From NCBI GenBank assembly GCA_000496135.1, contig KI542675.1, forward strand, positions 694,957-758,956: 64,000 nt of DNA. Reading direction: 5' to 3'. Below are positions 1 through 64,000 of the stretch, piece by piece. This stretch comes from Thermoplasmatales archaeon E-plasma. Lineage in GTDB: Archaea > Thermoplasmatota > Thermoplasmata > Thermoplasmatales > Thermoplasmataceae. Made by a program: the position numbers and the translations under genes. The notes under the pieces were generated by a model. That model saw nothing but the letters and a program-made list of their open reading frames with translations. It was not told the DNA's origin and did not search any database. Each line of letters opens with the position of its first letter. The first letter of the stretch is position 1.

Positions 1-617
1 TGACCAGCTTTCCACCATCGCAGCGGTCTCAATGGACATGTGGGATCCGTTCATGTCATCCACCATGGAACATATACCCGATGCAGGAAGGAAGATTGTC
101 TTTGACAGGTTCCATGTCATGAAGCATGTGAATATGGCAGTTGATTCCACCAGGAAGAAAGAGAACCGCATGTTTCTGGAGGAAGGGCTGTCTGATCTAA
201 AAGGGACCAGATACCTGTGGCTCTATTCATCAGAGAATCTGCCGGAGAAACACAGAGAAAGATATGAGGAACTGAAGAAATCCGATCTTCTTACAGGAAA
301 GGCATATTCCATGAAGGAGAATATCCGTGAATTATGGAATGCACCATCCATGGATGATGCGATGAAATAGTGGAATAGCTGGTATTCATAGGTAATGCAT
401 TCCACCATAGATGCAATGAAGGATACTGCAAGGATGATGAAGTTACATATAGAAAAGATAATGAACTATTTCATTCACAGGATTACCAGTGCAAGGGCAG
501 AAGGGATCAATTCAAAGATAGCTCTCATAGAAAAGATGGCATACGGATACAGAAATAAGGAGCACCTAGAAGACTGCCATATATTTCAGGTGCGGTAATC
601 TACAGCTTTATCCATGA
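1..617 (+). pseudogene. ISL3-family transposase remnant (partial)
   Basis: C-terminal half of an ISL3-type DDE transposase, entering from upstream of the window. The frame reads LSTIAAVSMDMWDPF from base 2, then KIVFDRFHVMKHVNMAV, both typical of the ISL3 catalytic region. The frame is interrupted by TAG at 368-370 and again at 389-391, yet coding resemblance continues in the same frame (MHSTIDAMKDTARMMK) to about 570. A +1 shift near 572-576 is then needed to read the family-like end FRCGNLQLYP, which stops at 615-617. Two nonsense codons plus a frameshift mean it is dead. A nearby active copy could act in trans, but no terminal repeat is visible here. Confidence 0.85.
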
Positions 618-949
618 ACCCACATGAAAGTCCGATGACCCTTTATTTTATAATTCTTTCAATTTTTCTAATGTTTTCTTTTGTTCTATAAATTTATAAA
701 TACATTCAGACATTTTGCATATTTCTGTTGTGTTGGAATTATTCACTATTAAGTATAATCTCTCTCACCGCAAGTAAACCATGATTTTTTAATGAATTCT
801 TGACTATCCCATGTAAGAGGTACTTTTATTATCAGAGAGTCTGAATTTTCAAATAAAGCGAGTAATTAACCCGGGGTAAATGAAGTTCTATTTAGAGGAA
901 ATGATTGGTTAGGAATCCCGTTTCGGAGGGAACCGGATATCTGTTACCT
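618..949. other. AT-rich intergenic stretch between two dead genes
   Basis: I see no open frame, RNA gene or convincing repeat here. It separates the transposase remnant from the farthest recognisable remnant of the minus-strand DUF255 gene. It may hold the IS end or further unrecognisable coding remnants. Confidence 0.4.
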
Positions 950-2660
950 AAATCATAAAAACCCAATTGATTAATCGAAGGATCCCGCATTTCTTGACAT
1001 TAGTGAATTAGAACTGGGGGACCGCGCCGTCAATATATCTCTGGATATCCAATATCCATTAAAGAATTTTGCCTTCCATGGAAAGATCCATTCCTATCCC
1101 GTAAAGTTTTCTATTGAAAAATTCATAAGGGTATAAAATAAAAGAAGAGCTTCTTCATTCATGGAACCTCTATGAATATTGAAGAAGGCCATCTATAATA
1201 TTAGGTAAATCTTTCTAAGAGTCCAGGAATTTCTTTTCGCATTGTTGTATTCAATTCTCAGGATACAGTCTTCTGTTTATGAACTTCTTTTTTACAAATT
1301 CTAATAATTCCGTTGATGCTTCTTTATACTTATCATCAAAGGTTGCGAGATAAGCAATAGACAGCGCAGAAAGAATCATTCCATTTGTTGACGCAATAAC
1401 TTTTGTGTCTGTTTGTGGTCTAATTCTCTTTGCCCTTTTTTGTAATAATATTTTCAGCGACCTTTGTGCTTTTTCATTCATCCATTCTAAACCATTTTCA
1501 TTTTTAGGTGTTATAAACGAATTGTACTTTGGGTAAATTATATTCAGGCCAGTATCAGTTTGCTCTCTTTCGTTAAAGAAGTTACCTTTTGAATTGATAT
1601 CCAATAAATTTTTAAATTCATCGAAGTCCTCGTTAAGAATGGCTTTCAATTCATCCTCAGTCCAAAGATAGAATTTCCCCTCTTCTCCTTCAGAATCTGC
1701 TTCCATGGTTGTATAATATCCACCATCTGGAGATTTCATTTCCCGTTGAAGAAATTCCAAAATCTCGCTGATAACCTGCTTATAGAATTCTTTTTTTGTT
1801 GTTGCATATGCGTATGAATATGCCGTCATAATCCATGCCTGATCGTACAGCATCTTCTCGAAGTGTGGTACTCTCCATTCTCTGTCCGTAGAATATCTGT
1901 GGAATCCATATCCAACATGATCGAAAATACCACCTCTTCTCATTGCTAAAAGCGTATTTTCAGCCATTTGAAGAGCTTCTTCATCGCCAAAATAGTTGTA
2001 ATACTTTATGAGGAATATTATGTTGTGAGGGGAAGGAAATTTCATTCCTGTACCTATGCCACCATAATCATAATCAAACACCTTTTTCAATTCACTAAAT
2101 GCATGTTTGAAGAGTTTTTCAGAATCTACCTTAACTCTTTCAGAATTCTCTTCCTTTACATTTGAGGAAATCAACTGATCTGCCCTTTCAAGAAGTGATT
2201 CTCTTTCATCCCTCCACAATGTCTTTTATGGTTTCTGAAAGCTCTATTATTCCTACATTTCGCGTGTATGGAATGAATCGGTAAGATAGGTGAATGAGGT
2301 AATTGGTTTTCTATCTGGCGTTAAAATCATATTCAGTGGCCAGCCTCCGCTCCCCCTCTCCCTCATAGCTATTGACATGTATAATGAATCAACATCCGGT
2401 CTCTCTTCCCTGTCAACCTTTATGCATACAAACGCATCGTTCATGGCTTTTCCAACCTCAGGTTTGCTGAAGCTTTCCTTTTCCATGACGTGACACCAGT
2501 GGCATGTTGAATAACCAATGCTCAGAAAAACAGGCTTATCCAATTTTCTGGCCAGTTCAAATGCCTCATCTCCCCATGGATACCAGTCCACCGGGTTTGT
2601 TGCATGCTGCTCAAGATATGGGCTCTCCTCATCTTTCAGGTGATTTGTTTTAAACGACAT
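950..2660 (-). pseudogene. Decayed DUF255 / thioredoxin-domain (YyaL/SPATA20-like) gene
   Basis: The N-terminal half is intact: [20 protein letters not shown], then the thioredoxin-like [16 protein letters not shown], starting at ATG 2660 behind a GGAG motif. After FHTREM (stop near 2253) the reading moves by -1 to [13 protein letters not shown] and then +1 to WRDERESLLERADQ, so two compensating shifts lie about 35 bp apart. The glycosidase-like (six-hairpin) half then runs to a stop at 1251, well short of the usual end of this roughly 650-700 residue family. Beyond that stop the minus strand still shows EIPGLLE near 1230, IIDGLLQY near 1190, and YIDGAVP near 1030 followed by a C..LRL segment. 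Their order and spacing match the family, so about 300 bp of C-terminal code is decaying in place. Confidence 0.85.
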
Positions 2661-2720
2661 TGTATTTCTCTCCTGATTCATTCTCATAAACATTATTAAT
2701 TTTCCATCACTGTGGAATAG

Positions 2721-3308
2721 TTGAAGCAGATTGCAATCCTCATAAGACATGGAGAAAGCGAATCGAATATAAGGGGACTAATATCAGAAGACATAGAGGG
2801 ATTTCCCCTTACTGATAACGGAAGAAAACAGGCGACCAGAACTGCACAAGAACTGATTAAAGTAAAAGCTCAAATGATATTATCATCACCAGTTCTAAGG
2901 GCAAGGGAAACAGCTTCTATTATTTCCCATGCCACAAATATTGAAATCACAATTGATCATAACATCAGGGAAAGTGGTCTCGGCCCATATAACAACAAGC
3001 ACTTCAAGCTTATTCCCGGTGGAAAACGTGAGGATTTTGGCTTTGAACCCTATGATAAAATAAAGGAAAGAATGATGCAAAGCCTCACGAAGCATACCGG
3101 GATCAATATATTCGTGAGTCATGAATTACCCATAAAGGCGGCTGTTTCAAAAATTCTCAATCTTGGTGAAGAGGAAAGCAGAGGCCTAAAATTAGGTAAC
3201 GCTTCAATCACAGTTATTGATATCAAAAATGAAGTAATCCTGTCACTCGGATCACTGGAGCTAACTCCACAGGTTATCTCTATTATCAATGAAGACTCTG
3301 ACTTGTAA
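2721..3308 (+). CDS. Histidine phosphatase superfamily protein
   Basis: A 195-residue phosphoglycerate mutase/acid-phosphatase-type protein. The catalytic RHGES motif lies at residues 9-13, right after the start. A second conserved block [11 protein letters not shown] (about 55-65) and a late SHELP motif (about 134-138) supply the other phosphate-pocket residues of the family. The start is a TTG at 2721, chosen because the motif sits where the family N-terminus places it and no ATG precedes it in frame. It is divergent from the DUF255 pseudogene across about 60 bp. Its 3' end overlaps the converging MFS gene by 23 bp. The substrate cannot be read from sequence; a small-molecule phosphatase is as likely as a mutase. 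Confidence 0.85.
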
Positions 3309-4461
3309 ATCTGGTACTTAGGAGAAATGAAATAACCACTGTCAAAAGACAGACGGCAATTGAGATCTGTATTATTGAAGAATTGCTGTGACTACCTATA
3401 ATTTCTCCACCGATCAGGGCACCCGTAGCACTTCCCAGAAATTGAAATGAATAGAATATGCCCATTCCCAGACCATAATCTTTGTTTCGTATAATGCGAG
3501 ACAGAAACGGAATCATCAGAAGCTCATAGAAAGAATAACCGGTGAAAAACGGTATAAGAAGTAAGGAAATTTCCCATGGTGAAAGGTCAAAGAATGCAAT
3601 CAGGGATAATACAGCTAATCCTGTTCCCATTATGGAAAAGGAAATCTCCTTTGACATTGTAGTTCCTTTATTTCGGAATTTCTCGGTGAATATAACTGCA
3701 ATACCTCCTCCCACAATTACAGGGAGGAAAAGGATAAATGAATAACCTGATAAACCATAACTCTGAACTGAATATATCTGCAGGAGATAGAAGAAAATAA
3801 ACGCAGAAACTGATACAAGAAACGAAATCAGGGCAATGACAAAAACCCTGATTCCCATGACAGGTCTTTTCAATTCCACAGAACTGGTTGTTAAATTCAC
3901 ATTATATATTCGTGGAATAAATGCGGTGAATAAGGAAATCAAACCGACAACAGCCGAAATGAGGAAGACACTTCTGATGCCCAGGAGAGCTGATATCTCT
4001 GGAGAAAATGATGTTCCCATAAGAAATGCCAACCCAATGGAAGCTCCAACATAGGACATGGATAAACTCTTCTTTTCTGTTTCAACGGTCTCCTGTGCCC
4101 ATGCAATTGCAGGTGAAGAAATAGCTCCGGAGCCTGCTATAAATCTTGATACAATAAGAATTGTAATTGTATTTCCGTAAAATGAAAGTATATTCCCTAT
4201 AATATAGGGAATCAAGCCTATTATTATGGCATTTCTCCTTCCTATCTTATCTGATAATTTTCCCATTGGAATCTGGAAAATGGCCATTGAAATTTCATAT
4301 GATGCAACGGCAATTCCTATGAGATAACCGGATGAGGTAAATTTCTCTGCAAATATGGCTATGACCGGTATAACTAAAAATATGCCCAGCATTCTGGAAA
4401 ACTCCACAAAGGAAATAACGTTGAGTGTTCTTTTCTGTTCCTTTGTGAGATACCTGAACAT
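3286..4461 (-). CDS. MFS transporter
   Basis: A 391-residue major facilitator with about 12 hydrophobic segments. The cytoplasmic loop-2 signature GKLSDKIGRRN (residues 67-77) is a clear motif A. The second half repeats the six-helix pattern after a central loop near 185-205. There is no substrate-specific signature, so sugar, drug or organic-acid export are all possible. It lies 10 bp downstream of the GAF/fRMsr-like gene and is probably cotranscribed with it, which would loosely fit a stress-response role. Confidence 0.9.
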   Translation of the reverse strand: MFRYLTKEQKRTLNVISFVEFSRMLGIFLVIPVIAIFAEKFTSSGYLIGIAVASYEISMAIFQIPMGKLSDKIGRRNAIIIGLIPYIIGNILSFYGNTITILIVSRFIAGSGAISSPAIAWAQETVETEKKSLSMSYVGASIGLAFLMGTSFSPEISALLGIRSVFLISAVVGLISLFTAFIPRIYNVNLTTSSVELKRPVMGIRVFVIALISFLVSVSAFIFFYLLQIYSVQSYGLSGYSFILFLPVIVGGGIAVIFTEKFRNKGTTMSKEISFSIMGTGLAVLSLIAFFDLSPWEISLLLIPFFTGYSFYELLMIPFLSRIIRNKDYGLGMGIFYSFQFLGSATGALIGGEIIGSHSNSSIIQISIAVCLLTVVISFLLSTRFTSQSLH

Positions 4462-4471
4462 GATAACCTAA

Positions 4472-4936
4472 TTATGGAACGAAAAGTTCATTGATTCTGC
4501 CAGATATAAGGTTGCATAATTCCAGAAGATATTTTTCGTCATCTTCTGTGAATGCAGCCTTTGTATCCGAGTCAATATCCAGTTCCCCTATGGGTTTCCC
4601 ATTAAATCTAATCGGAACAACCAGTTCTGATTCCGTCTCCGGGAAGCATGCAAGATATCTGGTATTCGATTTAACTTCCGGTTCATTTACAACATCATCT
4701 TCTGTAATTGCCATGCTGCATAATCCATCGCCAAGATTAATCTCCACATGTTCTGTTTCCTTACCGCAGAAAGCCTGAAGTTTCAGTTTACCGTTTCTGA
4801 GAACGTAAATTCCAGTCCAGTTATATTTTGAATTCACAGAGGAGAGATTATCGCAAACATATTGCATAAGTTCATTTAGGTCGCCGTTCAATCTTTTTTT
4901 CACATCATTAAAAAAAACACTGGCATTATCTTTCAT
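4472..4936 (-). CDS. GAF-domain protein, free methionine-R-sulfoxide reductase-like
   Basis: A 154-residue single GAF domain of the fRMsr/YtsP type, whose members reduce free methionine-R-sulfoxide with cysteines in the GAF pocket. Visible family features are WTGIYVL (40-46), GLCSMA with Cys73, and YLACFPETESELVVPI with Cys97 followed by the acidic/Ser stretch seen in the family; I take Cys97 as the likely catalytic position. It probably draws electrons from thioredoxin, and a thioredoxin system is encoded at 52.3-53.7 kb. It is the first gene of a pair with the MFS transporter. A TATA-like TTTTAAATAATC lies just upstream of the start, suggesting a leaderless or short-leader transcript. Confidence 0.8.
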   Translation of the reverse strand: MKDNASVFFNDVKKRLNGDLNELMQYVCDNLSSVNSKYNWTGIYVLRNGKLKLQAFCGKETEHVEINLGDGLCSMAITEDDVVNEPEVKSNTRYLACFPETESELVVPIRFNGKPIGELDIDSDTKAAFTEDDEKYLLELCNLISGRINELFVP

Positions 4937-5016
4937 TAAAAAGATTATTTAAAACCAATATAAAATTTGATCGAGAATCAGAGAACAATTTATAGTAATA
5001 TAACATATTTACACCT
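4937..5016. promoter_or_regulatory. Divergent promoter region (GAF gene / aldo-keto reductase)
   Basis: 80 bp between divergent genes. On the plus strand TTTATAGTA (4989-4997) is a TATA box whose centre is about 24 bp from the ATG at 5017, so the reductase mRNA is probably leaderless. On the minus strand TTTTAAATAATC serves the GAF gene. Confidence 0.55.
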
Positions 5017-5853
5017 ATGATTTTCAAGACTTTTGGAAAAACTGGCTTTAAGGTGTCTGCGATCGGAATGGGTACCTATTATGATCCGGCGTGGATTCTC
5101 GCTTCGCTTATAGGCATAAAGAAGAACTCAAAGCAGCATATTGAAGCTGTCAAAGCTGGTCTCAATGCAGGAATTAATTTCATAGACACAGCAGAAATAT
5201 ACCATACAGAACCCCTTGTTGCGGAGGCAGTAAAGGGTATGGAAAGGGAAAAGCTATTCATTGCTACGAAGGTATTTGTCAATCATTTGGACAGTCATAA
5301 GGTCATCAAGGCGTGCAATAGAAGCCTCAGGAACCTGAATATGAAATATATTGACCTCTACCAGATTCATTTTCCCTCATCCAGAATACCTCTGATTGAG
5401 ACATTGTCCGCAATGGAGCAGCTTGTTGACCAAGGAAAAATCAGGTACATTGGCATAAGCAATTTCGATCTTTTAAGAACAGAGGAAGCAATGGGGGCCA
5501 TGAAGAAGTATGAAATTGTTTCAACCCAGATGCCGTATAATATTAACAACAGATCCATTGAGACAGAATTAAAACCATTCTGTGATAAGAATAACATTGC
5601 CATAATGGCATATTACCCGCTTGCACATGGAAAGATAGCAGGAAACAGGCAGGGTGTGCCTGATGCAGTAAAGAAGGTTGCAGAAAAGCATAAATCTCCC
5701 CTGACCCACATTGCAATACAGTGGCTTCTGTCAAGAGGAGAAAATGTATTTCCAATTCCAAGAGCATCTGATCCAGTGCATGTGAAAGAAAACGCTGAAT
5801 TTGACAAATTGGCTCTGGATGAAGAGGATCTGAAACAGTTGAATCATATCTGA
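5017..5853 (+). CDS. Aldo/keto reductase
   Basis: A 278-residue NAD(P)H-dependent (beta/alpha)8-barrel oxidoreductase. The catalytic tetrad is complete: Asp57 and Tyr62 in NFIDTAEIYHTE, Lys85 in FIATK, and His118 in LYQIHFP. GISNFD (about 148-153) and the C-terminal PIPRAS cofactor motif also fit. The protein is slightly shorter than typical (about 310-330), mainly at the C-terminus, and ends shortly after LALDEEDLKQL. Its physiological carbonyl substrate cannot be inferred. It appears monocistronic, with its own TATA box and a 100-bp gap before the next operon. Confidence 0.92.
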   Translation: MIFKTFGKTGFKVSAIGMGTYYDPAWILASLIGIKKNSKQHIEAVKAGLNAGINFIDTAEIYHTEPLVAEAVKGMEREKLFIATKVFVNHLDSHKVIKACNRSLRNLNMKYIDLYQIHFPSSRIPLIETLSAMEQLVDQGKIRYIGISNFDLLRTEEAMGAMKKYEIVSTQMPYNINNRSIETELKPFCDKNNIAIMAYYPLAHGKIAGNRQGVPDAVKKVAEKHKSPLTHIAIQWLLSRGENVFPIPRASDPVHVKENAEFDKLALDEEDLKQLNHI

Positions 5854-5922
5854 TTCAGAAGAAGAATCTCTAAATTGGAATCTGCATAATATTATATTAA
5901 ACCAAGAAAGTAGCGTAAGCAA

Positions 5923-5932
5923 AAATATTTAA
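5923..5932 (+). promoter_or_regulatory. TATA box of the VWA/FHA/kinase operon
   Basis: AAATATTTAA lies about 25-32 bp upstream of the ATG at 5955, the normal archaeal TATA-to-start distance for a leaderless transcript. No other convincing promoter is visible before 15.3 kb on this strand, so it may drive all six genes. Confidence 0.5.
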
Positions 5933-5954
5933 CTCTTGTAGATTATAAGATGTT

Positions 5955-7142
5955 ATGATTGAGGGTGAAATTATTGGAAGCAATACCTACTGCTTCTCCG
6001 ATACACTTACAAAAATCTATTACCAGATAAAACTGAAAAGTTCCGGCGGGTCATTAGCTCCATCGAGGTCTGCAATAGCAATTCTCATTGACAGAAGCGG
6101 TTCCATGCACGGAGAAAAGCTCAATGATGCAAAGGAGGCTGCAAAACTGGCCGTTAATGCTCTTGGCTCAAACAATTTTATATCACTTTATTCATTTTCA
6201 ACAAAAACCGATAATCTTGTTCCATTCACCAAGGCAGGAAGTAAGGATAAAATTCTAAACAGTATTGACAGGATCAAGGCTTCTGGAGGTACTTTCATGT
6301 ACAATGCCCTGGATGAAGTTTTTCATGATGCAAAGGATTTCTCTTCCGATGGTGGTTCAGTAACCCTTATTGTTCTAACTGATGGTCAACCATCAGATGT
6401 GGGCGATGTTCAGAGGTATGAACAGCTGGCCGCAGCAGGTTCTGAGTTCGGAATGAAGATCGTGTGCATAGGCATTGGCGACTACGATGAAACCATATTG
6501 AAGGCAATGGCAGACGCCAGCAATGGAGATTTTATAAATGCCATTGACAGAAATTCCATTACAGCTGCCTTCACAAAATATGCCAGCGAAGCGGCCACAT
6601 CTGGAGGAACCTCGGCTGTCCTGAAGCTGATACCCAGAGAATCCGGAGCCATAGAAATATATGATCAGACGTTCAGCATGGATGATGGAATTGCGACCAT
6701 CAATATGGGAACTGTAGGTTCAGATCCAATTAATGTTACAGGATCTGTCTCCATTAAAGGGGGAGCCGAAGGAAATATAACCGGAATGCAGGCAGTTCTT
6801 ACATACAGGGATAACGACGGATCTCCAAAGGAAAATAAGCTGAATTTATCACTCACAAGGACAAAAAATTCGGAACTTGTTGTTTCAAATGTTAATAAGG
6901 AACTTATAAATGAAGCAAGGCTGAAGATGCAAATGGGTCAGGTGGAATATCTCATCGCCAAGGGGGATTTTGATTCAGCTACCAGAATAAGCAGGCAGGC
7001 TATGGATTCCGCAAACGCAACAAAGAAGAGGGAATTCATAGAGGCTACAAAAAGACTGGATAGAGTTCTGGATGATTCAAAGAATGGTAATATAGATAAG
7101 AAAGAGGCTTATAATCAGACTACAAGAATTAAGAGGCAGTAA
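5955..7142 (+). CDS. arnB: VWA-domain protein (ArnB-like)
   Basis: A 395-residue von Willebrand factor A protein without signal peptide or membrane segment, so cytoplasmic. The metal-ion-dependent adhesion site is complete: DRSGS (Asp46, Ser48, Ser50), Thr113 in SGGTFMYN and Asp143 in LTDGQPSD. After about residue 215 comes a beta-rich segment and then a helical C-terminus (about 300-395), the layout seen in archaeal ArnB. In Sulfolobus acidocaldarius, ArnB (VWA) binds ArnA (zinc finger plus FHA) in a phosphorylation-dependent way and both repress archaellum expression. Here the next gene, 1 bp away, is exactly such a zinc-ribbon FHA protein, followed by a PPP phosphatase and a kinase. The Arn assignment rests on domain order and neighbourhood; no archaellum genes are in the window. 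Confidence 0.85.
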   Translation: MIEGEIIGSNTYCFSDTLTKIYYQIKLKSSGGSLAPSRSAIAILIDRSGSMHGEKLNDAKEAAKLAVNALGSNNFISLYSFSTKTDNLVPFTKAGSKDKILNSIDRIKASGGTFMYNALDEVFHDAKDFSSDGGSVTLIVLTDGQPSDVGDVQRYEQLAAAGSEFGMKIVCIGIGDYDETILKAMADASNGDFINAIDRNSITAAFTKYASEAATSGGTSAVLKLIPRESGAIEIYDQTFSMDDGIATINMGTVGSDPINVTGSVSIKGGAEGNITGMQAVLTYRDNDGSPKENKLNLSLTRTKNSELVVSNVNKELINEARLKMQMGQVEYLIAKGDFDSATRISRQAMDSANATKKREFIEATKRLDRVLDDSKNGNIDKKEAYNQTTRIKRQ

Positions 7143-7143
7143 A

Positions 7144-7725
7144 ATGGCATGGTTTTGCACTAAGTGCGGTTCGGAAAATGATGATGGTGAGACAACATGT
7201 GTTGTTTGTGGCTCAGGAAAGGTAGGATTGATCGAAACACCGGAGAATGTTGTGGTTAATGATCAACCACCTAAGGCTCAGGAGGAGGCAAAGGCAGAAT
7301 CTATAGCTCAACCGGCTCAGAAGGCTCCTCCACAGGTTTCAAGTCCACCCCAGTCTCACGGGGTTATGGAGGATTCTCATGAAGAGTCTAGTTTTGTGGA
7401 GATTCAGTTTGTGCAAAGCCCTCTTGATGATATAATAGGTAAAAAGGTCAAGCTGAACCTTTCCATATTTCCTTCTGTTTCCGTTGGACGTTCTCCGGAG
7501 AATGTTCTTCAGATTCCTGATCCAAGTGTATCAAGGATGCATGGAAAGATTACTCATGAGGGGAAAGAATTCTTTTTCGAGGATTCGGGAAGTGCCAATG
7601 GAACCTACATATTTGACGGGGGCAAGTTTAATGAAATAAAGGAGAAGACAAAAATAGAAGAAAAAACCCTCATAAAGCTGGGAGAGGGTACAATAGTAAA
7701 GGTTACAGCTGTCAAATCGCTTTAG
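7144..7725 (+). CDS. arnA: Zinc-ribbon FHA-domain protein (ArnA-like)
   Basis: A 193-residue protein. A rubredoxin-like zinc ribbon (CTKC at Cys5/Cys8 and CVVC at Cys19/Cys22) is followed by a Pro/Gln/Glu-rich linker (about 35-85) and an FHA domain (about 90-190). The FHA phosphothreonine-binding residues are present: GR at 115-116, Ser130-Arg131-x-His133 and Asn152-Gly153 in SANGTYIF. The order zinc finger, linker, FHA is that of Sulfolobus ArnA. It starts 1 bp after the VWA stop and is clearly cotranscribed. The expected role is reading phosphothreonines made by the downstream kinase, probably on the VWA partner; the downstream phosphatase would reset it. Confidence 0.88.
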   Translation: MAWFCTKCGSENDDGETTCVVCGSGKVGLIETPENVVVNDQPPKAQEEAKAESIAQPAQKAPPQVSSPPQSHGVMEDSHEESSFVEIQFVQSPLDDIIGKKVKLNLSIFPSVSVGRSPENVLQIPDPSVSRMHGKITHEGKEFFFEDSGSANGTYIFDGGKFNEIKEKTKIEEKTLIKLGEGTIVKVTAVKSL

Positions 7726-7739
7726 GATGGAGAAAACAG

Positions 7740-8606
7740 ATGCAGGATTTATATCTGGTTTTACCAGATTATATAAATGATACCATAGATAGATACATCA
7801 GCAGTATGGGAGCACCTGTACCTGTGAAGAGGGTGAGCATGCAGAAAGGCATCGTTTCATTTATTGGTGATACCCATGGTGCTCTTGATGTTACCGCATT
7901 TGCAATGTTAACAGAGGCAAATTCGGACCTCATCTGCTTTGTGGGAGATCTGGTCGACAGAGGAAAGCATCAACTGTTCAATCTTCTTTACATACTTGAA
8001 ATGGCTATGATTTCCCATAAAGTCATCGTTGTAAGGGGAAACCACGAAAGTACGCTCACAAACGAGGTATATGGTTTCATAGAGGAACTGAGAGGATTTG
8101 ACATCATAGAGGAGGTCTATCCACACATTCTCAGACTGTATGGAAAACTACCTTATGCTCTGTACATGGATTCTGGTATAGTTGCAGTTCATGGCGGCAT
8201 TCCACAATATGGTATTGAAATTGAAAGCTGGAATAATCTTCCAATGGATGATCTTGAACCGATCAATACCACAGCATTTGAAATAATGTGGAATGATCCC
8301 AGGGAATTCGTGGACGGATTCATACCTGGAACAAGAGGAGAAGGAACTTTTTTCTTTGGTCCGGATGCTTATTATAAATTCGCTGAAAGAAATAAGGTCA
8401 AGCTCTTTGTAAGGGCACACGAGGTTAAGAAACAGGGCTTTGAATATTATTTTAACAGGAAGCTTATTTCAATTTTTTCATCAAGATATCATAAGGGAAA
8501 GGCTGCAATACTGAGGGTAAACGTTGAATTTCCGGATAAGCATGAGATTGAGATTGTACCTGAACCACCACCAGGGGAGGAATGGGTCCAATGGCCGGGT
8601 CCATGA
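7740..8606 (+). CDS. PPP-family Ser/Thr protein phosphatase
   Basis: A 288-residue PP1/PP2A-type metallophosphatase with all signature motifs: GDTHG (Asp44, His46), GDLVDRG (Asp70, Asp73, Arg74), GNHES (Asn101, His102, Glu103), AVHGG (His151) and RAHE (Arg225, His227). It is soluble, with an N-terminal extension of about 38 residues before the first motif. A GGAG stretch 9-12 bp upstream supports the start. Its last four bases (ATGA) overlap the kinase start, so kinase and phosphatase are translationally coupled. In Sulfolobus a PP2A-type phosphatase acts on ArnA and ArnB; the gene order here suggests the same pairing. Confidence 0.93.
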   Translation: MQDLYLVLPDYINDTIDRYISSMGAPVPVKRVSMQKGIVSFIGDTHGALDVTAFAMLTEANSDLICFVGDLVDRGKHQLFNLLYILEMAMISHKVIVVRGNHESTLTNEVYGFIEELRGFDIIEEVYPHILRLYGKLPYALYMDSGIVAVHGGIPQYGIEIESWNNLPMDDLEPINTTAFEIMWNDPREFVDGFIPGTRGEGTFFFGPDAYYKFAERNKVKLFVRAHEVKKQGFEYYFNRKLISIFSSRYHKGKAAILRVNVEFPDKHEIEIVPEPPPGEEWVQWPGP

Positions 8607-10930
8607 GCAGGGTCTATGGAGCTTTAGCTGGAATTTTATTTATCATATCAGTTAGTATATTGTCCCTTCCATTCTTTTTTGGTATAGCTATATCTTCACT
8701 GATGATTCTTCTTTCATCAGCAATGTTTGAGGGGGGTGTATTATTTTTAATCCTGAGAAAGTCTTCCGACTTTCCCCATTATGGTTACAAGATTACTATG
8801 AATGTTATAACATGGTTCATAGTCACCTATTTTATTCTTAATCTTTTGATTGATTTTTCTTCCAGTACAAAATTTCCATCTGAAATTGGGAGTATAATTT
8901 CTGATTCTTTTCTTCTGTTGCCATTTACAGGCCTCATCAGTAGCATTGTCCCTTTTGTATATGCAATGAGCGCAGGAACCCCCATAAGAAACAAATACGC
9001 ATCTAAAGCACTGGTCATGGGTTCATTTACAGCACTTAATTTTATTCCATTCATGGTTTCAGGTTTAATCCTTCTTGATTCATTCAACACATTCTTCCAT
9101 GAGTTTATTATCATTGGAATACCTCTTGGAATTGCACAGGCTGCGGTGAACAAAGAGCACTTTAAGGGAGATTTAGCAAAATTTGCGGTACTGGAAAATT
9201 TATTAATCACGTCCATTGCCCTGAACAGTACAATTTTGTTTGTTAAGAGTGTTTCATTGTTTAGTCTGACCTTTCTTATCCCTCTTGAAGATTTTTTCGC
9301 CTCTGTTTTTATTCTAATCGTTCTTCTCTTTATACTTTTAAAATTTGTGAAGAGCCTGAATTCACCATATGCGATTCAGAAAATAGCTGCTGCCATTCCA
9401 CTGGTAATTTTATCATATCTCATCATGACTTATTTCAACTTCCTTCCGGATGTTTTCATATTAAATTCCTCAAATTATTCAATATTCACCGGTACCTCAT
9501 TCTTTTATAACTTTGTAAAGGCCCTGATTTTAATGTCAATAGTTATCCTCATAGGTAGAATTATCACACTCAGAGGTGCTAAATCAACCACAATTCTTGG
9601 ATTTACAACGATTGCAGTATTGCTTGGCTTATTTTTCGCCGGATATGATTCTAACAAGTTTCAGATACCGTTTATTGTGGGTCTTGGTTTGTCTGCTGCG
9701 GTTATTGCTTCAGCAGACGCCATTTCCATAGTGATAAAGGATAGAGCCCTTCCCGGGTACGATCTCATGAAAACCTCCACACCAAAACCAAAAACATCCG
9801 GACAGAAGAGTTCTGGAACTACAAATGGAGCATCCTCATCATCTCAGACTCCGCAGACCGTGTTGAATATTCCCAGGAGAGTTCCAGAAATGTGGTTGGG
9901 GCGAAATGTATCCGGTTACACAATGCAGAGTATAATCAGCAAAGATACCGGTTTTGCCTTTGTTATGAGGGGATCAAGGCCAAATGAACCTGATGTTGCA
10001 TTGAAGATTCTTAAACCTTATTCATCTGATGGCACAAAAATTGCCTTTGACAATGAATTTATAAGAAAATTTCTCACAGAATTCCAGAATGTGATGGTTC
10101 TAAATGGGAGGAAGTATGTTGTAAATATAATTGGTGTTACAGTAAAGACATACCCTGATGATAATACTAAAATGGAAAAATATCAGGAAAATCCTCCTGC
10201 AATAGTTATGGAGCTTCTTTTAGGAGGAAAATTGTCTGATCTGCCATTCAAATATACATCCAACGACGAAATGGAATTATTCTTCGAAATCTCCGTGAGG
10301 GTAAGTCAGGGGTTGCAGGATGCCCATGACCAGAAGGTTCTTCATGGGGATATTAAACCTGACAACATAATGTTTCTAAGTAAGAATGGAATGAATATAG
10401 CAAAGTATTCAAATTCACCCGCAGAGATTGCCAGTGCAATAAGGAAGGATCTGTTCATACCAAAAATAGTTGATTTTGGATCAGCCAAAGTGAGAGGCTT
10501 TGGTGAAACCGTTTTCTCCCAATTTTCCGTTCTCTATTCACCGCCGGAAATTCTACTTAATAATTATAACACTGATGAAACATATGATGTCTATGAATTT
10601 GGTCTTGTAATGTACTATATGCTGGCAGGATGCCTGAATGATTATAGACTCTCAAAGACATACGCTAAAAGGCAGGTATTCATTGAAAGTAAAGTAAACA
10701 CAAGCAGATTTTACAACGACAAAAACATGCTTTTCAATGATGTGAGCCTTTTTCCAATTGAGGATTTGCAGGGAATAAATCCCATGGTCAAGAAGCCTCT
10801 GAATTATATTATAATGAGGTGCATAGACATTGATCCTTCAAAGCGTTACAAGGATATGAAAGATGTGAAGAATGCCCTTATCCATTGTGCAAACAGGGAT
10901 TATGGTTATACAAGGGTGAGCAACGCATGA
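8603..10930 (+). CDS. Membrane-bound Ser/Thr protein kinase
   Basis: A 775-residue protein starting at ATG 8603, which overlaps the phosphatase stop as ATGA; an upstream in-frame ATG at 8582 is less likely. Residues about 1-385 hold roughly ten hydrophobic segments, followed by a Ser/Thr/Pro-rich linker (about 390-425) and a Hanks-type kinase domain (about 435-765). Catalytic elements are Lys468 in VALKIL, HGDIKPDN (His581-Gly-Asp583, with Gly replacing the Arg of HRD) and DFGSAK (Asp624), then SPPEIL in place of APE. A polytopic sensor-like N-terminus on a Hanks kinase is uncommon, since most have a single membrane helix. The following ATGA overlap with the surface-protein gene suggests the two products work together. 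Confidence 0.92.
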   Translation: MSRVYGALAGILFIISVSILSLPFFFGIAISSLMILLSSAMFEGGVLFLILRKSSDFPHYGYKITMNVITWFIVTYFILNLLIDFSSSTKFPSEIGSIISDSFLLLPFTGLISSIVPFVYAMSAGTPIRNKYASKALVMGSFTALNFIPFMVSGLILLDSFNTFFHEFIIIGIPLGIAQAAVNKEHFKGDLAKFAVLENLLITSIALNSTILFVKSVSLFSLTFLIPLEDFFASVFILIVLLFILLKFVKSLNSPYAIQKIAAAIPLVILSYLIMTYFNFLPDVFILNSSNYSIFTGTSFFYNFVKALILMSIVILIGRIITLRGAKSTTILGFTTIAVLLGLFFAGYDSNKFQIPFIVGLGLSAAVIASADAISIVIKDRALPGYDLMKTSTPKPKTSGQKSSGTTNGASSSSQTPQTVLNIPRRVPEMWLGRNVSGYTMQSIISKDTGFAFVMRGSRPNEPDVALKILKPYSSDGTKIAFDNEFIRKFLTEFQNVMVLNGRKYVVNIIGVTVKTYPDDNTKMEKYQENPPAIVMELLLGGKLSDLPFKYTSNDEMELFFEISVRVSQGLQDAHDQKVLHGDIKPDNIMFLSKNGMNIAKYSNSPAEIASAIRKDLFIPKIVDFGSAKVRGFGETVFSQFSVLYSPPEILLNNYNTDETYDVYEFGLVMYYMLAGCLNDYRLSKTYAKRQVFIESKVNTSRFYNDKNMLFNDVSLFPIEDLQGINPMVKKPLNYIIMRCIDIDPSKRYKDMKDVKNALIHCANRDYGYTRVSNA

Positions 10931-13900
10931 TAAAAAATCCATTCACAACGAAGATTCTGGTAATTGTTGTAATTATCGCATTTATTTTTATTGAAATAGC
11001 CGCAGGAATTGGAGCAAATAACAATATCATCAAAGTATCAGAAAAAGGAAATGACATGGTTCCTGACTTAACAGGCGGTAAAATCATAGTTTACTTTAAC
11101 GAGAGTGGTCTTGGTACAGGACTTGGAAGAACCTGGTCGGTGAATATAAACGGCATCAATTATGCATCCACAAACAGGACAATTATTTTTACAGGAACAG
11201 GCAATACCCAGTATGATTATTATATCCACAGTATACAGTGTGCCGCAACGACAAATTCAAGCGGGAGTTTCAATTCCAACGCAACATTTCACATTCATTT
11301 TTATCTTAAGCCTCAGTCAAATCCACTTAAGGTTCCAGAGCGAATAGTATCATATGTTCCAATAGCCATTGACAATAATCAGGTTAGCAGCACTCCAGAT
11401 AATTTCACTGAGTATATTGTTGTGAACAGCTCTCTCTATGCAAATTATGAAAACAGGAATCTGACCAATGTGGAATTCTTCAACAGTACTGGAGGAATAA
11501 TCCCAAGCTGGCTGGAATCAGGAAACAGTCCTCAGAGTGATTCAACGATCTACTGGCTCAGATTAAACAACAGCATCCATGGGCAATCCTCTTACTTTGT
11601 ATATATGGGATTTTCCAACCGGGGCGTTCAGTTAATGAATGGTATCTGGACGGGAGAATCACCATCTCTTACATCTTCATATGGATCACTTGACGACGGA
11701 TATCATGTTTTTTCATATTACTATAACTTCTCAGGAACTGTCATCAATACGGGGCAATGGATACTCAATCAGTCCTCAAACATACAGCAATATAATGGAA
11801 TTGGAGGTAAATTCAATGGTTCTGGTGGATATCTTGCCAGCAGAGTGCATGTCCCCTCAGGCTACATGGTCAATGAATTCGTAGCATCGTGCGGGGATGG
11901 TGACGATTTCGGTTTTTTAAATACTACAGAAGAGCCGGTATATATGGGATATAATGTTTCCCAGGGGATTTACATAAGACTCGCTTCCGTTAAGACCTAC
12001 CCCGATATGATAAATAAAACCATGGATGAACAGAACCCATCAGGAAATAGTTACGGAAGTTTTGTTAACAATGAGAATACTGTGGGAACGTATACTGTGG
12101 AAACATTGAATAAAAGTTCCACATTTGATTTTTTGAATTATGGAGTTGGAAATACATCGCAGCCAATAACCGGAATGAATGAAAATTATCCAATGAGTTT
12201 CGGAATAAATGGCAGGGGGACCGGCTTTGAAATTCGATGGATCAGTGTTTCCAGAACACCGCCAGATTATGTAATGCCTTACAATTTTGCAGCAAATGAA
12301 TCTGAAAACATTTCAAGGTCAGCCATGAGTTTTGTGGCTAAAGGCATTTCAGATAACGTTCAATGGGGTATATATATTAACAATCAACTGTTTCAGTCAA
12401 GTTCCAGATCCATAATATTGTATCTGACAAACGGGCATTATTCATTCTATGTGAAAGATAATCCATCTTATTCAATTTTTTACAATTTCAACGGGATAAG
12501 CGTATCAGGAGCAAATGAAACATATTATATTCAGTTTGTACCTGAAACATATTCGCTTATATTTAATGAGGCAGGTCTCTCTGGAGAGTCATGGTATGTT
12601 CAATTACTCAATGGCCAAAATTTTTCAATCGCTTCAAATCATCTCCTTTATATTTCAGCATCTGCTTATGCAGGGAAAAATTACAGTTTTAGTATTGGGA
12701 CCGACGTTGAAGGAGAAATACCAGTTCTGAACAACACACCACTTATTTCAGGTTCCAATTATGAATTGACAGTTAAATTTCAGAAACCTTATAACATTAC
12801 ATTCGTGGAGAGGGGTCTTGTGGCAAATTCAACGTGGTACCTTAACATAAGCAAGGTAGGTTCATATTCATCAAGTTCTGGAAAAAACATTACAATACCT
12901 CTGATTAACGGAACCTATAATTTCACTATTGGAACAACGTATAAAATTCTTCATTCTCCTGGCGGAAAGATTACAGTCAATGGTTTTCCATTTATCAGGT
13001 ACGTCAACTTTACAGATTTTAACTATACCGTAAACTTTTTTGAAAAAAATCTTTCCAACGGTATGTGGAGTGTAAATGTATCTGCCCTATGGTTTAAGGA
13101 ATCTGGATTTGGAACAAATATCTCATTTTATCTAACTAATGGAACTTATAATTATAATGCATCTTCCTCTAACAGATCATTTATTGGTCAAACAGGAACA
13201 TTTACCATCAATGGGAGTAATGAATCCGTTTACATAGAATTCCATGAACTATTCACAGTTAATTTCTTTAAGGTGAATTTGCCCTCTTCATCGGTGTGGA
13301 CCGTTATTATTAATAAAACAAAGCAAACTGGTGCTGGTGTAAATCTTACTTTCCATGAAATAAACGGCAGTTATGCATTTCATGCATATACTTCGAACCT
13401 TAATTTTTCCACAAATTATACTCAATATTTTACCGTTAAAGGAAGAAATTTTAAAATTAACGTAACTTTTGCCCAGGCATATAATGTAACATTTCAGGAG
13501 ACTGGTCTTGGGAGTGGAAAATGGTATGTTAATCTTTCTACCGAACTCTCTGCTAATGCAAGCAGCGGCCTAAAAATAATTCTGCATCTGATTAACGGAA
13601 AGTATAATTTCACTGTCCAGACCTCAAATAAAACATTCCGGGCAGAATATCTTCCGCACTTTACAGTTAATTCCAGAAGCATGAACGTTAACGTAACGTT
13701 TAAGATCGTGAAATTTAACGTTACATTCATGGAAGCAGATCTTTCCTCTGGTGTGTGGTTTGTCAATCTCACTGATAATTCTAATTCGGGAGCAATAGCT
13801 CCAGGGGGAAATTTCACTTTTGCTCTTACAAACGGAACATATTCTTATTCTGTGGAAACATCATATAAAAAAGAGAAGGCAGAGTATTATCCATCATTTG

Positions 13901-14661
13901 AAGTTAATGGGAGCAAACTCAACATCACCATAAATTTTTATGCAGTGAACTTTACTTTCTATTATAATATCATTTATGAATTATATCATAACTCTAAAAA
14001 TCCTAATCAGCTGTTTCCTGGTTCACAGATGCCATGGCATCTTAATATAAGGAGTACCACCGGGTCTTTCAGTCAAATATTTAATTCAGATTCTTCTGAA
14101 ATTAACATATCGCTTCAGAACGGAACTTATTCTTACACACTTAACTATCCATATAACATATTCAATATTACGAACGCGTCGGGAACATTTATCATAAACG
14201 GGAGTAATTTGCATATGTATTCCAATGTAAATGTTACCTATTACAAACTTATAATACATGAAACCGGGCTTTCTAATGTGGAGTGGGGAGCAGCAATCCA
14301 ATTGTCGGGGAGTTTATCAAACTATTTCCCCGTAAACCTAAACGAGTCTACTTCAAATAACACGATTGTTAGTTACCTGTTCAATGGAACATATTCCATA
14401 AACTTTGGCTTGTACAGTTTAAAGAGCCCCGCGTCCTATACATTTTTAAAAAGCGTTTCTTACAGTATGAGCGGAGAATTCAACCATACTTATGAACTTA
14501 ATATCAGCCTCACGCTTCCCCCGGGGCCGGAATCCATAGCTCCTGCCGGTTTTATTTCGTTGATTGGAAGTGAGAATTTCATTTTACCATTAGCTTTGAT
14601 TCTGTTGATTACAATTATAATTGTGCCAGTTGTCAGGGGAAGGTACCCGGGAGAGCCGTGA
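10927..14661 (+). CDS. Giant surface protein with DUF2341 and tandem thermopsin-type repeats
   Basis: 1244 residues from ATG 10927 (ATGA overlap with the kinase stop; an upstream ATG at 10885 is possible but lies inside the kinase). There is an N-terminal signal/anchor segment (about 5-30) and a C-terminal membrane helix (about 1213-1235) ending in a short basic tail, so most of the chain is outside. A DUF2341-like region (about 125-235: IPSWLESGNS ... SSYFVYMGFS) precedes at least six copies of an 80-90 residue beta repeat of the type F-x-E-x-GL-x5-W-x-V ... NGTYxFxI. Asn-x-Ser/Thr sequons are very frequent, implying heavy N-glycosylation. It is translationally coupled to a kinase and 3 bp from a membrane protease, so it may be a signal-sensing envelope protein rather than plain S-layer. 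Confidence 0.85.
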   Translation: MIKNPFTTKILVIVVIIAFIFIEIAAGIGANNNIIKVSEKGNDMVPDLTGGKIIVYFNESGLGTGLGRTWSVNINGINYASTNRTIIFTGTGNTQYDYYIHSIQCAATTNSSGSFNSNATFHIHFYLKPQSNPLKVPERIVSYVPIAIDNNQVSSTPDNFTEYIVVNSSLYANYENRNLTNVEFFNSTGGIIPSWLESGNSPQSDSTIYWLRLNNSIHGQSSYFVYMGFSNRGVQLMNGIWTGESPSLTSSYGSLDDGYHVFSYYYNFSGTVINTGQWILNQSSNIQQYNGIGGKFNGSGGYLASRVHVPSGYMVNEFVASCGDGDDFGFLNTTEEPVYMGYNVSQGIYIRLASVKTYPDMINKTMDEQNPSGNSYGSFVNNENTVGTYTVETLNKSSTFDFLNYGVGNTSQPITGMNENYPMSFGINGRGTGFEIRWISVSRTPPDYVMPYNFAANESENISRSAMSFVAKGISDNVQWGIYINNQLFQSSSRSIILYLTNGHYSFYVKDNPSYSIFYNFNGISVSGANETYYIQFVPETYSLIFNEAGLSGESWYVQLLNGQNFSIASNHLLYISASAYAGKNYSFSIGTDVEGEIPVLNNTPLISGSNYELTVKFQKPYNITFVERGLVANSTWYLNISKVGSYSSSSGKNITIPLINGTYNFTIGTTYKILHSPGGKITVNGFPFIRYVNFTDFNYTVNFFEKNLSNGMWSVNVSALWFKESGFGTNISFYLTNGTYNYNASSSNRSFIGQTGTFTINGSNESVYIEFHELFTVNFFKVNLPSSSVWTVIINKTKQTGAGVNLTFHEINGSYAFHAYTSNLNFSTNYTQYFTVKGRNFKINVTFAQAYNVTFQETGLGSGKWYVNLSTELSANASSGLKIILHLINGKYNFTVQTSNKTFRAEYLPHFTVNSRSMNVNVTFKIVKFNVTFMEADLSSGVWFVNLTDNSNSGAIAPGGNFTFALTNGTYSYSVETSYKKEKAEYYPSFEVNGSKLNITINFYAVNFTFYYNIIYELYHNSKNPNQLFPGSQMPWHLNIRSTTGSFSQIFNSDSSEINISLQNGTYSYTLNYPYNIFNITNASGTFIINGSNLHMYSNVNVTYYKLIIHETGLSNVEWGAAIQLSGSLSNYFPVNLNESTSNNTIVSYLFNGTYSINFGLYSLKSPASYTFLKSVSYSMSGEFNHTYELNISLTLPPGPESIAPAGFISLIGSENFILPLALILLITIIIVPVVRGRYPGEP

Positions 14662-14664
14662 CCT

Positions 14665-15276
14665 ATGGTAAAGCAGGATAGAATTTTGCTCGATCGGGAG
14701 GTTAAGGATTTCTTACTTGCCATAATGGTTCTTTTCACAGGATACGTAATTTCAATATATGTTGACACAAGATTTCCTCTGAGGTCTTTGCCACTTGTTC
14801 TGCTTGTAAGCCTTTTTTCCATAGTTCTGGCTTTCTCAGCACACGAGGGAGCTCACAGGTTTGTATCTGTCAGGCTTGGCGCAATAGCTTTCTTTAAGAA
14901 ATGGAATCTTGGTCTCCTGCTCATAATAGTATCATCTCTCCTGGGATCACTCTTTGCCACTGCGGGAGCCGTTCAATTTACCGGTATTACAGATAAGTCA
15001 AAGATAGGGAAATCCGCACTGGCCGGACCTGCAACAAATTTGATTATTGGATCTGCTGTCTTTGGTATCTATTTCATCAGCGGATTCAGTTCAGTGAGCC
15101 TTGCAGGATTTTTCCTCATTAATATCTATAGAATAAATTTGTGGTTAGGGTTGTTCAATATGATTCCCATACCTCCAATAGACGGTTCCAAGGTGTTCAT
15201 GTGGGATATTAAAATATTTATCATTGTCCTGGTGATTGCAATTGCCCTGAATGTTCTCTCCGGAACCTTTCTCTGA
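14665..15276 (+). CDS. M50-family (site-2-type) membrane metalloprotease
   Basis: A 203-residue protein with about five or six membrane segments. The zinc-binding HEGAH (His60, Glu61, His64) lies inside a hydrophobic segment, and the third ligand is the Asp of IPPIDGSKVF near residue 172, as in rhomboid-like S2P/M50 peptidases. It begins 3 bp after the surface-protein stop and ends the operon. Family members cut transmembrane segments of regulators, so the adjoining single-span surface protein or the kinase are obvious candidate substrates; that link is inference from gene order only. Confidence 0.88.
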   Translation: MVKQDRILLDREVKDFLLAIMVLFTGYVISIYVDTRFPLRSLPLVLLVSLFSIVLAFSAHEGAHRFVSVRLGAIAFFKKWNLGLLLIIVSSLLGSLFATAGAVQFTGITDKSKIGKSALAGPATNLIIGSAVFGIYFISGFSSVSLAGFFLINIYRINLWLGLFNMIPIPPIDGSKVFMWDIKIFIIVLVIAIALNVLSGTFL

Positions 15277-15598
15277 TATTCAATGAAAACTATGAGTTTA
15301 GACAGATTTTTTGTTATTCCTAACAAGGAATGCTTGTTCATAGGAGATCTAATTTTATGTTCCTATCACTGATAAGTATTTACGATATCTGTAGGCAAAG
15401 ATAACTATTAGTGATACATTAATATAGTATCGGTAAACACGGATACAAAAACGAATCAAAATCATGAGATAATTTATCAGTTTATACTTTGGAAATGCGC
15501 ATGGTTCCACCTGATACAAAAATAGAGTTGTAATAACCATGTATGCTTATATGTCTGCAAAACTAATTATTTGTAAAGAATATAATGAAAAGAGGGTA
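15277..15598. other. Intergenic, AT-rich
   Basis: About 320 bp with no supported gene or structured RNA. It should contain the terminator of the six-gene operon (short T-runs are present) and the promoter of the zinc-ribbon gene, but I cannot place either with confidence. Confidence 0.4.
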
Positions 15599-16267
15599 AT
15601 GCAATGCACAAATTGCGGAGCCAAAATGCCGGATGGATCTGTTTTCTGTCAGGCATGCGGACATAAGATGGTTTCCGATACTAATCAACATTCACAGATT
15701 CAGCATGAACAAAAAAATCTATCTCCCACAAGTCTGAAAGGGGCAGATAGCAGTTCACAGCTATTGAACCATTTAAATTACCTTTTCAGAAAAAGTGGCG
15801 CCATTTCAAAAAAGATCACGCAGAACGTTGAAACTGGCCTTGAAAATATGACTATTATTATTAGCGGGGGGATTCGCATAATATTTGCCTCCATCAACCT
15901 TACATCAATGTCAGATTCAGTTATGGAAAATCTTGTTCTGCAAAAATTCAGGTTTGATTCAACAGCAATATTTCTCATGGAGGGCGAAGCTAAAATAAAG
16001 CCCATGGGTTCAGAAGTAATCAATAAACTTTCCAGAAATGCAATTATTATTAAAAATGAAAGGGAAATTGGAGATAAAATTAAAGCCATACCAGATGGGT
16101 TATCTGAATACAATCTTCTAACGCGTGTTATGGAAATTTTTGGAATTAACCAGTCAGATGAAAACAGTTTTGTTTTGCAGGCGAAAGGGGGCAATGAAAT
16201 TTCAGCCATGGCTGATTCCTTAAGAGAAAAGATAAAATTTCTAAAGAAAAAGAACAACAATCCATAG
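15599..16267 (+). CDS. Zinc-ribbon protein of unknown function
   Basis: 222 residues from ATG 15599; in-frame ATGs upstream (15539, 15551) would add an unlikely 20-residue leader, and GAGGG precedes 15599. The N-terminus is a clear double-CxxC zinc ribbon (CTNCGAKMPDGSVFCQACG), followed by a Ser/Gln-rich linker and a soluble alpha/beta region (about 60-222) that I do not recognise. The ribbon resembles that of the zinc-ribbon/SHOCT protein at 23.0 kb and the FHA protein at 7.1 kb. It lies downstream of the signalling operon on the same strand, but 320 bp away, so membership is uncertain. Confidence 0.7.
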   Translation: MQCTNCGAKMPDGSVFCQACGHKMVSDTNQHSQIQHEQKNLSPTSLKGADSSSQLLNHLNYLFRKSGAISKKITQNVETGLENMTIIISGGIRIIFASINLTSMSDSVMENLVLQKFRFDSTAIFLMEGEAKIKPMGSEVINKLSRNAIIIKNEREIGDKIKAIPDGLSEYNLLTRVMEIFGINQSDENSFVLQAKGGNEISAMADSLREKIKFLKKKNNNP

Positions 16268-16309
16268 AATGGAAAAAAAGGATTCTTTCTTCACATTTAT
16301 AAGTTGGAC

Positions 16310-17119
16310 CTATTCTCTGGCTATCTCATTTTCATCATAAGATATCCAGTCACTCCAGCTTCCCACGTAAACTTTAGGATTGAGTCCAATCTTCTCCATT
16401 GCAAACAGATTTACGCAGGAAGTTACCCCGGATCCGCAATAAACTATTGAACCCTCAGGTATTTCTTTGAATATATTCTTGATCTTTGTTTCTTCTATAT
16501 AGTGATTATTGCTTAATAAATCTGAATAGGGTATGTTTATGGCATTTGGAATGTGTCCGGCTTTTCTGTCAATTGGTTCTTCTATTCCCCTGTATCTGAT
16601 TCTCTCTCTGCAGTCAATAAGTTTTCTTCCTTCCAGGTTTTTAACTTCGTCAACGCTTGCAATAATTTCACTGTTAATTTTTGGAATTATATCTCCATTC
16701 CCGGGCGGTGGGACTTCTGTTGAAAGATTGAATCCTGCTCTTACCCATTCCTGTATGCCGCCATCCAGAATAGAAACATTATCATGCCCCATATACTTCA
16801 GAAGGAACCATAATCTTGCGGAACCGGCCATTTGGTCATCATAAGCAACTACCATTGATTCTTTATGGACATTACTTTTTCTTAACAAATTTACAAATTC
16901 TCTTTCATCGGGTAGAGGATGTCTCCCGCCATGTGCACCTTTCCTTCCCGATAGATGCTCCTCCAGGTCCAGAAAATACGCTCCGGGAATATGTCCGTGA
17001 TCGTAGAATGATCTCCCTGCTTTTGGATCAGACAGTCTGAATCTGCAGTCAAAAATAACCAGATTTTTATCATTAAGATGATTCCTCAACCACTGAACAT
17101 CTACTATTCCATTACTCAT
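16310..17119 (-). CDS. Thiosulfate/3-mercaptopyruvate sulfurtransferase
   Basis: A 269-residue tandem rhodanese. The inactive N-terminal domain begins VDVQWLRNHL and includes DCRFRLSDPKAGRSFYDHGH; the C-terminal domain carries the active-site loop CGSGVTSC with the persulfide-forming Cys228. The loop sequence is nearer mercaptopyruvate than thiosulfate enzymes, but the two cannot be separated safely. I chose ATG 17119 because GGAG lies 5 bp upstream and the protein then starts at the usual family position. It is divergent from the methionine operon, whose sulfur metabolism it could complement. Confidence 0.9.
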   Translation of the reverse strand: MSNGIVDVQWLRNHLNDKNLVIFDCRFRLSDPKAGRSFYDHGHIPGAYFLDLEEHLSGRKGAHGGRHPLPDEREFVNLLRKSNVHKESMVVAYDDQMAGSARLWFLLKYMGHDNVSILDGGIQEWVRAGFNLSTEVPPPGNGDIIPKINSEIIASVDEVKNLEGRKLIDCRERIRYRGIEEPIDRKAGHIPNAINIPYSDLLSNNHYIEETKIKNIFKEIPEGSIVYCGSGVTSCVNLFAMEKIGLNPKVYVGSWSDWISYDENEIARE

Positions 17120-17206
17120 GAATCTCCATGATATAGTCAATATAAAAATATGGCACTTATTGGAAAAATATTACTATAGGTAATAAAATGTTAATAAACT
17201 ATTAAA

Positions 17207-18055
17207 TTGAGAAAGGAATCAAATGTCGTGGTATTGCTAAGAGAAACCCTGAACCAGAGGAAATTTGTACGATCATTTGAATTTGTTCCGGGAAAGCATC
17301 TTGGCATTGGTGACATGGAAAAGGTTGCAGAAAAGGTTTCCGGGCTTGTGGACGTCGTTACCGTTCCGGAAAATCCTCTGGGTAATCCTGGAATTGATCC
17401 CATTCTATCACTGTATGCATTATCAGAGAAGATGGATTTTATAGGAATCCCTCATTTGACCCCAAGGGATAAAAATTCTCTGCATCTGAAATCACAGGGA
17501 ATGAGTGCCTTGAAACTTGGAATTCGAAATTTCTTTGTTGTTTATGGCGATCCAATTGCACAGGGACAAAATTCAAAGGAGGTCAGGGAACTGGATGTTG
17601 TTGGTACCATAAAGACACTGAAGGAATCCAGACTCGAATTCAATGGAACCTCAGGAAGTATTGAAATGAATGTGGGAGCCGCCGCCAATCCACAAAGGGA
17701 AAACGAAATCCAGAATATCATCAGGAAACAGGAAGCAGGTGCAGATTTTTTTATCACCCAGGCTATATTTGATGCGGAATCCATGAAGGTTCAGTGGATA
17801 AAGGAACGGCAGCATAAAATCGTGGCAGGATTCATTCCTTTGAAAAAGAAACCGCAGATAGATATAATGAAGAGGATGGGTATCAGGTTCTCGGAGACAG
17901 TAGAAAAGCGCCTCGATAATTCCGATGATATACAGAATGAATCCTCAAGAATTATTCTGGAAATATTCGATGATATAAAGGAATCAATTAGCGGCATTCA
18001 CATCATGCCAATGGGACGGACAGATCTTGCCAAGACCATACTGGAGAGTGTTTAG
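17207..18055 (+). CDS. metF: Methylenetetrahydrofolate reductase-like (MetF) protein
   Basis: 282 residues with the MTHFR barrel pattern: FEFVPGKH near the start with a strand-end Glu, IPHLTPRDKN (residues about 84-93), VYGDPIAQGQ (about 113-122), and the AGADFFITQAIFD block (about 179-191) with the ADFxxTQ signature typical of the family. It should reduce the methylene form of the organism's C1-carrying pterin to the methyl form, feeding the methionine synthase genes that follow directly. The start is uncertain: TTG 17207 or GTG 17228 (behind AAGGA); no ATG is available in frame. The usual FAD-binding residues could not be checked in detail. Confidence 0.82.
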   Translation: MRKESNVVVLLRETLNQRKFVRSFEFVPGKHLGIGDMEKVAEKVSGLVDVVTVPENPLGNPGIDPILSLYALSEKMDFIGIPHLTPRDKNSLHLKSQGMSALKLGIRNFFVVYGDPIAQGQNSKEVRELDVVGTIKTLKESRLEFNGTSGSIEMNVGAAANPQRENEIQNIIRKQEAGADFFITQAIFDAESMKVQWIKERQHKIVAGFIPLKKKPQIDIMKRMGIRFSETVEKRLDNSDDIQNESSRIILEIFDDIKESISGIHIMPMGRTDLAKTILESV

Positions 18056-18059
18056 GGAA

Positions 18060-18950
18060 ATGAAATATGATAAAGCTATATTTGGAATTTACCCGAGGAG
18101 TGAAAATCTAAGGGTCAGCATTGGAAGGCACGAAAGAGGAAAGCTTGATGGAAGCATCAGGGATATAATTGCAGATGAAAAGAGAAAATTTTATGATTTT
18201 GCCAGAAAAAGCAATGTGAGAATTGCTGGTGATCCGCTCTTCAACTGGCACGACATATACCGTCCTCTTTTTTCGTTATTTTCAGGTCTTGAACAAGGCG
18301 AACTTCACAGATACAAGGAAACAAATACATTCTACAGAAAACCAAAAATTGTGGGAACAATTGAATTTGTCAACGATCCATTGAAATCTCAAAGAGATGA
18401 ATTTGCAACTCCTGTATATTTACCTGATGGAAATAAAATAGAAAACTTCTTTCTGCCATCACCAAAATGTCTTCTCGCAGACTCGGAGAATGTTAAATCT
18501 GACAGTAAGGTCAATCTCCTGAATGCTTACAGAGATCTCCTGGAATCAGTAAAGCCAAAGACCACTGTATTTTATGAACATTATGACCTTGACGAAGCCC
18601 TTTTGAATGATATTGCATCTCTTGGCGATTCGTCAACTTTCATTGTGGTTACTCCAGAATCTAACACTGCTGGAAAGAATATCAATAAGGAAAGTAACTT
18701 TAAGGGAATAGTCTCAGGAAATCCTGAAGATCTTGAAAAGAATCTCACAATCTCAAAGGAATCATTTATACCGTTCTGGAATTGCAAAAAGACTTCAATT
18801 GAATCAAAAGCTCAGGTGAATAACCTGTTAGACAGAATAAAGAACAAACTTGCTGATTCAAATAAATATACAATATGCAATACCGACTTCTTTGATTTCC
18901 TTCCCAGGGATATCGCAGATAAGAAAATTGCATTTGACGGGGTGGCATAG
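18060..18950 (+). CDS. MetE-like N-terminal-domain protein
   Basis: 296 residues from ATG 18060, 4 bp after the metF stop; an earlier in-frame start at 18027 would overlap metF. The sequence has a (beta/alpha)8-like pattern with a FYRKPKIVG segment near residue 95, reminiscent of MetE-family proteins, but the zinc-binding Cys/His set is absent. It abuts the catalytic methionine synthase gene with no spacer (TAG then ATG). I read it as the non-catalytic, substrate- or methyl-donor-binding half of a split methionine synthase, a call that rests largely on position. Confidence 0.65.
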   Translation: MKYDKAIFGIYPRSENLRVSIGRHERGKLDGSIRDIIADEKRKFYDFARKSNVRIAGDPLFNWHDIYRPLFSLFSGLEQGELHRYKETNTFYRKPKIVGTIEFVNDPLKSQRDEFATPVYLPDGNKIENFFLPSPKCLLADSENVKSDSKVNLLNAYRDLLESVKPKTTVFYEHYDLDEALLNDIASLGDSSTFIVVTPESNTAGKNINKESNFKGIVSGNPEDLEKNLTISKESFIPFWNCKKTSIESKAQVNNLLDRIKNKLADSNKYTICNTDFFDFLPRDIADKKIAFDGVA

Positions 18951-19988
18951 ATGGAGAAATTCATAACGCAGGAGATAGGCAGCTTAAGAAAGCCGGAATA
19001 CCTTTCCACAAGATTCCACAAATTCAGCGAATCGGAAAGATCGGAAAAGGCTGGAAAAGCTGCAAAGGAAATGATTGAAAGGTTTCAGGAAGCAGGTATA
19101 GACAACCTGGGCATTGCCGGCGAAATGTTCAGATGGGAGATGTACGAGCATCTTGCAAAGTACATTGACGGAATTAAATTCTATGGGCATGTGAGATCAT
19201 TTGACAACAGATATTACCTTAAGGGAAGTGTTGCATCTGATTTGAATTTGAGGGAATCTCCACATTCAGAGGAGTTTGAATTCGTTCTTAACAATACAAC
19301 AAAGGATGTGAAAGTTCCCATTACAGGGCCATATACAATGATGGACTGGTCATTCAACGACCATTACGAAAAAAGGGATGAACTGGCAATGGCCTTTGCA
19401 AGGGCAATCAATGCGGAAATCAAAAATCTGAAGAAGATATGGCAAAGATCTGGAAGATCGGGTCCACTGCAAATTCAGATTGATGAGCCTGCGGGTACAA
19501 CTCATAAAAATGAGGCGCATATTCTCACAGATTCAGTGAACGAATCAATTAAGGGAATCAGCGACTGCGAATTCACAATTCATGTGTGTTATACCAGCGG
19601 TTATCCTGAATTCTTCAAGTCTGTGCCCGATCTCAGACTACATGGATTAAATCTTGAATTTGCCAACAGAGATTCAGATGCTCCAGGAGTGAATGAAAAT
19701 TCCAGGAAAGGGTACATATTCCTGAAAAATTACATCGAGGCACTTGAAACATCTGATCACAAAATGTTCATGGGCCTTGGCGTCGTGGATGTTCACAGGG
19801 ATTTCATTGAGCCTCCTGAATTAATCAGAGACAGAATACTGTTTGCCAACAGGATAATAGAGGATCCGAAACTGCTCAGAATAAATCCCGACTGTGGTCT
19901 GAGAACGAGATCAATAGACACTTCATTCAGGAAGTTGCGAAATATGGTTGAGGGCACAAAGCTTGCCCAGGAAGCCATTTTCAGATAA
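18951..19988 (+). CDS. metE: Cobalamin-independent methionine synthase, catalytic domain (core MetE)
   Basis: A 345-residue single-barrel MetE C-terminal domain that methylates homocysteine. The zinc ligands are present: His211 and Cys213 in IHVCYTS, Glu236 in LNLEFA and Cys315 in INPDCGLRTR. QIDEPAG (176-182) and the N-terminal GSLRKPEYL, a homocysteine-site motif, also match. Bacterial MetE is about 750 residues with two barrels; here the second barrel stands alone and the neighbour at 18060 may supply the other half. The methyl donor could be a pterin made by the MetF-like enzyme or a methyl-corrinoid protein, as proposed for archaeal core MetE; the sequence does not decide. Confidence 0.88.
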   Translation: MEKFITQEIGSLRKPEYLSTRFHKFSESERSEKAGKAAKEMIERFQEAGIDNLGIAGEMFRWEMYEHLAKYIDGIKFYGHVRSFDNRYYLKGSVASDLNLRESPHSEEFEFVLNNTTKDVKVPITGPYTMMDWSFNDHYEKRDELAMAFARAINAEIKNLKKIWQRSGRSGPLQIQIDEPAGTTHKNEAHILTDSVNESIKGISDCEFTIHVCYTSGYPEFFKSVPDLRLHGLNLEFANRDSDAPGVNENSRKGYIFLKNYIEALETSDHKMFMGLGVVDVHRDFIEPPELIRDRILFANRIIEDPKLLRINPDCGLRTRSIDTSFRKLRNMVEGTKLAQEAIFR

Positions 19989-20065
19989 AATTTTATATTC
20001 ATATGAGAGTGCGCATTAAAATACCTCTCACTATGATATTATAGTAATTTTCAATAACCTCACAT

Positions 20066-20965
20066 ATGCAAAATTTCATTTACATACTGCTCACAGAAAT
20101 ACTGATGACGCCCCTCATTGTGTATTTTCTCTATTACACTTCAGTTTTTTTTGATCATCTTAACACAAAGAAAATAGCGCTCATAATGCTGATTCTTTCA
20201 ATGATGTCCGGTATGTTGAATTCCATAAACTTCTATATTATCTTTCCAAAAACATTCCTTGATGAAGTTATGGCAATCAATATCTCAATGTTCGAGATGA
20301 GCGTGATATTATCATATATTCTTCTGTCTGCATTCAACGGGAATTTGAAGAGAATGACAAAAACCCATTCAAAATGGATATCCATATTGATAGGGTGGAA
20401 TGAAATATCAATGGCCATTCTTCTATACAGTTTTGCCTATGGGTTTGGAACTGAAGGAGTCTACCTTAACATAATCAACCTTTTCGGGGCAGGAATAACA
20501 AACTATCTTTTTACCATTCCAATGATCATAGAAATGGTATTTCTTTTCTCTCTGAAACTTCACAGGGGTCTTTCAGGGCGAATTCTGGTTTCCATAATAC
20601 TGATGCAGGCTTCAGATCCAGGTCTTTTTGGCGGCCAGTATTCCTTATACCTCACTGGAATATTTGCAGTGGTTATGGTATTTTCACTTTATTATACCCT
20701 TACTTTCATTAATTCAGAAAGGGATAAACTTGAGCCTGGATGGGCTAAAAATTTCAGGTACTTCGTATTCTTCATATTTCTTTCGGCCATTGGTCTCATT
20801 TCAAGTGCTTTCATACCGGGAGAATTCGGAGTCAGGTGGATTATATTTTCACTGTCCATGGGATATTCCACAATTTATTATTTCCTGATCGCTTTGAGAT
20901 ATTTTGATCCAGAAACCCCGGAAGGAATCAGAAGAAAGACAGTGGAAGCAAATAATGAATCATGA
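20066..20965 (+). CDS. Multi-pass membrane protein, unknown
   Basis: 299 residues with about eight hydrophobic helices and short loops, and no metal- or cofactor-binding motif I can name. It looks distantly similar in layout to the first ~290 residues of the convergent membrane polyferredoxin-like protein at 20999-22972: both open with two helices around an Asn/Gly-rich turn (MMSGMLNSIN here, MMNGMLLGPA there). The ATG directly follows CAT, with a TATA-like ATTATAGTA about 27 bp upstream. It may be a membrane anchor working with that neighbour, but this is inference. Confidence 0.65.
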   Translation: MQNFIYILLTEILMTPLIVYFLYYTSVFFDHLNTKKIALIMLILSMMSGMLNSINFYIIFPKTFLDEVMAINISMFEMSVILSYILLSAFNGNLKRMTKTHSKWISILIGWNEISMAILLYSFAYGFGTEGVYLNIINLFGAGITNYLFTIPMIIEMVFLFSLKLHRGLSGRILVSIILMQASDPGLFGGQYSLYLTGIFAVVMVFSLYYTLTFINSERDKLEPGWAKNFRYFVFFIFLSAIGLISSAFIPGEFGVRWIIFSLSMGYSTIYYFLIALRYFDPETPEGIRRKTVEANNES

Positions 20966-20998
20966 TTAACGAAATATTCATCCGGATATTTCCCATAA

Positions 20999-22972
20999 TT
21001 AATTTTTTTTCCTGAGACGATCGCGAATAAAGTGCCTGACATCATAGAAAAATATGTTTTCATAAGGGCATGCCTCAACGCAATCACCGATGCCAACACA
21101 TCTTGAGTTCTTGAATTCCCCTGTTGATATGAAGTTTCCAGGCTGTGTGGATAAACCCACAGGGCATGCAGTGGCGCAATCCTTTGTCTTACAGTTTACG
21201 CATTGCATTGGATCATTTACCTTCAATCTGAAGAAACCAAACTTGCTTATCCATCTGTTAAAATTTCCCCAGTGACAGTAACCAGTGTTTATGCAGCCAT
21301 AATTGCCGAAATAAGGCATTGTGAGAAAAACCGCATACCACATAAAATCGAATAATAAAATGTAGATAAAGAAGAGGGGATCGGTGCCATAAATACTGAT
21401 TCCAAAAATATGGTATGAATTCAGGATCGAAAATATGGCACCAATGGCAAGGGATGTATATACCGTAAGGGAAACTACACGGTATATTTTATTTCGCTCC
21501 CCTTCTCTGCTGATATATCTGGCTGTTGGTGAGGTCCTGTTAAATTTTTTCATTGAATCATAAAATGTTCCCTGGTACATCAATGGCGCGGTGCAGAAAA
21601 CTGAGCACAATTGTCTTGCACCAAATAAAAGAGACAGTATTCCGCTAATAAAATACGTTAGAAGCATAGGCACAATCAGATATGGAGCTAAACCTCCACC
21701 AGCACCTATTCCCATAGACCATCCAATGAATGGATAAATTTGTGCATTGGGAATTATGAAACTGGGAATTAGAATAGAATAAATTGCATATGCAAAAATT
21801 GTGAGACTTAACCTGATCTTATTTTCCAGTTCCCTTGTTTTAAGAATCTTAAATACAACCAGTGAACCCATTTCGAATCCCATCATAATTAGAAACCATG
21901 ATGAGCCTGTAATGCTGCCGATAACTATTACCACATCATAAAGAAAAGAAAGCATTATGCCATAGGCCGATCCTGATATTGCAGTCAGTGACATGGCATT
22001 GATAAAAGTACCTGGTCCGAAATACTGAAAATCAAAGGTAGCACCCATTCCAAATTCCGCAATAAATATGGAAATCAGAAAAGTCGTTGACCACCTTCTG
22101 TTGGCCAGCCAGTATACCTTTTTTCCACCTTTAAAGTAAGAGGCGTTTATTATGGCATAAAGGTAAATGATCATTTCCACTATGATTGCAATGGAAACTA
22201 TGGAATTCACATAATCATACTGATACAGGAGGATTCCACCCATCATCAGGCTATATGCGAGAATAATCAATATGATATATCTGGCAAAACCACCGGTTAA
22301 AAAATTCTGTCTATATAACGATTCAAACAGATATACAAGAAGGGTTGTCATAATGGCCCCTCCTGCAAAGACGGAAAAGAAAAGCCATTGGGAATAATTT
22401 AATGCCGTCGGTGTGAGAAACATTATTACCGATTGAAACGTGATGAATATGAAAGGAGATTTATCAGTTTTCCTGATTGAAAGTAATGCTGTCAGGAACA
22501 TCTCCAGGGCCATTGGAAAAATAAACCAGAAAGACGAGATGGAATTGAATATTATAGATAAAGTACTGAATGGTGAAACATAACGGAAAAATTGACCGGA
22601 AATGTATGAATTGAAATCAAAGCTCATGAGGAATTCATTTAGGAGTGTTACAAAAATTATAATGAGGGTACTGACTTTTACCTGGACAAGAGGCCTCTCG
22701 ACATGCCTAATGAACAGGATCAATGGATACACCATCTCAAGAGACATTATTCCAAGAGACAGAATGATTACATTCTCAGCAGAGAAATTATGAAATTCAA
22801 AGAAATAAATGGCTGGCCCAAGGAGCATTCCATTCATCATTGCCAGCAACAGATAGACAATGACTATTCTTACAGGACTCTCATGGAATCTGGAAAGATA
22901 AAGAATATAAGAAGCAGTAATTCCCATTCCAGTTGCCAGTGCAGTTAGAACGGCCAATGAAATGAGGTACAT
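20999..22972 (-). CDS. Polytopic membrane protein with C-terminal ferredoxin-like Fe-S domain
   Basis: 657 residues with roughly 15 membrane helices (about 1-575) followed by a ferredoxin-like tail. The tail has CVNCKTKDCATACP (Cys591, 594, 599, 603) and CVGIGDCVEACP (Cys625, 631, 635), where the second Cys of a normal CxxCxxC motif is Ile628. The second site may therefore bind a 3Fe-4S cluster, or none. Upstream, RQLCSVFCTAPLMYQG and NYGCINTGYCHWG add conserved-looking Cys pairs recalling NapH/NosR-like quinol-side proteins. I infer electron transfer between a membrane pool and cytoplasmic partners; no partner dehydrogenase is adjacent. A TATA-like TTTAAATAAC lies upstream of the start. Confidence 0.72.
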   Translation of the reverse strand: MYLISLAVLTALATGMGITASYILYLSRFHESPVRIVIVYLLLAMMNGMLLGPAIYFFEFHNFSAENVIILSLGIMSLEMVYPLILFIRHVERPLVQVKVSTLIIIFVTLLNEFLMSFDFNSYISGQFFRYVSPFSTLSIIFNSISSFWFIFPMALEMFLTALLSIRKTDKSPFIFITFQSVIMFLTPTALNYSQWLFFSVFAGGAIMTTLLVYLFESLYRQNFLTGGFARYIILIILAYSLMMGGILLYQYDYVNSIVSIAIIVEMIIYLYAIINASYFKGGKKVYWLANRRWSTTFLISIFIAEFGMGATFDFQYFGPGTFINAMSLTAISGSAYGIMLSFLYDVVIVIGSITGSSWFLIMMGFEMGSLVVFKILKTRELENKIRLSLTIFAYAIYSILIPSFIIPNAQIYPFIGWSMGIGAGGGLAPYLIVPMLLTYFISGILSLLFGARQLCSVFCTAPLMYQGTFYDSMKKFNRTSPTARYISREGERNKIYRVVSLTVYTSLAIGAIFSILNSYHIFGISIYGTDPLFFIYILLFDFMWYAVFLTMPYFGNYGCINTGYCHWGNFNRWISKFGFFRLKVNDPMQCVNCKTKDCATACPVGLSTQPGNFISTGEFKNSRCVGIGDCVEACPYENIFFYDVRHFIRDRLRKKN

Positions 22973-23041
22973 TTTACTCGATCATCATAAAAAGTTATTT
23001 AAAACTGGTGAATCGTAAATATTATTCTAACACATTACTTT

Positions 23042-23653
23042 TCATGAATTTACATATTCTTCCAGAACTTTTTTCTTTCTCTGGCTATATTCCTCGTCAG
23101 TTATGATTTTGTGTTCATTAAGCATTTTCAACTCAAATAGTCTCTTACCCAGCGGGCTTAAATTTGTGGGAGAAACTTCCTTATTTGATTCCTGGGCGGC
23201 AGAGATATTAGATTTACCTGTTACCATTGGTGATGGTTCATTTTCTTTCTGCGCAGAAGAGATCTTTGGCTTATCATCGTATACCGATGCCTTTGTATCT
23301 GTAGCATTCGTTGATTTCTCAGGTTCTAATGGTTCCCTGGAATGGACATCTTTTCTTCCTGATTCATTCGTATCATGGTTGATCGCCGTATTAGGGTCAT
23401 TAACAGACCGACCAGAACTTACATTTTCATTCTTAGTTTTCAATGGTTCATTTGATTCCTTTTTCTCACTCTTCACTTCAGTTTCTTTAGGTTTTGGAGT
23501 AATGGAATCTTTTGATGTTGACTCAGTATTGCCTTTAGGCTGGTTATTCTTTTGATCCGAAGGATTGGACAGTTGTGTAAGCTTCGTTCCACATTTCTGA
23601 CAGAATTTTGAACCTTCCGGAAGAATTGCTCCGCATTTAGGACATGTTATCAT
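23042..23653 (-). CDS. Zinc-ribbon protein with C-terminal SHOCT motif
   Basis: 203 residues. A double-CxxC zinc ribbon (CPKCGAILPEGSKFCQKCG, residues 4-22) leads into about 135 residues of low-complexity Ser/Lys/Glu/Asn-rich, probably disordered linker. It ends in a SHOCT-type helix pair: FELKMLNEHKIITDEEYSQ followed by KKKVLEE. SHOCT motifs are short oligomerisation or membrane-proximal adaptors. GGATATATAAAG (23672-23683, read on the minus strand) is about 24 bp from the ATG, so the mRNA is probably leaderless. Confidence 0.75.
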   Translation of the reverse strand: MITCPKCGAILPEGSKFCQKCGTKLTQLSNPSDQKNNQPKGNTESTSKDSITPKPKETEVKSEKKESNEPLKTKNENVSSGRSVNDPNTAINHDTNESGRKDVHSREPLEPEKSTNATDTKASVYDDKPKISSAQKENEPSPMVTGKSNISAAQESNKEVSPTNLSPLGKRLFELKMLNEHKIITDEEYSQRKKKVLEEYVNS

Positions 23654-24057
23654 AGGGAAAAAATAAGAGTTGGATATATAAAGATTAACTCTTTAAAATT
23701 ACCCCGTATCTTTCTCCATATTTTTTTTAAGCTGAAGCTTTGAGAATATTTTAAAAAAATACTGTCTTGAAAAGCATCCGTGGTAATTCCTTTTATTTCT
23801 TCATAATTATGCAAATATTGGCGTTATGGTAATTTACCGACTCTATTTTTATACATTCTCAAAAGATTGAATAGCTGTTGTTTTTTTACAATAAATTGGA
23901 TATACCAGATGGTTTTTAATAATATTTAGTGAACAAAAGAAAGTTTAGAGCAGCAAAAATTTTTATCCTGCTTTAATAATTGCTAAACGTGTTTCGCTAT
24001 GTATATGTCATGGACAGAAACTCACTGAATTCAGGAAATTATCATAGGGGTCTAAGA
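23654..24057. other. AT-rich intergenic stretch
   Basis: About 400 bp separating divergent transcription units, with T- and A-runs and no supported gene. It holds the promoter of the SHOCT gene at its left edge and presumably that of the surface-protein unit at its right. Confidence 0.4.
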
Positions 24058-24255
24058 ATGGAAGAATTGCGTTTAATAAATCATCTTAAAAAAACAAGTA
24101 TTGGGAAAATTGCCTCCATAAAGTATCAGATGCCATTTTATTTGAATTGTAATAATGAAACAAACGAAGTATATTCACAGGCTTCTAATTTACATTCTTT
24201 ATGTGGAAATAAAAACGAAATTCAGTTGAAAAAAGGTTCAACGTGGGGGTTATAA
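24058..24255 (+). CDS. Possible small protein upstream of surface protein
   Basis: A 65-residue frame starting at ATG 24058, eight bases after AGGGG, and ending just before the next gene's start. The composition (Asn, Lys, Cys; MEELRLINHLKKTSIGKIAS at the N-terminus) is plausible but matches nothing I recognise. It could equally be a leader region. Confidence 0.28.
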   Translation: MEELRLINHLKKTSIGKIASIKYQMPFYLNCNNETNEVYSQASNLHSLCGNKNEIQLKKGSTWGL

Positions 24256-24257
24256 TC

Positions 24258-25931
24258 ATGAATGCAAAGGTAGTGCTCTCATTTGTGATTGTTGCCATAG
24301 TTTTGCTTTCCGGAGTGGTATTTGGTATTCAGTCCAATGCCCAGGACGTTAATATAGCCAGCCAGCAGAATACAAGTTATAATGTTGTTATATCGAGTAA
24401 CACTGTCCTTCATGGAAACCTGTTTGCTGTTAATTTAACTATTGATCCAGGAGTAACCCTTGTTACTGAGGGGTATAGCATTATACTTAGCGGCAATTTT
24501 GAAAACTTTGGAAAAGTATGTGCAGGATTCAACATGAATTCTGCAACTCAATATGGCTATGCAATAGACTATCACCATTCGCTAGGTGGTTCAGGAGGTG
24601 GAGCAAGTTACATACCAACGACTAACGTTGTAGTATATAGGGCCGGTTCTACCATGGTTCCTGGAGGTGCCGCCGTAGAAGACCAGAGTGGATGTCCCGG
24701 TCAATCTGTAACTGTTTCAACAATTCAAAGTTACGTAACCATGGCAAACATCTCTAAATGGTTTAAAACAGGCATTCAGCAATACATTACCGGTGCAGCT
24801 GGAGGAGGTGTTACGGGAGCTTATGGTAGTACGGACGTCGGCGGTTTAGGTTCCTATGGGATTTATATTCAGGCTAATACAGTTAATGAAGGGAATATAG
24901 TCGCAGCTGGACAATCAGTATTTGATGGTTGCTATGATGCCAGCCAGGGTGCTGGAGGAGGTGGAACTATCCTGATAGCATATGGTAATGGAGGATGCAT
25001 ACCTGGTGCTATAAGCAACAACGGGGGGATAGCAACTCCCGAATGCTCTTCATATCTGGTAGCTGGTGGTTCAGGAGGAAACGGTAGCGTAATTTCTATG
25101 AACTACCAGAATGGGCAAGCCCCGGTAGCGGTTACCATGCAGGGGCCTCAGTGGGCATTCGATGGAGCTTACGCAGATTATGAAGTTCAGGAGACAGTAT
25201 CAGTAAATGGACAAAGTATATCTCAGACTGCTTCGTATATTAATCAAACAATTACCAGCATTTGCATTCCTCTTCAGGAATTTCAGCTTTGTGATCTATC
25301 CTTTAATGAATACTTAAACTGTACACTATATTTTAATAATCCACAAAGTCTAATGGCAATAAACAGTACTGATTTAAACGATTTAAATTCGGGAAGCCTG
25401 CCAGGTACAGGGCAGATACAAATTGGAAACCAGATAACTGTAAATTCGCCAACAATAGTCACGGGAGTAGATGTAACTGTAAATTCAGGTAGTTATATAA
25501 CTGACCAGATAAATTTCCTGTACGGAGATACCGGGAATCAGGCGTCAGTGTGGATATCACAATCCTCTGGAATGGTTATCAAATTCTCCTACACACAATC
25601 TTCTTCGTCTGGAACATACAGTTATAAGGACACGGCAACTATGAATCTAGTAAAGACTAATATAGCAATGTCACAACCCGCACCAAAAAATAATGTAATA
25701 CTCTATGCAGCAATTGGAGGAATAATAGCTGCGATTGTCATGGTGTCTTTTGCCGCTTACAGGGGCGGGTATATGGATTTGGAGAAATTCCGGAGGTCTG
25801 TTAAGGTAAAAAGCAGTCAGGGAAACAATTCCAACGAAATCATTCGCAAACTAAGGGACCTTAGGGATTCCGGGTTGATAACTAACGAAGATTTTAACAG
25901 AAGGCTTGAGGATATATTGTCTAAAAAATAA
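24258..25931 (+). CDS. Glycine-rich secreted/anchored surface protein with SHOCT-like tail
   Basis: 557 residues from ATG 24258, preceded by a run of five G. It has a signal peptide (about 1-27, VVLSFVIVAIVLLSG), an extracellular region with Gly-rich turns (GGSGGGASY, GAAGGGVTGAYG, GAGGGGTIL) suggesting a beta-helix or beta-solenoid, and a membrane helix near 485-507. A cytoplasmic tail of about 50 residues ends in a SHOCT-like hairpin, LRDLRDSGLITNEDFNRRLE. Several Cys in the ectodomain may pair. The tail resembles that of the divergent zinc-ribbon/SHOCT protein at 23.0 kb, so the two could interact. Confidence 0.75.
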   Translation: MNAKVVLSFVIVAIVLLSGVVFGIQSNAQDVNIASQQNTSYNVVISSNTVLHGNLFAVNLTIDPGVTLVTEGYSIILSGNFENFGKVCAGFNMNSATQYGYAIDYHHSLGGSGGGASYIPTTNVVVYRAGSTMVPGGAAVEDQSGCPGQSVTVSTIQSYVTMANISKWFKTGIQQYITGAAGGGVTGAYGSTDVGGLGSYGIYIQANTVNEGNIVAAGQSVFDGCYDASQGAGGGGTILIAYGNGGCIPGAISNNGGIATPECSSYLVAGGSGGNGSVISMNYQNGQAPVAVTMQGPQWAFDGAYADYEVQETVSVNGQSISQTASYINQTITSICIPLQEFQLCDLSFNEYLNCTLYFNNPQSLMAINSTDLNDLNSGSLPGTGQIQIGNQITVNSPTIVTGVDVTVNSGSYITDQINFLYGDTGNQASVWISQSSGMVIKFSYTQSSSSGTYSYKDTATMNLVKTNIAMSQPAPKNNVILYAAIGGIIAAIVMVSFAAYRGGYMDLEKFRRSVKVKSSQGNNSNEIIRKLRDLRDSGLITNEDFNRRLEDILSKK

Positions 25932-25974
25932 TTATGAAGGTGTTGTTAAGCTGAGTATATCAGCAAATAAAATA

Positions 25975-26046
25975 TGGACTGGAGGGGACTTGAACCCCTG
26001 GCCTCTTCCATGCCAAGGAAGCGATCTACCGCTGATCTACCAGCCC
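25975..26046 (-). tRNA. tRNA-Ala (GGC)
   Basis: A 72-nt cloverleaf on the minus strand. The acceptor stem is GGGCTGG/CCAGTCC with discriminator A and no encoded CCA. The anticodon stem CTTCC/GGAAG encloses loop TTGGCAT, giving anticodon GGC, and the T-arm contains GGTTCAAGTCC. No intron is seen. No integrase or direct repeat marks it as an attachment site. Confidence 0.93.
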
Positions 26047-26209
26047 ATTATGCCCTAAGTTATTCTTACATTAAATATTTGATCATATTGAAAGCGATGT
26101 TCCCAATAAGGATCAGGCAATTTGTTCTGGCACATGATTTGTTTAGTATGATTCTCTTTTGCTTTTTATTCTTGCAAAAACATTATTAAGTTTGTGCTAG
26201 TATAAACAT

Positions 26210-27205
26210 GTGAATTTAACCCAATTGGATAGAATAATCTTGAAAAATATCCAATGGCCAAACGACTTTTCTGAGAAAAGATTTTGTCTTTGGGATATCA
26301 GTAGAAAATACAACTATTCAATTGTAACCGTTAAGAATAGATGGGAGGCAATGGTTTCATCCGGTTTCATCGTGAGTTTGAAAGTAAAGCCCAATAACGA
26401 ACTTTTCGGACTGAGGAGAGGTCTCGTTGCTTTGAAGAATAAACATTCAATGATAAAAGAAGAGGAAGAATTTTTAAAGCGGAACAAATATATAACTAAC
26501 ACATACTCCTTGGAAAATGAGGAAATCGGGATAGATTTTTTGTACCCATCAAATTTAGATCCCTTGGAATTTATCAATAAACAACTTGAATATAAGTTTA
26601 AATTCAATGAATCTTCTTATGTGGCTATAGATAACAATCTCAGATGCCACATTACAAGAAAAGATTTGCTGATTTTGCGGGAGTTAATTAATCAACCCTT
26701 GCTGAACGCTAAGGAGCTTTCATCAATACTGGGAATAAAAAGAACTATTGTGGCAAAATCCCTGGATAAAATGTCAGAGGGAAATGCGTTCTCTGTAGAT
26801 CCCATATTAAATATTTCATGTGTTGAAAATTTAATTTTCGCAATATATCACGCGTATGTAAAGGAAGGTTCCGAACAAAAAATAACAAGAGATATTTGCT
26901 TTTCATTAAAAGACAATTATCTCCTCACAAAATATTTTATTCCTGGCAGAGTTTTAATACTTGCTTCTTTTAATAATAATGAAGAGGTGGAGTCGTTCAA
27001 GCAACAGATGTCTTCATTTGATGTAAAAAAACAGAGCCTCAACACGATTTTTAAAACTAATCCGCAGAAATATTTCATATATGAGCAATTATTGAACGAA
27101 CTTATAGAAAAACATTCCAGAAATGGACTGAATAACGAATCAGATGAGTTTTCAGAAGAGGAAGTTATACAAAATAAGAAGCTCGGTAAAGCTGATGATG
27201 TTTAA
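26210..27205 (+). CDS. Winged-helix transcriptional regulator-like protein
   Basis: 331 residues from GTG 26210. Two helix-turn-helix-like segments are visible: near residues 20-52 (DISRKYNYSIVTVKNRWEAM) and near 155-190 (AKELSSILGIKRTIVAKSLD). Each is followed by an alpha/beta segment, an Lrp/AsnC-like tandem layout also found in uncharacterised archaeal regulators. The C-terminal 30 residues are acidic and low-complexity. It stands alone between tRNA-Ala and a large membrane protein, which it might regulate. The ligand and targets are unknown. Confidence 0.7.
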   Translation: MNLTQLDRIILKNIQWPNDFSEKRFCLWDISRKYNYSIVTVKNRWEAMVSSGFIVSLKVKPNNELFGLRRGLVALKNKHSMIKEEEEFLKRNKYITNTYSLENEEIGIDFLYPSNLDPLEFINKQLEYKFKFNESSYVAIDNNLRCHITRKDLLILRELINQPLLNAKELSSILGIKRTIVAKSLDKMSEGNAFSVDPILNISCVENLIFAIYHAYVKEGSEQKITRDICFSLKDNYLLTKYFIPGRVLILASFNNNEEVESFKQQMSSFDVKKQSLNTIFKTNPQKYFIYEQLLNELIEKHSRNGLNNESDEFSEEEVIQNKKLGKADDV

Positions 27206-27657
27206 TTAACCGGTTCGATAGAATAAAGAATTAAGCAATTCAATGATCAGTTTTGTTTTTATTGATATTTTGAAAATTTTTGTCTAACTTCAATTTTAAT
27301 GTAAGGCCTGCATTGTTCAGAATAACTTTTACGCCTTTTCAAGTCCGCCACTAATATATTCCCAGATATTCTCCGCAATGAAGTGTTATTAGTTCAAATA
27401 TAATTAGATGTCTTCAATATAATCTTCTATGGCATTATCCTATCTCCTCATATTTCGCTCAAATAATTTCTCCAGACTACCGGTCATATTGCCATCAGCC
27501 CCCCGATACATTATTGATTTTATTATTCCTTTTCCTGCAATTCATCTCATATCAAAAAGATGAAAAATTCTGTTTATTTGTTTCTTCAAATTTATCTTTA
27601 TATCATAATGCAGAGTGGGTACAAAATATTAATATAACCACATGGGATGTTTTCCAC
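27206..27657. other. Intergenic, AT-rich
   Basis: About 450 bp with no convincing gene. An in-frame start at 27514 would extend the downstream membrane protein into it, but the added 48 residues look unlike a signal sequence. Several T-rich tracts could terminate the regulator gene. Confidence 0.4.
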
Positions 27658-30195
27658 ATGGGTAAATTATCAGCATACATTGTAGGATTATTCTCGGCTT
27701 TAGCGCTGTCCTATTATGTATTATCTTCTTATTATTCGCCACTGATAGCGTGGGTAGGTCCCATTTTTGGTGCTCCTTTGATATTTATACTCTCCTTAAT
27801 GTTTCTGGTTCTCGGGGACGCATTAAATCACCTTATTCTGATTCCAATTCTCATAATTATTGGAGTTTTAATCGGGCTTGCTGCCAGAAAAGGTACTAGA
27901 GCCATTAGCGCTGCATTTACAGTTTACCTATCCCTCTACGGTTTCATTTTTTCGAGCCTTTTTACACTATATCTAGAATCTAAAAGTAAATTTACAAGTC
28001 TCATAAGCTCTGTTGGAAGCTCATCAATTTCCAGTAGTTTGCCTTCACCTCCACCAGGGACCAATTTTGGCACTATTATGGGGGAGCCACTCTTCTCACG
28101 CATTGCTTTGACCATTGAGAAGATTGGAGAAACGTCACTGAGCAGTTCGCTGGGCTCAAGCGGCACAAGTGGTTTATCATCATCCGGGTTTGTAATAGTA
28201 GCTGGAGGCGCCCAACAGTCTATCCTTGGTTTTGGTGGAGGAATATTTGGAACCTTAGCTGAAGCTTTCCTCCCTTATATTATTATAAATTTAGTTATAC
28301 TTATGTTATCCTCAGGATTAACTGGCAGATTTCTATACAGGAGAATTCATAAGGATAAAATAGGAAAGAAAGTAAAGAAGCAGGGAAAATCCAAGGAGGT
28401 TATTGTTTTTATACTACTGGCATTATTTGTGTTATCATTTGCAGGTGCCCTTTCTCCATCCTCAACATCAACAGCTCAGCAGAATATTCACTTCGAAAAT
28501 GGATTATATTCCTTTGCCTCACCAGAACATAGCTTTAATGGAACTGGTATTTTTTCGACCACCAGAATGATTACAGGAATTTCTTCAGATAGCAATCATC
28601 AATTTTCAGTAATGGGAAACAATTCAAATCAGGATATTCTATCGGCAGGAGTCATAGGGATGCAGGGTTCTTCATATAACATATTTCTCAACATGGCACT
28701 CTACAATGGCAATTCTAATTCAAACTGGATATATTCAAGCGGTCAAACTACATCGATTTTTACGCTTGTTGCTGAAACAGACAATTTACCACAGCTGTTT
28801 AGAAGTGTCGAAAATGGCCTTGGTGTAAGTAAAACGATTTCAAATTCATCAATCACAAGTTCAACACTATGGAATTTAATGCCTCGATCAGTCATTGTAA
28901 TGGCATATAACGGTACCTTAGCTAATACATCTTCTTCCGCTACAACACAGGTGGGAAATATAATGAGTCAGTTAGGGGGAAGTGATGGAGCATGCATTGT
29001 TCGATTATCCCTTGGAACATCTTTCATTGGCCTTACCGACTCAAATGTTAGTTTCTATATTTACACCTTTACAACTAACCAGTATAGTTCTGAAAATTCA
29101 ATGGTTAACGATTTATCTGGCACAATTTCAAATTCAGGATCTAACCAGATCTTCACGTCTGGTATGAATTCAGGATATCTGGTCCCAGGCTATACCTCAG
29201 GCAGTGTAGATTCATCAATATTCATAGCAGGTTTTGTTCATTCAGGTATTTTCTCTAATGAGATTTCTAAATATCTTGGTATAAACTCAACACTCAGCAA
29301 GGGTAGTTCCATTGTGTTTGATGGAGGATTATTTGCAAAGAGCCGAGTCGTAACATCATCTTCAGATATACACATGATTTCTGGAGAACAAATTTACGGT
29401 TACGATGGAACAATTGCCTTTTCCAGTTCAAGCGTAAATTACGGTATGCTTCTTGGAGTGCCTGAAGGCAAGACATCTGCTAACTTTACCGAAATAGGTT
29501 CATATACAGGGTCATTAGGTCAGCAGACAAATAAAGTGAATCAAACTATTCAGCCAAGCGGTCCATTTTCCATGGCTTCTATTATGATGCAATCCAATCA
29601 TCTTTATCCGGCAAATCTCCAGATCACAACTTCCATAACATCTTCGGGAACTAACGATTTCACAGTAAAGACAACCGTTATCAACAGGGATACAAATTCG
29701 ATTTCATCGGTTGCCATAAACGAGAGTTCCTTTGCTACACAGTATAATGGAATAGCTACAGTAACATCAGGAAAACTCGTTTCAAGCATACCTTTACTTT
29801 CACCAGGGCAGAGTTTTAGTAATACATTCACTTTTACAACCAGTAACCCTGGTTTCTATTCAATATCGCAGCCTACCATAACATATTCAATGAACGGAAC
29901 CTCATTTACGAATTATGGCACGAGCACAGGAGCGTCAGGACCGACACCACTTGTAGTAACCAGTATAAACGGAGTCTGGTTTAATTCAGTTAACGAGAGT
30001 CAGAAGTTCCTTGGTGTAACATTCCTTACAAATGAAATCATGCCAGGATTCTATCTGTTCGATTTGATTATCCTTTTAATTATCATTGCAGATATTAGTT
30101 TAGAGGTAAAATCTTATAAAGAATGGAAGAGGGAAAAAGCACAATCAGCACAATTGGCTCAATCAACACAATCACAACCACCTTCAAAACCATGA
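27658..30195 (+). CDS. Large membrane/surface protein, unknown
   Basis: 845 residues from ATG 27658, chosen because the protein then opens directly with a membrane segment (MGKLSAYIVGLFSALALSYY). Four or five helices occupy about 1-125, a Ser/Gly-rich segment follows, and further helices lie near 200-225 and 250-275. A basic cytoplasmic-type stretch (KKVKKQGKSKE) is followed by another helix and a long extracellular beta-rich region (about 285-795) with many Asn-x-Ser/Thr sites. It ends in a final helix (about 796-817) and an Ala/Gln/Ser tail. No enzymatic motif is seen. The architecture suggests a glycosylated envelope protein. Confidence 0.75.
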   Translation: MGKLSAYIVGLFSALALSYYVLSSYYSPLIAWVGPIFGAPLIFILSLMFLVLGDALNHLILIPILIIIGVLIGLAARKGTRAISAAFTVYLSLYGFIFSSLFTLYLESKSKFTSLISSVGSSSISSSLPSPPPGTNFGTIMGEPLFSRIALTIEKIGETSLSSSLGSSGTSGLSSSGFVIVAGGAQQSILGFGGGIFGTLAEAFLPYIIINLVILMLSSGLTGRFLYRRIHKDKIGKKVKKQGKSKEVIVFILLALFVLSFAGALSPSSTSTAQQNIHFENGLYSFASPEHSFNGTGIFSTTRMITGISSDSNHQFSVMGNNSNQDILSAGVIGMQGSSYNIFLNMALYNGNSNSNWIYSSGQTTSIFTLVAETDNLPQLFRSVENGLGVSKTISNSSITSSTLWNLMPRSVIVMAYNGTLANTSSSATTQVGNIMSQLGGSDGACIVRLSLGTSFIGLTDSNVSFYIYTFTTNQYSSENSMVNDLSGTISNSGSNQIFTSGMNSGYLVPGYTSGSVDSSIFIAGFVHSGIFSNEISKYLGINSTLSKGSSIVFDGGLFAKSRVVTSSSDIHMISGEQIYGYDGTIAFSSSSVNYGMLLGVPEGKTSANFTEIGSYTGSLGQQTNKVNQTIQPSGPFSMASIMMQSNHLYPANLQITTSITSSGTNDFTVKTTVINRDTNSISSVAINESSFATQYNGIATVTSGKLVSSIPLLSPGQSFSNTFTFTTSNPGFYSISQPTITYSMNGTSFTNYGTSTGASGPTPLVVTSINGVWFNSVNESQKFLGVTFLTNEIMPGFYLFDLIILLIIIADISLEVKSYKEWKREKAQSAQLAQSTQSQPPSKP

Positions 30196-30201
30196 AATAA
30201 A

Positions 30202-31302
30202 TCATGGTGGTGCAAAAGTAATACTCATTTGGGCAAGTCTCTCCAGTTTTTCCCTTTTATTTATTTCAGACATATTTACAGACTTCAATATCTCCTTGAA
30301 AAATTCAATTGACACCTCATAATCTTCATAATTAACCGGTTTAGGGATACCATCCTTTCCTCCAAGGGCGAATGTATATCTTAAGGGATCAGAATAACTC
30401 GGGGGTTTTCCCATAATCACCTCGCTGATATATGAAAGAGCTCTAATTGCGGATTTTCCAACACCTTTTAACATGAACAATTCATCAAAGTTAGAAGGCT
30501 GATATTCATAAATTTTCCTTAGATTTTCCCAGTTTACATGAAGATCATAAGAAGTAAACTTCAAATCTTCCTGAAAATAGTCGAGTTTAAACTGCCCGTT
30601 TTTTCTCACATTGTTAACTGTCCTCAAAATTAATGGGTCCCTTACTGTTTCAATCATGCCATTCCTATTATCCCGACTTTTCGAAGTAGTAAGATCCAAG
30701 ACTCTGTCTTTTCTTTCATGAGATAATATTCCTGATCTTCCGTCATCAAGAATCTTATCTGCCAATGAGCTGTGCCATTGATATCTTCTTGCCATTCTGC
30801 CATCCTTATCAATTCCCTGTTGTATAATTGTCCAATCCTTGTGCGATCTGTAAAAAATGGAATGAATGTAAAGGTCATAACCGTCCTGTAGTAAATTAGA
30901 ATCTGCTCTGGCAATCCTTTTGCTGAAGTTGATTAGTTTAAGTCCATCCTGATCACTAACAATTTTATCCTGCACGTTCTTCTCAATTTCCCTAACAGTG
31001 CCGGTCATATCCTTACCCTTACCTCCTGCGATGCATATACCGGTGTCAGATACTTTTAAAGCTTCCTTCAGGGCATAAAGAGTTGACGTTGTGGTACCAC
31101 TGGAATTCCAGTCAAACCCGGTTACAAGACTTAAGGACTGGAACCAGATAGGATCAGATAATCTTTTTATGATTTCTGAAGGGCTGTACCAGGAATTTAT
31201 AATATCTATTATGGCCCCTGTCAAATCCACCATGTGTTTGAAAAGTTTTTCGGGAGGATGTCCATAATGCAACGGCAGATCTGAAATTCCAGTTCTTTTC
31301 AT
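30202..31302 (-). CDS. DUF763 family protein
   Basis: 366 residues matching the DUF763 pattern from its first residues (MKRTGISDLPLHYGHPPEKL) through CIAGGKGKDMTGTVREI (about 94-110) and MVIQTVRDPLILR-like text. A helix-hairpin-helix-like LKGVGKSAIRALSYISEVI (about 279-297) suggests nucleic-acid contact. The family is widespread in archaea with no settled function. It converges on the membrane protein at 30195 with only 6 bp between them. Confidence 0.85.
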   Translation of the reverse strand: MKRTGISDLPLHYGHPPEKLFKHMVDLTGAIIDIINSWYSPSEIIKRLSDPIWFQSLSLVTGFDWNSSGTTTSTLYALKEALKVSDTGICIAGGKGKDMTGTVREIEKNVQDKIVSDQDGLKLINFSKRIARADSNLLQDGYDLYIHSIFYRSHKDWTIIQQGIDKDGRMARRYQWHSSLADKILDDGRSGILSHERKDRVLDLTTSKSRDNRNGMIETVRDPLILRTVNNVRKNGQFKLDYFQEDLKFTSYDLHVNWENLRKIYEYQPSNFDELFMLKGVGKSAIRALSYISEVIMGKPPSYSDPLRYTFALGGKDGIPKPVNYEDYEVSIEFFKEILKSVNMSEINKREKLERLAQMSITFAPP

Positions 31303-31348
31303 AGATTAGCCTACAAATTGTATATATGGTTTTAATTAATTACTTTTT

Positions 31349-31657
31349 ATGGCTGAGTTTAAGTGCTATATTTGTTCAGAAAAGGCTGCAACAGGGGAAA
31401 AGTTTACATTCACAAGTAATGGAGCTGTTCATTATGACTGTTTTATTGCCCATAAGAGAAAGGAATTGGGAAACCAGAATGCAGAGCTACTGTCAGAATT
31501 GGCCGTAATTCTGGATGCAGAGCTCACACATCTGCTGGCTCTTTTGAGAGTTGAAGTGCATACAGAAGATGGAAAAAAGCACCTTCAAACTAAATACAAA
31601 GAGATAGAGAAAGCCGCTGGTGAAACAACAAAGCTCATAAACGGCCTTAAAAAATAA
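31349..31657 (+). CDS. DUF2175 small zinc-binding protein
   Basis: 102 residues. An N-terminal Cys/His set (CYICSEKAATGEKF ... HYDCF, residues 6-32) looks like a small zinc finger, followed by a long helix pair (about 38-100). This is the DUF2175 arrangement common in Thermoplasmatales and Sulfolobales. The function is unknown. It is divergent from the DUF763 gene across about 45 bp, which must contain both promoters. Confidence 0.8.
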   Translation: MAEFKCYICSEKAATGEKFTFTSNGAVHYDCFIAHKRKELGNQNAELLSELAVILDAELTHLLALLRVEVHTEDGKKHLQTKYKEIEKAAGETTKLINGLKK

Positions 31658-31738
31658 TAAGTTATTATCTCTATTTTTGATCGTTATAAATGTTTTCTAA
31701 TTTTATCTTTTAAATTAAAATAAACACATCATGGGAAT

Positions 31739-31900
31739 TTATTGTTTAGTCTTCTTCTTAATTTCCATGTAACCGCATCTACCGCAGGTAACCCTGTCCT
31801 CATGCTCTGCAAGAAAGACTCCCGGGCCACATCTGGGGCAGTTTCTTCTCTGTCTCATTATTTTATTATTCTCTAATTTGTAAACTTCTCTTTTCTGCAT
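31739..31900 (-). CDS. rps27ae: 30S ribosomal protein S27ae
   Basis: A 53-residue protein, last of the rpoE'-spt4 operon. Two CxxC zinc pairs are visible: CPRCGPG (Cys21/Cys24) and CGRCGY (Cys39/Cys42), with the family phrase [16 protein letters not shown] between them. Its ATG at 31900 lies immediately after the S24e stop. Confidence 0.93.
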
Positions 31901-32200
31901 CTACTTCTTAACCTCTTTTTCCTTAAGTTTATTTCTGATCAGCTCATAATCAGGTTCAAAGAGCATAGCGGCTTCTTTGTTCTGGTAAATTTTGGAGTAT
32001 CCTTCCATGGAATGACTTCCAGTAAGCTGCAGATTTTTATCCACTATTACAAGTGAACTATCAGCCTTATAGTTTCTTGATATTACTTCCCTGATTACAT
32101 CGCGGGAAGGGCTAACATCGTTATCAAATTCCACGAAATACCTAATTTCCTTTCTTTTCAGGAGAGGATTATCCTTGGCTTCAATCACATTTAATTTCAT
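31901..32200 (-). CDS. rps24e: 30S ribosomal protein S24e
   Basis: A 99-residue S24e with NPLLKRKEIRYFVEFD near the N-terminus and YKIYQNKEAAMLFEPDYEL-like text at the C-terminus, at the standard length for archaeal S24e. Its start overlaps the end of the dephospho-CoA kinase gene by 4 bp (ATGA), the usual archaeal gene order. Confidence 0.93.
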   Translation of the reverse strand: MKLNVIEAKDNPLLKRKEIRYFVEFDNDVSPSRDVIREVISRNYKADSSLVIVDKNLQLTGSHSMEGYSKIYQNKEAAMLFEPDYELIRNKLKEKEVKK

Positions 32201-32703
32201 TTTTGTTTCACATCCATTTTTTTAATTATATTCTCTACTAATTTCTTTGAATCTTCAGAAGGCCTGATATAAGCCATGCCTACATCCGGCACTCCATACA
32301 CTACCACTGTATTTTCGTCAGCATAAAAAAGTATTGGTATTACAGCCAAATCCTCCTCACCACTTACTTCAATTCTTGTATTGGAAGATCTTTCCATTGC
32401 TTTCTTAATCTCGCCAATAAGGGAACCGGTTATTGTGCCAGGAGGATTTTCGACAGTAATTGATCCGGGTACCCTGTTATATGTCTTTTCTCCTCGCTTT
32501 GTTCTCAGGTCAACTATCTCAATCCAGGGAATTATACCGGACTTTCGCAATACTTCGGTGGTATAGTCCCCTACTGATATGATTTTCAATTTGGAAAGAT
32601 GGGATAAAATAAAACCAGGATCAATTATAGATCCATTATTTTCTTCTATTAATTTCTTCGATGATTCAGTAATAATGTAATCTTTATCTAACTTTAATAG
32701 CAT
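32197..32703 (-). CDS. GTP-dependent dephospho-CoA kinase (DUF359)
   Basis: 168 residues from ATG 32703, preceded by AAGGA; an ATG at 32739 would overlap spt4 by 56 bp. It phosphorylates dephospho-CoA with GTP in the last step of archaeal coenzyme A synthesis. Family marks are IISVGDYTTEVL, IVDLRTKRGEK, NPPGTITGSL and GEEDLAVIPILFYA, in that order. Lying between spt4 and S24e is its conserved position in many Euryarchaeota. Confidence 0.9.
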   Translation of the reverse strand: MLLKLDKDYIITESSKKLIEENNGSIIDPGFILSHLSKLKIISVGDYTTEVLRKSGIIPWIEIVDLRTKRGEKTYNRVPGSITVENPPGTITGSLIGEIKKAMERSSNTRIEVSGEEDLAVIPILFYADENTVVVYGVPDVGMAYIRPSEDSKKLVENIIKKMDVKQK

Positions 32704-32875
32704 ATATTCCTTGTTGAGATATGGCTGCTCTTTTTGCAATTATTGAAGTTTTAGGATCTGAAATTATTATGAATCCAAACCATTCGCTGGACATTTTAGA
32801 GTCGCCATGGTAAGGGCATAGCTTTTCTGAGGTTAGTCTTTTACACTCCTTGCAAGCTTTGTAAACGGGCTTCAA
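32684..32875 (-). CDS. spt4: Transcription elongation factor Spt4 (RpoE'')
   Basis: A 63-residue zinc protein (CKECKRLTSEKLCPYHG) that pairs with Spt5 on the RNA polymerase clamp. The KMSSEWFGFIIISDPKTS segment is the conserved Spt4 core. It starts with TTG at 32875, touching the rpoE' stop (TGATTG). Its end overlaps the next gene only if that gene used its more distal start. Confidence 0.92.
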   Translation of the reverse strand: MKPVYKACKECKRLTSEKLCPYHGDSKMSSEWFGFIIISDPKTSIIAKRAAISQQGIYAIKVR

Positions 32876-33463
32876 TCAGTTTTCCTCCTTGTTCTTTGCA
32901 AGTTTAATCCATTCCTTTTTGCCTAAACCAATCTGCTTCATGGTAAAACCTATTTTGCTGTCCTTCACTGAAGAGGAGCTAAGATTAAGAAGAACTATTC
33001 TTACTCTGAGAATGTCTCCTGTACGGATTTCCCTTCCTGTTTCTTTTCCTATTAACCTCTGATTGGAAGGGTCAACATCAATTCTATCATCCATAATCTG
33101 ACTTATGTGTAAAAGACCCTCAAATGGGCCAAATCTGAGAAAAACACCGAGTTTAGGAACTACGGATATAACAAGGGCATCAACAACTTCCTGCATTTTT
33201 GGTGTGTATGCAAGAGCCCTGTATTTTATGGATTGATAAACTCCGCCATCTCCGTGAACAATCGAGGCTTCTCCAACTGGTTCAACATCAATCAGAGAAA
33301 TAACATAACACTTCCCCGTGATGTGATTGTTTTCATCCTTCATATCAAGTATTCTACCGCACAAAGTATCCCTTGCTACGTCCTCCACAGCCTGGTCGAA
33401 GGATTCACCTAATAATTGGGGCGGTACTCTGGTAACATGCTCATCCTCTATGATTGTGTACAA
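32876..33463 (-). CDS. rpoE: DNA-directed RNA polymerase subunit E' (Rpo7)
   Basis: A 195-residue Rpb7 homologue that forms the polymerase stalk with Rpo4. The N-terminal RNP-like half begins YTIIEDEHVTRVPPQLLG; the C-terminal S1/OB half carries LGVFLRFGPFEGLLHISQIMDD. It starts at TTG 33463 behind GAGGG and leads the operon rpoE'-spt4-dPCoA kinase-S24e-S27ae. Confidence 0.93.
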   Translation of the reverse strand: MYTIIEDEHVTRVPPQLLGESFDQAVEDVARDTLCGRILDMKDENNHITGKCYVISLIDVEPVGEASIVHGDGGVYQSIKYRALAYTPKMQEVVDALVISVVPKLGVFLRFGPFEGLLHISQIMDDRIDVDPSNQRLIGKETGREIRTGDILRVRIVLLNLSSSSVKDSKIGFTMKQIGLGKKEWIKLAKNKEEN

Positions 33464-33622
33464 TTAAATTCCCTCTATTTAACCCTGATTGTTTGCTACT
33501 AGTTAAGATTATTCTCAGGGTCATCTATGATATTTTTCTTACCTATAAAAATATCTGGTTATAAAACTCTTCAATTGTTTCATTGATAAATAATCAAAAA
33601 GTTATAAAGAGTCTTCTAACAT

Positions 33623-34786
33623 ATGGAAAGAATGATTACGATCGAAAAGGAAGAACACAAATCTTTGAGGGAGAATGTCAGGGATTTCGTTAAGAAAAGG
33701 GTAGAACCAATATGTATCAGGATGGATGAAGAGGACATGTTTCCTGTTGATCTTTTTAAGGAAATGGGAAAAATGGGTTACCTTGGCGTTACCATACCTG
33801 AAGAATTCGGTGGATCAGGAATGGATTATCTTTCCCAGGGAATTATAGAAGAAGAGCTGGGTTATTCATCAGCCTCACTTGCGCTGTCATATGGGGCACA
33901 CAGTAATCTATGCCTTGACAGCCTGTACAGAAATGGATCCAAACAGCACAGGGAAGAATATGTTCCAAAACTTTCAAGCGGTCAGTGGATTGGATCTCTG
34001 GGATTAACAGAGCCATCATCTGGATCAGACGCGCTTGCGATGAAAACCACAGCAGAAAGAAATGGAGACCTATACACAATAAACGGTTCAAAGACGCTTA
34101 TTACGAATGCCCCATATTCAGATTTCTTTCTTACATATGCCAAAACTGGAGGGAATTATACCGCTTTTGCTATTCTGAGTACTGATGAAGGTTTTTCACG
34201 TGGAAAGAAATTTAATAAAATGGGAATGAGAGGTTCGCCAACCGGGGAGATTTATTTTCAAAATTTGCAAATTAGGGATGACCGAATCGTTGGAAAACCT
34301 GGAGGTGCAAAGAGTATAATTCTAAGTGGTCTTAACATAGAGAGAATCATACTTTCTTTTATATTTGTAGGTATAGCAAGAAGGGCTCTGGAGGAATCAT
34401 TAAAATATTCCATAGAGCGCAAGCAATTTGGCCAGCCCCTCTATGAATTTGAAATGATTCAGGATAAACTTGCAACTATGTATACAAAATACGAAACTGC
34501 AAGAATAATGGCTTATGAGTCCCTGATAAGAGTACAGGAAGATAAAATGGATGCACTTCACGCTGCCTCTGCTATCCTTTACGCTGCTGAAATCTCTGAA
34601 CAGGTTTCAAGAGACGCAATTCAGATCCATGGTGGATATGGCTATGTTAAGGATTCAGGGATAGAAAGACTTCTCAGGGATGCCATTTTGGGGCAAATAG
34701 GGGCTGGAACCACAGAAATTAGAAAGCATATAATAGCAGGTACGTTGGTTAAACAATTCAAAGATAACCCCAGGATTTTAGAATGA
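33623..34786 (+). CDS. Acyl-CoA dehydrogenase (isovaleryl/long-chain type active site)
   Basis: A 387-residue FAD flavoprotein with the standard N-terminal helical, middle beta and C-terminal helical domains (LTEPSSGSDALAMKT; QIHGGYGYVKD near the end). The common catalytic Glu of the IYEGT motif is replaced: the sequence reads IGAGTTEIRK. Instead LNIERI (about 240-245) supplies Glu at the helix-G position used by isovaleryl-CoA dehydrogenase, which also has GAGTSE at the C-terminal site. I therefore favour a branched- or long-chain acyl-CoA substrate. The stop overlaps the NMD3 gene start by 4 bp (ATGA). The partner ETF is not in the window. Confidence 0.9.
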   Translation: MERMITIEKEEHKSLRENVRDFVKKRVEPICIRMDEEDMFPVDLFKEMGKMGYLGVTIPEEFGGSGMDYLSQGIIEEELGYSSASLALSYGAHSNLCLDSLYRNGSKQHREEYVPKLSSGQWIGSLGLTEPSSGSDALAMKTTAERNGDLYTINGSKTLITNAPYSDFFLTYAKTGGNYTAFAILSTDEGFSRGKKFNKMGMRGSPTGEIYFQNLQIRDDRIVGKPGGAKSIILSGLNIERIILSFIFVGIARRALEESLKYSIERKQFGQPLYEFEMIQDKLATMYTKYETARIMAYESLIRVQEDKMDALHAASAILYAAEISEQVSRDAIQIHGGYGYVKDSGIERLLRDAILGQIGAGTTEIRKHIIAGTLVKQFKDNPRILE

Positions 34787-35793
34787 AATGTATAAATTGT
34801 GGCAGGAATGAGGCCATAGAACGGGGTCTTTGCGCAGCCTGCATTACTGAAAGCATTAAGATCACTCCCCCTGGAACTTATGAAATCACTGTATGCCCTA
34901 AATGTGAATCTGTACTGGTAGGAAAAAGATGGGTAGAGGAAAATGGTCAGAATTTATTTGAAAAAAAACTTCTTGAATCAATAACTACAAACGATAAAAA
35001 CGGCTCCATAGACCTGGCAAAATCAAACATCAGGATTCATGATTATAAGGGAACAGCAACATTACATATCTCAGTTAAAAGAACAGGATTGGATAATATT
35101 GAGCAGGATTTCGAAATACCTTACAAGGTCAGGAAAGTGAGCTGTCCTTCCTGTAATAAGGCAACAGGGTCATATTATGAGGGGAAAATCCAGATCAGGG
35201 GATTCAAGGAAGAAGACAACCCTCTTCTGGAAAAGATTACAGAATTTATCCTGAGAAGAATGGATATATATTCAAAAAAGTCAAACGATTCCTTTGTATC
35301 TTCCGTTGAAAAGCTAAGGGAGGGATATGACATATATCTTGGCAAGAAAAACGATTGTGACAGGATATGCAAGGATATCTCCAGAGATTATTTTTCAAAT
35401 CTTAACGTTTCGAAAACACTTGCTGGAATGAAGGAAGGTCATGAAATTTATAGATATACATATTCAATGAGAATACTTGATCTCATTCCTGGAGATATAG
35501 TTGAGGTTAATGGTACTGAATTCATGCTGAAAAAAATATCTCCTCAGGTAGTATATCTTATTGATACAGAAAAGAACCGTGATATTGTTATGAGACAGAA
35601 TGAATTTTTTTCATCCAGATTTAATATAAGAAATTTTTCGGCAGATAAAAGAAGATTCATAAGAATATCAGGCACAGACAGTGAAACAGTATTTATGGAT
35701 TCATTGGATTTTAAGCAGGTTACGTTGAAGGAGGCAATAAGCGATCCTGAAATAGACCTATTTCTTTATAGAGAGGAATATTATCGCTTATAG
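34783..35793 (+). CDS. NMD3-family protein
   Basis: 336 residues with the Nmd3 multi-zinc N-terminus: CINCGRNEAIERGLCAAC (Cys3-Cys6, Cys18-Cys21), CPKCESVLVG KRW (Cys38/Cys41) and CPSCNKATGSYYEGKIQIRG (Cys126/Cys129). Eukaryotic Nmd3 is the 60S export adaptor; the archaeal homologue presumably assists large-subunit maturation. The eukaryotic C-terminal export region is absent, as expected. The 4-bp overlap with an acyl-CoA dehydrogenase gene seems a chance coupling. Confidence 0.88.
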   Translation: MKCINCGRNEAIERGLCAACITESIKITPPGTYEITVCPKCESVLVGKRWVEENGQNLFEKKLLESITTNDKNGSIDLAKSNIRIHDYKGTATLHISVKRTGLDNIEQDFEIPYKVRKVSCPSCNKATGSYYEGKIQIRGFKEEDNPLLEKITEFILRRMDIYSKKSNDSFVSSVEKLREGYDIYLGKKNDCDRICKDISRDYFSNLNVSKTLAGMKEGHEIYRYTYSMRILDLIPGDIVEVNGTEFMLKKISPQVVYLIDTEKNRDIVMRQNEFFSSRFNIRNFSADKRRFIRISGTDSETVFMDSLDFKQVTLKEAISDPEIDLFLYREEYYRL

Positions 35794-35803
35794 GTGTTCA
35801 CAA

Positions 35804-37072
35804 ATGTGGGTAAATGCTGAATTTGATACTCTACGTGAAGTTATTATGCACAGGCCAGGACCAGAAATAGAATATGCAATGCTTGCGCCAAAGCAATTCC
35901 TTTTTGAAAGGCCGTTTCGGTCAAGAGAAGCTCTGAAAGAACATGAAGCACTGGAATCAATTCTCAGGGAAAACGGAGTTAAAGTAAGCATTTTGAAAGA
36001 TCTGGTCATTGATACGGCCGATTCAGATAAGGCCTTCAGGAAGGCACTGGAACAGAAGGTTGGGGAAACTGTGAGGTATTACGGTTCCATGGAAACAGCA
36101 TCAGATATGAAAAATGAGCTTGAAAAAAACCTCAGTATACTTGATTCGAGCACATTATTCAACACCCTGATTCTTGAACCATCACTGGATATAAAAAAAA
36201 TCAATCAAAGTGATCCTGGATATCCCACTATTTATTCCAATCTTCCTCTTGCAAACCTTTATTTCATGAGAGATCAGCAGGCTGTATCCAGTAATGGTAT
36301 TATTATTGGAAATATGCGAATGTCTCAAAGGGCAAGGGAAACCGAACTGACTGAATTTATTTTTTCAAATAAGTTCGGCAGGAATAATATAAAAAAAATA
36401 AGCGGCGCTTCGAAATTTGAGGGCGGTGATTACATTCCAGCAGGGGAATTTGGTCTTATTGGCATTGGGCCAAGAACAAATGTGGCAGGAGCTATGGATT
36501 TCATGAACAGCGGTATATCATCTCATGATGAGATTTTAATTCTGGAAAATCCACTTTATGATTTCATGACCGGCAGTGAAAGAGGGTCAATGGTCAATAT
36601 GCATCTGGACACATACTTCAATATTGCATCGGATTCAGTCGCCATAGGATCAGTGAGGTTGTGTAAAAGAGCCAGGGGGACCGTTTATCAAAAGGTAAAT
36701 ACAGGAAGTTATGAAGAGGGGAGGAAAACGACCCTTTATGACTACATGAGAGAGAAACACTTCGAATTCATTGATTTGAGCGTTTCTGAGCAGATATCAT
36801 ACTCTTCCAACTTTCTCACTATCTCAAATGGTAAAATTCTTTGTATCGATTCAAAACTTGTGATGGAAAAGCTCATTGAAAATAATTTCATTGATAAACA
36901 GGTTCTAGATATCATAAATAAGGAGCAAAATTCAAGGGATTATGGAAACATGTTCCCTAATAAGGCGGTAATGGGAAACTTCGGTGTTGACTATATAACT
37001 GCTGATCTCAGTGAATTGACAGGCGGGTATGGTGGTGCTCACTGCATGACCTCATCAATTAGAAGAGGCTAA
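35804..37072 (+). CDS. arcA: Arginine deiminase
   Basis: 422 residues; hydrolyses arginine to citrulline and ammonia. Active-site blocks are FMRDQQAV (Asp in the FxRD motif), SKFEGGDYIPAG, MVNMHLDTYFN (catalytic His and Asp) and the terminal GGAHCMTSS with nucleophile Cys414. MWVNAEFDTLREVIMHRPGPE opens as in the family. Neither ornithine carbamoyltransferase nor carbamate kinase lies beside it, so an energy-yielding arc pathway is not evident here; ammonia release for acid tolerance is an alternative inference. It follows NMD3 by 10 bp. Confidence 0.92.
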   Translation: MWVNAEFDTLREVIMHRPGPEIEYAMLAPKQFLFERPFRSREALKEHEALESILRENGVKVSILKDLVIDTADSDKAFRKALEQKVGETVRYYGSMETASDMKNELEKNLSILDSSTLFNTLILEPSLDIKKINQSDPGYPTIYSNLPLANLYFMRDQQAVSSNGIIIGNMRMSQRARETELTEFIFSNKFGRNNIKKISGASKFEGGDYIPAGEFGLIGIGPRTNVAGAMDFMNSGISSHDEILILENPLYDFMTGSERGSMVNMHLDTYFNIASDSVAIGSVRLCKRARGTVYQKVNTGSYEEGRKTTLYDYMREKHFEFIDLSVSEQISYSSNFLTISNGKILCIDSKLVMEKLIENNFIDKQVLDIINKEQNSRDYGNMFPNKAVMGNFGVDYITADLSELTGGYGGAHCMTSSIRRG

Positions 37073-37210
37073 CTTATTTGCTTCATACAAATTTCTCCAC
37101 AATTCCTTCAACGCTCAATTTTCAGACCGATAAAACCGAAAGGTTTAACTTAATTTTTTAATTCCCTCCTTACAACAAATGTATTTCAAATCAGTGTTTA
37201 GAGGGATTTA

Positions 37211-37864
37211 ATGGCTGGAGAAAAAGGACAGAGAAGAGTAAAGGATAAATGGAGAGAGAAGAAGTGGTTCTCAATAATGGCACCGAATCAGCTTGGTGGT
37301 AAGGAAATTGCCCTGAGCCCAGCCGTCAATGGCGAGGAATTAGTAGGAAGAAAAGTGGAAGTACCAGTATCAGATTTTACGGGAAATTTTAAGAAATCAA
37401 ATTCGAAATTAATTTTTCAGGTTGTTTCATGCACGGGTCTTAAGTGTTCTTCAAGTTTTGCAGGTCATATTGTCAGTGATGATTACATAAGAAGAATGGT
37501 CAGAAGAAGAAAGGAGAGGCTTGATGTAATTACTGAAATTAAAACCACGGACGGCTTTACCATGGCCCTCAAAACGGTTGCAGTTACAGACAGCAAACTT
37601 ACTGCTACAAAGAGAGCTGAACTCAGAGAGGCAATTCTGACATTTCTAAATGAAAAAACATCAAATATGAGTTTCTATGAATTTGCAAGATATGTAATCG
37701 GCGACGAAATATATTCAAATATTGTTGATGCGGTAAGAGACATATACCCACTGAAAAAAATAGAAATAAGACGCTCGGAGCTTATCAGCTCAGGCAAAGA
37801 AGCTTATGAGTTCATTGAGCCTACGGACGAACAGAAACCACCTGAAGTAGAACCAGCACAATAA
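37211..37864 (+). CDS. rps3ae: 30S ribosomal protein S3Ae
   Basis: A 217-residue archaeal S3Ae (S1e). Conserved parts are KWREKKWFSIMAP (12-24), GRKVEVPVSDFTG (about 46-58), and YIRRMVRRRKERLD (about 95-108), which contacts rRNA. A Glu/Pro-rich tail (EPTDEQKPPEVEPAQ) is typical. AGAGGGATTTA precedes the ATG. The tRNA-Met gene follows 7 bp after its stop and may be cotranscribed. Confidence 0.94.
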   Translation: MAGEKGQRRVKDKWREKKWFSIMAPNQLGGKEIALSPAVNGEELVGRKVEVPVSDFTGNFKKSNSKLIFQVVSCTGLKCSSSFAGHIVSDDYIRRMVRRRKERLDVITEIKTTDGFTMALKTVAVTDSKLTATKRAELREAILTFLNEKTSNMSFYEFARYVIGDEIYSNIVDAVRDIYPLKKIEIRRSELISSGKEAYEFIEPTDEQKPPEVEPAQ

Positions 37865-37871
37865 AATCTGA

Positions 37872-37962
37872 GCCGGGGTGGCTTAGTTGGTAGAGCGCCG
37901 GACTCATAGGAATATAATTCTGAGAAATCCGGAGGTCTCGGGTTCAATCCCCGATCCCGGCA
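37872..37962 (+). tRNA. Elongator tRNA-Met (CAT) with 18-nt intron
   Basis: Acceptor GCCGGGG pairs with the 3' end CCCCGAT..CCCGGCA region (discriminator A, no CCA). The anticodon stem CCGGA/TCCGG encloses CTCATA (37903-37908), an intron at 37909-37926, and A38 (37927). The intron sits between positions 37 and 38, the usual archaeal site, and contains GAATATAATTC, which folds as a 4-bp helix; flanking CTCA/TGAG gives a bulge-helix-bulge-like fold. The spliced RNA is 73 nt. The acceptor and D-arm match thermoplasmatal elongator Met; a CAU-anticodon tRNA-Ile is less likely. Confidence 0.92.
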
Positions 37963-37984
37963 TATAACCGTTTTGTTTGTGAAG

Positions 37985-38540
37985 TTGAATTCTTTGTCAT
38001 TACCAGAATAATGATTAAAGCAAACGCCCCTATTTTTAATGAAATTAAATAAGTATCCAAGAAAAGAAGGCATTTGAGGATAGCCCATGCCCAGCCAGGC
38101 AATCCAGCCAATACTAAAAGCGATAAAAGCAGAAATAGTTACCCTGTCTTTTTTCCACTTTGGAAAGGAGATTGAACCCATAAGCTACCAGCTTAAAAGA
38201 ATAAGTTCAGAATTTAGGTTATCACTAAACTTACCTGTTAAAAGGAACGAATTTTGCCAAAGAACCTCAAAAAAGGTTACCCATAGGAATGGTACACCTA
38301 TTGAAAGAGGGATGGAAAGAATTCCATCATATCTGAACCAGTAGAGTGATATTAAAAATGAGAATACAGATAGGAAGTATGTAAGTGGAAATAATGTATT
38401 CTGGTGGAACGGTGATAAACTAGCACTAACTGCAAAAAGAAGTATTCCCGTTTCAACGTTTATTATAATGAAGAATGTAGATGTAAGGAATAGGAAACTG
38501 AAATATATATTCTTCTATTCCTCTTTTCGCTTAAATTCAT
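37985..38540 (-). pseudogene. Decayed multi-pass membrane protein gene
   Basis: Translating the minus strand gives a start-like MNLSEKRNR at 38540, then after a shift near 38510 a long open frame (38514-38188) reading FSFLFLTSTFFIIINVETG, LFPLTYFLSVFSFLISLYWF and VPFLWVTFFEVLWQNSFLL. A TAG at 38187-38185 is followed in the same frame by TISAFIAFSIGWIAWLGMGY. A second shift near 38050 recovers the hydrophobic GAFALIIILVMTKN before the sequence runs into the tRNA gene. At least four membrane segments survive across two frameshifts and one stop. The family is not recognised. The IS3-type element begins about 70 bp upstream of its start. Confidence 0.7.
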
Positions 38541-38648
38541 CAACACGAGCACCAGCAATATTATTTAACCTAGAATGGAAATTACACACGTGAATACTAT
38601 GCCTAATACATTGATCCGCTCCAGCAGAATTTGGAACACTTCTCCTCT

Positions 38649-39518
38649 CTAATCATCTAGTGTCACCTCAACTTCTTTCTTCTCGAATCTTTCCCTGAAT
38701 GCTTTATCGTTCAGGAACTTCCTCCTGAACTCCCTTGGAGGAAGATAATCAATGGATGAATGCGGCCTGCATTCATTGTAATCATAGAATGCCTTTTCTA
38801 TCTCTATGGAAGCATCATTAAAGTTCCTGAACTCGTTTGGCCATATGTAATCTGTCTTGATTGAGTTATGGAACGATTCAATATTTCCATTATCTTCAGG
38901 AGTGTGTTTCTGTATATATTCCAGCTTGATACCCAGTAATTTCATGGCACTCCTGAACTCCTTTGAGATATACTGGGGACCGTTGTCTGTCCTCAATACC
39001 AGACCGTCCGGAACTGTTCCGTTGAATGCTATCAGAACAGCATTCTCCACAGATCGTATGGCATCCCTTGCCATGCAGGATCGGGAATAATGGTATCCCT
39101 GCCATTCCTTGGTAAAACAATCCTTTATGCACATCAGATAGGTCATTCCCGACTCAGTTGGAATATAAGTGATGTCAGTTTGCCAGAGCTGATCCGGTCC
39201 ATGCGGATGGAAGAGATTCCTGGTCTTTGTTCTACCCCTGTGTTTCGATACAGGAAGATTCAGATTGTTATCCTTCAGAACCTTCCTGACGGTCTTCTGA
39301 TTCACCGCTGTACCCTGATTCCTCAGTACTGCCCACACTCTCCTGTATCCGTATGTCGGTCTTTCTGATGCAATGTCCCTGATCCTTGTCCTTATGGAAG
39401 GATCAAGCCTTTCAACATGCCTCTCCCTGGGTCTGTAATAATATCCTGACAGTGATATTCCGGATATTCTTGATATCTCCCTGAGAGGTATCTGATCCTT
39501 GAGATCATTGATCACCAT
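38649..39518 (-). CDS. IS3-family transposase OrfB (integrase core)
   Basis: 289 residues. An HTH_21-type region (RIRDIASERPTYGYRRVW, about 45-62) precedes an rve integrase core with the DDE residues in WQTDITYI (about 115), LRTDNGPQY (about 180) and NGNIESFHN (about 214), then the C-terminal YNECRPHSSIDYLPPREF. All catalytic residues are present, so it could be active if OrfA or a frameshifted OrfAB were made. It starts in the orfA stop (TAATG). A run of seven A lies about 25 bp upstream of its start, suitable for the programmed shift of this family. Confidence 0.93.
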   Translation of the reverse strand: MVINDLKDQIPLREISRISGISLSGYYYRPRERHVERLDPSIRTRIRDIASERPTYGYRRVWAVLRNQGTAVNQKTVRKVLKDNNLNLPVSKHRGRTKTRNLFHPHGPDQLWQTDITYIPTESGMTYLMCIKDCFTKEWQGYHYSRSCMARDAIRSVENAVLIAFNGTVPDGLVLRTDNGPQYISKEFRSAMKLLGIKLEYIQKHTPEDNGNIESFHNSIKTDYIWPNEFRNFNDASIEIEKAFYDYNECRPHSSIDYLPPREFRRKFLNDKAFRERFEKKEVEVTLDD

Positions 39519-39796
39519 TATCTTGACCTCCCTTGAAGCCTTTTTTTAAAAGCGTCTATGACCAGTGACTGATCTCCTATGATCGTCTTCAGATCCTGTA
39601 TCTCCTCATCCCTTGAATCAGAATTCCTTCTCTGAGCCAGTGCTGACTTACCGCCCTGGATGAACTGTTCCCTCCATTTGATCATCTGTACAGGATATAT
39701 GCCGTGCCTCCAGCATATTTCAGCCTGTGTCACATTGTCTGTGAAAGATTCCATGACTATCTGGAACTTCTCCTATGCTGAATATTTGGATTTCAT
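39518..39796 (-). pseudogene. IS3-family OrfA with premature TAG
   Basis: The HTH protein of the element. From ATG 39796 the frame reads MKSKYSA, then TAG (39775-39773), then EKFQIVMESFTDNVTQAEIC and RRHG-like WRHGIYPVQMIKWRE. The family has a Glu where the stop lies (SAEEKFQIV), so a single GAG-to-TAG change explains it. Reinitiation at ATG 39754 would give a 78-residue protein lacking the first HTH helix. With OrfA damaged, autonomous transposition of this copy is doubtful. Confidence 0.8.
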
Positions 39797-39913
39797 GAAG
39801 AGATCTCCATGATCCGGAAAACCGCTTTTCGCATGCTCTTTATGTATCCGTTCATCTCTATAATATTATTATCATAGTGTTCCAGTTCTGTGATGGTGCA
39901 GGTCACCTTTAAA

Positions 39914-40687
39914 TTAACTTGGAGAGGGAGGAATATTTATAAATTCACCCCCTGTCAGAGTATCTACGGCGATGAATGTAGTTACGTTCGCATCGCCCAT
40001 AGTCCCTTTTATTTCTTGTATATTGATATTAGTCCTCAAGGAAAGATAAAAATTACCGGTTACACTAACATTCCAAATTCCTCCTACTGATTCAATTCGG
40101 TTTAGCGCGCTTAATAAGATCAAGGTAAATTTTTGTCCATAAGTGTTCTGAATTGTGAAATTTATGTAATTTAAAGATATATTGCCATCTATAGAATTTA
40201 ATGATAAGCTATAATCCGCTGGACTGCTAGAAATTGTTATTGCTGAAAGTGAAATTACTGGGGTGAGGGGCTCAAAGCTGAGAGCGATGTTAATTTGGCT
40301 TGGATATGAATTATTACCCCCTGTCGCTGATGGGTTGTTGCCTCCTACCTCAACGACACCACTATACCCATTTCCGTTTGTTTCCCCCGATTGAGTCATC
40401 TTGTATCCAAACTCTGGTATTATACTATAATTATAAGTTCCATATTCTAATGATAAAAAAATTAATTCTGAGGAATTTGTTGATTTTGTTTCAGTATAAT
40501 CAGTGCCATATACTTTTACCGTCCAATTATTTTTATTAACTATTCCTGTTTCTGTGAAAATAATTTCCCCAGTATTTACTTTATGCTCTTTCTGAATATA
40601 TGAACTATAATAATAATAATCAAAAGAACCAAAAGCAATTAGAATAAATATAATTCCTATCACTATCATTTTTTGATTGCTTTTCAT
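39914..40687 (-). CDS. Membrane-anchored extracellular protein
   Basis: 257 residues. An N-terminal signal anchor (about 7-26) is followed by one copy of the envelope repeat found in other proteins of this window (IIFTETGIVNKNNWTVKVYG ... LEYGTYNYSI, about 41-90), a Gly/Asn linker, and a beta-rich domain (about 135-257). The latter has alternating hydrophobic strands and an LEA2-like feel (SLNYINFTIQNTYGQKFTL), a weak guess. There is no C-terminal helix, unlike its relatives. The IS element ends only 9 bp beyond the stop, so the original C-terminus may have been lost. Confidence 0.65.
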   Translation of the reverse strand: MKSNQKMIVIGIIFILIAFGSFDYYYYSSYIQKEHKVNTGEIIFTETGIVNKNNWTVKVYGTDYTETKSTNSSELIFLSLEYGTYNYSIIPEFGYKMTQSGETNGNGYSGVVEVGGNNPSATGGNNSYPSQINIALSFEPLTPVISLSAITISSSPADYSLSLNSIDGNISLNYINFTIQNTYGQKFTLILLSALNRIESVGGIWNVSVTGNFYLSLRTNINIQEIKGTMGDANVTTFIAVDTLTGGEFINIPPSPS

Positions 40688-40770
40688 GTCGGTTCGTTAT
40701 ATAGTATATATGGATGTTATTAAACATTACTTTAGTATCAAGGAGCCAAATCATTAATACAATGCAATCT

Positions 40771-40780
40771 CGTATAAACT
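40771..40780 (+). promoter_or_regulatory. TATA box of small membrane protein gene
   Basis: CGTATAAACT lies about 27 bp upstream of the ATG at 40803, right for a nearly leaderless mRNA. Confidence 0.45.
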
Positions 40781-40802
40781 TATTGCCAGTTAAGGAATAA
40801 AC

Positions 40803-40910
40803 ATGGCAGAAATTAAAATGAAACTTCCAAACAAAAAGCAGGTTTTGACCATACTGATTATCATTATGCTCCTCGGATATGGTATTCTGTTTCTGGCATC
40901 TATTTTATAG
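40803..40910 (+). CDS. 35-residue single-helix membrane protein
   Basis: A tiny frame: a basic, soluble N-terminus (MAEIKMKLPNKKQ) followed by one membrane helix (VLTILIIIMLLGYGILFLAS) and a stop at 40908-40910. AAGGA precedes the ATG and a TATA box sits at the expected distance, which is why I keep it. The size and topology recall small translocon or respiratory-complex subunits, but I cannot assign it. Confidence 0.55.
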   Translation: MAEIKMKLPNKKQVLTILIIIMLLGYGILFLASIL

Positions 40911-41196
40911 GTTGGTAATTCCTCACTCAACAAAAATATCTGCGCGTGTGAAGATAGTATTGCTTATGGCATCCAAGAACTTTTTAAAAATCAATCATAA
41001 TGTGAGTTTTGCTGATATTGTGGTAAGTACATAATTTCATTTTTTAAGTGTAAGTATTTTGAATTACCACAAATTGATACAAAAATATAATATGTAACTT
41101 AACATGATATCATTACTGAATTAAATCTGCTAAAATAGTGGATCCATATCTGATAACATAAATGGAATCTATGGATCAAATGCACGAGGGGAAGAA

Positions 41197-43848
41197 ATGA
41201 ATAAAATAATAGAAAAGAGAACTGGTGAGACGGAGGAGTTTCAGCCCAGAAAGATAACCGAGGCAATTTTTAAGGCCATGCTGTCCGTGGGAAAGGGAAA
41301 TCTTGATGACGCAGAGATACTGACAAACCAGGTTTTGAATATTCTTAATAAAATTCCACGGAAGACCACAGTAGAGGATGTTCAGGATATTGTCATAAAT
41401 GTCCTGATGAACGAAAATCTTCAGGGTAGAACTTTTGCTGACGTTGCGGAATCATATATTCTGTACAGAGACAACAGGAGAAGGATAAGAGAGGAGAAGA
41501 AGAGGATTGAAAACAGCCTTAAAAATAGTGTAAGACATGAGGCTTCTAAAGATTCATCCGGATCCATGGAGACTTTGCAGTTAAACCTGAAAATAATGCC
41601 TACAACTGTAACTAATCGTCTTGGACAGAAAGTTCCAATTGATGTGAGTAAGATAAGAGATGTTGTTTCTGAAGCATGCAGGGGTCTTGCAGGGGTTGAT
41701 CCCCTTGTACTGGAAATGGATTCACAGATACATTTCTTTGACGGGATATCAACGCGTAAAATACAGGAAACTCTCATCAGGGTTGCTAACGAGAAAACAT
41801 CTGTAAATCAGCCGAACTGGACAATGGCAGCTGCCCGCCTTCTTCTCCACGATCTTTACGGGGAGGCTTCAAGAAACAGAAACGAAGCCTTTAAGAAATA
41901 CGGTAATTTCTATAACCTTGTCGTTAAACTGACCCAAATAGGAAGATACGATCCACGCGTGATGAAAGAATATTCCAGAGAGCAGCTTGAGGAACTTGGT
42001 CAGTACATTAAGCCTGAAAGAGACGAACTCTTTACCTTTGCAGGTGCAAAGCACATCAGTGATCGATACTGTATAAGAGGCCTTGAAAACGAGGTAATGG
42101 AACTACCTCAGGAGGCTTTCATGGGAATAGCTGCATTTCTTGCCATTGCTGAGAAGCCCTCTGAGCGTATGAGATGGGCAAGGCAGTTTTATGACGTTCT
42201 TTCCAATCTTTACATCACCATGGCTACTCCAACACTTGCCAACGCCAGAAGGATAAACGGGCAACTCAGTTCCTGTTTCATTGATACGCCGGAAGATTCT
42301 CTTCAGGGTATTTTCGATGGCCTGAGAACATTCTCCAAGGTGTCTCAGAATGGAGGGGGAATGGGTGTTTATATTGGAAAACTGAGAAGTCTTGGCAGTT
42401 CAATTAGAGGATATAAGGGTGCAGGGAGCGGTGTGATCCCATGGGTCAGGTTATATAATGATACAGCTGTCTCAGTGAATCAGCTTGGACAAAGGGCCGG
42501 TGCAGCAAGTATATGGCTTGATATTTGGCATAAGGATATCCTGGATTTCCTGGATCTGAAAACCAATAGCGGAGATGACAGACGGAAAGCCCATGATATA
42601 TTTCCAAGCATATGTGTTCCTGACAAATTCTACAAAGAACTTGAGGTGGATGGTGACTGGTACCTCTTTGATCCCAACGAAATCCGTGAAAAGAAAGGTT
42701 ACAGCCTTGAAGATTTCTATGGAGAAGAATGGGAGAAGAGATATGATGAGCTAAGTGCAGATGAGGACATATCAAGGAAAACAATTCCTGCTCTTGAGAT
42801 AATGGCGTCCATACTAAAGAGCCTGTATGAAACTGGTGGACCTTTCATCTTCAATCGTGATACGGTCAACAGAATGAACCCAAACAAACATGCGGGAATG
42901 ATATATTCCTCAAATCTTTGCACGGAAATATGCCAGAATATGTCATCAACCAGACTTATGGAAACAAGAATTGAAAATGATAAGGTTGTTGAGATTTATT
43001 CTCCGGGTGACCTTGTTGTATGTAATCTCTCATCGATTAACATGGGACGAACGAACACTGTTGAGAAGGTGAATGAGATTGTGCCCGTTCAGATAAGGAT
43101 GCTTGACAATGTAATTTCCATGAATAATCTGCCGCTGGACCAGGCTACAAGGACAAATATGCGATATAGAGCCATCGGTGTGGGAATATCAGGTTATCAT
43201 CAGTTCCTTGCTGTTAGGGGTATCGAATGGGAGTCTGAGGAACATCTTAAGATCATGGATGAATTTTTTGAGGAAATAAACTATGTGGCAATCAAAACTT
43301 CAATGGAACTGGCCATTGAAAGAGGAGAATACCCACTTTTCAAAGGCAGTGACTGGGATAACGGTGACTACTTTAAACTAAGGAATTATAACTCAGAACG
43401 ATGGAATAAACTTGCTGAGCAGGTACACAAGCATGGTTTAAGGAATGGATATATAATGGCCATTGCCCCCACTGGTTCAACATCTGTTATTGCCGGTTCA
43501 ACAGCGGGCATAGACCCCATATTCAAACCTGTGTTTGTTGAAGAAAAGAAAGGATTCATAATTAAACAGGTGGCTCCTGATCTGAATCCACACACGCTTC
43601 CTTTCTATAAAGGCGCACACAGGATAGATCAGATGTGGAGCATCAGGGCAGCAGCCATAAGGCAGAGGCATCTGGATCAATCTCAGTCAATGAACATCTA
43701 CGCCACAGAAGGAATGGATGAACAGGCTTTCCTGAACCTTTATTACGAGGCATGGAGACTGGGAATTAAAACTGTTTACTACTTTAGAAACTTTACGATG
43801 GACGAGGATGAACCAAATGATCCATCATGTGAGGCATGTCAGGCATAG
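41197..43848 (+). CDS. nrdA: Class I ribonucleoside-diphosphate reductase, alpha subunit
   Basis: 883 residues. An ATP-cone (about 1-95: KIIEKRTGETEEFQPRKITEAI) is followed by a second cone-like region (about 125-215) and the ten-stranded barrel. Active-site residues are SSCFIDTPEDS and NLCTEI (Cys, Asn and Glu), the radical-relay Tyr pair in TVYYFRNFT, and the C-terminal CEACQA cysteines that re-reduce the active site. Two N-terminal cone-like modules imply allosteric dATP control. It makes deoxynucleotides together with the beta subunit whose ATG lies 8 bp downstream; thioredoxin at 53.3 kb is a plausible reductant. Confidence 0.95.
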   Translation: MNKIIEKRTGETEEFQPRKITEAIFKAMLSVGKGNLDDAEILTNQVLNILNKIPRKTTVEDVQDIVINVLMNENLQGRTFADVAESYILYRDNRRRIREEKKRIENSLKNSVRHEASKDSSGSMETLQLNLKIMPTTVTNRLGQKVPIDVSKIRDVVSEACRGLAGVDPLVLEMDSQIHFFDGISTRKIQETLIRVANEKTSVNQPNWTMAAARLLLHDLYGEASRNRNEAFKKYGNFYNLVVKLTQIGRYDPRVMKEYSREQLEELGQYIKPERDELFTFAGAKHISDRYCIRGLENEVMELPQEAFMGIAAFLAIAEKPSERMRWARQFYDVLSNLYITMATPTLANARRINGQLSSCFIDTPEDSLQGIFDGLRTFSKVSQNGGGMGVYIGKLRSLGSSIRGYKGAGSGVIPWVRLYNDTAVSVNQLGQRAGAASIWLDIWHKDILDFLDLKTNSGDDRRKAHDIFPSICVPDKFYKELEVDGDWYLFDPNEIREKKGYSLEDFYGEEWEKRYDELSADEDISRKTIPALEIMASILKSLYETGGPFIFNRDTVNRMNPNKHAGMIYSSNLCTEICQNMSSTRLMETRIENDKVVEIYSPGDLVVCNLSSINMGRTNTVEKVNEIVPVQIRMLDNVISMNNLPLDQATRTNMRYRAIGVGISGYHQFLAVRGIEWESEEHLKIMDEFFEEINYVAIKTSMELAIERGEYPLFKGSDWDNGDYFKLRNYNSERWNKLAEQVHKHGLRNGYIMAIAPTGSTSVIAGSTAGIDPIFKPVFVEEKKGFIIKQVAPDLNPHTLPFYKGAHRIDQMWSIRAAAIRQRHLDQSQSMNIYATEGMDEQAFLNLYYEAWRLGIKTVYYFRNFTMDEDEPNDPSCEACQA

Positions 43849-43856
43849 GTGATAAA

Positions 43857-44906
43857 ATGGAACATAAAAAATTATTTAACCCGGAAGGAACAAGAGAAAG
43901 ATCAGAGCAGAGACTTGTTGGAGGACCATCAACCAATTTGCTGGAATTTGACAATTGTAAATATACATGGGCCGAACCATTGTACAAGAAAATGAGGAGT
44001 TTTTTCTGGATACCGGACGAGATACCTCTTGTTGATGATAAAAAACAGTACTCCACACTTACACCGGAAGAACAGGAGGCTTACAAGAAAACCCTTTCAT
44101 TTCTAATATTCCTTGATAGCATCCAGATTGACAATCTGGGTGCTGTTGCTTCTTATATTACTGCCCCGGAGGTCACTGCATGTCTCAAGGCACAGGCGTT
44201 CTTCGAAACGATCCATGCACAGAGTTATGATTATCTTCTCACATCTGTTGTGGATCATATTACAAGAGAAGCCGTCTATGATTTGTGGAGAGAGGATGAG
44301 CACCTGGCACGAAGGAACAGGTTTATAACAGATCTCTATGAGAAATTTATATCAGATCCAACACCCCATAATTTCATCATGTCGTGTATGGCCGATTTTC
44401 TTCTTGAAGGAATATATTTCTACAGCGGTTTTGCATTCTTCTACACACTTGGCCGTCAGGACAAAATGGGGGGAACAGTAAGCATGATCAGACTTATACA
44501 GAGAGACGAAAACACACATCTGGCACTTTTCACCCATATTATGAGAACTCTCAGGGAAGAAAATCCTTCATGGTTTGATGAGAGCATATTAAATGAACTC
44601 TCTGCCATGGTTCGAACGGCTGTTGAACACGAAATAAGCTGGGGAAAATATGTTACCAGAAATCAAATACTTGGGCTAAGTGATCAGGCAATAGAAGCTT
44701 ACATAAAATATCTCGGAAATGTTAGAAGTCAGGCCATTGATCTCCCGGAACTCTACCCGGAATTCAGAACGAATCCCCTATCATGGATAGATTCGTATTC
44801 CTCAATGAACTCAACAAAAACTGACTTTTTCGAAAGAAGGGTTACCAACTATACAAAAACTGGAACCGGAATAAATCTGGGAAGATTAAAACCTCCACAG
44901 AAATAA
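43857..44906 (+). CDS. nrdB: Class I ribonucleotide reductase, beta subunit
   Basis: 349 residues from ATG 43857, behind AGGTGAT; an ATG at 43836 lies inside nrdA. A ferritin-like fold carries the dinuclear metal site: Asp in FLDSIQID, Glu and His in ETIHAQSYDYL, a later Glu in DFLLEGIYF, and Glu/His in RDENTHLALF. A Tyr stands four residues after the His of ETIH, the usual radical position, so it is a Tyr-radical type R2, not the radical-less Ic class. The Fe or Mn preference cannot be told. Confidence 0.94.
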   Translation: MEHKKLFNPEGTRERSEQRLVGGPSTNLLEFDNCKYTWAEPLYKKMRSFFWIPDEIPLVDDKKQYSTLTPEEQEAYKKTLSFLIFLDSIQIDNLGAVASYITAPEVTACLKAQAFFETIHAQSYDYLLTSVVDHITREAVYDLWREDEHLARRNRFITDLYEKFISDPTPHNFIMSCMADFLLEGIYFYSGFAFFYTLGRQDKMGGTVSMIRLIQRDENTHLALFTHIMRTLREENPSWFDESILNELSAMVRTAVEHEISWGKYVTRNQILGLSDQAIEAYIKYLGNVRSQAIDLPELYPEFRTNPLSWIDSYSSMNSTKTDFFERRVTNYTKTGTGINLGRLKPPQK

Positions 44907-44909
44907 TAT

Positions 44910-46502
44910 CTATTTTATTTGTGGAGGTTCAAGATAAACCTCTATTAAATTAACACCACTTTTATTTCTTGCCTCTGTAAATACTTCAAGAAACTGTCCT
45001 TTACCATTAACAAGATAATGGTTTGCCTTAAAGCTGGAGGCAAGCATCCTGAAATCAGGATTTGTGAAGGAAATAAACTCTGGTTTAAAGCCCATATCCA
45101 CCTGTTTCTTTTCTATTAAACTGTATCTTCTGTCATTGAATATTATATATACAAAATCGATACCAAGACGATAAGCTGTTTCCATCTCCTGTACATTCAT
45201 CAGAAATCCTCCGTCACCTCCAATTCCAATTACCTCATGATCAGGAAGAGTTAGTTTTGTTGCGATGCATGCTGGCAACGAAGCCCCCATAGACGCAAAT
45301 CCATTATAGATTATGGTCTTCCCTGCTATTTTCGGATGAAACCATCTTGATACCCAAACTTTATGCAGACCTACATCTGATATGACCATTGTGTTATTAT
45401 TGACCTGTTCGGTCAGTACTTTCATAACTTCTTTTGGCAGTGATTCAAATTCATTCCTGGATGAAAGCATCTCTTCAAGTCTTCTTTTTCTGATGTCATC
45501 ATGCAGGGTTGTATCACTTCTTTTCTTCACAAGTTTTGTGAGGGCATCAACACTTCTACCTATTTCTCCCGTTAGATCAAATTCACACTGAAAATGGCTG
45601 TCCGTTTCAGAGGGATATGTGTTTATATTTACTATATGCCTTGATCTATCTTCATTCCATATGACTGGATCGTATTCTACAAGATCAAATCCCACAGATA
45701 TGATAAAATCTGAAGAGTGAAGTGGTCTCATTCCCTTAGGATACGGTTTTCCTCCTACAGCAAACAAATTTCTGGGATGATTGTATGGAAGAATTCCTTT
45801 TGCCATAAATGTAGTTACCAGGGGAATTCCGGTTTTATTTACAAATTGCGCAAGACTGTCCCATGCTCTTCTTCTGATAACGCCGTTACCTGCAAGTATA
45901 ACGGGGTTTGATGACTCATTGATAGCTTTTGCGGCCTTTTCTATGAGATCAAAAGGCACTGATGAAAGTTCAGTAGTAGTAGGTTCCAGCAATGGCACAA
46001 AATCTGTCTCAATGGCAGCAACATCTTCACTTAGCTGAATATGGGTTGCGCCTGGCTGTTCCTGTATACTCAAATTAAATGCCTTTCTCACAATTTCAGG
46101 AATGGTGTCAGCTACTATGACAGGAAGATTATACTTTGTAATTCCGGAAAACAGGGCTATTGTGTTCACATTCTGATGTGACTCCTTATGGAGTCTCTCT
46201 CTTGATGCCTGTCCAGTAATGGCTACAAGGGGAACTTTATCAAGATGAGCGTTTGCAACACCAGTCAGGAGATTTGTTGCCCCCGGCCCAAGTGTTGACA
46301 GGCATACTCCAGGCTTTCCAGTTATTCTCCCATAGGCATCAGCCATGAATGCTGCGCCCTGTTCATGTCTGGTTAGAATAAATCTGATATTTGATCTTGA
46401 AATTGAATCCAGAAGATCTATATTCTCCTCTCCAGGCAGGCCAAATATGAACTTAACCTTCTCATTCTCCAGTGCCTTAACAAATAGATCGCTTGCCTTC
46501 AT
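44910..46502 (-). CDS. Thiamine-diphosphate enzyme, acetolactate synthase large-subunit type
   Basis: 530 residues with three TPP-enzyme domains. The activating Glu is in TRHEQGAAFMADAYGR (about 45-60), the central domain begins near 190, and the ThDP-Mg motif is GGDGGFLMNVQEMETA, with the Asn equivalent within FNDRRYSLIEKKQ. It is short for a biosynthetic IlvB and no IlvN regulatory subunit is nearby, so a catabolic AlsS-like acetolactate synthase or another pyruvate-using carboligase is likely. It lies 34 bp downstream of an aldehyde dehydrogenase gene and is probably cotranscribed. It converges on nrdB with a 3-bp gap. Confidence 0.85.
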   Translation of the reverse strand: MKASDLFVKALENEKVKFIFGLPGEENIDLLDSISRSNIRFILTRHEQGAAFMADAYGRITGKPGVCLSTLGPGATNLLTGVANAHLDKVPLVAITGQASRERLHKESHQNVNTIALFSGITKYNLPVIVADTIPEIVRKAFNLSIQEQPGATHIQLSEDVAAIETDFVPLLEPTTTELSSVPFDLIEKAAKAINESSNPVILAGNGVIRRRAWDSLAQFVNKTGIPLVTTFMAKGILPYNHPRNLFAVGGKPYPKGMRPLHSSDFIISVGFDLVEYDPVIWNEDRSRHIVNINTYPSETDSHFQCEFDLTGEIGRSVDALTKLVKKRSDTTLHDDIRKRRLEEMLSSRNEFESLPKEVMKVLTEQVNNNTMVISDVGLHKVWVSRWFHPKIAGKTIIYNGFASMGASLPACIATKLTLPDHEVIGIGGDGGFLMNVQEMETAYRLGIDFVYIIFNDRRYSLIEKKQVDMGFKPEFISFTNPDFRMLASSFKANHYLVNGKGQFLEVFTEARNKSGVNLIEVYLEPPQIK

Positions 46503-46536
46503 GATTGTCAGATTGTATTGATACTATTATGGTTAT

Positions 46537-47862
46537 TTATTTTTGGTTCTGGATCCAGACAGTCTTTTTGTTGGTAAATTCCAGCATTCCATATCGGGAC
46601 AATTCTCTGCCAACACCGCTCTTTTTCACTCCACCGAAAGGGAGCCTTGGATCAGAGGCTACTATTTTGTTAACAAATACCATTCCAGATTCTATACCTT
46701 CAATATAGGATTCAGCCTCTTCTGGATCGCCCCATATGGACGCCCCTAAACCAAATTCTATCTCGTTGGATATGTTCAGGGCTTCTTCACGGGTTCTGAA
46801 TTTTCTCAGCAATGCAATTGGTCCAAACACTTCCTCGTTGTAGGCTGTATTTAAATCTGCAATTGTTGGAGGGATCAAATTTCCATGACCCTTTCCATAG
46901 GAAGTTATCTTTCCCATAGATTTCAGCTGGTTAAGCTGTTCCCTTAAAATTTCGCTCTGTGAATCTGAGGAAACAGGCCCGAGATAGGTTTCTGGATCCA
47001 TCTGATTTCCCGTCTTGATTTTCATGAAAGCCTCTTCAAGCTCCTTTCTGAAATCATTATAAATACTATCATGAACAAGGAATCTTTTAGATGCAATACA
47101 GCTCTGACCGTTATTTTGGAGCCTGCCCATAGCTGCATTATGCGCTGCCACTTTTAGATCCGCAGATTTCAATACTATAAACGGGTCTGAACCACCAAGC
47201 TCAAGAACTACCTTTTTGATATTTTTTCCTGATTCAATGTATATCTCTCTCCCGACATTTGTAGATCCTGTAAAGGAAACACCATCGGAATATTTAATCA
47301 GGTCGAGAGCAGATGATCCCTTCACAATGACAGTCTTGAATTGAGGCGTATCAAATATTTCTTCTATTTTTTTGCTCGATCCCGATACAATGCTTGCGTG
47401 TTTCAGCACAATACTATTTCCAGCAAGCATTGCAGGTATTGCCGCCCTTGAAACCTGCCAGAGCGGATAATTCCATGGCATAATCAGAAATATAACGCCA
47501 AGGGGTTCGAAGCTAATATAGCTCTTGTTTGCCTCAGTTGGTATTATTTCATCAGAAAGAAAGTCATGGGCATTGGATACAAAATATTCTATCATCTTAA
47601 TTGTTTTATCAATCTCTGCAACACTCTGTTTTATAGATTTTCCCATTTCCTTTGACATAAGGTCTGCCAGTTCCAGCTTTCCCTTTGATAAATTCGGTAT
47701 TAGAACATCTTTCATGTATGAAATTCTGCTTTCCAAATTTTTTGACCATAACTTCTGCTCTTTCCGGGAGTTCTTAAAAATATCCCTGGCCTCATTTTCC
47801 CCTGTAATTTTTATTTTGCTTACAATTTTTCCATCATAGGGGTTTATCGTCTCCAATTCCAT
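46537..47862 (-). CDS. NAD(P)-dependent aldehyde dehydrogenase
   Basis: 441 residues of the succinate-semialdehyde dehydrogenase-like ALDH group. Cofactor-binding FLIMPWNYPLWQ, catalytic Glu in LELGGSDPFIV and nucleophile Cys in NNGQSCIASKRF are all present, with EVFGPIALL downstream. In Thermoplasmatales, enzymes of this group include the glyceraldehyde dehydrogenase of the non-phosphorylative Entner-Doudoroff pathway, which is a possible role. The protein is about 15-30 residues shorter than bacterial GabD at the N-terminus, with no sign of truncation. Confidence 0.9.
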   Translation of the reverse strand: MELETINPYDGKIVSKIKITGENEARDIFKNSRKEQKLWSKNLESRISYMKDVLIPNLSKGKLELADLMSKEMGKSIKQSVAEIDKTIKMIEYFVSNAHDFLSDEIIPTEANKSYISFEPLGVIFLIMPWNYPLWQVSRAAIPAMLAGNSIVLKHASIVSGSSKKIEEIFDTPQFKTVIVKGSSALDLIKYSDGVSFTGSTNVGREIYIESGKNIKKVVLELGGSDPFIVLKSADLKVAAHNAAMGRLQNNGQSCIASKRFLVHDSIYNDFRKELEEAFMKIKTGNQMDPETYLGPVSSDSQSEILREQLNQLKSMGKITSYGKGHGNLIPPTIADLNTAYNEEVFGPIALLRKFRTREEALNISNEIEFGLGASIWGDPEEAESYIEGIESGMVFVNKIVASDPRLPFGGVKKSGVGRELSRYGMLEFTNKKTVWIQNQK

Positions 47863-47928
47863 AGTTTATCATATTAATAAACAATAAATTGTTTTGCATA
47901 TGAAAAAAAATGTCATTTTTAAAAATCC

Positions 47929-49845
47929 CTATTTCTTTTTCCTGTAGTATAACCAGGTGACGGAAATCGCGGCTACAATAATGGCTGGTGTAATATACCC
48001 TATGAGCCTTCCATCTGGAACTCTCCCCAAAGGTTGGGATATGGGTGTGAAAGAGATATTTATAAGGAGGTTTGTGCCATTTATCAAAAACGATCCCGTT
48101 GCATTTGATGATATTGAATACCCTGAAACATTCTGAATCGAAAACATGTAACTTCCATTTGGTAGATAAAATTCTATGGTTGCATTGAAAACCGCAGTTT
48201 TAGAAGAAATATTATGTACTGAGACACCCCAGGTTATCCCCTGACTGAGTCCGCTGGAATTGAATGTAACTTTGTAGGAACTCATTGCAAAGAAAATTGT
48301 TGTGTTTGTGAAAGTGCTGCTGGCATCAACTGTTCCAACCCCGTTTGCTATGGGAATAGAAGCATAGTTGGATCCAACGGTGTAGTTATAGTCTCCATAG
48401 GGGAGGTATAAAACAATGGACTTCGCCGATGTGCTGTAATTTTTGCCGTTGATAAGTATATACCATATGAAGTTAGAAGGGGTATGATGAAGGGAGAAAT
48501 TTTCAAATATGGTGATTTTGCTGATTTCTAAATTTGCATTTTGCCCCTTTCCTATGGAAATATTTGAAGAATAAACCCTTCCTGAAGAATTATAAAGTTC
48601 ATATGACATCTCACTGGAAACATATGGAAGGGTAAGGTTCAATTTTCCGTACGAAAAATTGTAAGTGTTTCCGTTAAGAACCAGGCTTCCGTCCTGAAAT
48701 GGTACATACACATGAAGGAAGGACAAATTGGCCGCATTATATACCTGACCAAGCTTACCTGTACCATTTTGAATATGAACTGACAGTGGTAACGACGCCT
48801 CCTGAGGAAGCTCTGTTCCTACGACATTACAAATCCCTTCCGCTGTATCACTCCCAAAATTGTATGCATTGGAAATATACTGGTAATTCATCCCGTTCCA
48901 GTATTGCAGCTGTAGACTCACGTTAGAATAAACATCAGTTGTTTTCGTACCCCCGCCAGGTCCTCCCATTATGAGTTCTGCATCATAAAAACTATACCTG
49001 TCCGGCTCATACTGTTTGCCATCAACTAGGAAAAATGGTCCGGAAGTGATGTTTTTCGCAAAAAGAAAGATGGGTTTATCATAGGTTATCATACCATTCC
49101 CATCATTAAACATGAACTCAATTTCCGGGAGACCACTGGAAGAAGTGGTTGTGTTAATCTGAAGAGTCAGTTTTGCCGGATATGTTAGAGAAAACATGTG
49201 TTCATATACATAATAATAGAATTTTGTGGAAGAAGAATTTCCTATTGTACCTGAACCTGAAATTGTTGAATTATGCATATTAGCTGATGTTGATGACATA
49301 TTCCATATATTGTCCACCATATAGAAAGAATTATCAGATGTGTTAAAATCTGCCACATCCTGAACCCAATAGGCATACACATTGCCTCCATCTTTAAAGA
49401 AAAGGTTTACATTCAACTGAAATCCCATCTGGCTGCTGCTCTTGCCCAGACTTTGATTATATGTACTTAGATTGGTAAGAGAAATTGTGCCCATAAAGGA
49501 TGTTGTATTATAACTGTAAGGAACACCATTTGGACCAATACCAAAATCGGCGATTCCCATGGGAGCGGGTTCATTATTGTAAATTTCATTGGGGTTAACT
49601 GCCGTTTGTGCCCTGGTATTTACCGTCACATTACTTCCCCTGGTAGGCTTCAGATTACTCATTGAAGATTTTGAACCTGATACTCCCGAAAGGGAAATAT
49701 TATGCAAACCATTATGATCATAACTCAAATTTGATACGCTGGTTATAAGCAGTACCCCCACTATTAATAAAACAGGAACGATAATTACTGATAAATTCCT
49801 CCTTTTACCAGCATAATCTGAGATCGTTTTTTTTCTCATGAGCAC
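47929..49845 (-). CDS. Thermopsin-family (A5) protease-like surface protein
   Basis: About 638 residues from GTG 49845 or 636 from ATG 49839. An N-terminal anchor (about 17-37) is followed by a thermopsin domain (about 85-400) opening EPAPMGIADFGIGPNGVPYS and including YWVQDVADFN and IWNMSST. Two copies of the envelope repeat follow (W-x-V/I ... LPNGSYMFSI, about 440-610), then a C-terminal helix (about 614-632) with a KKK tail. Thermopsins are acid proteases of thermoacidophiles. Here membrane anchors at both ends suggest a cell-bound enzyme on the acidic side. Closely related to the next gene upstream, probably by tandem duplication. Confidence 0.85.
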   Translation of the reverse strand: MLMRKKTISDYAGKRRNLSVIIVPVLLIVGVLLITSVSNLSYDHNGLHNISLSGVSGSKSSMSNLKPTRGSNVTVNTRAQTAVNPNEIYNNEPAPMGIADFGIGPNGVPYSYNTTSFMGTISLTNLSTYNQSLGKSSSQMGFQLNVNLFFKDGGNVYAYWVQDVADFNTSDNSFYMVDNIWNMSSTSANMHNSTISGSGTIGNSSSTKFYYYVYEHMFSLTYPAKLTLQINTTTSSSGLPEIEFMFNDGNGMITYDKPIFLFAKNITSGPFFLVDGKQYEPDRYSFYDAELIMGGPGGGTKTTDVYSNVSLQLQYWNGMNYQYISNAYNFGSDTAEGICNVVGTELPQEASLPLSVHIQNGTGKLGQVYNAANLSFLHVYVPFQDGSLVLNGNTYNFSYGKLNLTLPYVSSEMSYELYNSSGRVYSSNISIGKGQNANLEISKITIFENFSLHHTPSNFIWYILINGKNYSTSAKSIVLYLPYGDYNYTVGSNYASIPIANGVGTVDASSTFTNTTIFFAMSSYKVTFNSSGLSQGITWGVSVHNISSKTAVFNATIEFYLPNGSYMFSIQNVSGYSISSNATGSFLINGTNLLINISFTPISQPLGRVPDGRLIGYITPAIIVAAISVTWLYYRKKK

Positions 49846-49870
49846 ATCTTATTGATTTCAAACTAAAATA

Positions 49871-49882
49871 CTTTTTATAAAG
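49871..49882 (-). promoter_or_regulatory. TATA box of first thermopsin gene
   Basis: On the minus strand CTTTATAAAAAG lies about 30 bp from GTG 49845 and 37 bp from ATG 49839, implying that each thermopsin gene has its own promoter. Confidence 0.5.
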
Positions 49883-49916
49883 TTTCTCTAAAGTTTTTAT
49901 GAAATTTAAATGATGT

Positions 49917-51809
49917 CTAAACCTGTTTTTTCCTGTAATACCAGTAGACAAACGAGGAAAGGGATATTCCTGTGATTAGTGCATAAAGGTACCAATATTG
50001 GAGTATGGAAAATTGATCTGCGTTAATTCTGGTAAACGATATATTGAAGGCATATCCTGTGCCATCAATTTGCAGGGAGACAGACGAATTTGATACCACA
50101 TTATAACCATGAACATTTCCAACTTTGAAGGTAAAAGTTCCGTTTGGCAAATAGATCTGAATTGAATCAGGAAAAGTGCCATAATATGTATCAATACCTT
50201 TAACGGATACCCGCCAGGAAGTTCCTCCGGTCAATCCAGCGGGATGAAAGATCAATTCATAGGCTTCTTCAAAGAAATAGAGATTTATCGTCTGACTGGT
50301 ACCATTCAAAACGAGGGTTCCATTCTTATTATAAAACGGGACCATTTCATGATTATAGGAAACTGAATAACTATAATTTCCTGAAGGCAAACAGAAACTC
50401 AATGATTTAGAACTTGTATTGTATAAAGTTCCATTGATATCCAGACTCCAGTTTAAGTTATCATTTGATCTTGAAGGGGGAAGAATTTCTCTAAATGATA
50501 TATTGGTTAAAATAAGACATTTATATTCTCCGGGACTTAAAGAAATGTTTGCAGCATAAACAATTTTGTTCTGGTTCATAATTTTCAAATGTTGTAATCC
50601 TGCCATATATGGTAATGTGACATTAAGCTGACCCATGGTGAAATTAAAATATTTATTGTTCAGTTCCATTGAACCCTTTTGGAATGGAACCCGTAAATGG
50701 AGAAATGAAAGATTGGCTGAATTATAAATTTGACCAAGAGAGCCGTTCCCCTGAACCATTTTGCTTCCTATGAAATCACTGTTTAAATTCTCATAGGATG
50801 ATGCAATTACGTTGGATGAACTCTCTGCAGTATTTGCACCAAAATTGTATGCATTGGATATGTACTGATAATTCCACCCATTCCAGTACTGGAGTTGCAT
50901 GCTGATATTGGCAGAATGAACATAAATATCGTCCCCTGCACATGGCCCCCCCATTATGAGGCTGGCATCATAAAAAGTCTGGTTAGATATGGCATACTGG
51001 GACCCATCCACTCTAAATACAGGATTATTTACTTCACTGGTAAAGACAAATATGGGCTGGTCATATGTGACAAATCCATTTCCAAGATTGTACATTAAAT
51101 CGAGCTCAGGAACCCCGCCTTTACAGGTTGTGACATTTGTCTGGAGGGTAAGATTGGATGATGTATTTATTTCAACAGTAACCGGGGCTTCAAATGCATA
51201 AAAACTCGCTAAAAAACCATTGATTACTCCGCCATTACCTAGTACTGTATCGGATGGCATGTTATAGATCGAACCTGTGAAATTCCATATATTGTCAATA
51301 AAAGTCATGGCATGGTTCATGGTGTTTATTTTTACTGCGTTTTGAACCCAGAATGAGTAGGTATTACATCCTGATTTGAAATACAGAACCACATTCAATT
51401 GAAATCCAAGGCAGCTTGAATTACCCCGTAATCCAGTGTTTGTCACATTCAAATCGCTCATGGATATTGTACCCCTGAAGGAGGTTGTGTTATAGCAGTA
51501 AGGAACTCCGTCTGGACCTATACCAAAGTCAGTTATTCCCATAGGTGCCGGTTCGCTGTTATAATGCTTAAATGGATTTACCACTGAACCTGAATATCTG
51601 GAATTTTCTCCCAAGGCAGCGGGAATGTGGTTTCCTGACACACGATCATATGTGAAGGGCAGGTTGTTCTGAGAGTTGCTGGATACAGAAATAGTTAAAT
51701 TATTTAGCCCAGGCGGTATAGAGTGAATAACGAGAAGGAATATTACCAATATTAAGACGGGAATGTAAATGAGTCTGTGATATCTTTCATGTATGAGATA
51801 AGCTTTCAT
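49917..51809 (-). CDS. Thermopsin-family (A5) protease-like surface protein, paralogue
   Basis: 630 residues from ATG 51809; the upstream ATG at 51851 would lie within the promoter. The layout is the same as its neighbour: anchor (about 11-32), thermopsin domain starting near SEPAPMGITDFGIGPDGVPY, two envelope repeats ending LPNGTFTFKV, a terminal helix and YYRKKQ. It differs in several Cys in the thermopsin domain (YCYN, SSCLGF, SGCNTY, TTCKGG, GGPCAG) where the neighbour has Ser, Gly or other residues, so this copy may be disulfide-stabilised. Confidence 0.85.
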   Translation of the reverse strand: MKAYLIHERYHRLIYIPVLILVIFLLVIHSIPPGLNNLTISVSSNSQNNLPFTYDRVSGNHIPAALGENSRYSGSVVNPFKHYNSEPAPMGITDFGIGPDGVPYCYNTTSFRGTISMSDLNVTNTGLRGNSSCLGFQLNVVLYFKSGCNTYSFWVQNAVKINTMNHAMTFIDNIWNFTGSIYNMPSDTVLGNGGVINGFLASFYAFEAPVTVEINTSSNLTLQTNVTTCKGGVPELDLMYNLGNGFVTYDQPIFVFTSEVNNPVFRVDGSQYAISNQTFYDASLIMGGPCAGDDIYVHSANISMQLQYWNGWNYQYISNAYNFGANTAESSSNVIASSYENLNSDFIGSKMVQGNGSLGQIYNSANLSFLHLRVPFQKGSMELNNKYFNFTMGQLNVTLPYMAGLQHLKIMNQNKIVYAANISLSPGEYKCLILTNISFREILPPSRSNDNLNWSLDINGTLYNTSSKSLSFCLPSGNYSYSVSYNHEMVPFYNKNGTLVLNGTSQTINLYFFEEAYELIFHPAGLTGGTSWRVSVKGIDTYYGTFPDSIQIYLPNGTFTFKVGNVHGYNVVSNSSVSLQIDGTGYAFNISFTRINADQFSILQYWYLYALITGISLSSFVYWYYRKKQV

Positions 51810-51829
51810 TAACCGCCCGTAAGTATTAG

Positions 51830-51845
51830 TATACTTATAAAAATT
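51830..51845 (-). promoter_or_regulatory. TATA box of second thermopsin gene
   Basis: Minus-strand TTTTTATAAGTATA is centred about 28 bp from ATG 51809. This fits a leaderless transcript and argues against the upstream in-frame ATG. Confidence 0.55.
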
Positions 51846-52002
51846 CGCCAAAACTTATTATTAATTTGAATAAAAATTTCAATTTGTTATAAAATCGGAA
51901 TCAACTTTCTTTCTTTCCCGGAAAATTTATAACATCGAAAGATTCTCGCCTTTTTATTGTTTATGAGAACGATATTAACTACCAGGGCAATCACAAACAG
52001 AA

Positions 52003-52344
52003 TCAGTAATTCACTGTTATTTCGTCCTTATTTTCCAATACGGTGAAAATTCTCAGATTGTCGCTGTCATGGTAATCTTTCATACTGTCAGGTATTGGGT
52101 TATGAATGATCTCTCCTGTTTCAAGGGAAAAAGTGATTTTATGGCTTGGGCATGTTATGCAAGCCCCCGGTTTCAATCGTCCCATAAAAATTGGGCCTTT
52201 TCTGTGAGGACACTTTGATTCGTATGCAAAATATTTGCCTTCCCAATGGGCAACTGTTAGATCCTCATCGGTCATTTCAAATCGTTTCTTTTCTCCATCC
52301 CTCAGAGAATCTTTTAAAAGTTTAACCTGCCCCAGAAAGATCAA
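52003..52344 (-). CDS. Rieske-type [2Fe-2S] ferredoxin
   Basis: A 113-residue soluble Rieske protein. Ligands are Cys45-x-His47 in CPHRKG and Cys65-x2-His68 in CPSHK, so one 2Fe-2S cluster. The extra cysteines of cytochrome bc-type Rieske proteins are missing, indicating an oxygenase/nitrite-reductase-like ferredoxin. It starts at TTG, overlapping the thioredoxin reductase stop by 4 bp (TTGA), and is the third gene of a redox operon, which suggests electron exchange with that flavoprotein. Confidence 0.9.
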   Translation of the reverse strand: MIFLGQVKLLKDSLRDGEKKRFEMTDEDLTVAHWEGKYFAYESKCPHRKGPIFMGRLKPGACITCPSHKITFSLETGEIIHNPIPDSMKDYHDSDNLRIFTVLENKDEITVNY

Positions 52345-53303
52345 CTCTTCTTTGAATCAATAAATTTCCAGTCGGATTTAAGCGAACCTTTACCCCTCTT
52401 CTTATGAATATAGTTAATACACGAAAGAGCTGCCACAGATCCCTGACCTGCTGATATTACAGCCTGTTTATAGGGTATATTTGTGACGTCACCGCATGCA
52501 TAAATTCCAGGATGACTGGTTGCACAGAACTGATCTACGATTACTTCACCTGAAGCATTTAAATTGACCAGGTCCTTTATGAAACCTGTCTTTGCCACAT
52601 AACCCATCTCAACAAAAACAGCTTCTATCTTCAATTTTTCCTGAGCACCTGTTTTTTGATTTTTAAGTAATAATCCCTCAACATTCCTTTCCCCAAAAAT
52701 TTCCAAAATCTCATTTTCTGTTAAGAAAACTACGTTCTCATGGGCTTTAACTTCACTGATCATTTCTTCACTTCCAGAAATCCTTGAACCTTTCTGGACA
52801 ACGTATACCCTTGATGCAACAGTGCTCAAATATAAGGCTGCCTGTAAAGCATGATCTCCAGCACCTGCCACAGCAACCTCCTTATTCTTATACAGGGGGC
52901 CGTCACATATGGAGCAATAGGACACGCCAAGACCCTTAAGTTTCTCTTCACCTTTTACATTAAGATCCCTCGGGGTCTTCCCAAAAGCAAGTATGAGACC
53001 CTCGCTTTCAAATTCTCCTGAAAACGTTTTAATTTTGAATAAATTTCCATCACTGGAGATATTTGTGACCTCGTCATAGACGTATCTTACCCCATATAAT
53101 GAGGCCTGTTCCTGAAATTTTGATGCTAAATCAAATCCAGATATGGAATTAAATCCAGGGTAGTTTTGAATATCAGTGGTTAATAAGCCCTGTCCACCAA
53201 TATCCTTCGTTATCAGCAGAGTATTCATTCCCTGTCGGGCAGAATAAATGGCGGCAGTTAATCCTGCAAAAGCTCCCCCTATTATTATTACATCATTTTC
53301 CAT
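52341..53303 (-). CDS. trxB: Thioredoxin reductase
   Basis: A 320-residue FAD/pyridine-nucleotide flavoprotein with redox pair Cys130-x-x-Cys133 in SYCSICDGP. The FAD motif reads IIIGGAFAGLTAA (residues 6-18), with Phe-Ala where GxGPAG is usual. The nucleotide motif is VAGAGDHALQAA and the second FAD motif YACGDV. The nucleotide-binding Arg residues typical of NADPH enzymes are not obvious (VVQKGSRI), so NADH or another donor is possible; some Thermoplasma reductases do not use NADPH. The thioredoxin gene ends 1 bp upstream. Confidence 0.9.
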   Translation of the reverse strand: MENDVIIIGGAFAGLTAAIYSARQGMNTLLITKDIGGQGLLTTDIQNYPGFNSISGFDLASKFQEQASLYGVRYVYDEVTNISSDGNLFKIKTFSGEFESEGLILAFGKTPRDLNVKGEEKLKGLGVSYCSICDGPLYKNKEVAVAGAGDHALQAALYLSTVASRVYVVQKGSRISGSEEMISEVKAHENVVFLTENEILEIFGERNVEGLLLKNQKTGAQEKLKIEAVFVEMGYVAKTGFIKDLVNLNASGEVIVDQFCATSHPGIYACGDVTNIPYKQAVISAGQGSVAALSCINYIHKKRGKGSLKSDWKFIDSKKS

Positions 53304-53304
53304 A

Positions 53305-53706
53305 CTAATTCAGGAGTTTTTTTATTCTTGCATCCAGCATTGGTTTTGGAACTGCGCCTATGCTCATATCAACCATCTTTCCGTTTTTGAACATGAGCAC
53401 TGTAGGTATGCTTCTTATATTAAACTCCGCTGAAACGTTAGGATTCTCATCCACATTCAATTTCCCGAATGTTACCTTACCTGAATAATCCTTTGCCAGT
53501 TCTTCTATTACAGGGGAAAGATATCTGCAGGGTCCGCACCATGCGGCCCAGAAATCTACCACAAGGATCTTCTCACTGGCAACGCTCTGCATAAAATTTT
53601 CATCACTCAATTCTATCGGTTTCACATTTTTCACCTTTTGCGACATAATATCTTTAAGCAAATTCTGCCTGATAGCTTCAATGTTGTTATCTTCACTTTC
53701 TATCAT
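53305..53706 (-). CDS. trxA: Thioredoxin
   Basis: 133 residues from ATG 53706, behind GGTGG; a TTG at 53781 would add 25 residues but lies too close to the TATA box. The thioredoxin fold carries WCGPC (Cys57, Cys60) in VDFWAAWCGPCR and the cis-Pro in RSIPTVLMFKNG. An N-terminal helical extension of about 40 residues is unusual. First gene of the trx-trxR-Rieske operon; likely reductant for ribonucleotide reductase and the GAF-type sulfoxide reductase in this window. Confidence 0.9.
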   Translation of the reverse strand: MIESEDNNIEAIRQNLLKDIMSQKVKNVKPIELSDENFMQSVASEKILVVDFWAAWCGPCRYLSPVIEELAKDYSGKVTFGKLNVDENPNVSAEFNIRSIPTVLMFKNGKMVDMSIGAVPKPMLDARIKKLLN

Positions 53707-53781
53707 TCTGTCCACCAGGATATTACCATATGTAATCACTTTCTGATTTAATAGTTTTATGGTATTGCTAATACCATGCAA

Positions 53782-53812
53782 AACTATAAATTATTTTAAA
53801 CGATTATGAATT
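53782..53812. promoter_or_regulatory. Bidirectional promoter: thioredoxin operon and HTH gene
   Basis: TATAAATTATTTTAA (53785-53799) reads as a TATA box on both strands. It is about 21 bp from ATG 53813 on the plus strand and well placed for a start site near 53765 on the minus strand. One shared element means a factor bound here would affect both genes. Confidence 0.45.
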
Positions 53813-54209
53813 ATGGCAAATGCCAATTCGCTTTACAAGATATCTCTGAAGAGCGCATGTTGTGACGATCTCCTTACATGCCTTTTTATGCTGAGTCAAA
53901 CGGATGTTCTGCTATTCAACTGTATGGTCTTTAACAAGGGAATATACCCTTGAAGAGCTTGCTCACTTATCAGGTAAGGATAAAACCACTGTATTTAGAT
54001 CCATGCAGAAATTAACAAGTATCGGTGTAGTAATAAAGAATTCAAGAACAATACCTAGAGGGGGTTATTATCACACATATAATCTCAGCGATATTGAAAA
54101 TATAAAAAAGATTTCAATGGAACGTATAAACTCTACACACGAGGGGTTTCTTCAACTCCTGGATCAGCTTGTTTCAGATATAAACGCAAGGATAAATCCT
54201 GAAATCTGA
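53813..54209 (+). CDS. TrmB/ArsR-like winged-helix regulator, frameshifted
   Basis: From ATG 53813 the frame reads KISLKSACCDDLLTCLFMLSQTDVLLFNCMV, the N-terminus of an archaeal winged-helix family, and stops at 53951. Shifting by +1 within AAGGGAATATA (about 53938-53945) continues as EYTLEELAHLSGKDKTTVFRSMQKL and GGYYHTYNL to 54209, completing a 131-residue protein. The recognition-helix region is in the second part. Dropping one G from the GGG run restores the frame, so this may be an assembly error, a mutation or slippage. The CC pair near residue 16 could sense redox or metal. Divergence from the thioredoxin operon makes it a candidate regulator. Confidence 0.7.
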
Positions 54210-54581
54210 TTATTTTATCATTATAATAAAGCCCGCAACGAGACCAAAGAGTGTTCCAATTAGAAACCCTCCTCCTCCTATAAGGGCCACAATACTGAGA
54301 ATCATTATAATTATCCCATTGACAGCGTGTTCCTTCCTGCTCCTTCTCATTCTTTCTGTAATACTCAAAATTGTAGAGCCACACAGCAATGCAACTATGG
54401 AAACTATTATACCAATAAGCCCTGTTAATGCAACCAGTCCAAATGAAACACTATGAATGGCAGCAAAAGTAGTTCCGACAATTATGGCAATTAAATCAAT
54501 AAAAGCATTTAAAACTATAAAAATTGCAGCTAACAAAGCCAGCAAGTAAGTTATATCTCCTGCGGCACCTCTTGAAGTCAT
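54210..54581 (-). CDS. Small four-helix membrane protein
   Basis: 123 residues with four predicted membrane segments (about 10-32, 42-68, 86-103 and 104-121), a basic loop (ERMRRSRKEH) between helices two and three, and a Gly-rich IGGGGFLIG turn. It resembles DUF4064-like proteins of unknown function. It abuts the converging regulator gene with no gap. A further in-frame ORF upstream (54578-54769) lacks support. Confidence 0.65.
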   Translation of the reverse strand: MTSRGAAGDITYLLALLAAIFIVLNAFIDLIAIIVGTTFAAIHSVSFGLVALTGLIGIIVSIVALLCGSTILSITERMRRSRKEHAVNGIIIMILSIVALIGGGGFLIGTLFGLVAGFIIMIK

Positions 54582-54791
54582 TTTACTGAATTAACTTTTA
54601 GTTTAAAATAGTTGACATTCCCATAGGTAAAAATATAGTTAATTAAGTGAATGATTATGAAGAGACATGTTTTCAAAATAGCATTTTCCATTAATTTACT
54701 ATATTTTATTAACAGATGTTTCCTGATCAATTCCTTAGAGGCAACATCTACATAACACTTATAAGGCAAAATGATCTCACCATTTGGCTAT

Positions 54792-54828
54792 GATGTCAGC
54801 CTTTAAACGCGAAAAAGCTGATGACATC
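54792..54828. repeat. Imperfect inverted repeat before the Ehr operon
   Basis: GATGTCAGC (54792-54800) and GCTGATGACATC (54817-54828) can pair around a 16-nt loop with a three-base bulge, ending 15 bp before the ATG at 54844. It could be an operator or an mRNA hairpin; nothing shows which. Confidence 0.4.
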
Positions 54829-54843
54829 TGTTAGGGTGTAAAT

Positions 54844-55791
54844 ATGATAGGGGGCATCATAGAAACGGCTATACAGATAATAGGAGTTTTAATCCTTGCA
54901 CCGCTGGTACAGGGAATTTATGAGAATTTGAAGGCTAAGACTGAATCAAGGAAAGGTCCTCCAGTTCTTCAGCCATATTATGATCTGTTTAAATATCTTA
55001 AAAAGGAGAGAAATACAACTACCACAGGTGGAGGAATATACAGGCTCGCTCCATACATGGTTTTCTCCATATTCTTTACAATTTCATTTGTAATACCGGT
55101 TGTTATTCCTGAACCAACAGACTTCGCGCCCATGGTTGATTTTCTGGGAGGAGCCATGCTGTTCTCTCTGGCTTCTGTTATTCTAATTATTGCAGCGCTT
55201 GATTCAGGGAGCAACTATTCTGCTCTTGGGGCCAGCAGATCAGCAACATTTTCAGCACTGGCAGAACCTACATTAATCCTTGTATTTTTCGCTGTTGCAA
55301 TTCAGACTGGAACAAATAATCCTTACATCACAAACGAATCAATAGCAAACAGTTTTCCAACATATCTGTCACTTACACACATTCTGTCAATGATAGCATT
55401 TTTCATGATATTTTTATTTGAAACCGGAAAACTTCCCCTGGAAAGCTCCGGATTGTCAGAAATGGGGATGATTGATGAAGGGAGGGTTTTTGAATACGGG
55501 GGGAGGGACCTGTTCCTCATTAAGGAGTCAGCATGGATGAAGCAGTATCTACTTGGTTCTGTCCTGCTTAATGTTTTTCTGTTCCCATGGTTTATGCAGA
55601 ATTCTGTACTCGGTGCCATCGAAGATATTCCCATTATGATTGCAAAGTGGATATTTCTAATTCTCATTGTCATTTTCATAGAGCAGAGTCTTGCAAAGGT
55701 TAGATTGTTCAAGATAGCTGATTATCTTGCAGTCTCTTTCACCCTGTCGATTTTTTCTGTTGTCATATTTGTATTGGGAGGTCTGGTATGA
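54844..55791 (+). CDS. Ehr/group-4-hydrogenase-like membrane subunit (HyfC/NuoH type)
   Basis: 315 residues, about eight helices. The NuoH/HyfC signature lies in YENLKAKTESRKGPPVLQPYYDLFKYLKKE (first loop, about 25-55), whose charged residues face the quinone or ion-channel entry in complex I, and in FETGKLPLESSG (about 196-207), with the conserved Glu/Pro/Asp-type loop. It is the membrane foot linking the Fe-S arm to the ion pumps. First gene of the six-gene complex; its stop overlaps the next start as ATGA. Confidence 0.88.
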   Translation: MIGGIIETAIQIIGVLILAPLVQGIYENLKAKTESRKGPPVLQPYYDLFKYLKKERNTTTTGGGIYRLAPYMVFSIFFTISFVIPVVIPEPTDFAPMVDFLGGAMLFSLASVILIIAALDSGSNYSALGASRSATFSALAEPTLILVFFAVAIQTGTNNPYITNESIANSFPTYLSLTHILSMIAFFMIFLFETGKLPLESSGLSEMGMIDEGRVFEYGGRDLFLIKESAWMKQYLLGSVLLNVFLFPWFMQNSVLGAIEDIPIMIAKWIFLILIVIFIEQSLAKVRLFKIADYLAVSFTLSIFSVVIFVLGGLV

Positions 55792-56408
55792 CGGTCTCTG
55801 AATTTCTTGATGTTATAGCTGTCAGTTTACTTTTTACTGGTATATGGGCGCAAATAGGAACTTATGTTATGTCAAAGGTGCATGTTATTATTGTACAATC
55901 CGTTCTTCTCTCTGTTTATGCAATATATCTGGGTATCATTACCAGCTCCATAGATCTGGTAATTCTGGGAATACTTACCGTAACGCTCAGAGGATTCCTG
56001 ACAGCATATATTCTTCATAAAAAACTACCTGAAAGAGGAAATATGTTCAGGGAGATATCCACTGGTATTCCATCCATAACAATACTCAGCGTAATTTTGC
56101 TTGTAATATCTCTTGCGATATATCATGAAGTGTTCTTTCCATTTACGGGGAGCAATATTGGCGGAATCGGTTTTGCAATGATTATTCAGGGTATGCTGCT
56201 CATAGCATCAAGAAAGAACAAGATAGCTCAATTCAGCGGATATATAGAGGAAGAAAATGCAATAATTCTCCTGAGCCTTGGCATTGTTCCGTTACCACTT
56301 ATAGTTGAAATAAGTGTGCTTCTTGATGTTCTTGCACTTGTTATTGTTTCTGCTGTTCTTATATCTGAAACGCTTGAAACTGAAAACCTGAAGGAGATGA
56401 TTGGATGA
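55788..56408 (+). CDS. Ehr/hydrogenase-4-like small membrane subunit (HyfE type)
   Basis: 206 residues with about six helices. The layout and gene position match HyfE, whose C-terminal part resembles NuoK/MrpC. An acidic YIEEENAIILLSLGI (about 144-158) recalls the buried Glu of NuoK-type helices. It overlaps both neighbours by 4 bp. Probably part of the ion-translocating chain. Confidence 0.82.
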   Translation: MTVSEFLDVIAVSLLFTGIWAQIGTYVMSKVHVIIVQSVLLSVYAIYLGIITSSIDLVILGILTVTLRGFLTAYILHKKLPERGNMFREISTGIPSITILSVILLVISLAIYHEVFFPFTGSNIGGIGFAMIIQGMLLIASRKNKIAQFSGYIEEENAIILLSLGIVPLPLIVEISVLLDVLALVIVSAVLISETLETENLKEMIG

Positions 56409-57760
56409 TATTTTCAGGTGAATATTATGTATACTTTATCCTATCCATACCGGTTTTAACCTCATCATCTTATTTCTTCAGGCATTTTAAGGAAATAGGA
56501 ATTGCCGGGGCCTTTGTGACTGCAGTCAGTTCTATCATTCTTCTTCTTGCTCCCACGGGTGTATATGGTCCTTTCTTCCTGAATTCTCTCAACAGATACC
56601 TGATATTCACGGTATCCTTCGTTTATCTCTTTTCATCCATATTCGCTTCAGGGTATCATAAAAAATTGGGTGAATCTAAAAATTTAAGACTTCACTATTC
56701 ACTTATAAATCTGTTCACATTTACAATGCTCTTCACGCTTGTCATAGATAACTTTGGTCTTATGTGGATAGGACTGGAAGCTACAACAGCATCCTCTGCC
56801 CTTCTTCTCATTGTGGAAAGGGGAAGAAATGAACTCGAAGCAGCGTGGAGATATGTGATCCTTGTTTCATCGGGGCTTGCAATAGCATTAATTTCAGTAT
56901 TGCTCATATTTGACGTCTACAGGCATTTAACAATAACAAGCATAACTTCTGTAAACATCAATAATCCACTTCTTGAAATTGCCGGCGTTACAGCATTAAT
57001 TGGGTTTGGAACAAAAATAGGTATATTTCCAATGCATACATGGCTTCCGGATGCTCATTCCCAGGCACCATCGGAGATCAGTGCCATGTTCTCAGGTATA
57101 TTACTTCCTGTGGCCGTATACTGCCTTTATGAATTCTATTCCGTTACTGCAGTGGGGCCAGTTCAGGGAATATATCTGGTATTTATTTTCGCATCTTTAA
57201 TATTTGTTGCACTGGTTATGCCGTCGCAGACTCAAACAAAGAGAATGTTTGCATATTCAACAATGGAGAACATGTCGATTGCCCTCTTAGGGCTCATAAC
57301 CGGCGGTATTGGATTTCTTGGGGCAATACTCATTCTTCTTTCGCATGCCTTTGGAAAGTCAGGTGCATTCTATTCATCCGGTAACATTCTTGAGATTTAC
57401 GGTACGCGAAACATAACGATGATTCAGGGAATGAAAAAGCGAATGCCATATACCTCATCAACGCTTATTTTATCATCACTGGCTGTTACAGGGGCTCCTC
57501 CATTTGCAACCTTCATAGGTGAATTTCTCATCATTTACCAGTTGATTTCCATGGGGCAGATAGCTGGGGTCATAATTCTTGTCATATCACTCTTCATAAT
57601 TTCACTGTCGGTTATTTATAAAGTATCAACCATGATATTTGATGGAAATGAATATGTAAATAAGGAGGAACCAGCCATTAGTCAGATTCTCGTGACATTT
57701 GCCACCGTATTCATGTCGTTGAGTATTACCTTTTTCTATTTAGGGGGAATGATAATTTGA
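56405..57760 (+). CDS. Ehr antiporter-like subunit (HyfF/NuoN/MrpD type)
   Basis: 451 residues, about 13-14 helices. The proton-antiporter core motif is clear: WIGLEATTASSALLL (Glu near 120), KIGIFPMHTWLPDAHSQAPSE-like region (Lys near 202, with HTWLPDAH), and a later Lys in the second half (LLSHAFGKSGAFYSSG). These charged residues build the ion path in complex I-like pumps. ATGA overlap upstream and TTGA overlap downstream. Confidence 0.9.
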   Translation: MIFSGEYYVYFILSIPVLTSSSYFFRHFKEIGIAGAFVTAVSSIILLLAPTGVYGPFFLNSLNRYLIFTVSFVYLFSSIFASGYHKKLGESKNLRLHYSLINLFTFTMLFTLVIDNFGLMWIGLEATTASSALLLIVERGRNELEAAWRYVILVSSGLAIALISVLLIFDVYRHLTITSITSVNINNPLLEIAGVTALIGFGTKIGIFPMHTWLPDAHSQAPSEISAMFSGILLPVAVYCLYEFYSVTAVGPVQGIYLVFIFASLIFVALVMPSQTQTKRMFAYSTMENMSIALLGLITGGIGFLGAILILLSHAFGKSGAFYSSGNILEIYGTRNITMIQGMKKRMPYTSSTLILSSLAVTGAPPFATFIGEFLIIYQLISMGQIAGVIILVISLFIISLSVIYKVSTMIFDGNEYVNKEEPAISQILVTFATVFMSLSITFFYLGGMII

Positions 57761-58967
57761 ATAAAGAAAAAGTGGTAGAGGGTCTTTTTTATAAAGACGG
57801 GAAACAGTATATTATTCTCAGGGGGTCAGATTCCCCGCAAAGTGTTTCTGAAGAAGATTTGAATCATCTGGACCAGTGGAATAGTCTTAGAACAGAATTT
57901 GAACATAAGACCGGAGGGGAAAATACAATGGGATTTGATTATGGACCGAGTATGGGAGGAGTCATAGAATCCATTCTGTTCAGGATGTATACCAATGGTG
58001 AAAGAATTCTCTCCATGAGTGCCTATCCACGCTTCAAGGAAAGAATTATCAATATTAGCGGAGAGCATGTTGATAATGCAATTCTGAAGATTGAAAGATT
58101 TAATGGTTTTCACAGTGCATCCTATTCAACATTGTTCTGCAGGTCAATTGAACAATCACTGAAAATAAAAACAGCGAAATCCACAAACCTGACAAGAGTC
58201 CTGATGATGGAAATGGAGAGGATAGCATCCCACCTGTTTGTAATCACAAGGCTCTGCGAGGGAGCATCTCAGAATATAGCTGCATTTCATCTGAATGCAT
58301 TGAGGGAAAGGGTTTTACGCCTTATCTCAAAGGCTTTTGGACATCGTTATTTCTTTGGGATGAATGTCATAGGGGGAACTTCCAGAGAAATTCACATTGA
58401 TCACATAGCAGTGGAAATAAGGAAAGTTGTGGAAGAATTTAATGACATATTGAAACTTCTTTCAAGCTCCAGGATATTTATTGACAGGATTCAGAGAACA
58501 TGTGCAATCGATCGGCCATGGCTATGTGGTCCTGGCCCTAAGGGGCAACAGGTGAGAAATACGATGCCAGATTATTTGATTCATATTATAAGGGAATAAA
58601 ATTCAACGTCATAAATGAGAAAGGTTCTGACTCCCTTGCCAGATTTTTAGTAAGGGCACAGGAGATTACAGAGTCTGCAAATATAATAGAACAGGCGGTG
58701 AATATGCTGGAAACAAATCGGCCTGAAATTGAGACGACAGGGGAGGGGAGCGGCAGTTCTCTTAACAGTATGGAAACCCCCTCGGGAAACTGTACATTTT
58801 ATATTGAAATCAGGGAGAATAATATCGACTATGTCTATCTTAGACCGCCGTCACTGTTCAATCTTGAGGGGTTTCTGTCAGGTATGCAGGGTAATGTTAA
58901 GACAGACTTTCCCTTTGCTTATGAGAGTTTTGGAATCTGGGTCAGCGAGATGAGTGTGATATCATGA
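57757..58967 (+). CDS. Ehr large subunit (HyfG/NuoCD-like), no Ni ligands, frameshifted
   Basis: Homologue of the catalytic large subunit of group-4 [NiFe] hydrogenases and NuoD. It starts at TTG 57757. Where hydrogenases have ERxCGxC, this reads ERFNGFH (113-119), so both first-motif cysteines are Asn and His; the C-terminal DPCxxC is replaced by SFGIWVSEM. It cannot bind a NiFe site and fits the Ehr class. Frame one stops at 58599, but YDARLFDSYYKGIKFNVINE and VRAQEITESANIIEQ continue in another frame to 58967. One extra G in GGGG (58542-58545) would restore GPKGATGEKYDAR, giving about 403 residues. The ORF 58698-58967 is thus the same gene's 3' end. Confidence 0.85.
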
Positions 58968-59593
58968 GCAGGTGGATTCTGAGAGGCCTCAAAAAAGGAA
59001 TTATAACAAGCAGATTCCCAAAAGGAAAGCCCGAAACAATAAGTCCATGGTCTACATTGCCGGTATATAACGCAGGTACCTATGAAGAGTGCCCGGCAGA
59101 TGCTATCCATAAGAATGAGGTTGACCTGAGAAAGTGTATTTCATGCGGAAGGTGCAGCCCTGGTTTTACGCCGTCATTAAATGAAAACAATTCAATAATC
59201 TTAAATTCACAGAAATCGCTGAGGAAATCACTTAAGATTTATGTAGTGGATTCCGGAAGCTGTGGAGCGTGTAATTCAGAACTGCATGCACTTGGCAATC
59301 CCTATTATGATATGAATCGTCTTGGTATCTTCTTTGTAAATACGCCAAAACAGGCTGATGCAATTTTTGTTATAGGCGTCTTGAGTGAAAGAATGAAAGA
59401 GGTGGTGAGGGAGGCCTATGACATAATGGCCGAACCAAAACTGGTCTTCGCCATGGGGGCATGCCCCGCTTCAGGAAGTATTCTTGGAAAATCTCTATCG
59501 GGGATCCTTGATGCAGATGTTATTATTGGCGGGTGTCCTCCCGATCCATTTGTTATACTCGATGCAATCATAAAGGCCAGAGGTGGAGTCTGA
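58964..59593 (+). CDS. Ehr small subunit (HyfI/NuoB type) with fused ferredoxin-like N-terminus
   Basis: 209 residues. The C-terminal part (about 88-209) is a NuoB/hydrogenase-small-subunit domain with proximal-cluster ligands Cys100 and Cys103 (GSCGACNSELHAL), Cys167 (GACPASG) and Cys191 (GGCPPDP). The N-terminal 85 residues form a minimal ferredoxin-like unit with Cys43 (EECPADAI) and CISCGRC (Cys58, 61, 64), enough for one 4Fe-4S cluster, perhaps replacing the separate HyfH/NuoI protein. It overlaps the large subunit by ATGA and the next gene by 1 bp. Confidence 0.87.
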   Translation: MSRWILRGLKKGIITSRFPKGKPETISPWSTLPVYNAGTYEECPADAIHKNEVDLRKCISCGRCSPGFTPSLNENNSIILNSQKSLRKSLKIYVVDSGSCGACNSELHALGNPYYDMNRLGIFFVNTPKQADAIFVIGVLSERMKEVVREAYDIMAEPKLVFAMGACPASGSILGKSLSGILDADVIIGGCPPDPFVILDAIIKARGGV

Positions 59594-61461
59594 TGATTCC
59601 TGAAATTATCCTGGGTGTACTTTGTATACCTCCCATAGCTGCAATTTTTAGCAGAAAGGTATCATACGTTACAAATTCAATTATCTCCTCTCTCATAATT
59701 ATACTATCTCTCCTTATGCTTCTGAGCGTAATTAAATCAAGTTCTTTCTCAATGGGGTATCTTTCCTTTTCAATAGATAAGCTGTCAGCGGTATTCCTTT
59801 TCATTCTTGGACTGGTAGTGCTTCTTGACAGTATATTCTCCCTGTACTATGTGAATACAAACAGAATCATAGCCTTTGCATATTCGCTCTCAATTTACTC
59901 CATGATGGGAGTGCTGATCTCATCAAATTACCTGACTCTGATTCTTTTCTGGGAAGGTATGAGCATCTTCGGTTACCTCGCAATTGCATACAGGAAATCT
60001 TCGCAGGCTTTTCCACCATTTGTTTTCCTAGCCTTCGGAGAGCTGTCAACTCTATTTCTGGCTGTCTCATTTGCGGGTATTTACTTCTATACCGGAACGC
60101 TGAATATGATCAGCATGAACGTGAATCCATATATTCTGTTCATAGCACTGGTAGGATTCATGATTAAGATGGGTATAATTCCTCTGCAGATGGTTGAATG
60201 GCTTCCAATTGCCCATGGCGAGGCGCCAACAAATGGTTCCATAATATTCAGCGCAGCTATGACAACTGTTGCCATTTACGCAACTCTGAGACTTGTAATG
60301 CTGCAATCAGTGCCGTATATATCCATAGGGATTACTCTCATGATTGTTGGGTCATTTTCACTTCTTATGGCTTCAATTTATGCTGTATCATCGGAAAACA
60401 GCAAGATGCTCCCGGCATACAGTACCATTGAGAATTGTGGCGCAATGCTCACGCTGACTGGACTGTTCATAATTAACATGTATTATGGTAATGTAGATCT
60501 GGCCGGGTTTATCGTAATTGCTGTTCTTGTTTATGCCATGGCACATGCTCTTGCGAAGACGACTATGTTTATTTCAACTGCAGTTTCGGAAAATAAGAAT
60601 TTCAGTGATATTAACGGCGGTTCAATCCGTGGATTTTCGAGATTTGCCTTTGCTGTATCCGCTATTTCATTAACGGGTTTGATACCACTGGGAGGAGGAA
60701 TAGGAGAGTGGATGCTTCTTGAATCTCTTTTTATTACCTCAACCGGTCCACAGACATATATTTCCCTCACAGCCATATTTGCAGGAAGCCTTGCAGCACT
60801 GGGTGCAGGTATGTCCATAATTGCATTCACAAAGTACTTTTCCTTCATGACAAGGAACAGGGAGAATATTAAAAGGTCTTCAGATGTCAGAACTCCACTT
60901 TCAATTGCCGGTCCTGCTGTTCTTATTATGGGCGTTATTGCGCCTGTTATAATAACTGTATTTTCACCTGTCATTGCAAATTTTACTAAAATAGAGAACA
61001 TTCAGATTCTTGGTACGTTAAAGGATATTCCACAGGGATTTCTTATTACTTCTCCGGGGGTCAATGGATATTTTGGTTTCATATCCCCCACGTTCGATAT
61101 TTTATTCATTTCCGTGCCCTTTGTTGTTACATATTATATGTTGAGAGGGAAGGACAGAGGTGTTAACCCATGGAATGGAGGCTTGCCAGTCAGTGATAAA
61201 TTCAGTTCCTTTGCCTATTCAAATTCAATTCGTTTGATTATGAAAAAAGTGTATTTTACAAGAGAGGAGAAGATTAATGGAATATATAGCGAGAGAACAT
61301 TCGATATTTTCTGGGTGGTAATATCAGACCTTGCTTCAATATATACTAAATTTTCAAGGTATTTTGCCAGGAAGTTTATGAATGGAAATATCAATGCATA
61401 CATGGCATATACCATAATTGCACTTCTTCTTAGCCTAATTTCACTCCTGTTCTTTTTATAA
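59593..61461 (+). CDS. Ehr antiporter-like subunit (HyfB/NuoL type)
   Basis: 622 residues from ATG 59593, overlapping the previous stop (TGATG); an upstream ATG at 59533 lies in the small-subunit gene. About 15-16 helices. The NuoL-type core shows LILFWEGMSIFGYLAIAY (pump Glu near 119), KMGIIPLQMVEWLPIAHGEAPT (Lys near 193) and AHALAKTTMF (Lys near 319). The C-terminal ~150 residues include a hydrophilic stretch (MKKVYFTREEKINGIYSERT) and a last helix, as in HyfB. It closes the six-gene complex. Confidence 0.9.
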   Translation: MIPEIILGVLCIPPIAAIFSRKVSYVTNSIISSLIIILSLLMLLSVIKSSSFSMGYLSFSIDKLSAVFLFILGLVVLLDSIFSLYYVNTNRIIAFAYSLSIYSMMGVLISSNYLTLILFWEGMSIFGYLAIAYRKSSQAFPPFVFLAFGELSTLFLAVSFAGIYFYTGTLNMISMNVNPYILFIALVGFMIKMGIIPLQMVEWLPIAHGEAPTNGSIIFSAAMTTVAIYATLRLVMLQSVPYISIGITLMIVGSFSLLMASIYAVSSENSKMLPAYSTIENCGAMLTLTGLFIINMYYGNVDLAGFIVIAVLVYAMAHALAKTTMFISTAVSENKNFSDINGGSIRGFSRFAFAVSAISLTGLIPLGGGIGEWMLLESLFITSTGPQTYISLTAIFAGSLAALGAGMSIIAFTKYFSFMTRNRENIKRSSDVRTPLSIAGPAVLIMGVIAPVIITVFSPVIANFTKIENIQILGTLKDIPQGFLITSPGVNGYFGFISPTFDILFISVPFVVTYYMLRGKDRGVNPWNGGLPVSDKFSSFAYSNSIRLIMKKVYFTREEKINGIYSERTFDIFWVVISDLASIYTKFSRYFARKFMNGNINAYMAYTIIALLLSLISLLFFL

Positions 61462-61615
61462 TTTTGTCCGGTCATATTTAACTCCAAAATTATCCTCAAA
61501 CTGCAATATATGTTCTAACAGCCTTCAAATCGAAGTATTCCTGCTCAGATAATTGCAAATATTCTGATAAATGGATGCGTGAGTTTTAATATATCCTAAT
61601 TCTTTCTATTATTAA

Positions 61616-62042
61616 ATGGGAAGTTATCTTGACGGGGATGAATTTAACAGGTGGATAACAACTGCCAGTTCAACATTAAAATCAGCTCTGAACGACGGTG
61701 AATCCGGTTTTTATAACTGGGCGTGTTTCAAGGCACAACAGGCATCTGAGTTTTCCATAAAAGCCTATTTAAGGGGAACAGGAAACGATTCTTTTGGGCA
61801 CTCAATATCAATGCTCCTTCAAAAGGGGAACTTTGATACTGCAATCATAAACAAGGCAAAAAAAACTGGATAAATACTACATTCCTACCAGGGATACAGA
61901 TTCGTGGTCGGACGGAACGCCAGAGGACTACTATACAAAGGAAGATGCTTTTGATGCCATAGAATGTTCCAGGTCAATAATTATGGAGATTGAAGGTAAA
62001 TGGAGATCATTGAAAAGCGAATTGAAGAAAGAAAAAGAATAA
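61616..62042 (+). CDS. HEPN-domain toxin, frameshifted at an A8 run
   Basis: The start at 61616 reads DEFNRWITTASSTLKSALND and NWACFKAQQASEFSIKAYL, a HEPN helix pair, and ends at 61873. After the run of eight A (61858-61865), skipping one base continues KLDKYYIPTRDTDSWSDGTP, YYTKEDAFDAIECSRSII and a Lys/Glu tail to TAA 62042, the normal HEPN C-terminus (about 141 residues). YIPTRDTD matches the family's usual YIPTRYPD region. The shift could be mutation, slippage on poly-A, or sequencing error. The restored frame overlaps the MNT gene by 43 bp, typical of HEPN-MNT toxin-antitoxin pairs. Confidence 0.8.
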
Positions 62043-62356
62043 TAAGGAACGCACAGGAGTATTCCTTAACTTTTGAGTTTAAGGCCACAGTTATCCTCAT
62101 TGGGTCATACGCAAGAGGTGATTTCAACCTCTGGAGTGATGTGGATATAATGATAATTGGTGATTTTACTGGTAATCCTCTGTATAGACTTAAGAATATT
62201 GATTTTCCACCGGGATTTGAAATAATTCCGTTAACGGAGGAAGAATTTTATAAAATGAAAAATAGAAACAATAAACTTGTGAAAGACGCACTTGCTGAGG
62301 GTGTTATTTTAAGGGACGATCTTCAAATTTTTTGCCATAGTTCTGATTCTAAATAA
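62000..62356 (+). CDS. mntA: MNT-type nucleotidyltransferase antitoxin
   Basis: A 118-residue minimal nucleotidyltransferase with GSYARGDFNLWSDVDIMII (about 34-52), i.e. GSxxxG plus the metal-binding SDVD; a third acidic residue is in FEIIPLTEEEF. In characterised pairs MntA silences the HEPN RNase by adding AMP to a Tyr. The partner has YY at YKLDKYYIP-like text after its frameshift, so modification would require the full-length HEPN protein. It converges on the M48 protease gene with 2 bp between. Confidence 0.88.
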   Translation: MEIIEKRIEERKRIIRNAQEYSLTFEFKATVILIGSYARGDFNLWSDVDIMIIGDFTGNPLYRLKNIDFPPGFEIIPLTEEEFYKMKNRNNKLVKDALAEGVILRDDLQIFCHSSDSK

Positions 62357-62358
62357 TA

Positions 62359-63318
62359 TTAATTACCATGGCTCTTCCTGTATTCCTCAAGTTTCTGCAC
62401 TCTTCTTGCGGGATGGGGATGGTTTGACAAAATATGATCCTTTAATGTTACCTTCTGGTTCCTCCAGTGATTCAATAATGCCATATGAGGGGCGCGTATA
62501 TCCGATCCCGTTCCATCTGAGAACATCAGCATAGTAGCCGGTGATGATGCAGTATGCTTTTTCTGTCTGCCGAAATAATGAGGCTGATTTGCCTCTATCT
62601 TGGCAAGTGCCGTTTGCAATGTAAGAGAAGCTCCGGGTACAGTCTCTGCTGAATTCATATCAGCATAACTTTCTCTCATTCTATTTACACCAAGGATCAT
62701 CAGATTAAAAATAAAACTCATCGCAACAAGACCTATGGCCACTAAGAAAATACTTCCGCTATTGCCTCTTCGGCCCCCTCCTGAAAAGAGGATAGAATAA
62801 CCAAAATAAAGAATTAAGGTTGGAATTAATCCAATAGCCATAATCAAGCCTATATCATGATGTTTCAGGTGTCCAATTTCATGACCCAGAACGGCTTCAA
62901 TTTCATCCCTTGTAAGAATTGAGAGCAAACCTGATGTTATTGCAATTCTTCTTCCTGAAATGGGTGAACCAAATGCAAAAGCATTTGGAACCATGACGTT
63001 AGCTATGAACACTCTTGGAACTTTCTGTTTATTCAGGGAAGATACCTTCTTTACCGATTCCACAATCCAAAAATACTGGGGATCATTTTCAAAAATCTCC
63101 TTAGTATGATAAACCCTACCAACAATATAAGGCGAAATAAGCCACTGAATGATGTCCATTATGAGAAATAAAGTAAGAATGAGAAAGATAAGATTAGATG
63201 TTACTGCAATACCGAAGAAATATTCAAGTACTCCAAGTATTATGAAAGTTGCAAGAAACGCTATGGCAATCCCTGCAAGGATACTGGCAATTCTAAGTTT
63301 TATGGAATATAAAGACAT
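62359..63318 (-). CDS. htpX: M48 zinc metalloprotease, HtpX-like
   Basis: 319 residues. Two N-terminal helices (about 9-30 and 37-58) precede the catalytic HEIGHLKHHD (about 145-154) and a second helix pair (about 155-178 and 187-212), then the third-ligand region RMRESYADMNSAE (about 213-225). It degrades misfolded membrane proteins, with the active site facing the cytoplasm. It carries the C-terminal SNHPHPARRVQKL motif of the family. Confidence 0.93.
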   Translation of the reverse strand: MSLYSIKLRIASILAGIAIAFLATFIILGVLEYFFGIAVTSNLIFLILTLFLIMDIIQWLISPYIVGRVYHTKEIFENDPQYFWIVESVKKVSSLNKQKVPRVFIANVMVPNAFAFGSPISGRRIAITSGLLSILTRDEIEAVLGHEIGHLKHHDIGLIMAIGLIPTLILYFGYSILFSGGGRRGNSGSIFLVAIGLVAMSFIFNLMILGVNRMRESYADMNSAETVPGASLTLQTALAKIEANQPHYFGRQKKHTASSPATMLMFSDGTGSDIRAPHMALLNHWRNQKVTLKDHILSNHPHPARRVQKLEEYRKSHGN

Positions 63319-63405
63319 TTTTTTAGTATTGAAACCTGTTGATTAAGCTTTTCGCCCTTAGCCGAACCAACAGGGAAAATGAGCCTCAGGGAGATATGGT
63401 TAAAA

Positions 63406-64000
63406 TTACTGTTTCTGGTTCGAGAGTATCTCCCGTATTCCGGCTCTAAGATCGAATTCCGGTTTGAATCCAGTATCTTTGTTTATTTTCGTAATATCTG
63501 CACATGTGAACAACTGATAACTCTGAAATGGTATTTTTTCATACTTTGCCTGGACGCTACTTCCCATCTCTTCCCTGACAATTTTGAATATATTATTAAA
63601 CGAAGTAGTTACTCCTGTCCCCACATTGTATGATTCTCCAGTCCTGCCACCAATTGCGGCCATAACATTTGCCCTTGCCACGTCTTTGACGAATATAAAG
63701 TCCCGGCTTTGTGTTCCATCGCCGAAAATGACCGGGGTTTCCCCAAGTCTGATATCGGAAATAAATTTGTGTATTACGCTGGAATAGAATCCTTTTGAAT
63801 TCTCTCCTGATCCATATGTGTTGAAATATCTTAGAAAAACAGTTTCCGGAGTTTTATCTTTACCATAGAATTTTGCGAGCAGTTCATTGATAAATTTTGA
63901 CATTGGATATAGATTGATAAAATTTGTATCTACATCTCCTTCTACGGTCTTTTTCATGGTATTTCCGTAAATAGATGATGATGATGCAAGGATAACCCTC
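63406..64000 (-). CDS. NAD-dependent sugar-nucleotide epimerase/dehydratase (partial)
   Basis: C-terminal part of a short-chain dehydrogenase-type epimerase; the N-terminal NAD-binding half lies beyond the window. The open frame continues to base 64000, reading ILASSSSIYGNT (catalytic Ser/Thr strand), then YPMSKF (Tyr and Lys of YxxxK), RYFNTYGSG, IFGDGTQSRDFIFVKDVA and YNVGTGVTTSFNNIF. These features fit UDP-glucose 4-epimerase-like enzymes making sugars for envelope glycans. A separate ATG at 63957 is internal, not the true start. Confidence 0.9.
   Translation of the reverse strand, partial: RVILASSSSIYGNTMKKTVEGDVDTNFINLYPMSKFINELLAKFYGKDKTPETVFLRYFNTYGSGENSKGFYSSVIHKFISDIRLGETPVIFGDGTQSRDFIFVKDVARANVMAAIGGRTGESYNVGTGVTTSFNNIFKIVREEMGSSVQAKYEKIPFQSYQLFTCADITKINKDTGFKPEFDLRAGIREILSNQKQ

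Follow-up and report, generated by a model that had tools for sequence, protein, structure and literature searches.

ArnA and ArnB relatives encoded with a polytopic kinase and a PPP phosphatase in Thermoplasmatales

In Thermoplasmatales archaeon E-plasma, a VWA protein, a zinc-ribbon-FHA (ZnR-FHA) protein, a PPP-type phosphatase and a polytopic Ser/Thr kinase are encoded side by side in the window, the 64,000-nucleotide stretch of DNA analysed here. We consider it fairly probable (about 60%) that these four genes form an ArnA/ArnB-type switch with its own kinase and phosphatase in one operon, a function assigned by homology and by analogy with Sulfolobus. The arrangement connects a regulator known from work on Crenarchaeota, for which there is no agreed upstream sensor, with a membrane kinase encoded alongside it.

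In Sulfolobus acidocaldarius, the kinase ArnC phosphorylates the RHB region of ArnB, after which ArnA binds; PP2A dephosphorylates ArnB and dissolves the ArnA-ArnB complex, and in Sulfolobus the unphosphorylated proteins bind each other via the zinc ribbon (PMC6509490, PMC7472852, PMC12852372). In Saccharolobus islandicus, ArnA and ArnB jointly repress the ups pilus genes (PMC10470591). Papers on the Arn proteins confine archaeal FHA proteins to the Thermoprotei/Crenarchaeota (PMC6509490, PMC7472852, PMC12852372, PMC10470591); haloarchaeal FHA proteins, a separate family, are known from ESCRT loci (PMC10936438). In a study of E-plasma, the genes counted as gained include those for a PP2A-family phosphatase and a membrane-associated kinase; FHA and von Willebrand proteins go unmentioned in its text (PMC10354927). 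Among the papers searched, there was no account of the operon, or of ArnA/ArnB in the order Thermoplasmatales.

Operon layout

Six ORFs follow one another on the forward strand from 5955 to 15276 (Table 1). Their re-checked coordinates give gaps of 1, 14, -4, -4 and 3 bp, and the row from VWA protein to M50 protease is exactly that of the original prediction. The MIDAS, FHA, PPP, kinase and HExxH motifs that it named are likewise present, as judged by Pfam matches and by catalytic motifs that are intact and conserved, and the writer, eraser and reader that it placed together do lie in one compact array with a conserved TATA-like box upstream. This box is kept in G070 (L073) and G072 (L080), two genomes of the same genus (g1), and loci of g17 carry a similar A/T element at the equivalent position. 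Its spacing suggests a leaderless transcript starting at the VWA gene. A scan for sigma-70 promoters and terminators was uninformative, the host being an archaeon. The start of the kinase gene was set by its -4 overlap with the phosphatase gene; an alternative in-frame ATG lies at 8582. Defence assignments made by PADLOC for the locus were rejected as generic kinase matches.

Table 1 Features of the operon and its flanks (positions in the window)
Feature	Position	Strand	Basis or comment
TATA-like box AAATATTTAA	5923..5932	+	centre about 27 nt 5' of the VWA ATG
ArnB-type VWA protein, 395 aa	5955..7142	+	VWA with MIDAS and C-terminal helical ArnB_C
ArnB_C/RHB region with Thr-[Lys/Arg] sites	6897..7109	+	alignment to 8s05, T[KR] count
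ArnA-type ZnR-FHA protein, 193 aa	7144..7725	+	FHA 4.8e-13, Zn_Ribbon_1
PPP-family (PP1/PP2A/PP5-like) metallophosphatase, 288 aa	7740..8606	+	Metallophos 1.9e-24
Polytopic Ser/Thr kinase, 775 aa	8603..10930	+	Pkinase 6.3e-20 at 454-750
Large surface protein, 1244 aa	10927..14661	+	DUF2341 (marginal Pfam match) and Ig-like repeats, C-terminal TM anchor
Site-2-protease-like (M50) small membrane protein	14665..15276	+	HEGAH, NxxPxPPxDG
Zinc-ribbon protein, 222 aa	15599..16267	+	homologues follow the kinase in L019, L020, L021, L171

The ArnB-type and ArnA-type proteins

The likeness to ArnA and ArnB, originally drawn from domain types, proved to be homology. In addition to a VWA domain (Pfam, 6.5e-20), the VWA protein carries ArnB_C (PF18677, 1.2e-25 at residues 315-385), which scores 89.6 bits against a cut-off of 26.3. 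Its closest solved structure is that of ArnB (8s05_A; phmmer, 2.8e-27 over residues 40-381), the paralogue vWA2/ArnE being matched as well, and the ZnR-FHA protein matches ArnA (5a8i) over its full length (phmmer, 8.2e-35). These three matches are the reason why we regard the two proteins as genuine ArnB and ArnA relatives, and they extend the range of ArnA/ArnB beyond the published one.

The MIDAS residues of the VWA protein (D46xS48xS50, T113 and D143) are invariant among orthologues. So are T343, T356 and T365 in the C-terminal domain, which align to T322, T335 and T344 of S. acidocaldarius ArnB, and a tail motif YN[QE]T[TS][RK]IKR is conserved in g1, g17 and g30. Thr-[Lys/Arg] occurs four times in the last 85 residues, compared with 0.97 times in shuffled sequences (p = 0.0055); the tail count is six in both Sulfolobaceae ArnB and the G094 protein of g13. 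The enrichment reaches p <=0.007 in the ArnB tails of the window, g17, g13 and Sulfolobaceae, and is not significant in g30 (p = 0.13), L082, L083 or Sulfolobaceae ArnE. The SIETT motif, which holds the fast-phosphorylated ArnC site T353 of the S. acidocaldarius protein, is missing from the VWA protein, where D374 and S375 stand instead.

In the ZnR-FHA protein, the zinc-ribbon residues Cys5, Cys8, Cys19 and Cys22 are invariant, as is Trp3. The phosphate-binding residues of the FHA site are mostly retained: R116, S130 and R131 align to R132, S146 and R147 of ArnA, and R116 and S130 are conserved among orthologues, R131 being replaced by lysine in G094. The position of ArnA T167 is occupied by Ala151 in the window and by serine in g17.

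Phosphatase and polytopic kinase

All motifs of the PPP phosphatase (GDTH, GDLVDRG, GNHE, HGG and RAHE) are intact and conserved, with GDxH, GDxVDRG, GNHE and the metal-binding His invariant in seven orthologues, and its closest solved structures are the eukaryotic BSU1, PP1, PP5 and PP2A. The N-terminal half of the kinase contains about 10-12 hydrophobic segments or predicted TM helices (crude predictions), followed by the cytoplasmic kinase domain; an AF2 model of the N-terminal region has a pLDDT of 45. Its catalytic motifs are intact and conserved (the lysine of VALK, HGDIKPDN and DFG), a Y-x-x-N-P-P insert precedes the hinge, and Pfam gave no match to the TPR family in this protein. Kinases of this polytopic type were found in nine genomes, all with operon genes, and only where FHA and PPP genes occur. 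The backbone of the kinase tree is unresolved.

Distribution in Thermoplasmatales

ArnB_C was found in 10 of the 117 Thermoplasmatales genomes, and 400 genomes drawn from the class added no further ones. Conservation of the gene order, which the original prediction proposed as a check, is borne out for the first four genes; the surface protein and M50 protease lie outside this core. The order VWA-FHA-PPP-kinase recurs in g1 (G000, the genome of the window; G070, G071 and G072, the last with the VWA tail masked on its contig), in g17 (G104-G108, where contig ends truncate several copies) and in g30 (G036). Such recurrence argues against chance, because it extends to genomes whose VWA proteins are only 38-62% identical. 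In G058 (g4), a 3-kb contig carries FHA-PPP-kinase at its edge, with a stop within the PPP gene. That contig (L177, G058:C67) resembles the g30 version, contains masked stretches and may have strayed into the g4 bin. Two different operon copies in the bin of G105 (L018 on C2 and L021 on C10) may reflect two strains binned together.

G094 has the order FHA-PPP-VWA, without the kinase. In the tree, its VWA copy groups with Sulfolobaceae ArnB (98/98), while the other copies form a clade of their own (100/99), a split that suggests two sources of ArnB-type VWA proteins in Thermoplasmatales. A single entry of ArnA/ArnB into the order is doubtful on the same grounds.

Surface protein, M50 protease and zinc-ribbon gene

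The fifth gene encodes a protein with a signal-type N-terminal segment and a C-terminal TM segment and with 69 N-x-S/T sequons, compared with 27 in shuffled sequences (maximum 41). Surface proteins of the repeat type given in Table 1 occur in 86 of the 117 genomes of the order, whereas a full-length relative (79%) is found only in G072, at the same position. The sixth gene is the weakest domain call of the six, its Pfam M50 match lying below threshold (19.5 bits; cut-off 27.2); HEGAH (H60-H64) and NxxPxPPxDG (N165-G174) are invariant. A generic relative is present in 110 of the 117 genomes, close relatives (83-86%) are confined to g1, the window protein being a paralogue of the copy found order-wide.

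A seventh gene (zinc-ribbon protein), missed in the original prediction, is the fifth core gene: in g17 it stands directly after the kinase, giving VWA-FHA-PPP-kinase-zinc-ribbon protein, and the surface protein and M50 protease are missing there, as they are from the g30 and g13 loci. Only in g1 do they lie between the kinase and the zinc-ribbon gene (G000 and G072; G071 from the M50 gene onward), with the -4 and 3 bp junctions around them kept in G000 and G072. We take the pair to be a genus-level insertion, because window-type copies are close only in g1 and are missing from g17; contrary to the original prediction, they are thus not members of the conserved unit. The 322-bp gap before the zinc-ribbon gene suggests that it has its own promoter here. 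The AF2 model of the zinc-ribbon protein (pLDDT 73) gave a Foldseek match to EcoT38I (2e-4, low TM-score). The predicted fold bears a weak likeness to restriction-endonuclease-like proteins and RPB5, and no obvious PD-ExK catalytic set was seen.

A second locus of genome G000 (C3:684645-690682; L172 8645-12205, L068 3261-5729; also L170) has a large surface protein directly 5' of a polytopic pseudokinase. The pseudokinase is related to the operon kinase, but has HGN for HGD and lacks both the DFG aspartate and the VALK lysine; the locus is conserved in G071.

Comparison with known systems

The operon shares with the S. acidocaldarius Arn network full-length ArnA and ArnB homologues, an ArnB_C domain with conserved threonines, the ZnR-FHA combination, a PPP-type phosphatase and a Ser/Thr kinase. 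It differs in that kinase and phosphatase are encoded in the same operon as the ArnA/ArnB relatives, that the SIETT motif is missing and that the host order is Thermoplasmatales rather than Sulfolobales. The operon kinase is polytopic; no TM segments are predicted for the TPR kinase ArnC or for ArnD, which consists of a kinase domain alone.

The comparison with Thermoproteota rests on four loci. A Thermoprotei MAG (L082) has VWA-FHA, a PPP gene on the opposite strand and a polytopic kinase clustered, two Desulfurococcales (L083, L084) have polytopic kinase-VWA-FHA, and a Sulfolobaceae MAG has ArnE, ArnA and ArnB at its locus. In L082-L084 the same types of partner are adjacent and the kinases share with those of Thermoplasmatales a Y-x-x-x-P-P insert before the hinge, whereas the gene order differs, the PPP gene of L082 lies on the opposite strand and the tails in L082 and L083 have no Pfam ArnB_C. 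Gene order can reveal kinase and phosphatase partners of ArnA/ArnB-type switches.

Many Chloroflexota (L091, L099, L128 and other loci; Herpetosiphon, Chloroflexus, Thermoflexus) have kinase-PP2C-VWA-ZnR-FHA operons. Here too, writer, eraser, VWA and ZnR-FHA proteins occur together, with Thr-[Lys/Arg] repeats in the helical tail of the VWA protein, which suggests a general design. In contrast to the archaeal operon, the phosphatase is PP2C and not PPP, the VWA and FHA proteins form separate clades, Pfam ArnB_C is absent, and the kinases lack the Y-x-x-x-P-P insert and, where scored (Thermoflexus), predicted TM segments. In Herpetosiphon, an FtsW/RodA-like gene lies upstream of this operon.

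Archaeal ESCRT-STK/STP/FHA loci (PMC10936438) also combine a membrane Ser/Thr kinase, a phosphatase and an FHA protein, but their FHA proteins are fused to CdvA-like domains; the ORFs read around the operons include no recognisable ESCRT gene.

Proposed mechanism and alternatives

From the genes, motifs, gene order, co-occurrence and threonine sites described above, we infer a scheme for substrate pairing, direction of effect, sensing and output. The polytopic kinase would sense a membrane or envelope condition and phosphorylate the VWA protein at the Thr-[Lys/Arg] sites of its C-terminal helical domain. The ZnR-FHA protein, presumably already held weakly via its zinc ribbon, would then bind the VWA phosphothreonines through its FHA domain to form a tight complex, and the PPP phosphatase would undo both the phosphorylation and the complex. 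The analogy with Sulfolobus and Saccharolobus suggests that the complex would act on the expression of surface appendages (archaella or pili). In g1, the inserted surface protein and M50 protease behind the kinase may feed an outside signal to it. Outside-to-inside signalling is a reasonable hypothesis given the predicted topology of the kinase. Encoded in the same operon, this enzyme is a direct candidate for how ArnA/ArnB switches receive signals. Because the Sulfolobus writers ArnC and ArnD lack TM segments, its substrate may be something other than the VWA protein, and the missing SIETT motif and the alanine (Ala151) at the position of T167 would count against the switch.

That the pathway is not tied to archaella, as the original prediction had it, is a possibility rather than a result: a full set of archaellum genes (arlB, C/D/E, F, G, H, I, J) is clustered on a different contig of G000 (C2, 275.5-282.3 kb), and the operon is not adjacent to it. 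Archaellin occurs in eight operon-bearing genomes and in 47 of the 117 genomes overall; a rule that archaellin and operon always go together is unsupported, archaellin being present in many genomes without the operon. No archaellin was detected in G094 (99% complete) or G036, nor in the incomplete G108. The output is therefore not always the archaellum, because G094 and G036 both carry ArnA/ArnB. This also fits a different, less probable reading, in which kinase, phosphatase and FHA/VWA proteins would regulate no appendage but form a general checkpoint for the envelope or for growth, comparable to the kinase-phosphatase-FHA clusters of bacteria. The Chloroflexota operons, adjoining an FtsW/RodA-like gene in Herpetosiphon, speak for such a role, but their VWA proteins belong to a separate clade without Pfam ArnB_C, neither their phosphatase nor their kinase is of the type found here, and the Sulfolobus relatives of the window proteins affect arl and ups genes (PMC10470591). 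A TerY-type (vWA-kinase-PP2C) stress triad, with which the locus had been compared, has the same domain classes, VWA, kinase and phosphatase, but is a different system: its phosphatase is PP2C, its VWA protein is short and it has no FHA protein. That the locus is such a triad is very improbable, and we rejected this identity since the families involved, PPP and ArnB_C, do not fit; a plausible TerY-like set lies elsewhere in the same genome. This set (G000:C4:49879-52753; L070 2880-5754) comprises a kinase, a PP2C-like phosphatase and a VWA-like protein that has a MIDAS-type motif and no Pfam match.

For the surface protein and M50 protease, it is somewhat less than an even bet that they are passengers, an inserted pair co-transcribed with the kinase and playing no part in the switch. 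Their absence from the g17, g30 and g13 loci and the wide occurrence of their relatives agree with this, whereas the position and junctions kept in G000 and G072, and the M50-zinc-ribbon arrangement also seen in G071, do not. The surface protein-pseudokinase locus of G000 and G071, in which the combination recurs, likewise makes a functional link between surface protein and kinase more plausible. That the M50 protease frees a signal by cleaving the surface protein or the kinase, through regulated intramembrane proteolysis, appears unlikely: both protease motifs are intact, and a TM-anchored surface protein and a polytopic kinase are encoded directly upstream, but the Pfam match lies below its cut-off, no first-cut protease was recognised within the operon and g17 operons lack the M50 gene. 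Returning to the switch itself, we regard as speculative the broader idea of an ancient, self-contained archaeal signalling module made up of membrane kinase, PPP, ArnB and ArnA. The Sulfolobus Arn network would be its dispersed remnant and the Chloroflexota operons its version with PP2C; in g1, a surface receptor and an intramembrane protease would have joined it to give a one-operon transmembrane phospho-threonine pathway.

Two further kinase loci were noticed. In G078 (L179 5267-7832), a different kinase lies directly 5' of a PPP phosphatase, with no VWA or FHA gene nearby, and in G000 (C3:669156-673052; L069 1157-5053) an AAA/TPR regulator is followed by a kinase-FHA fusion protein.
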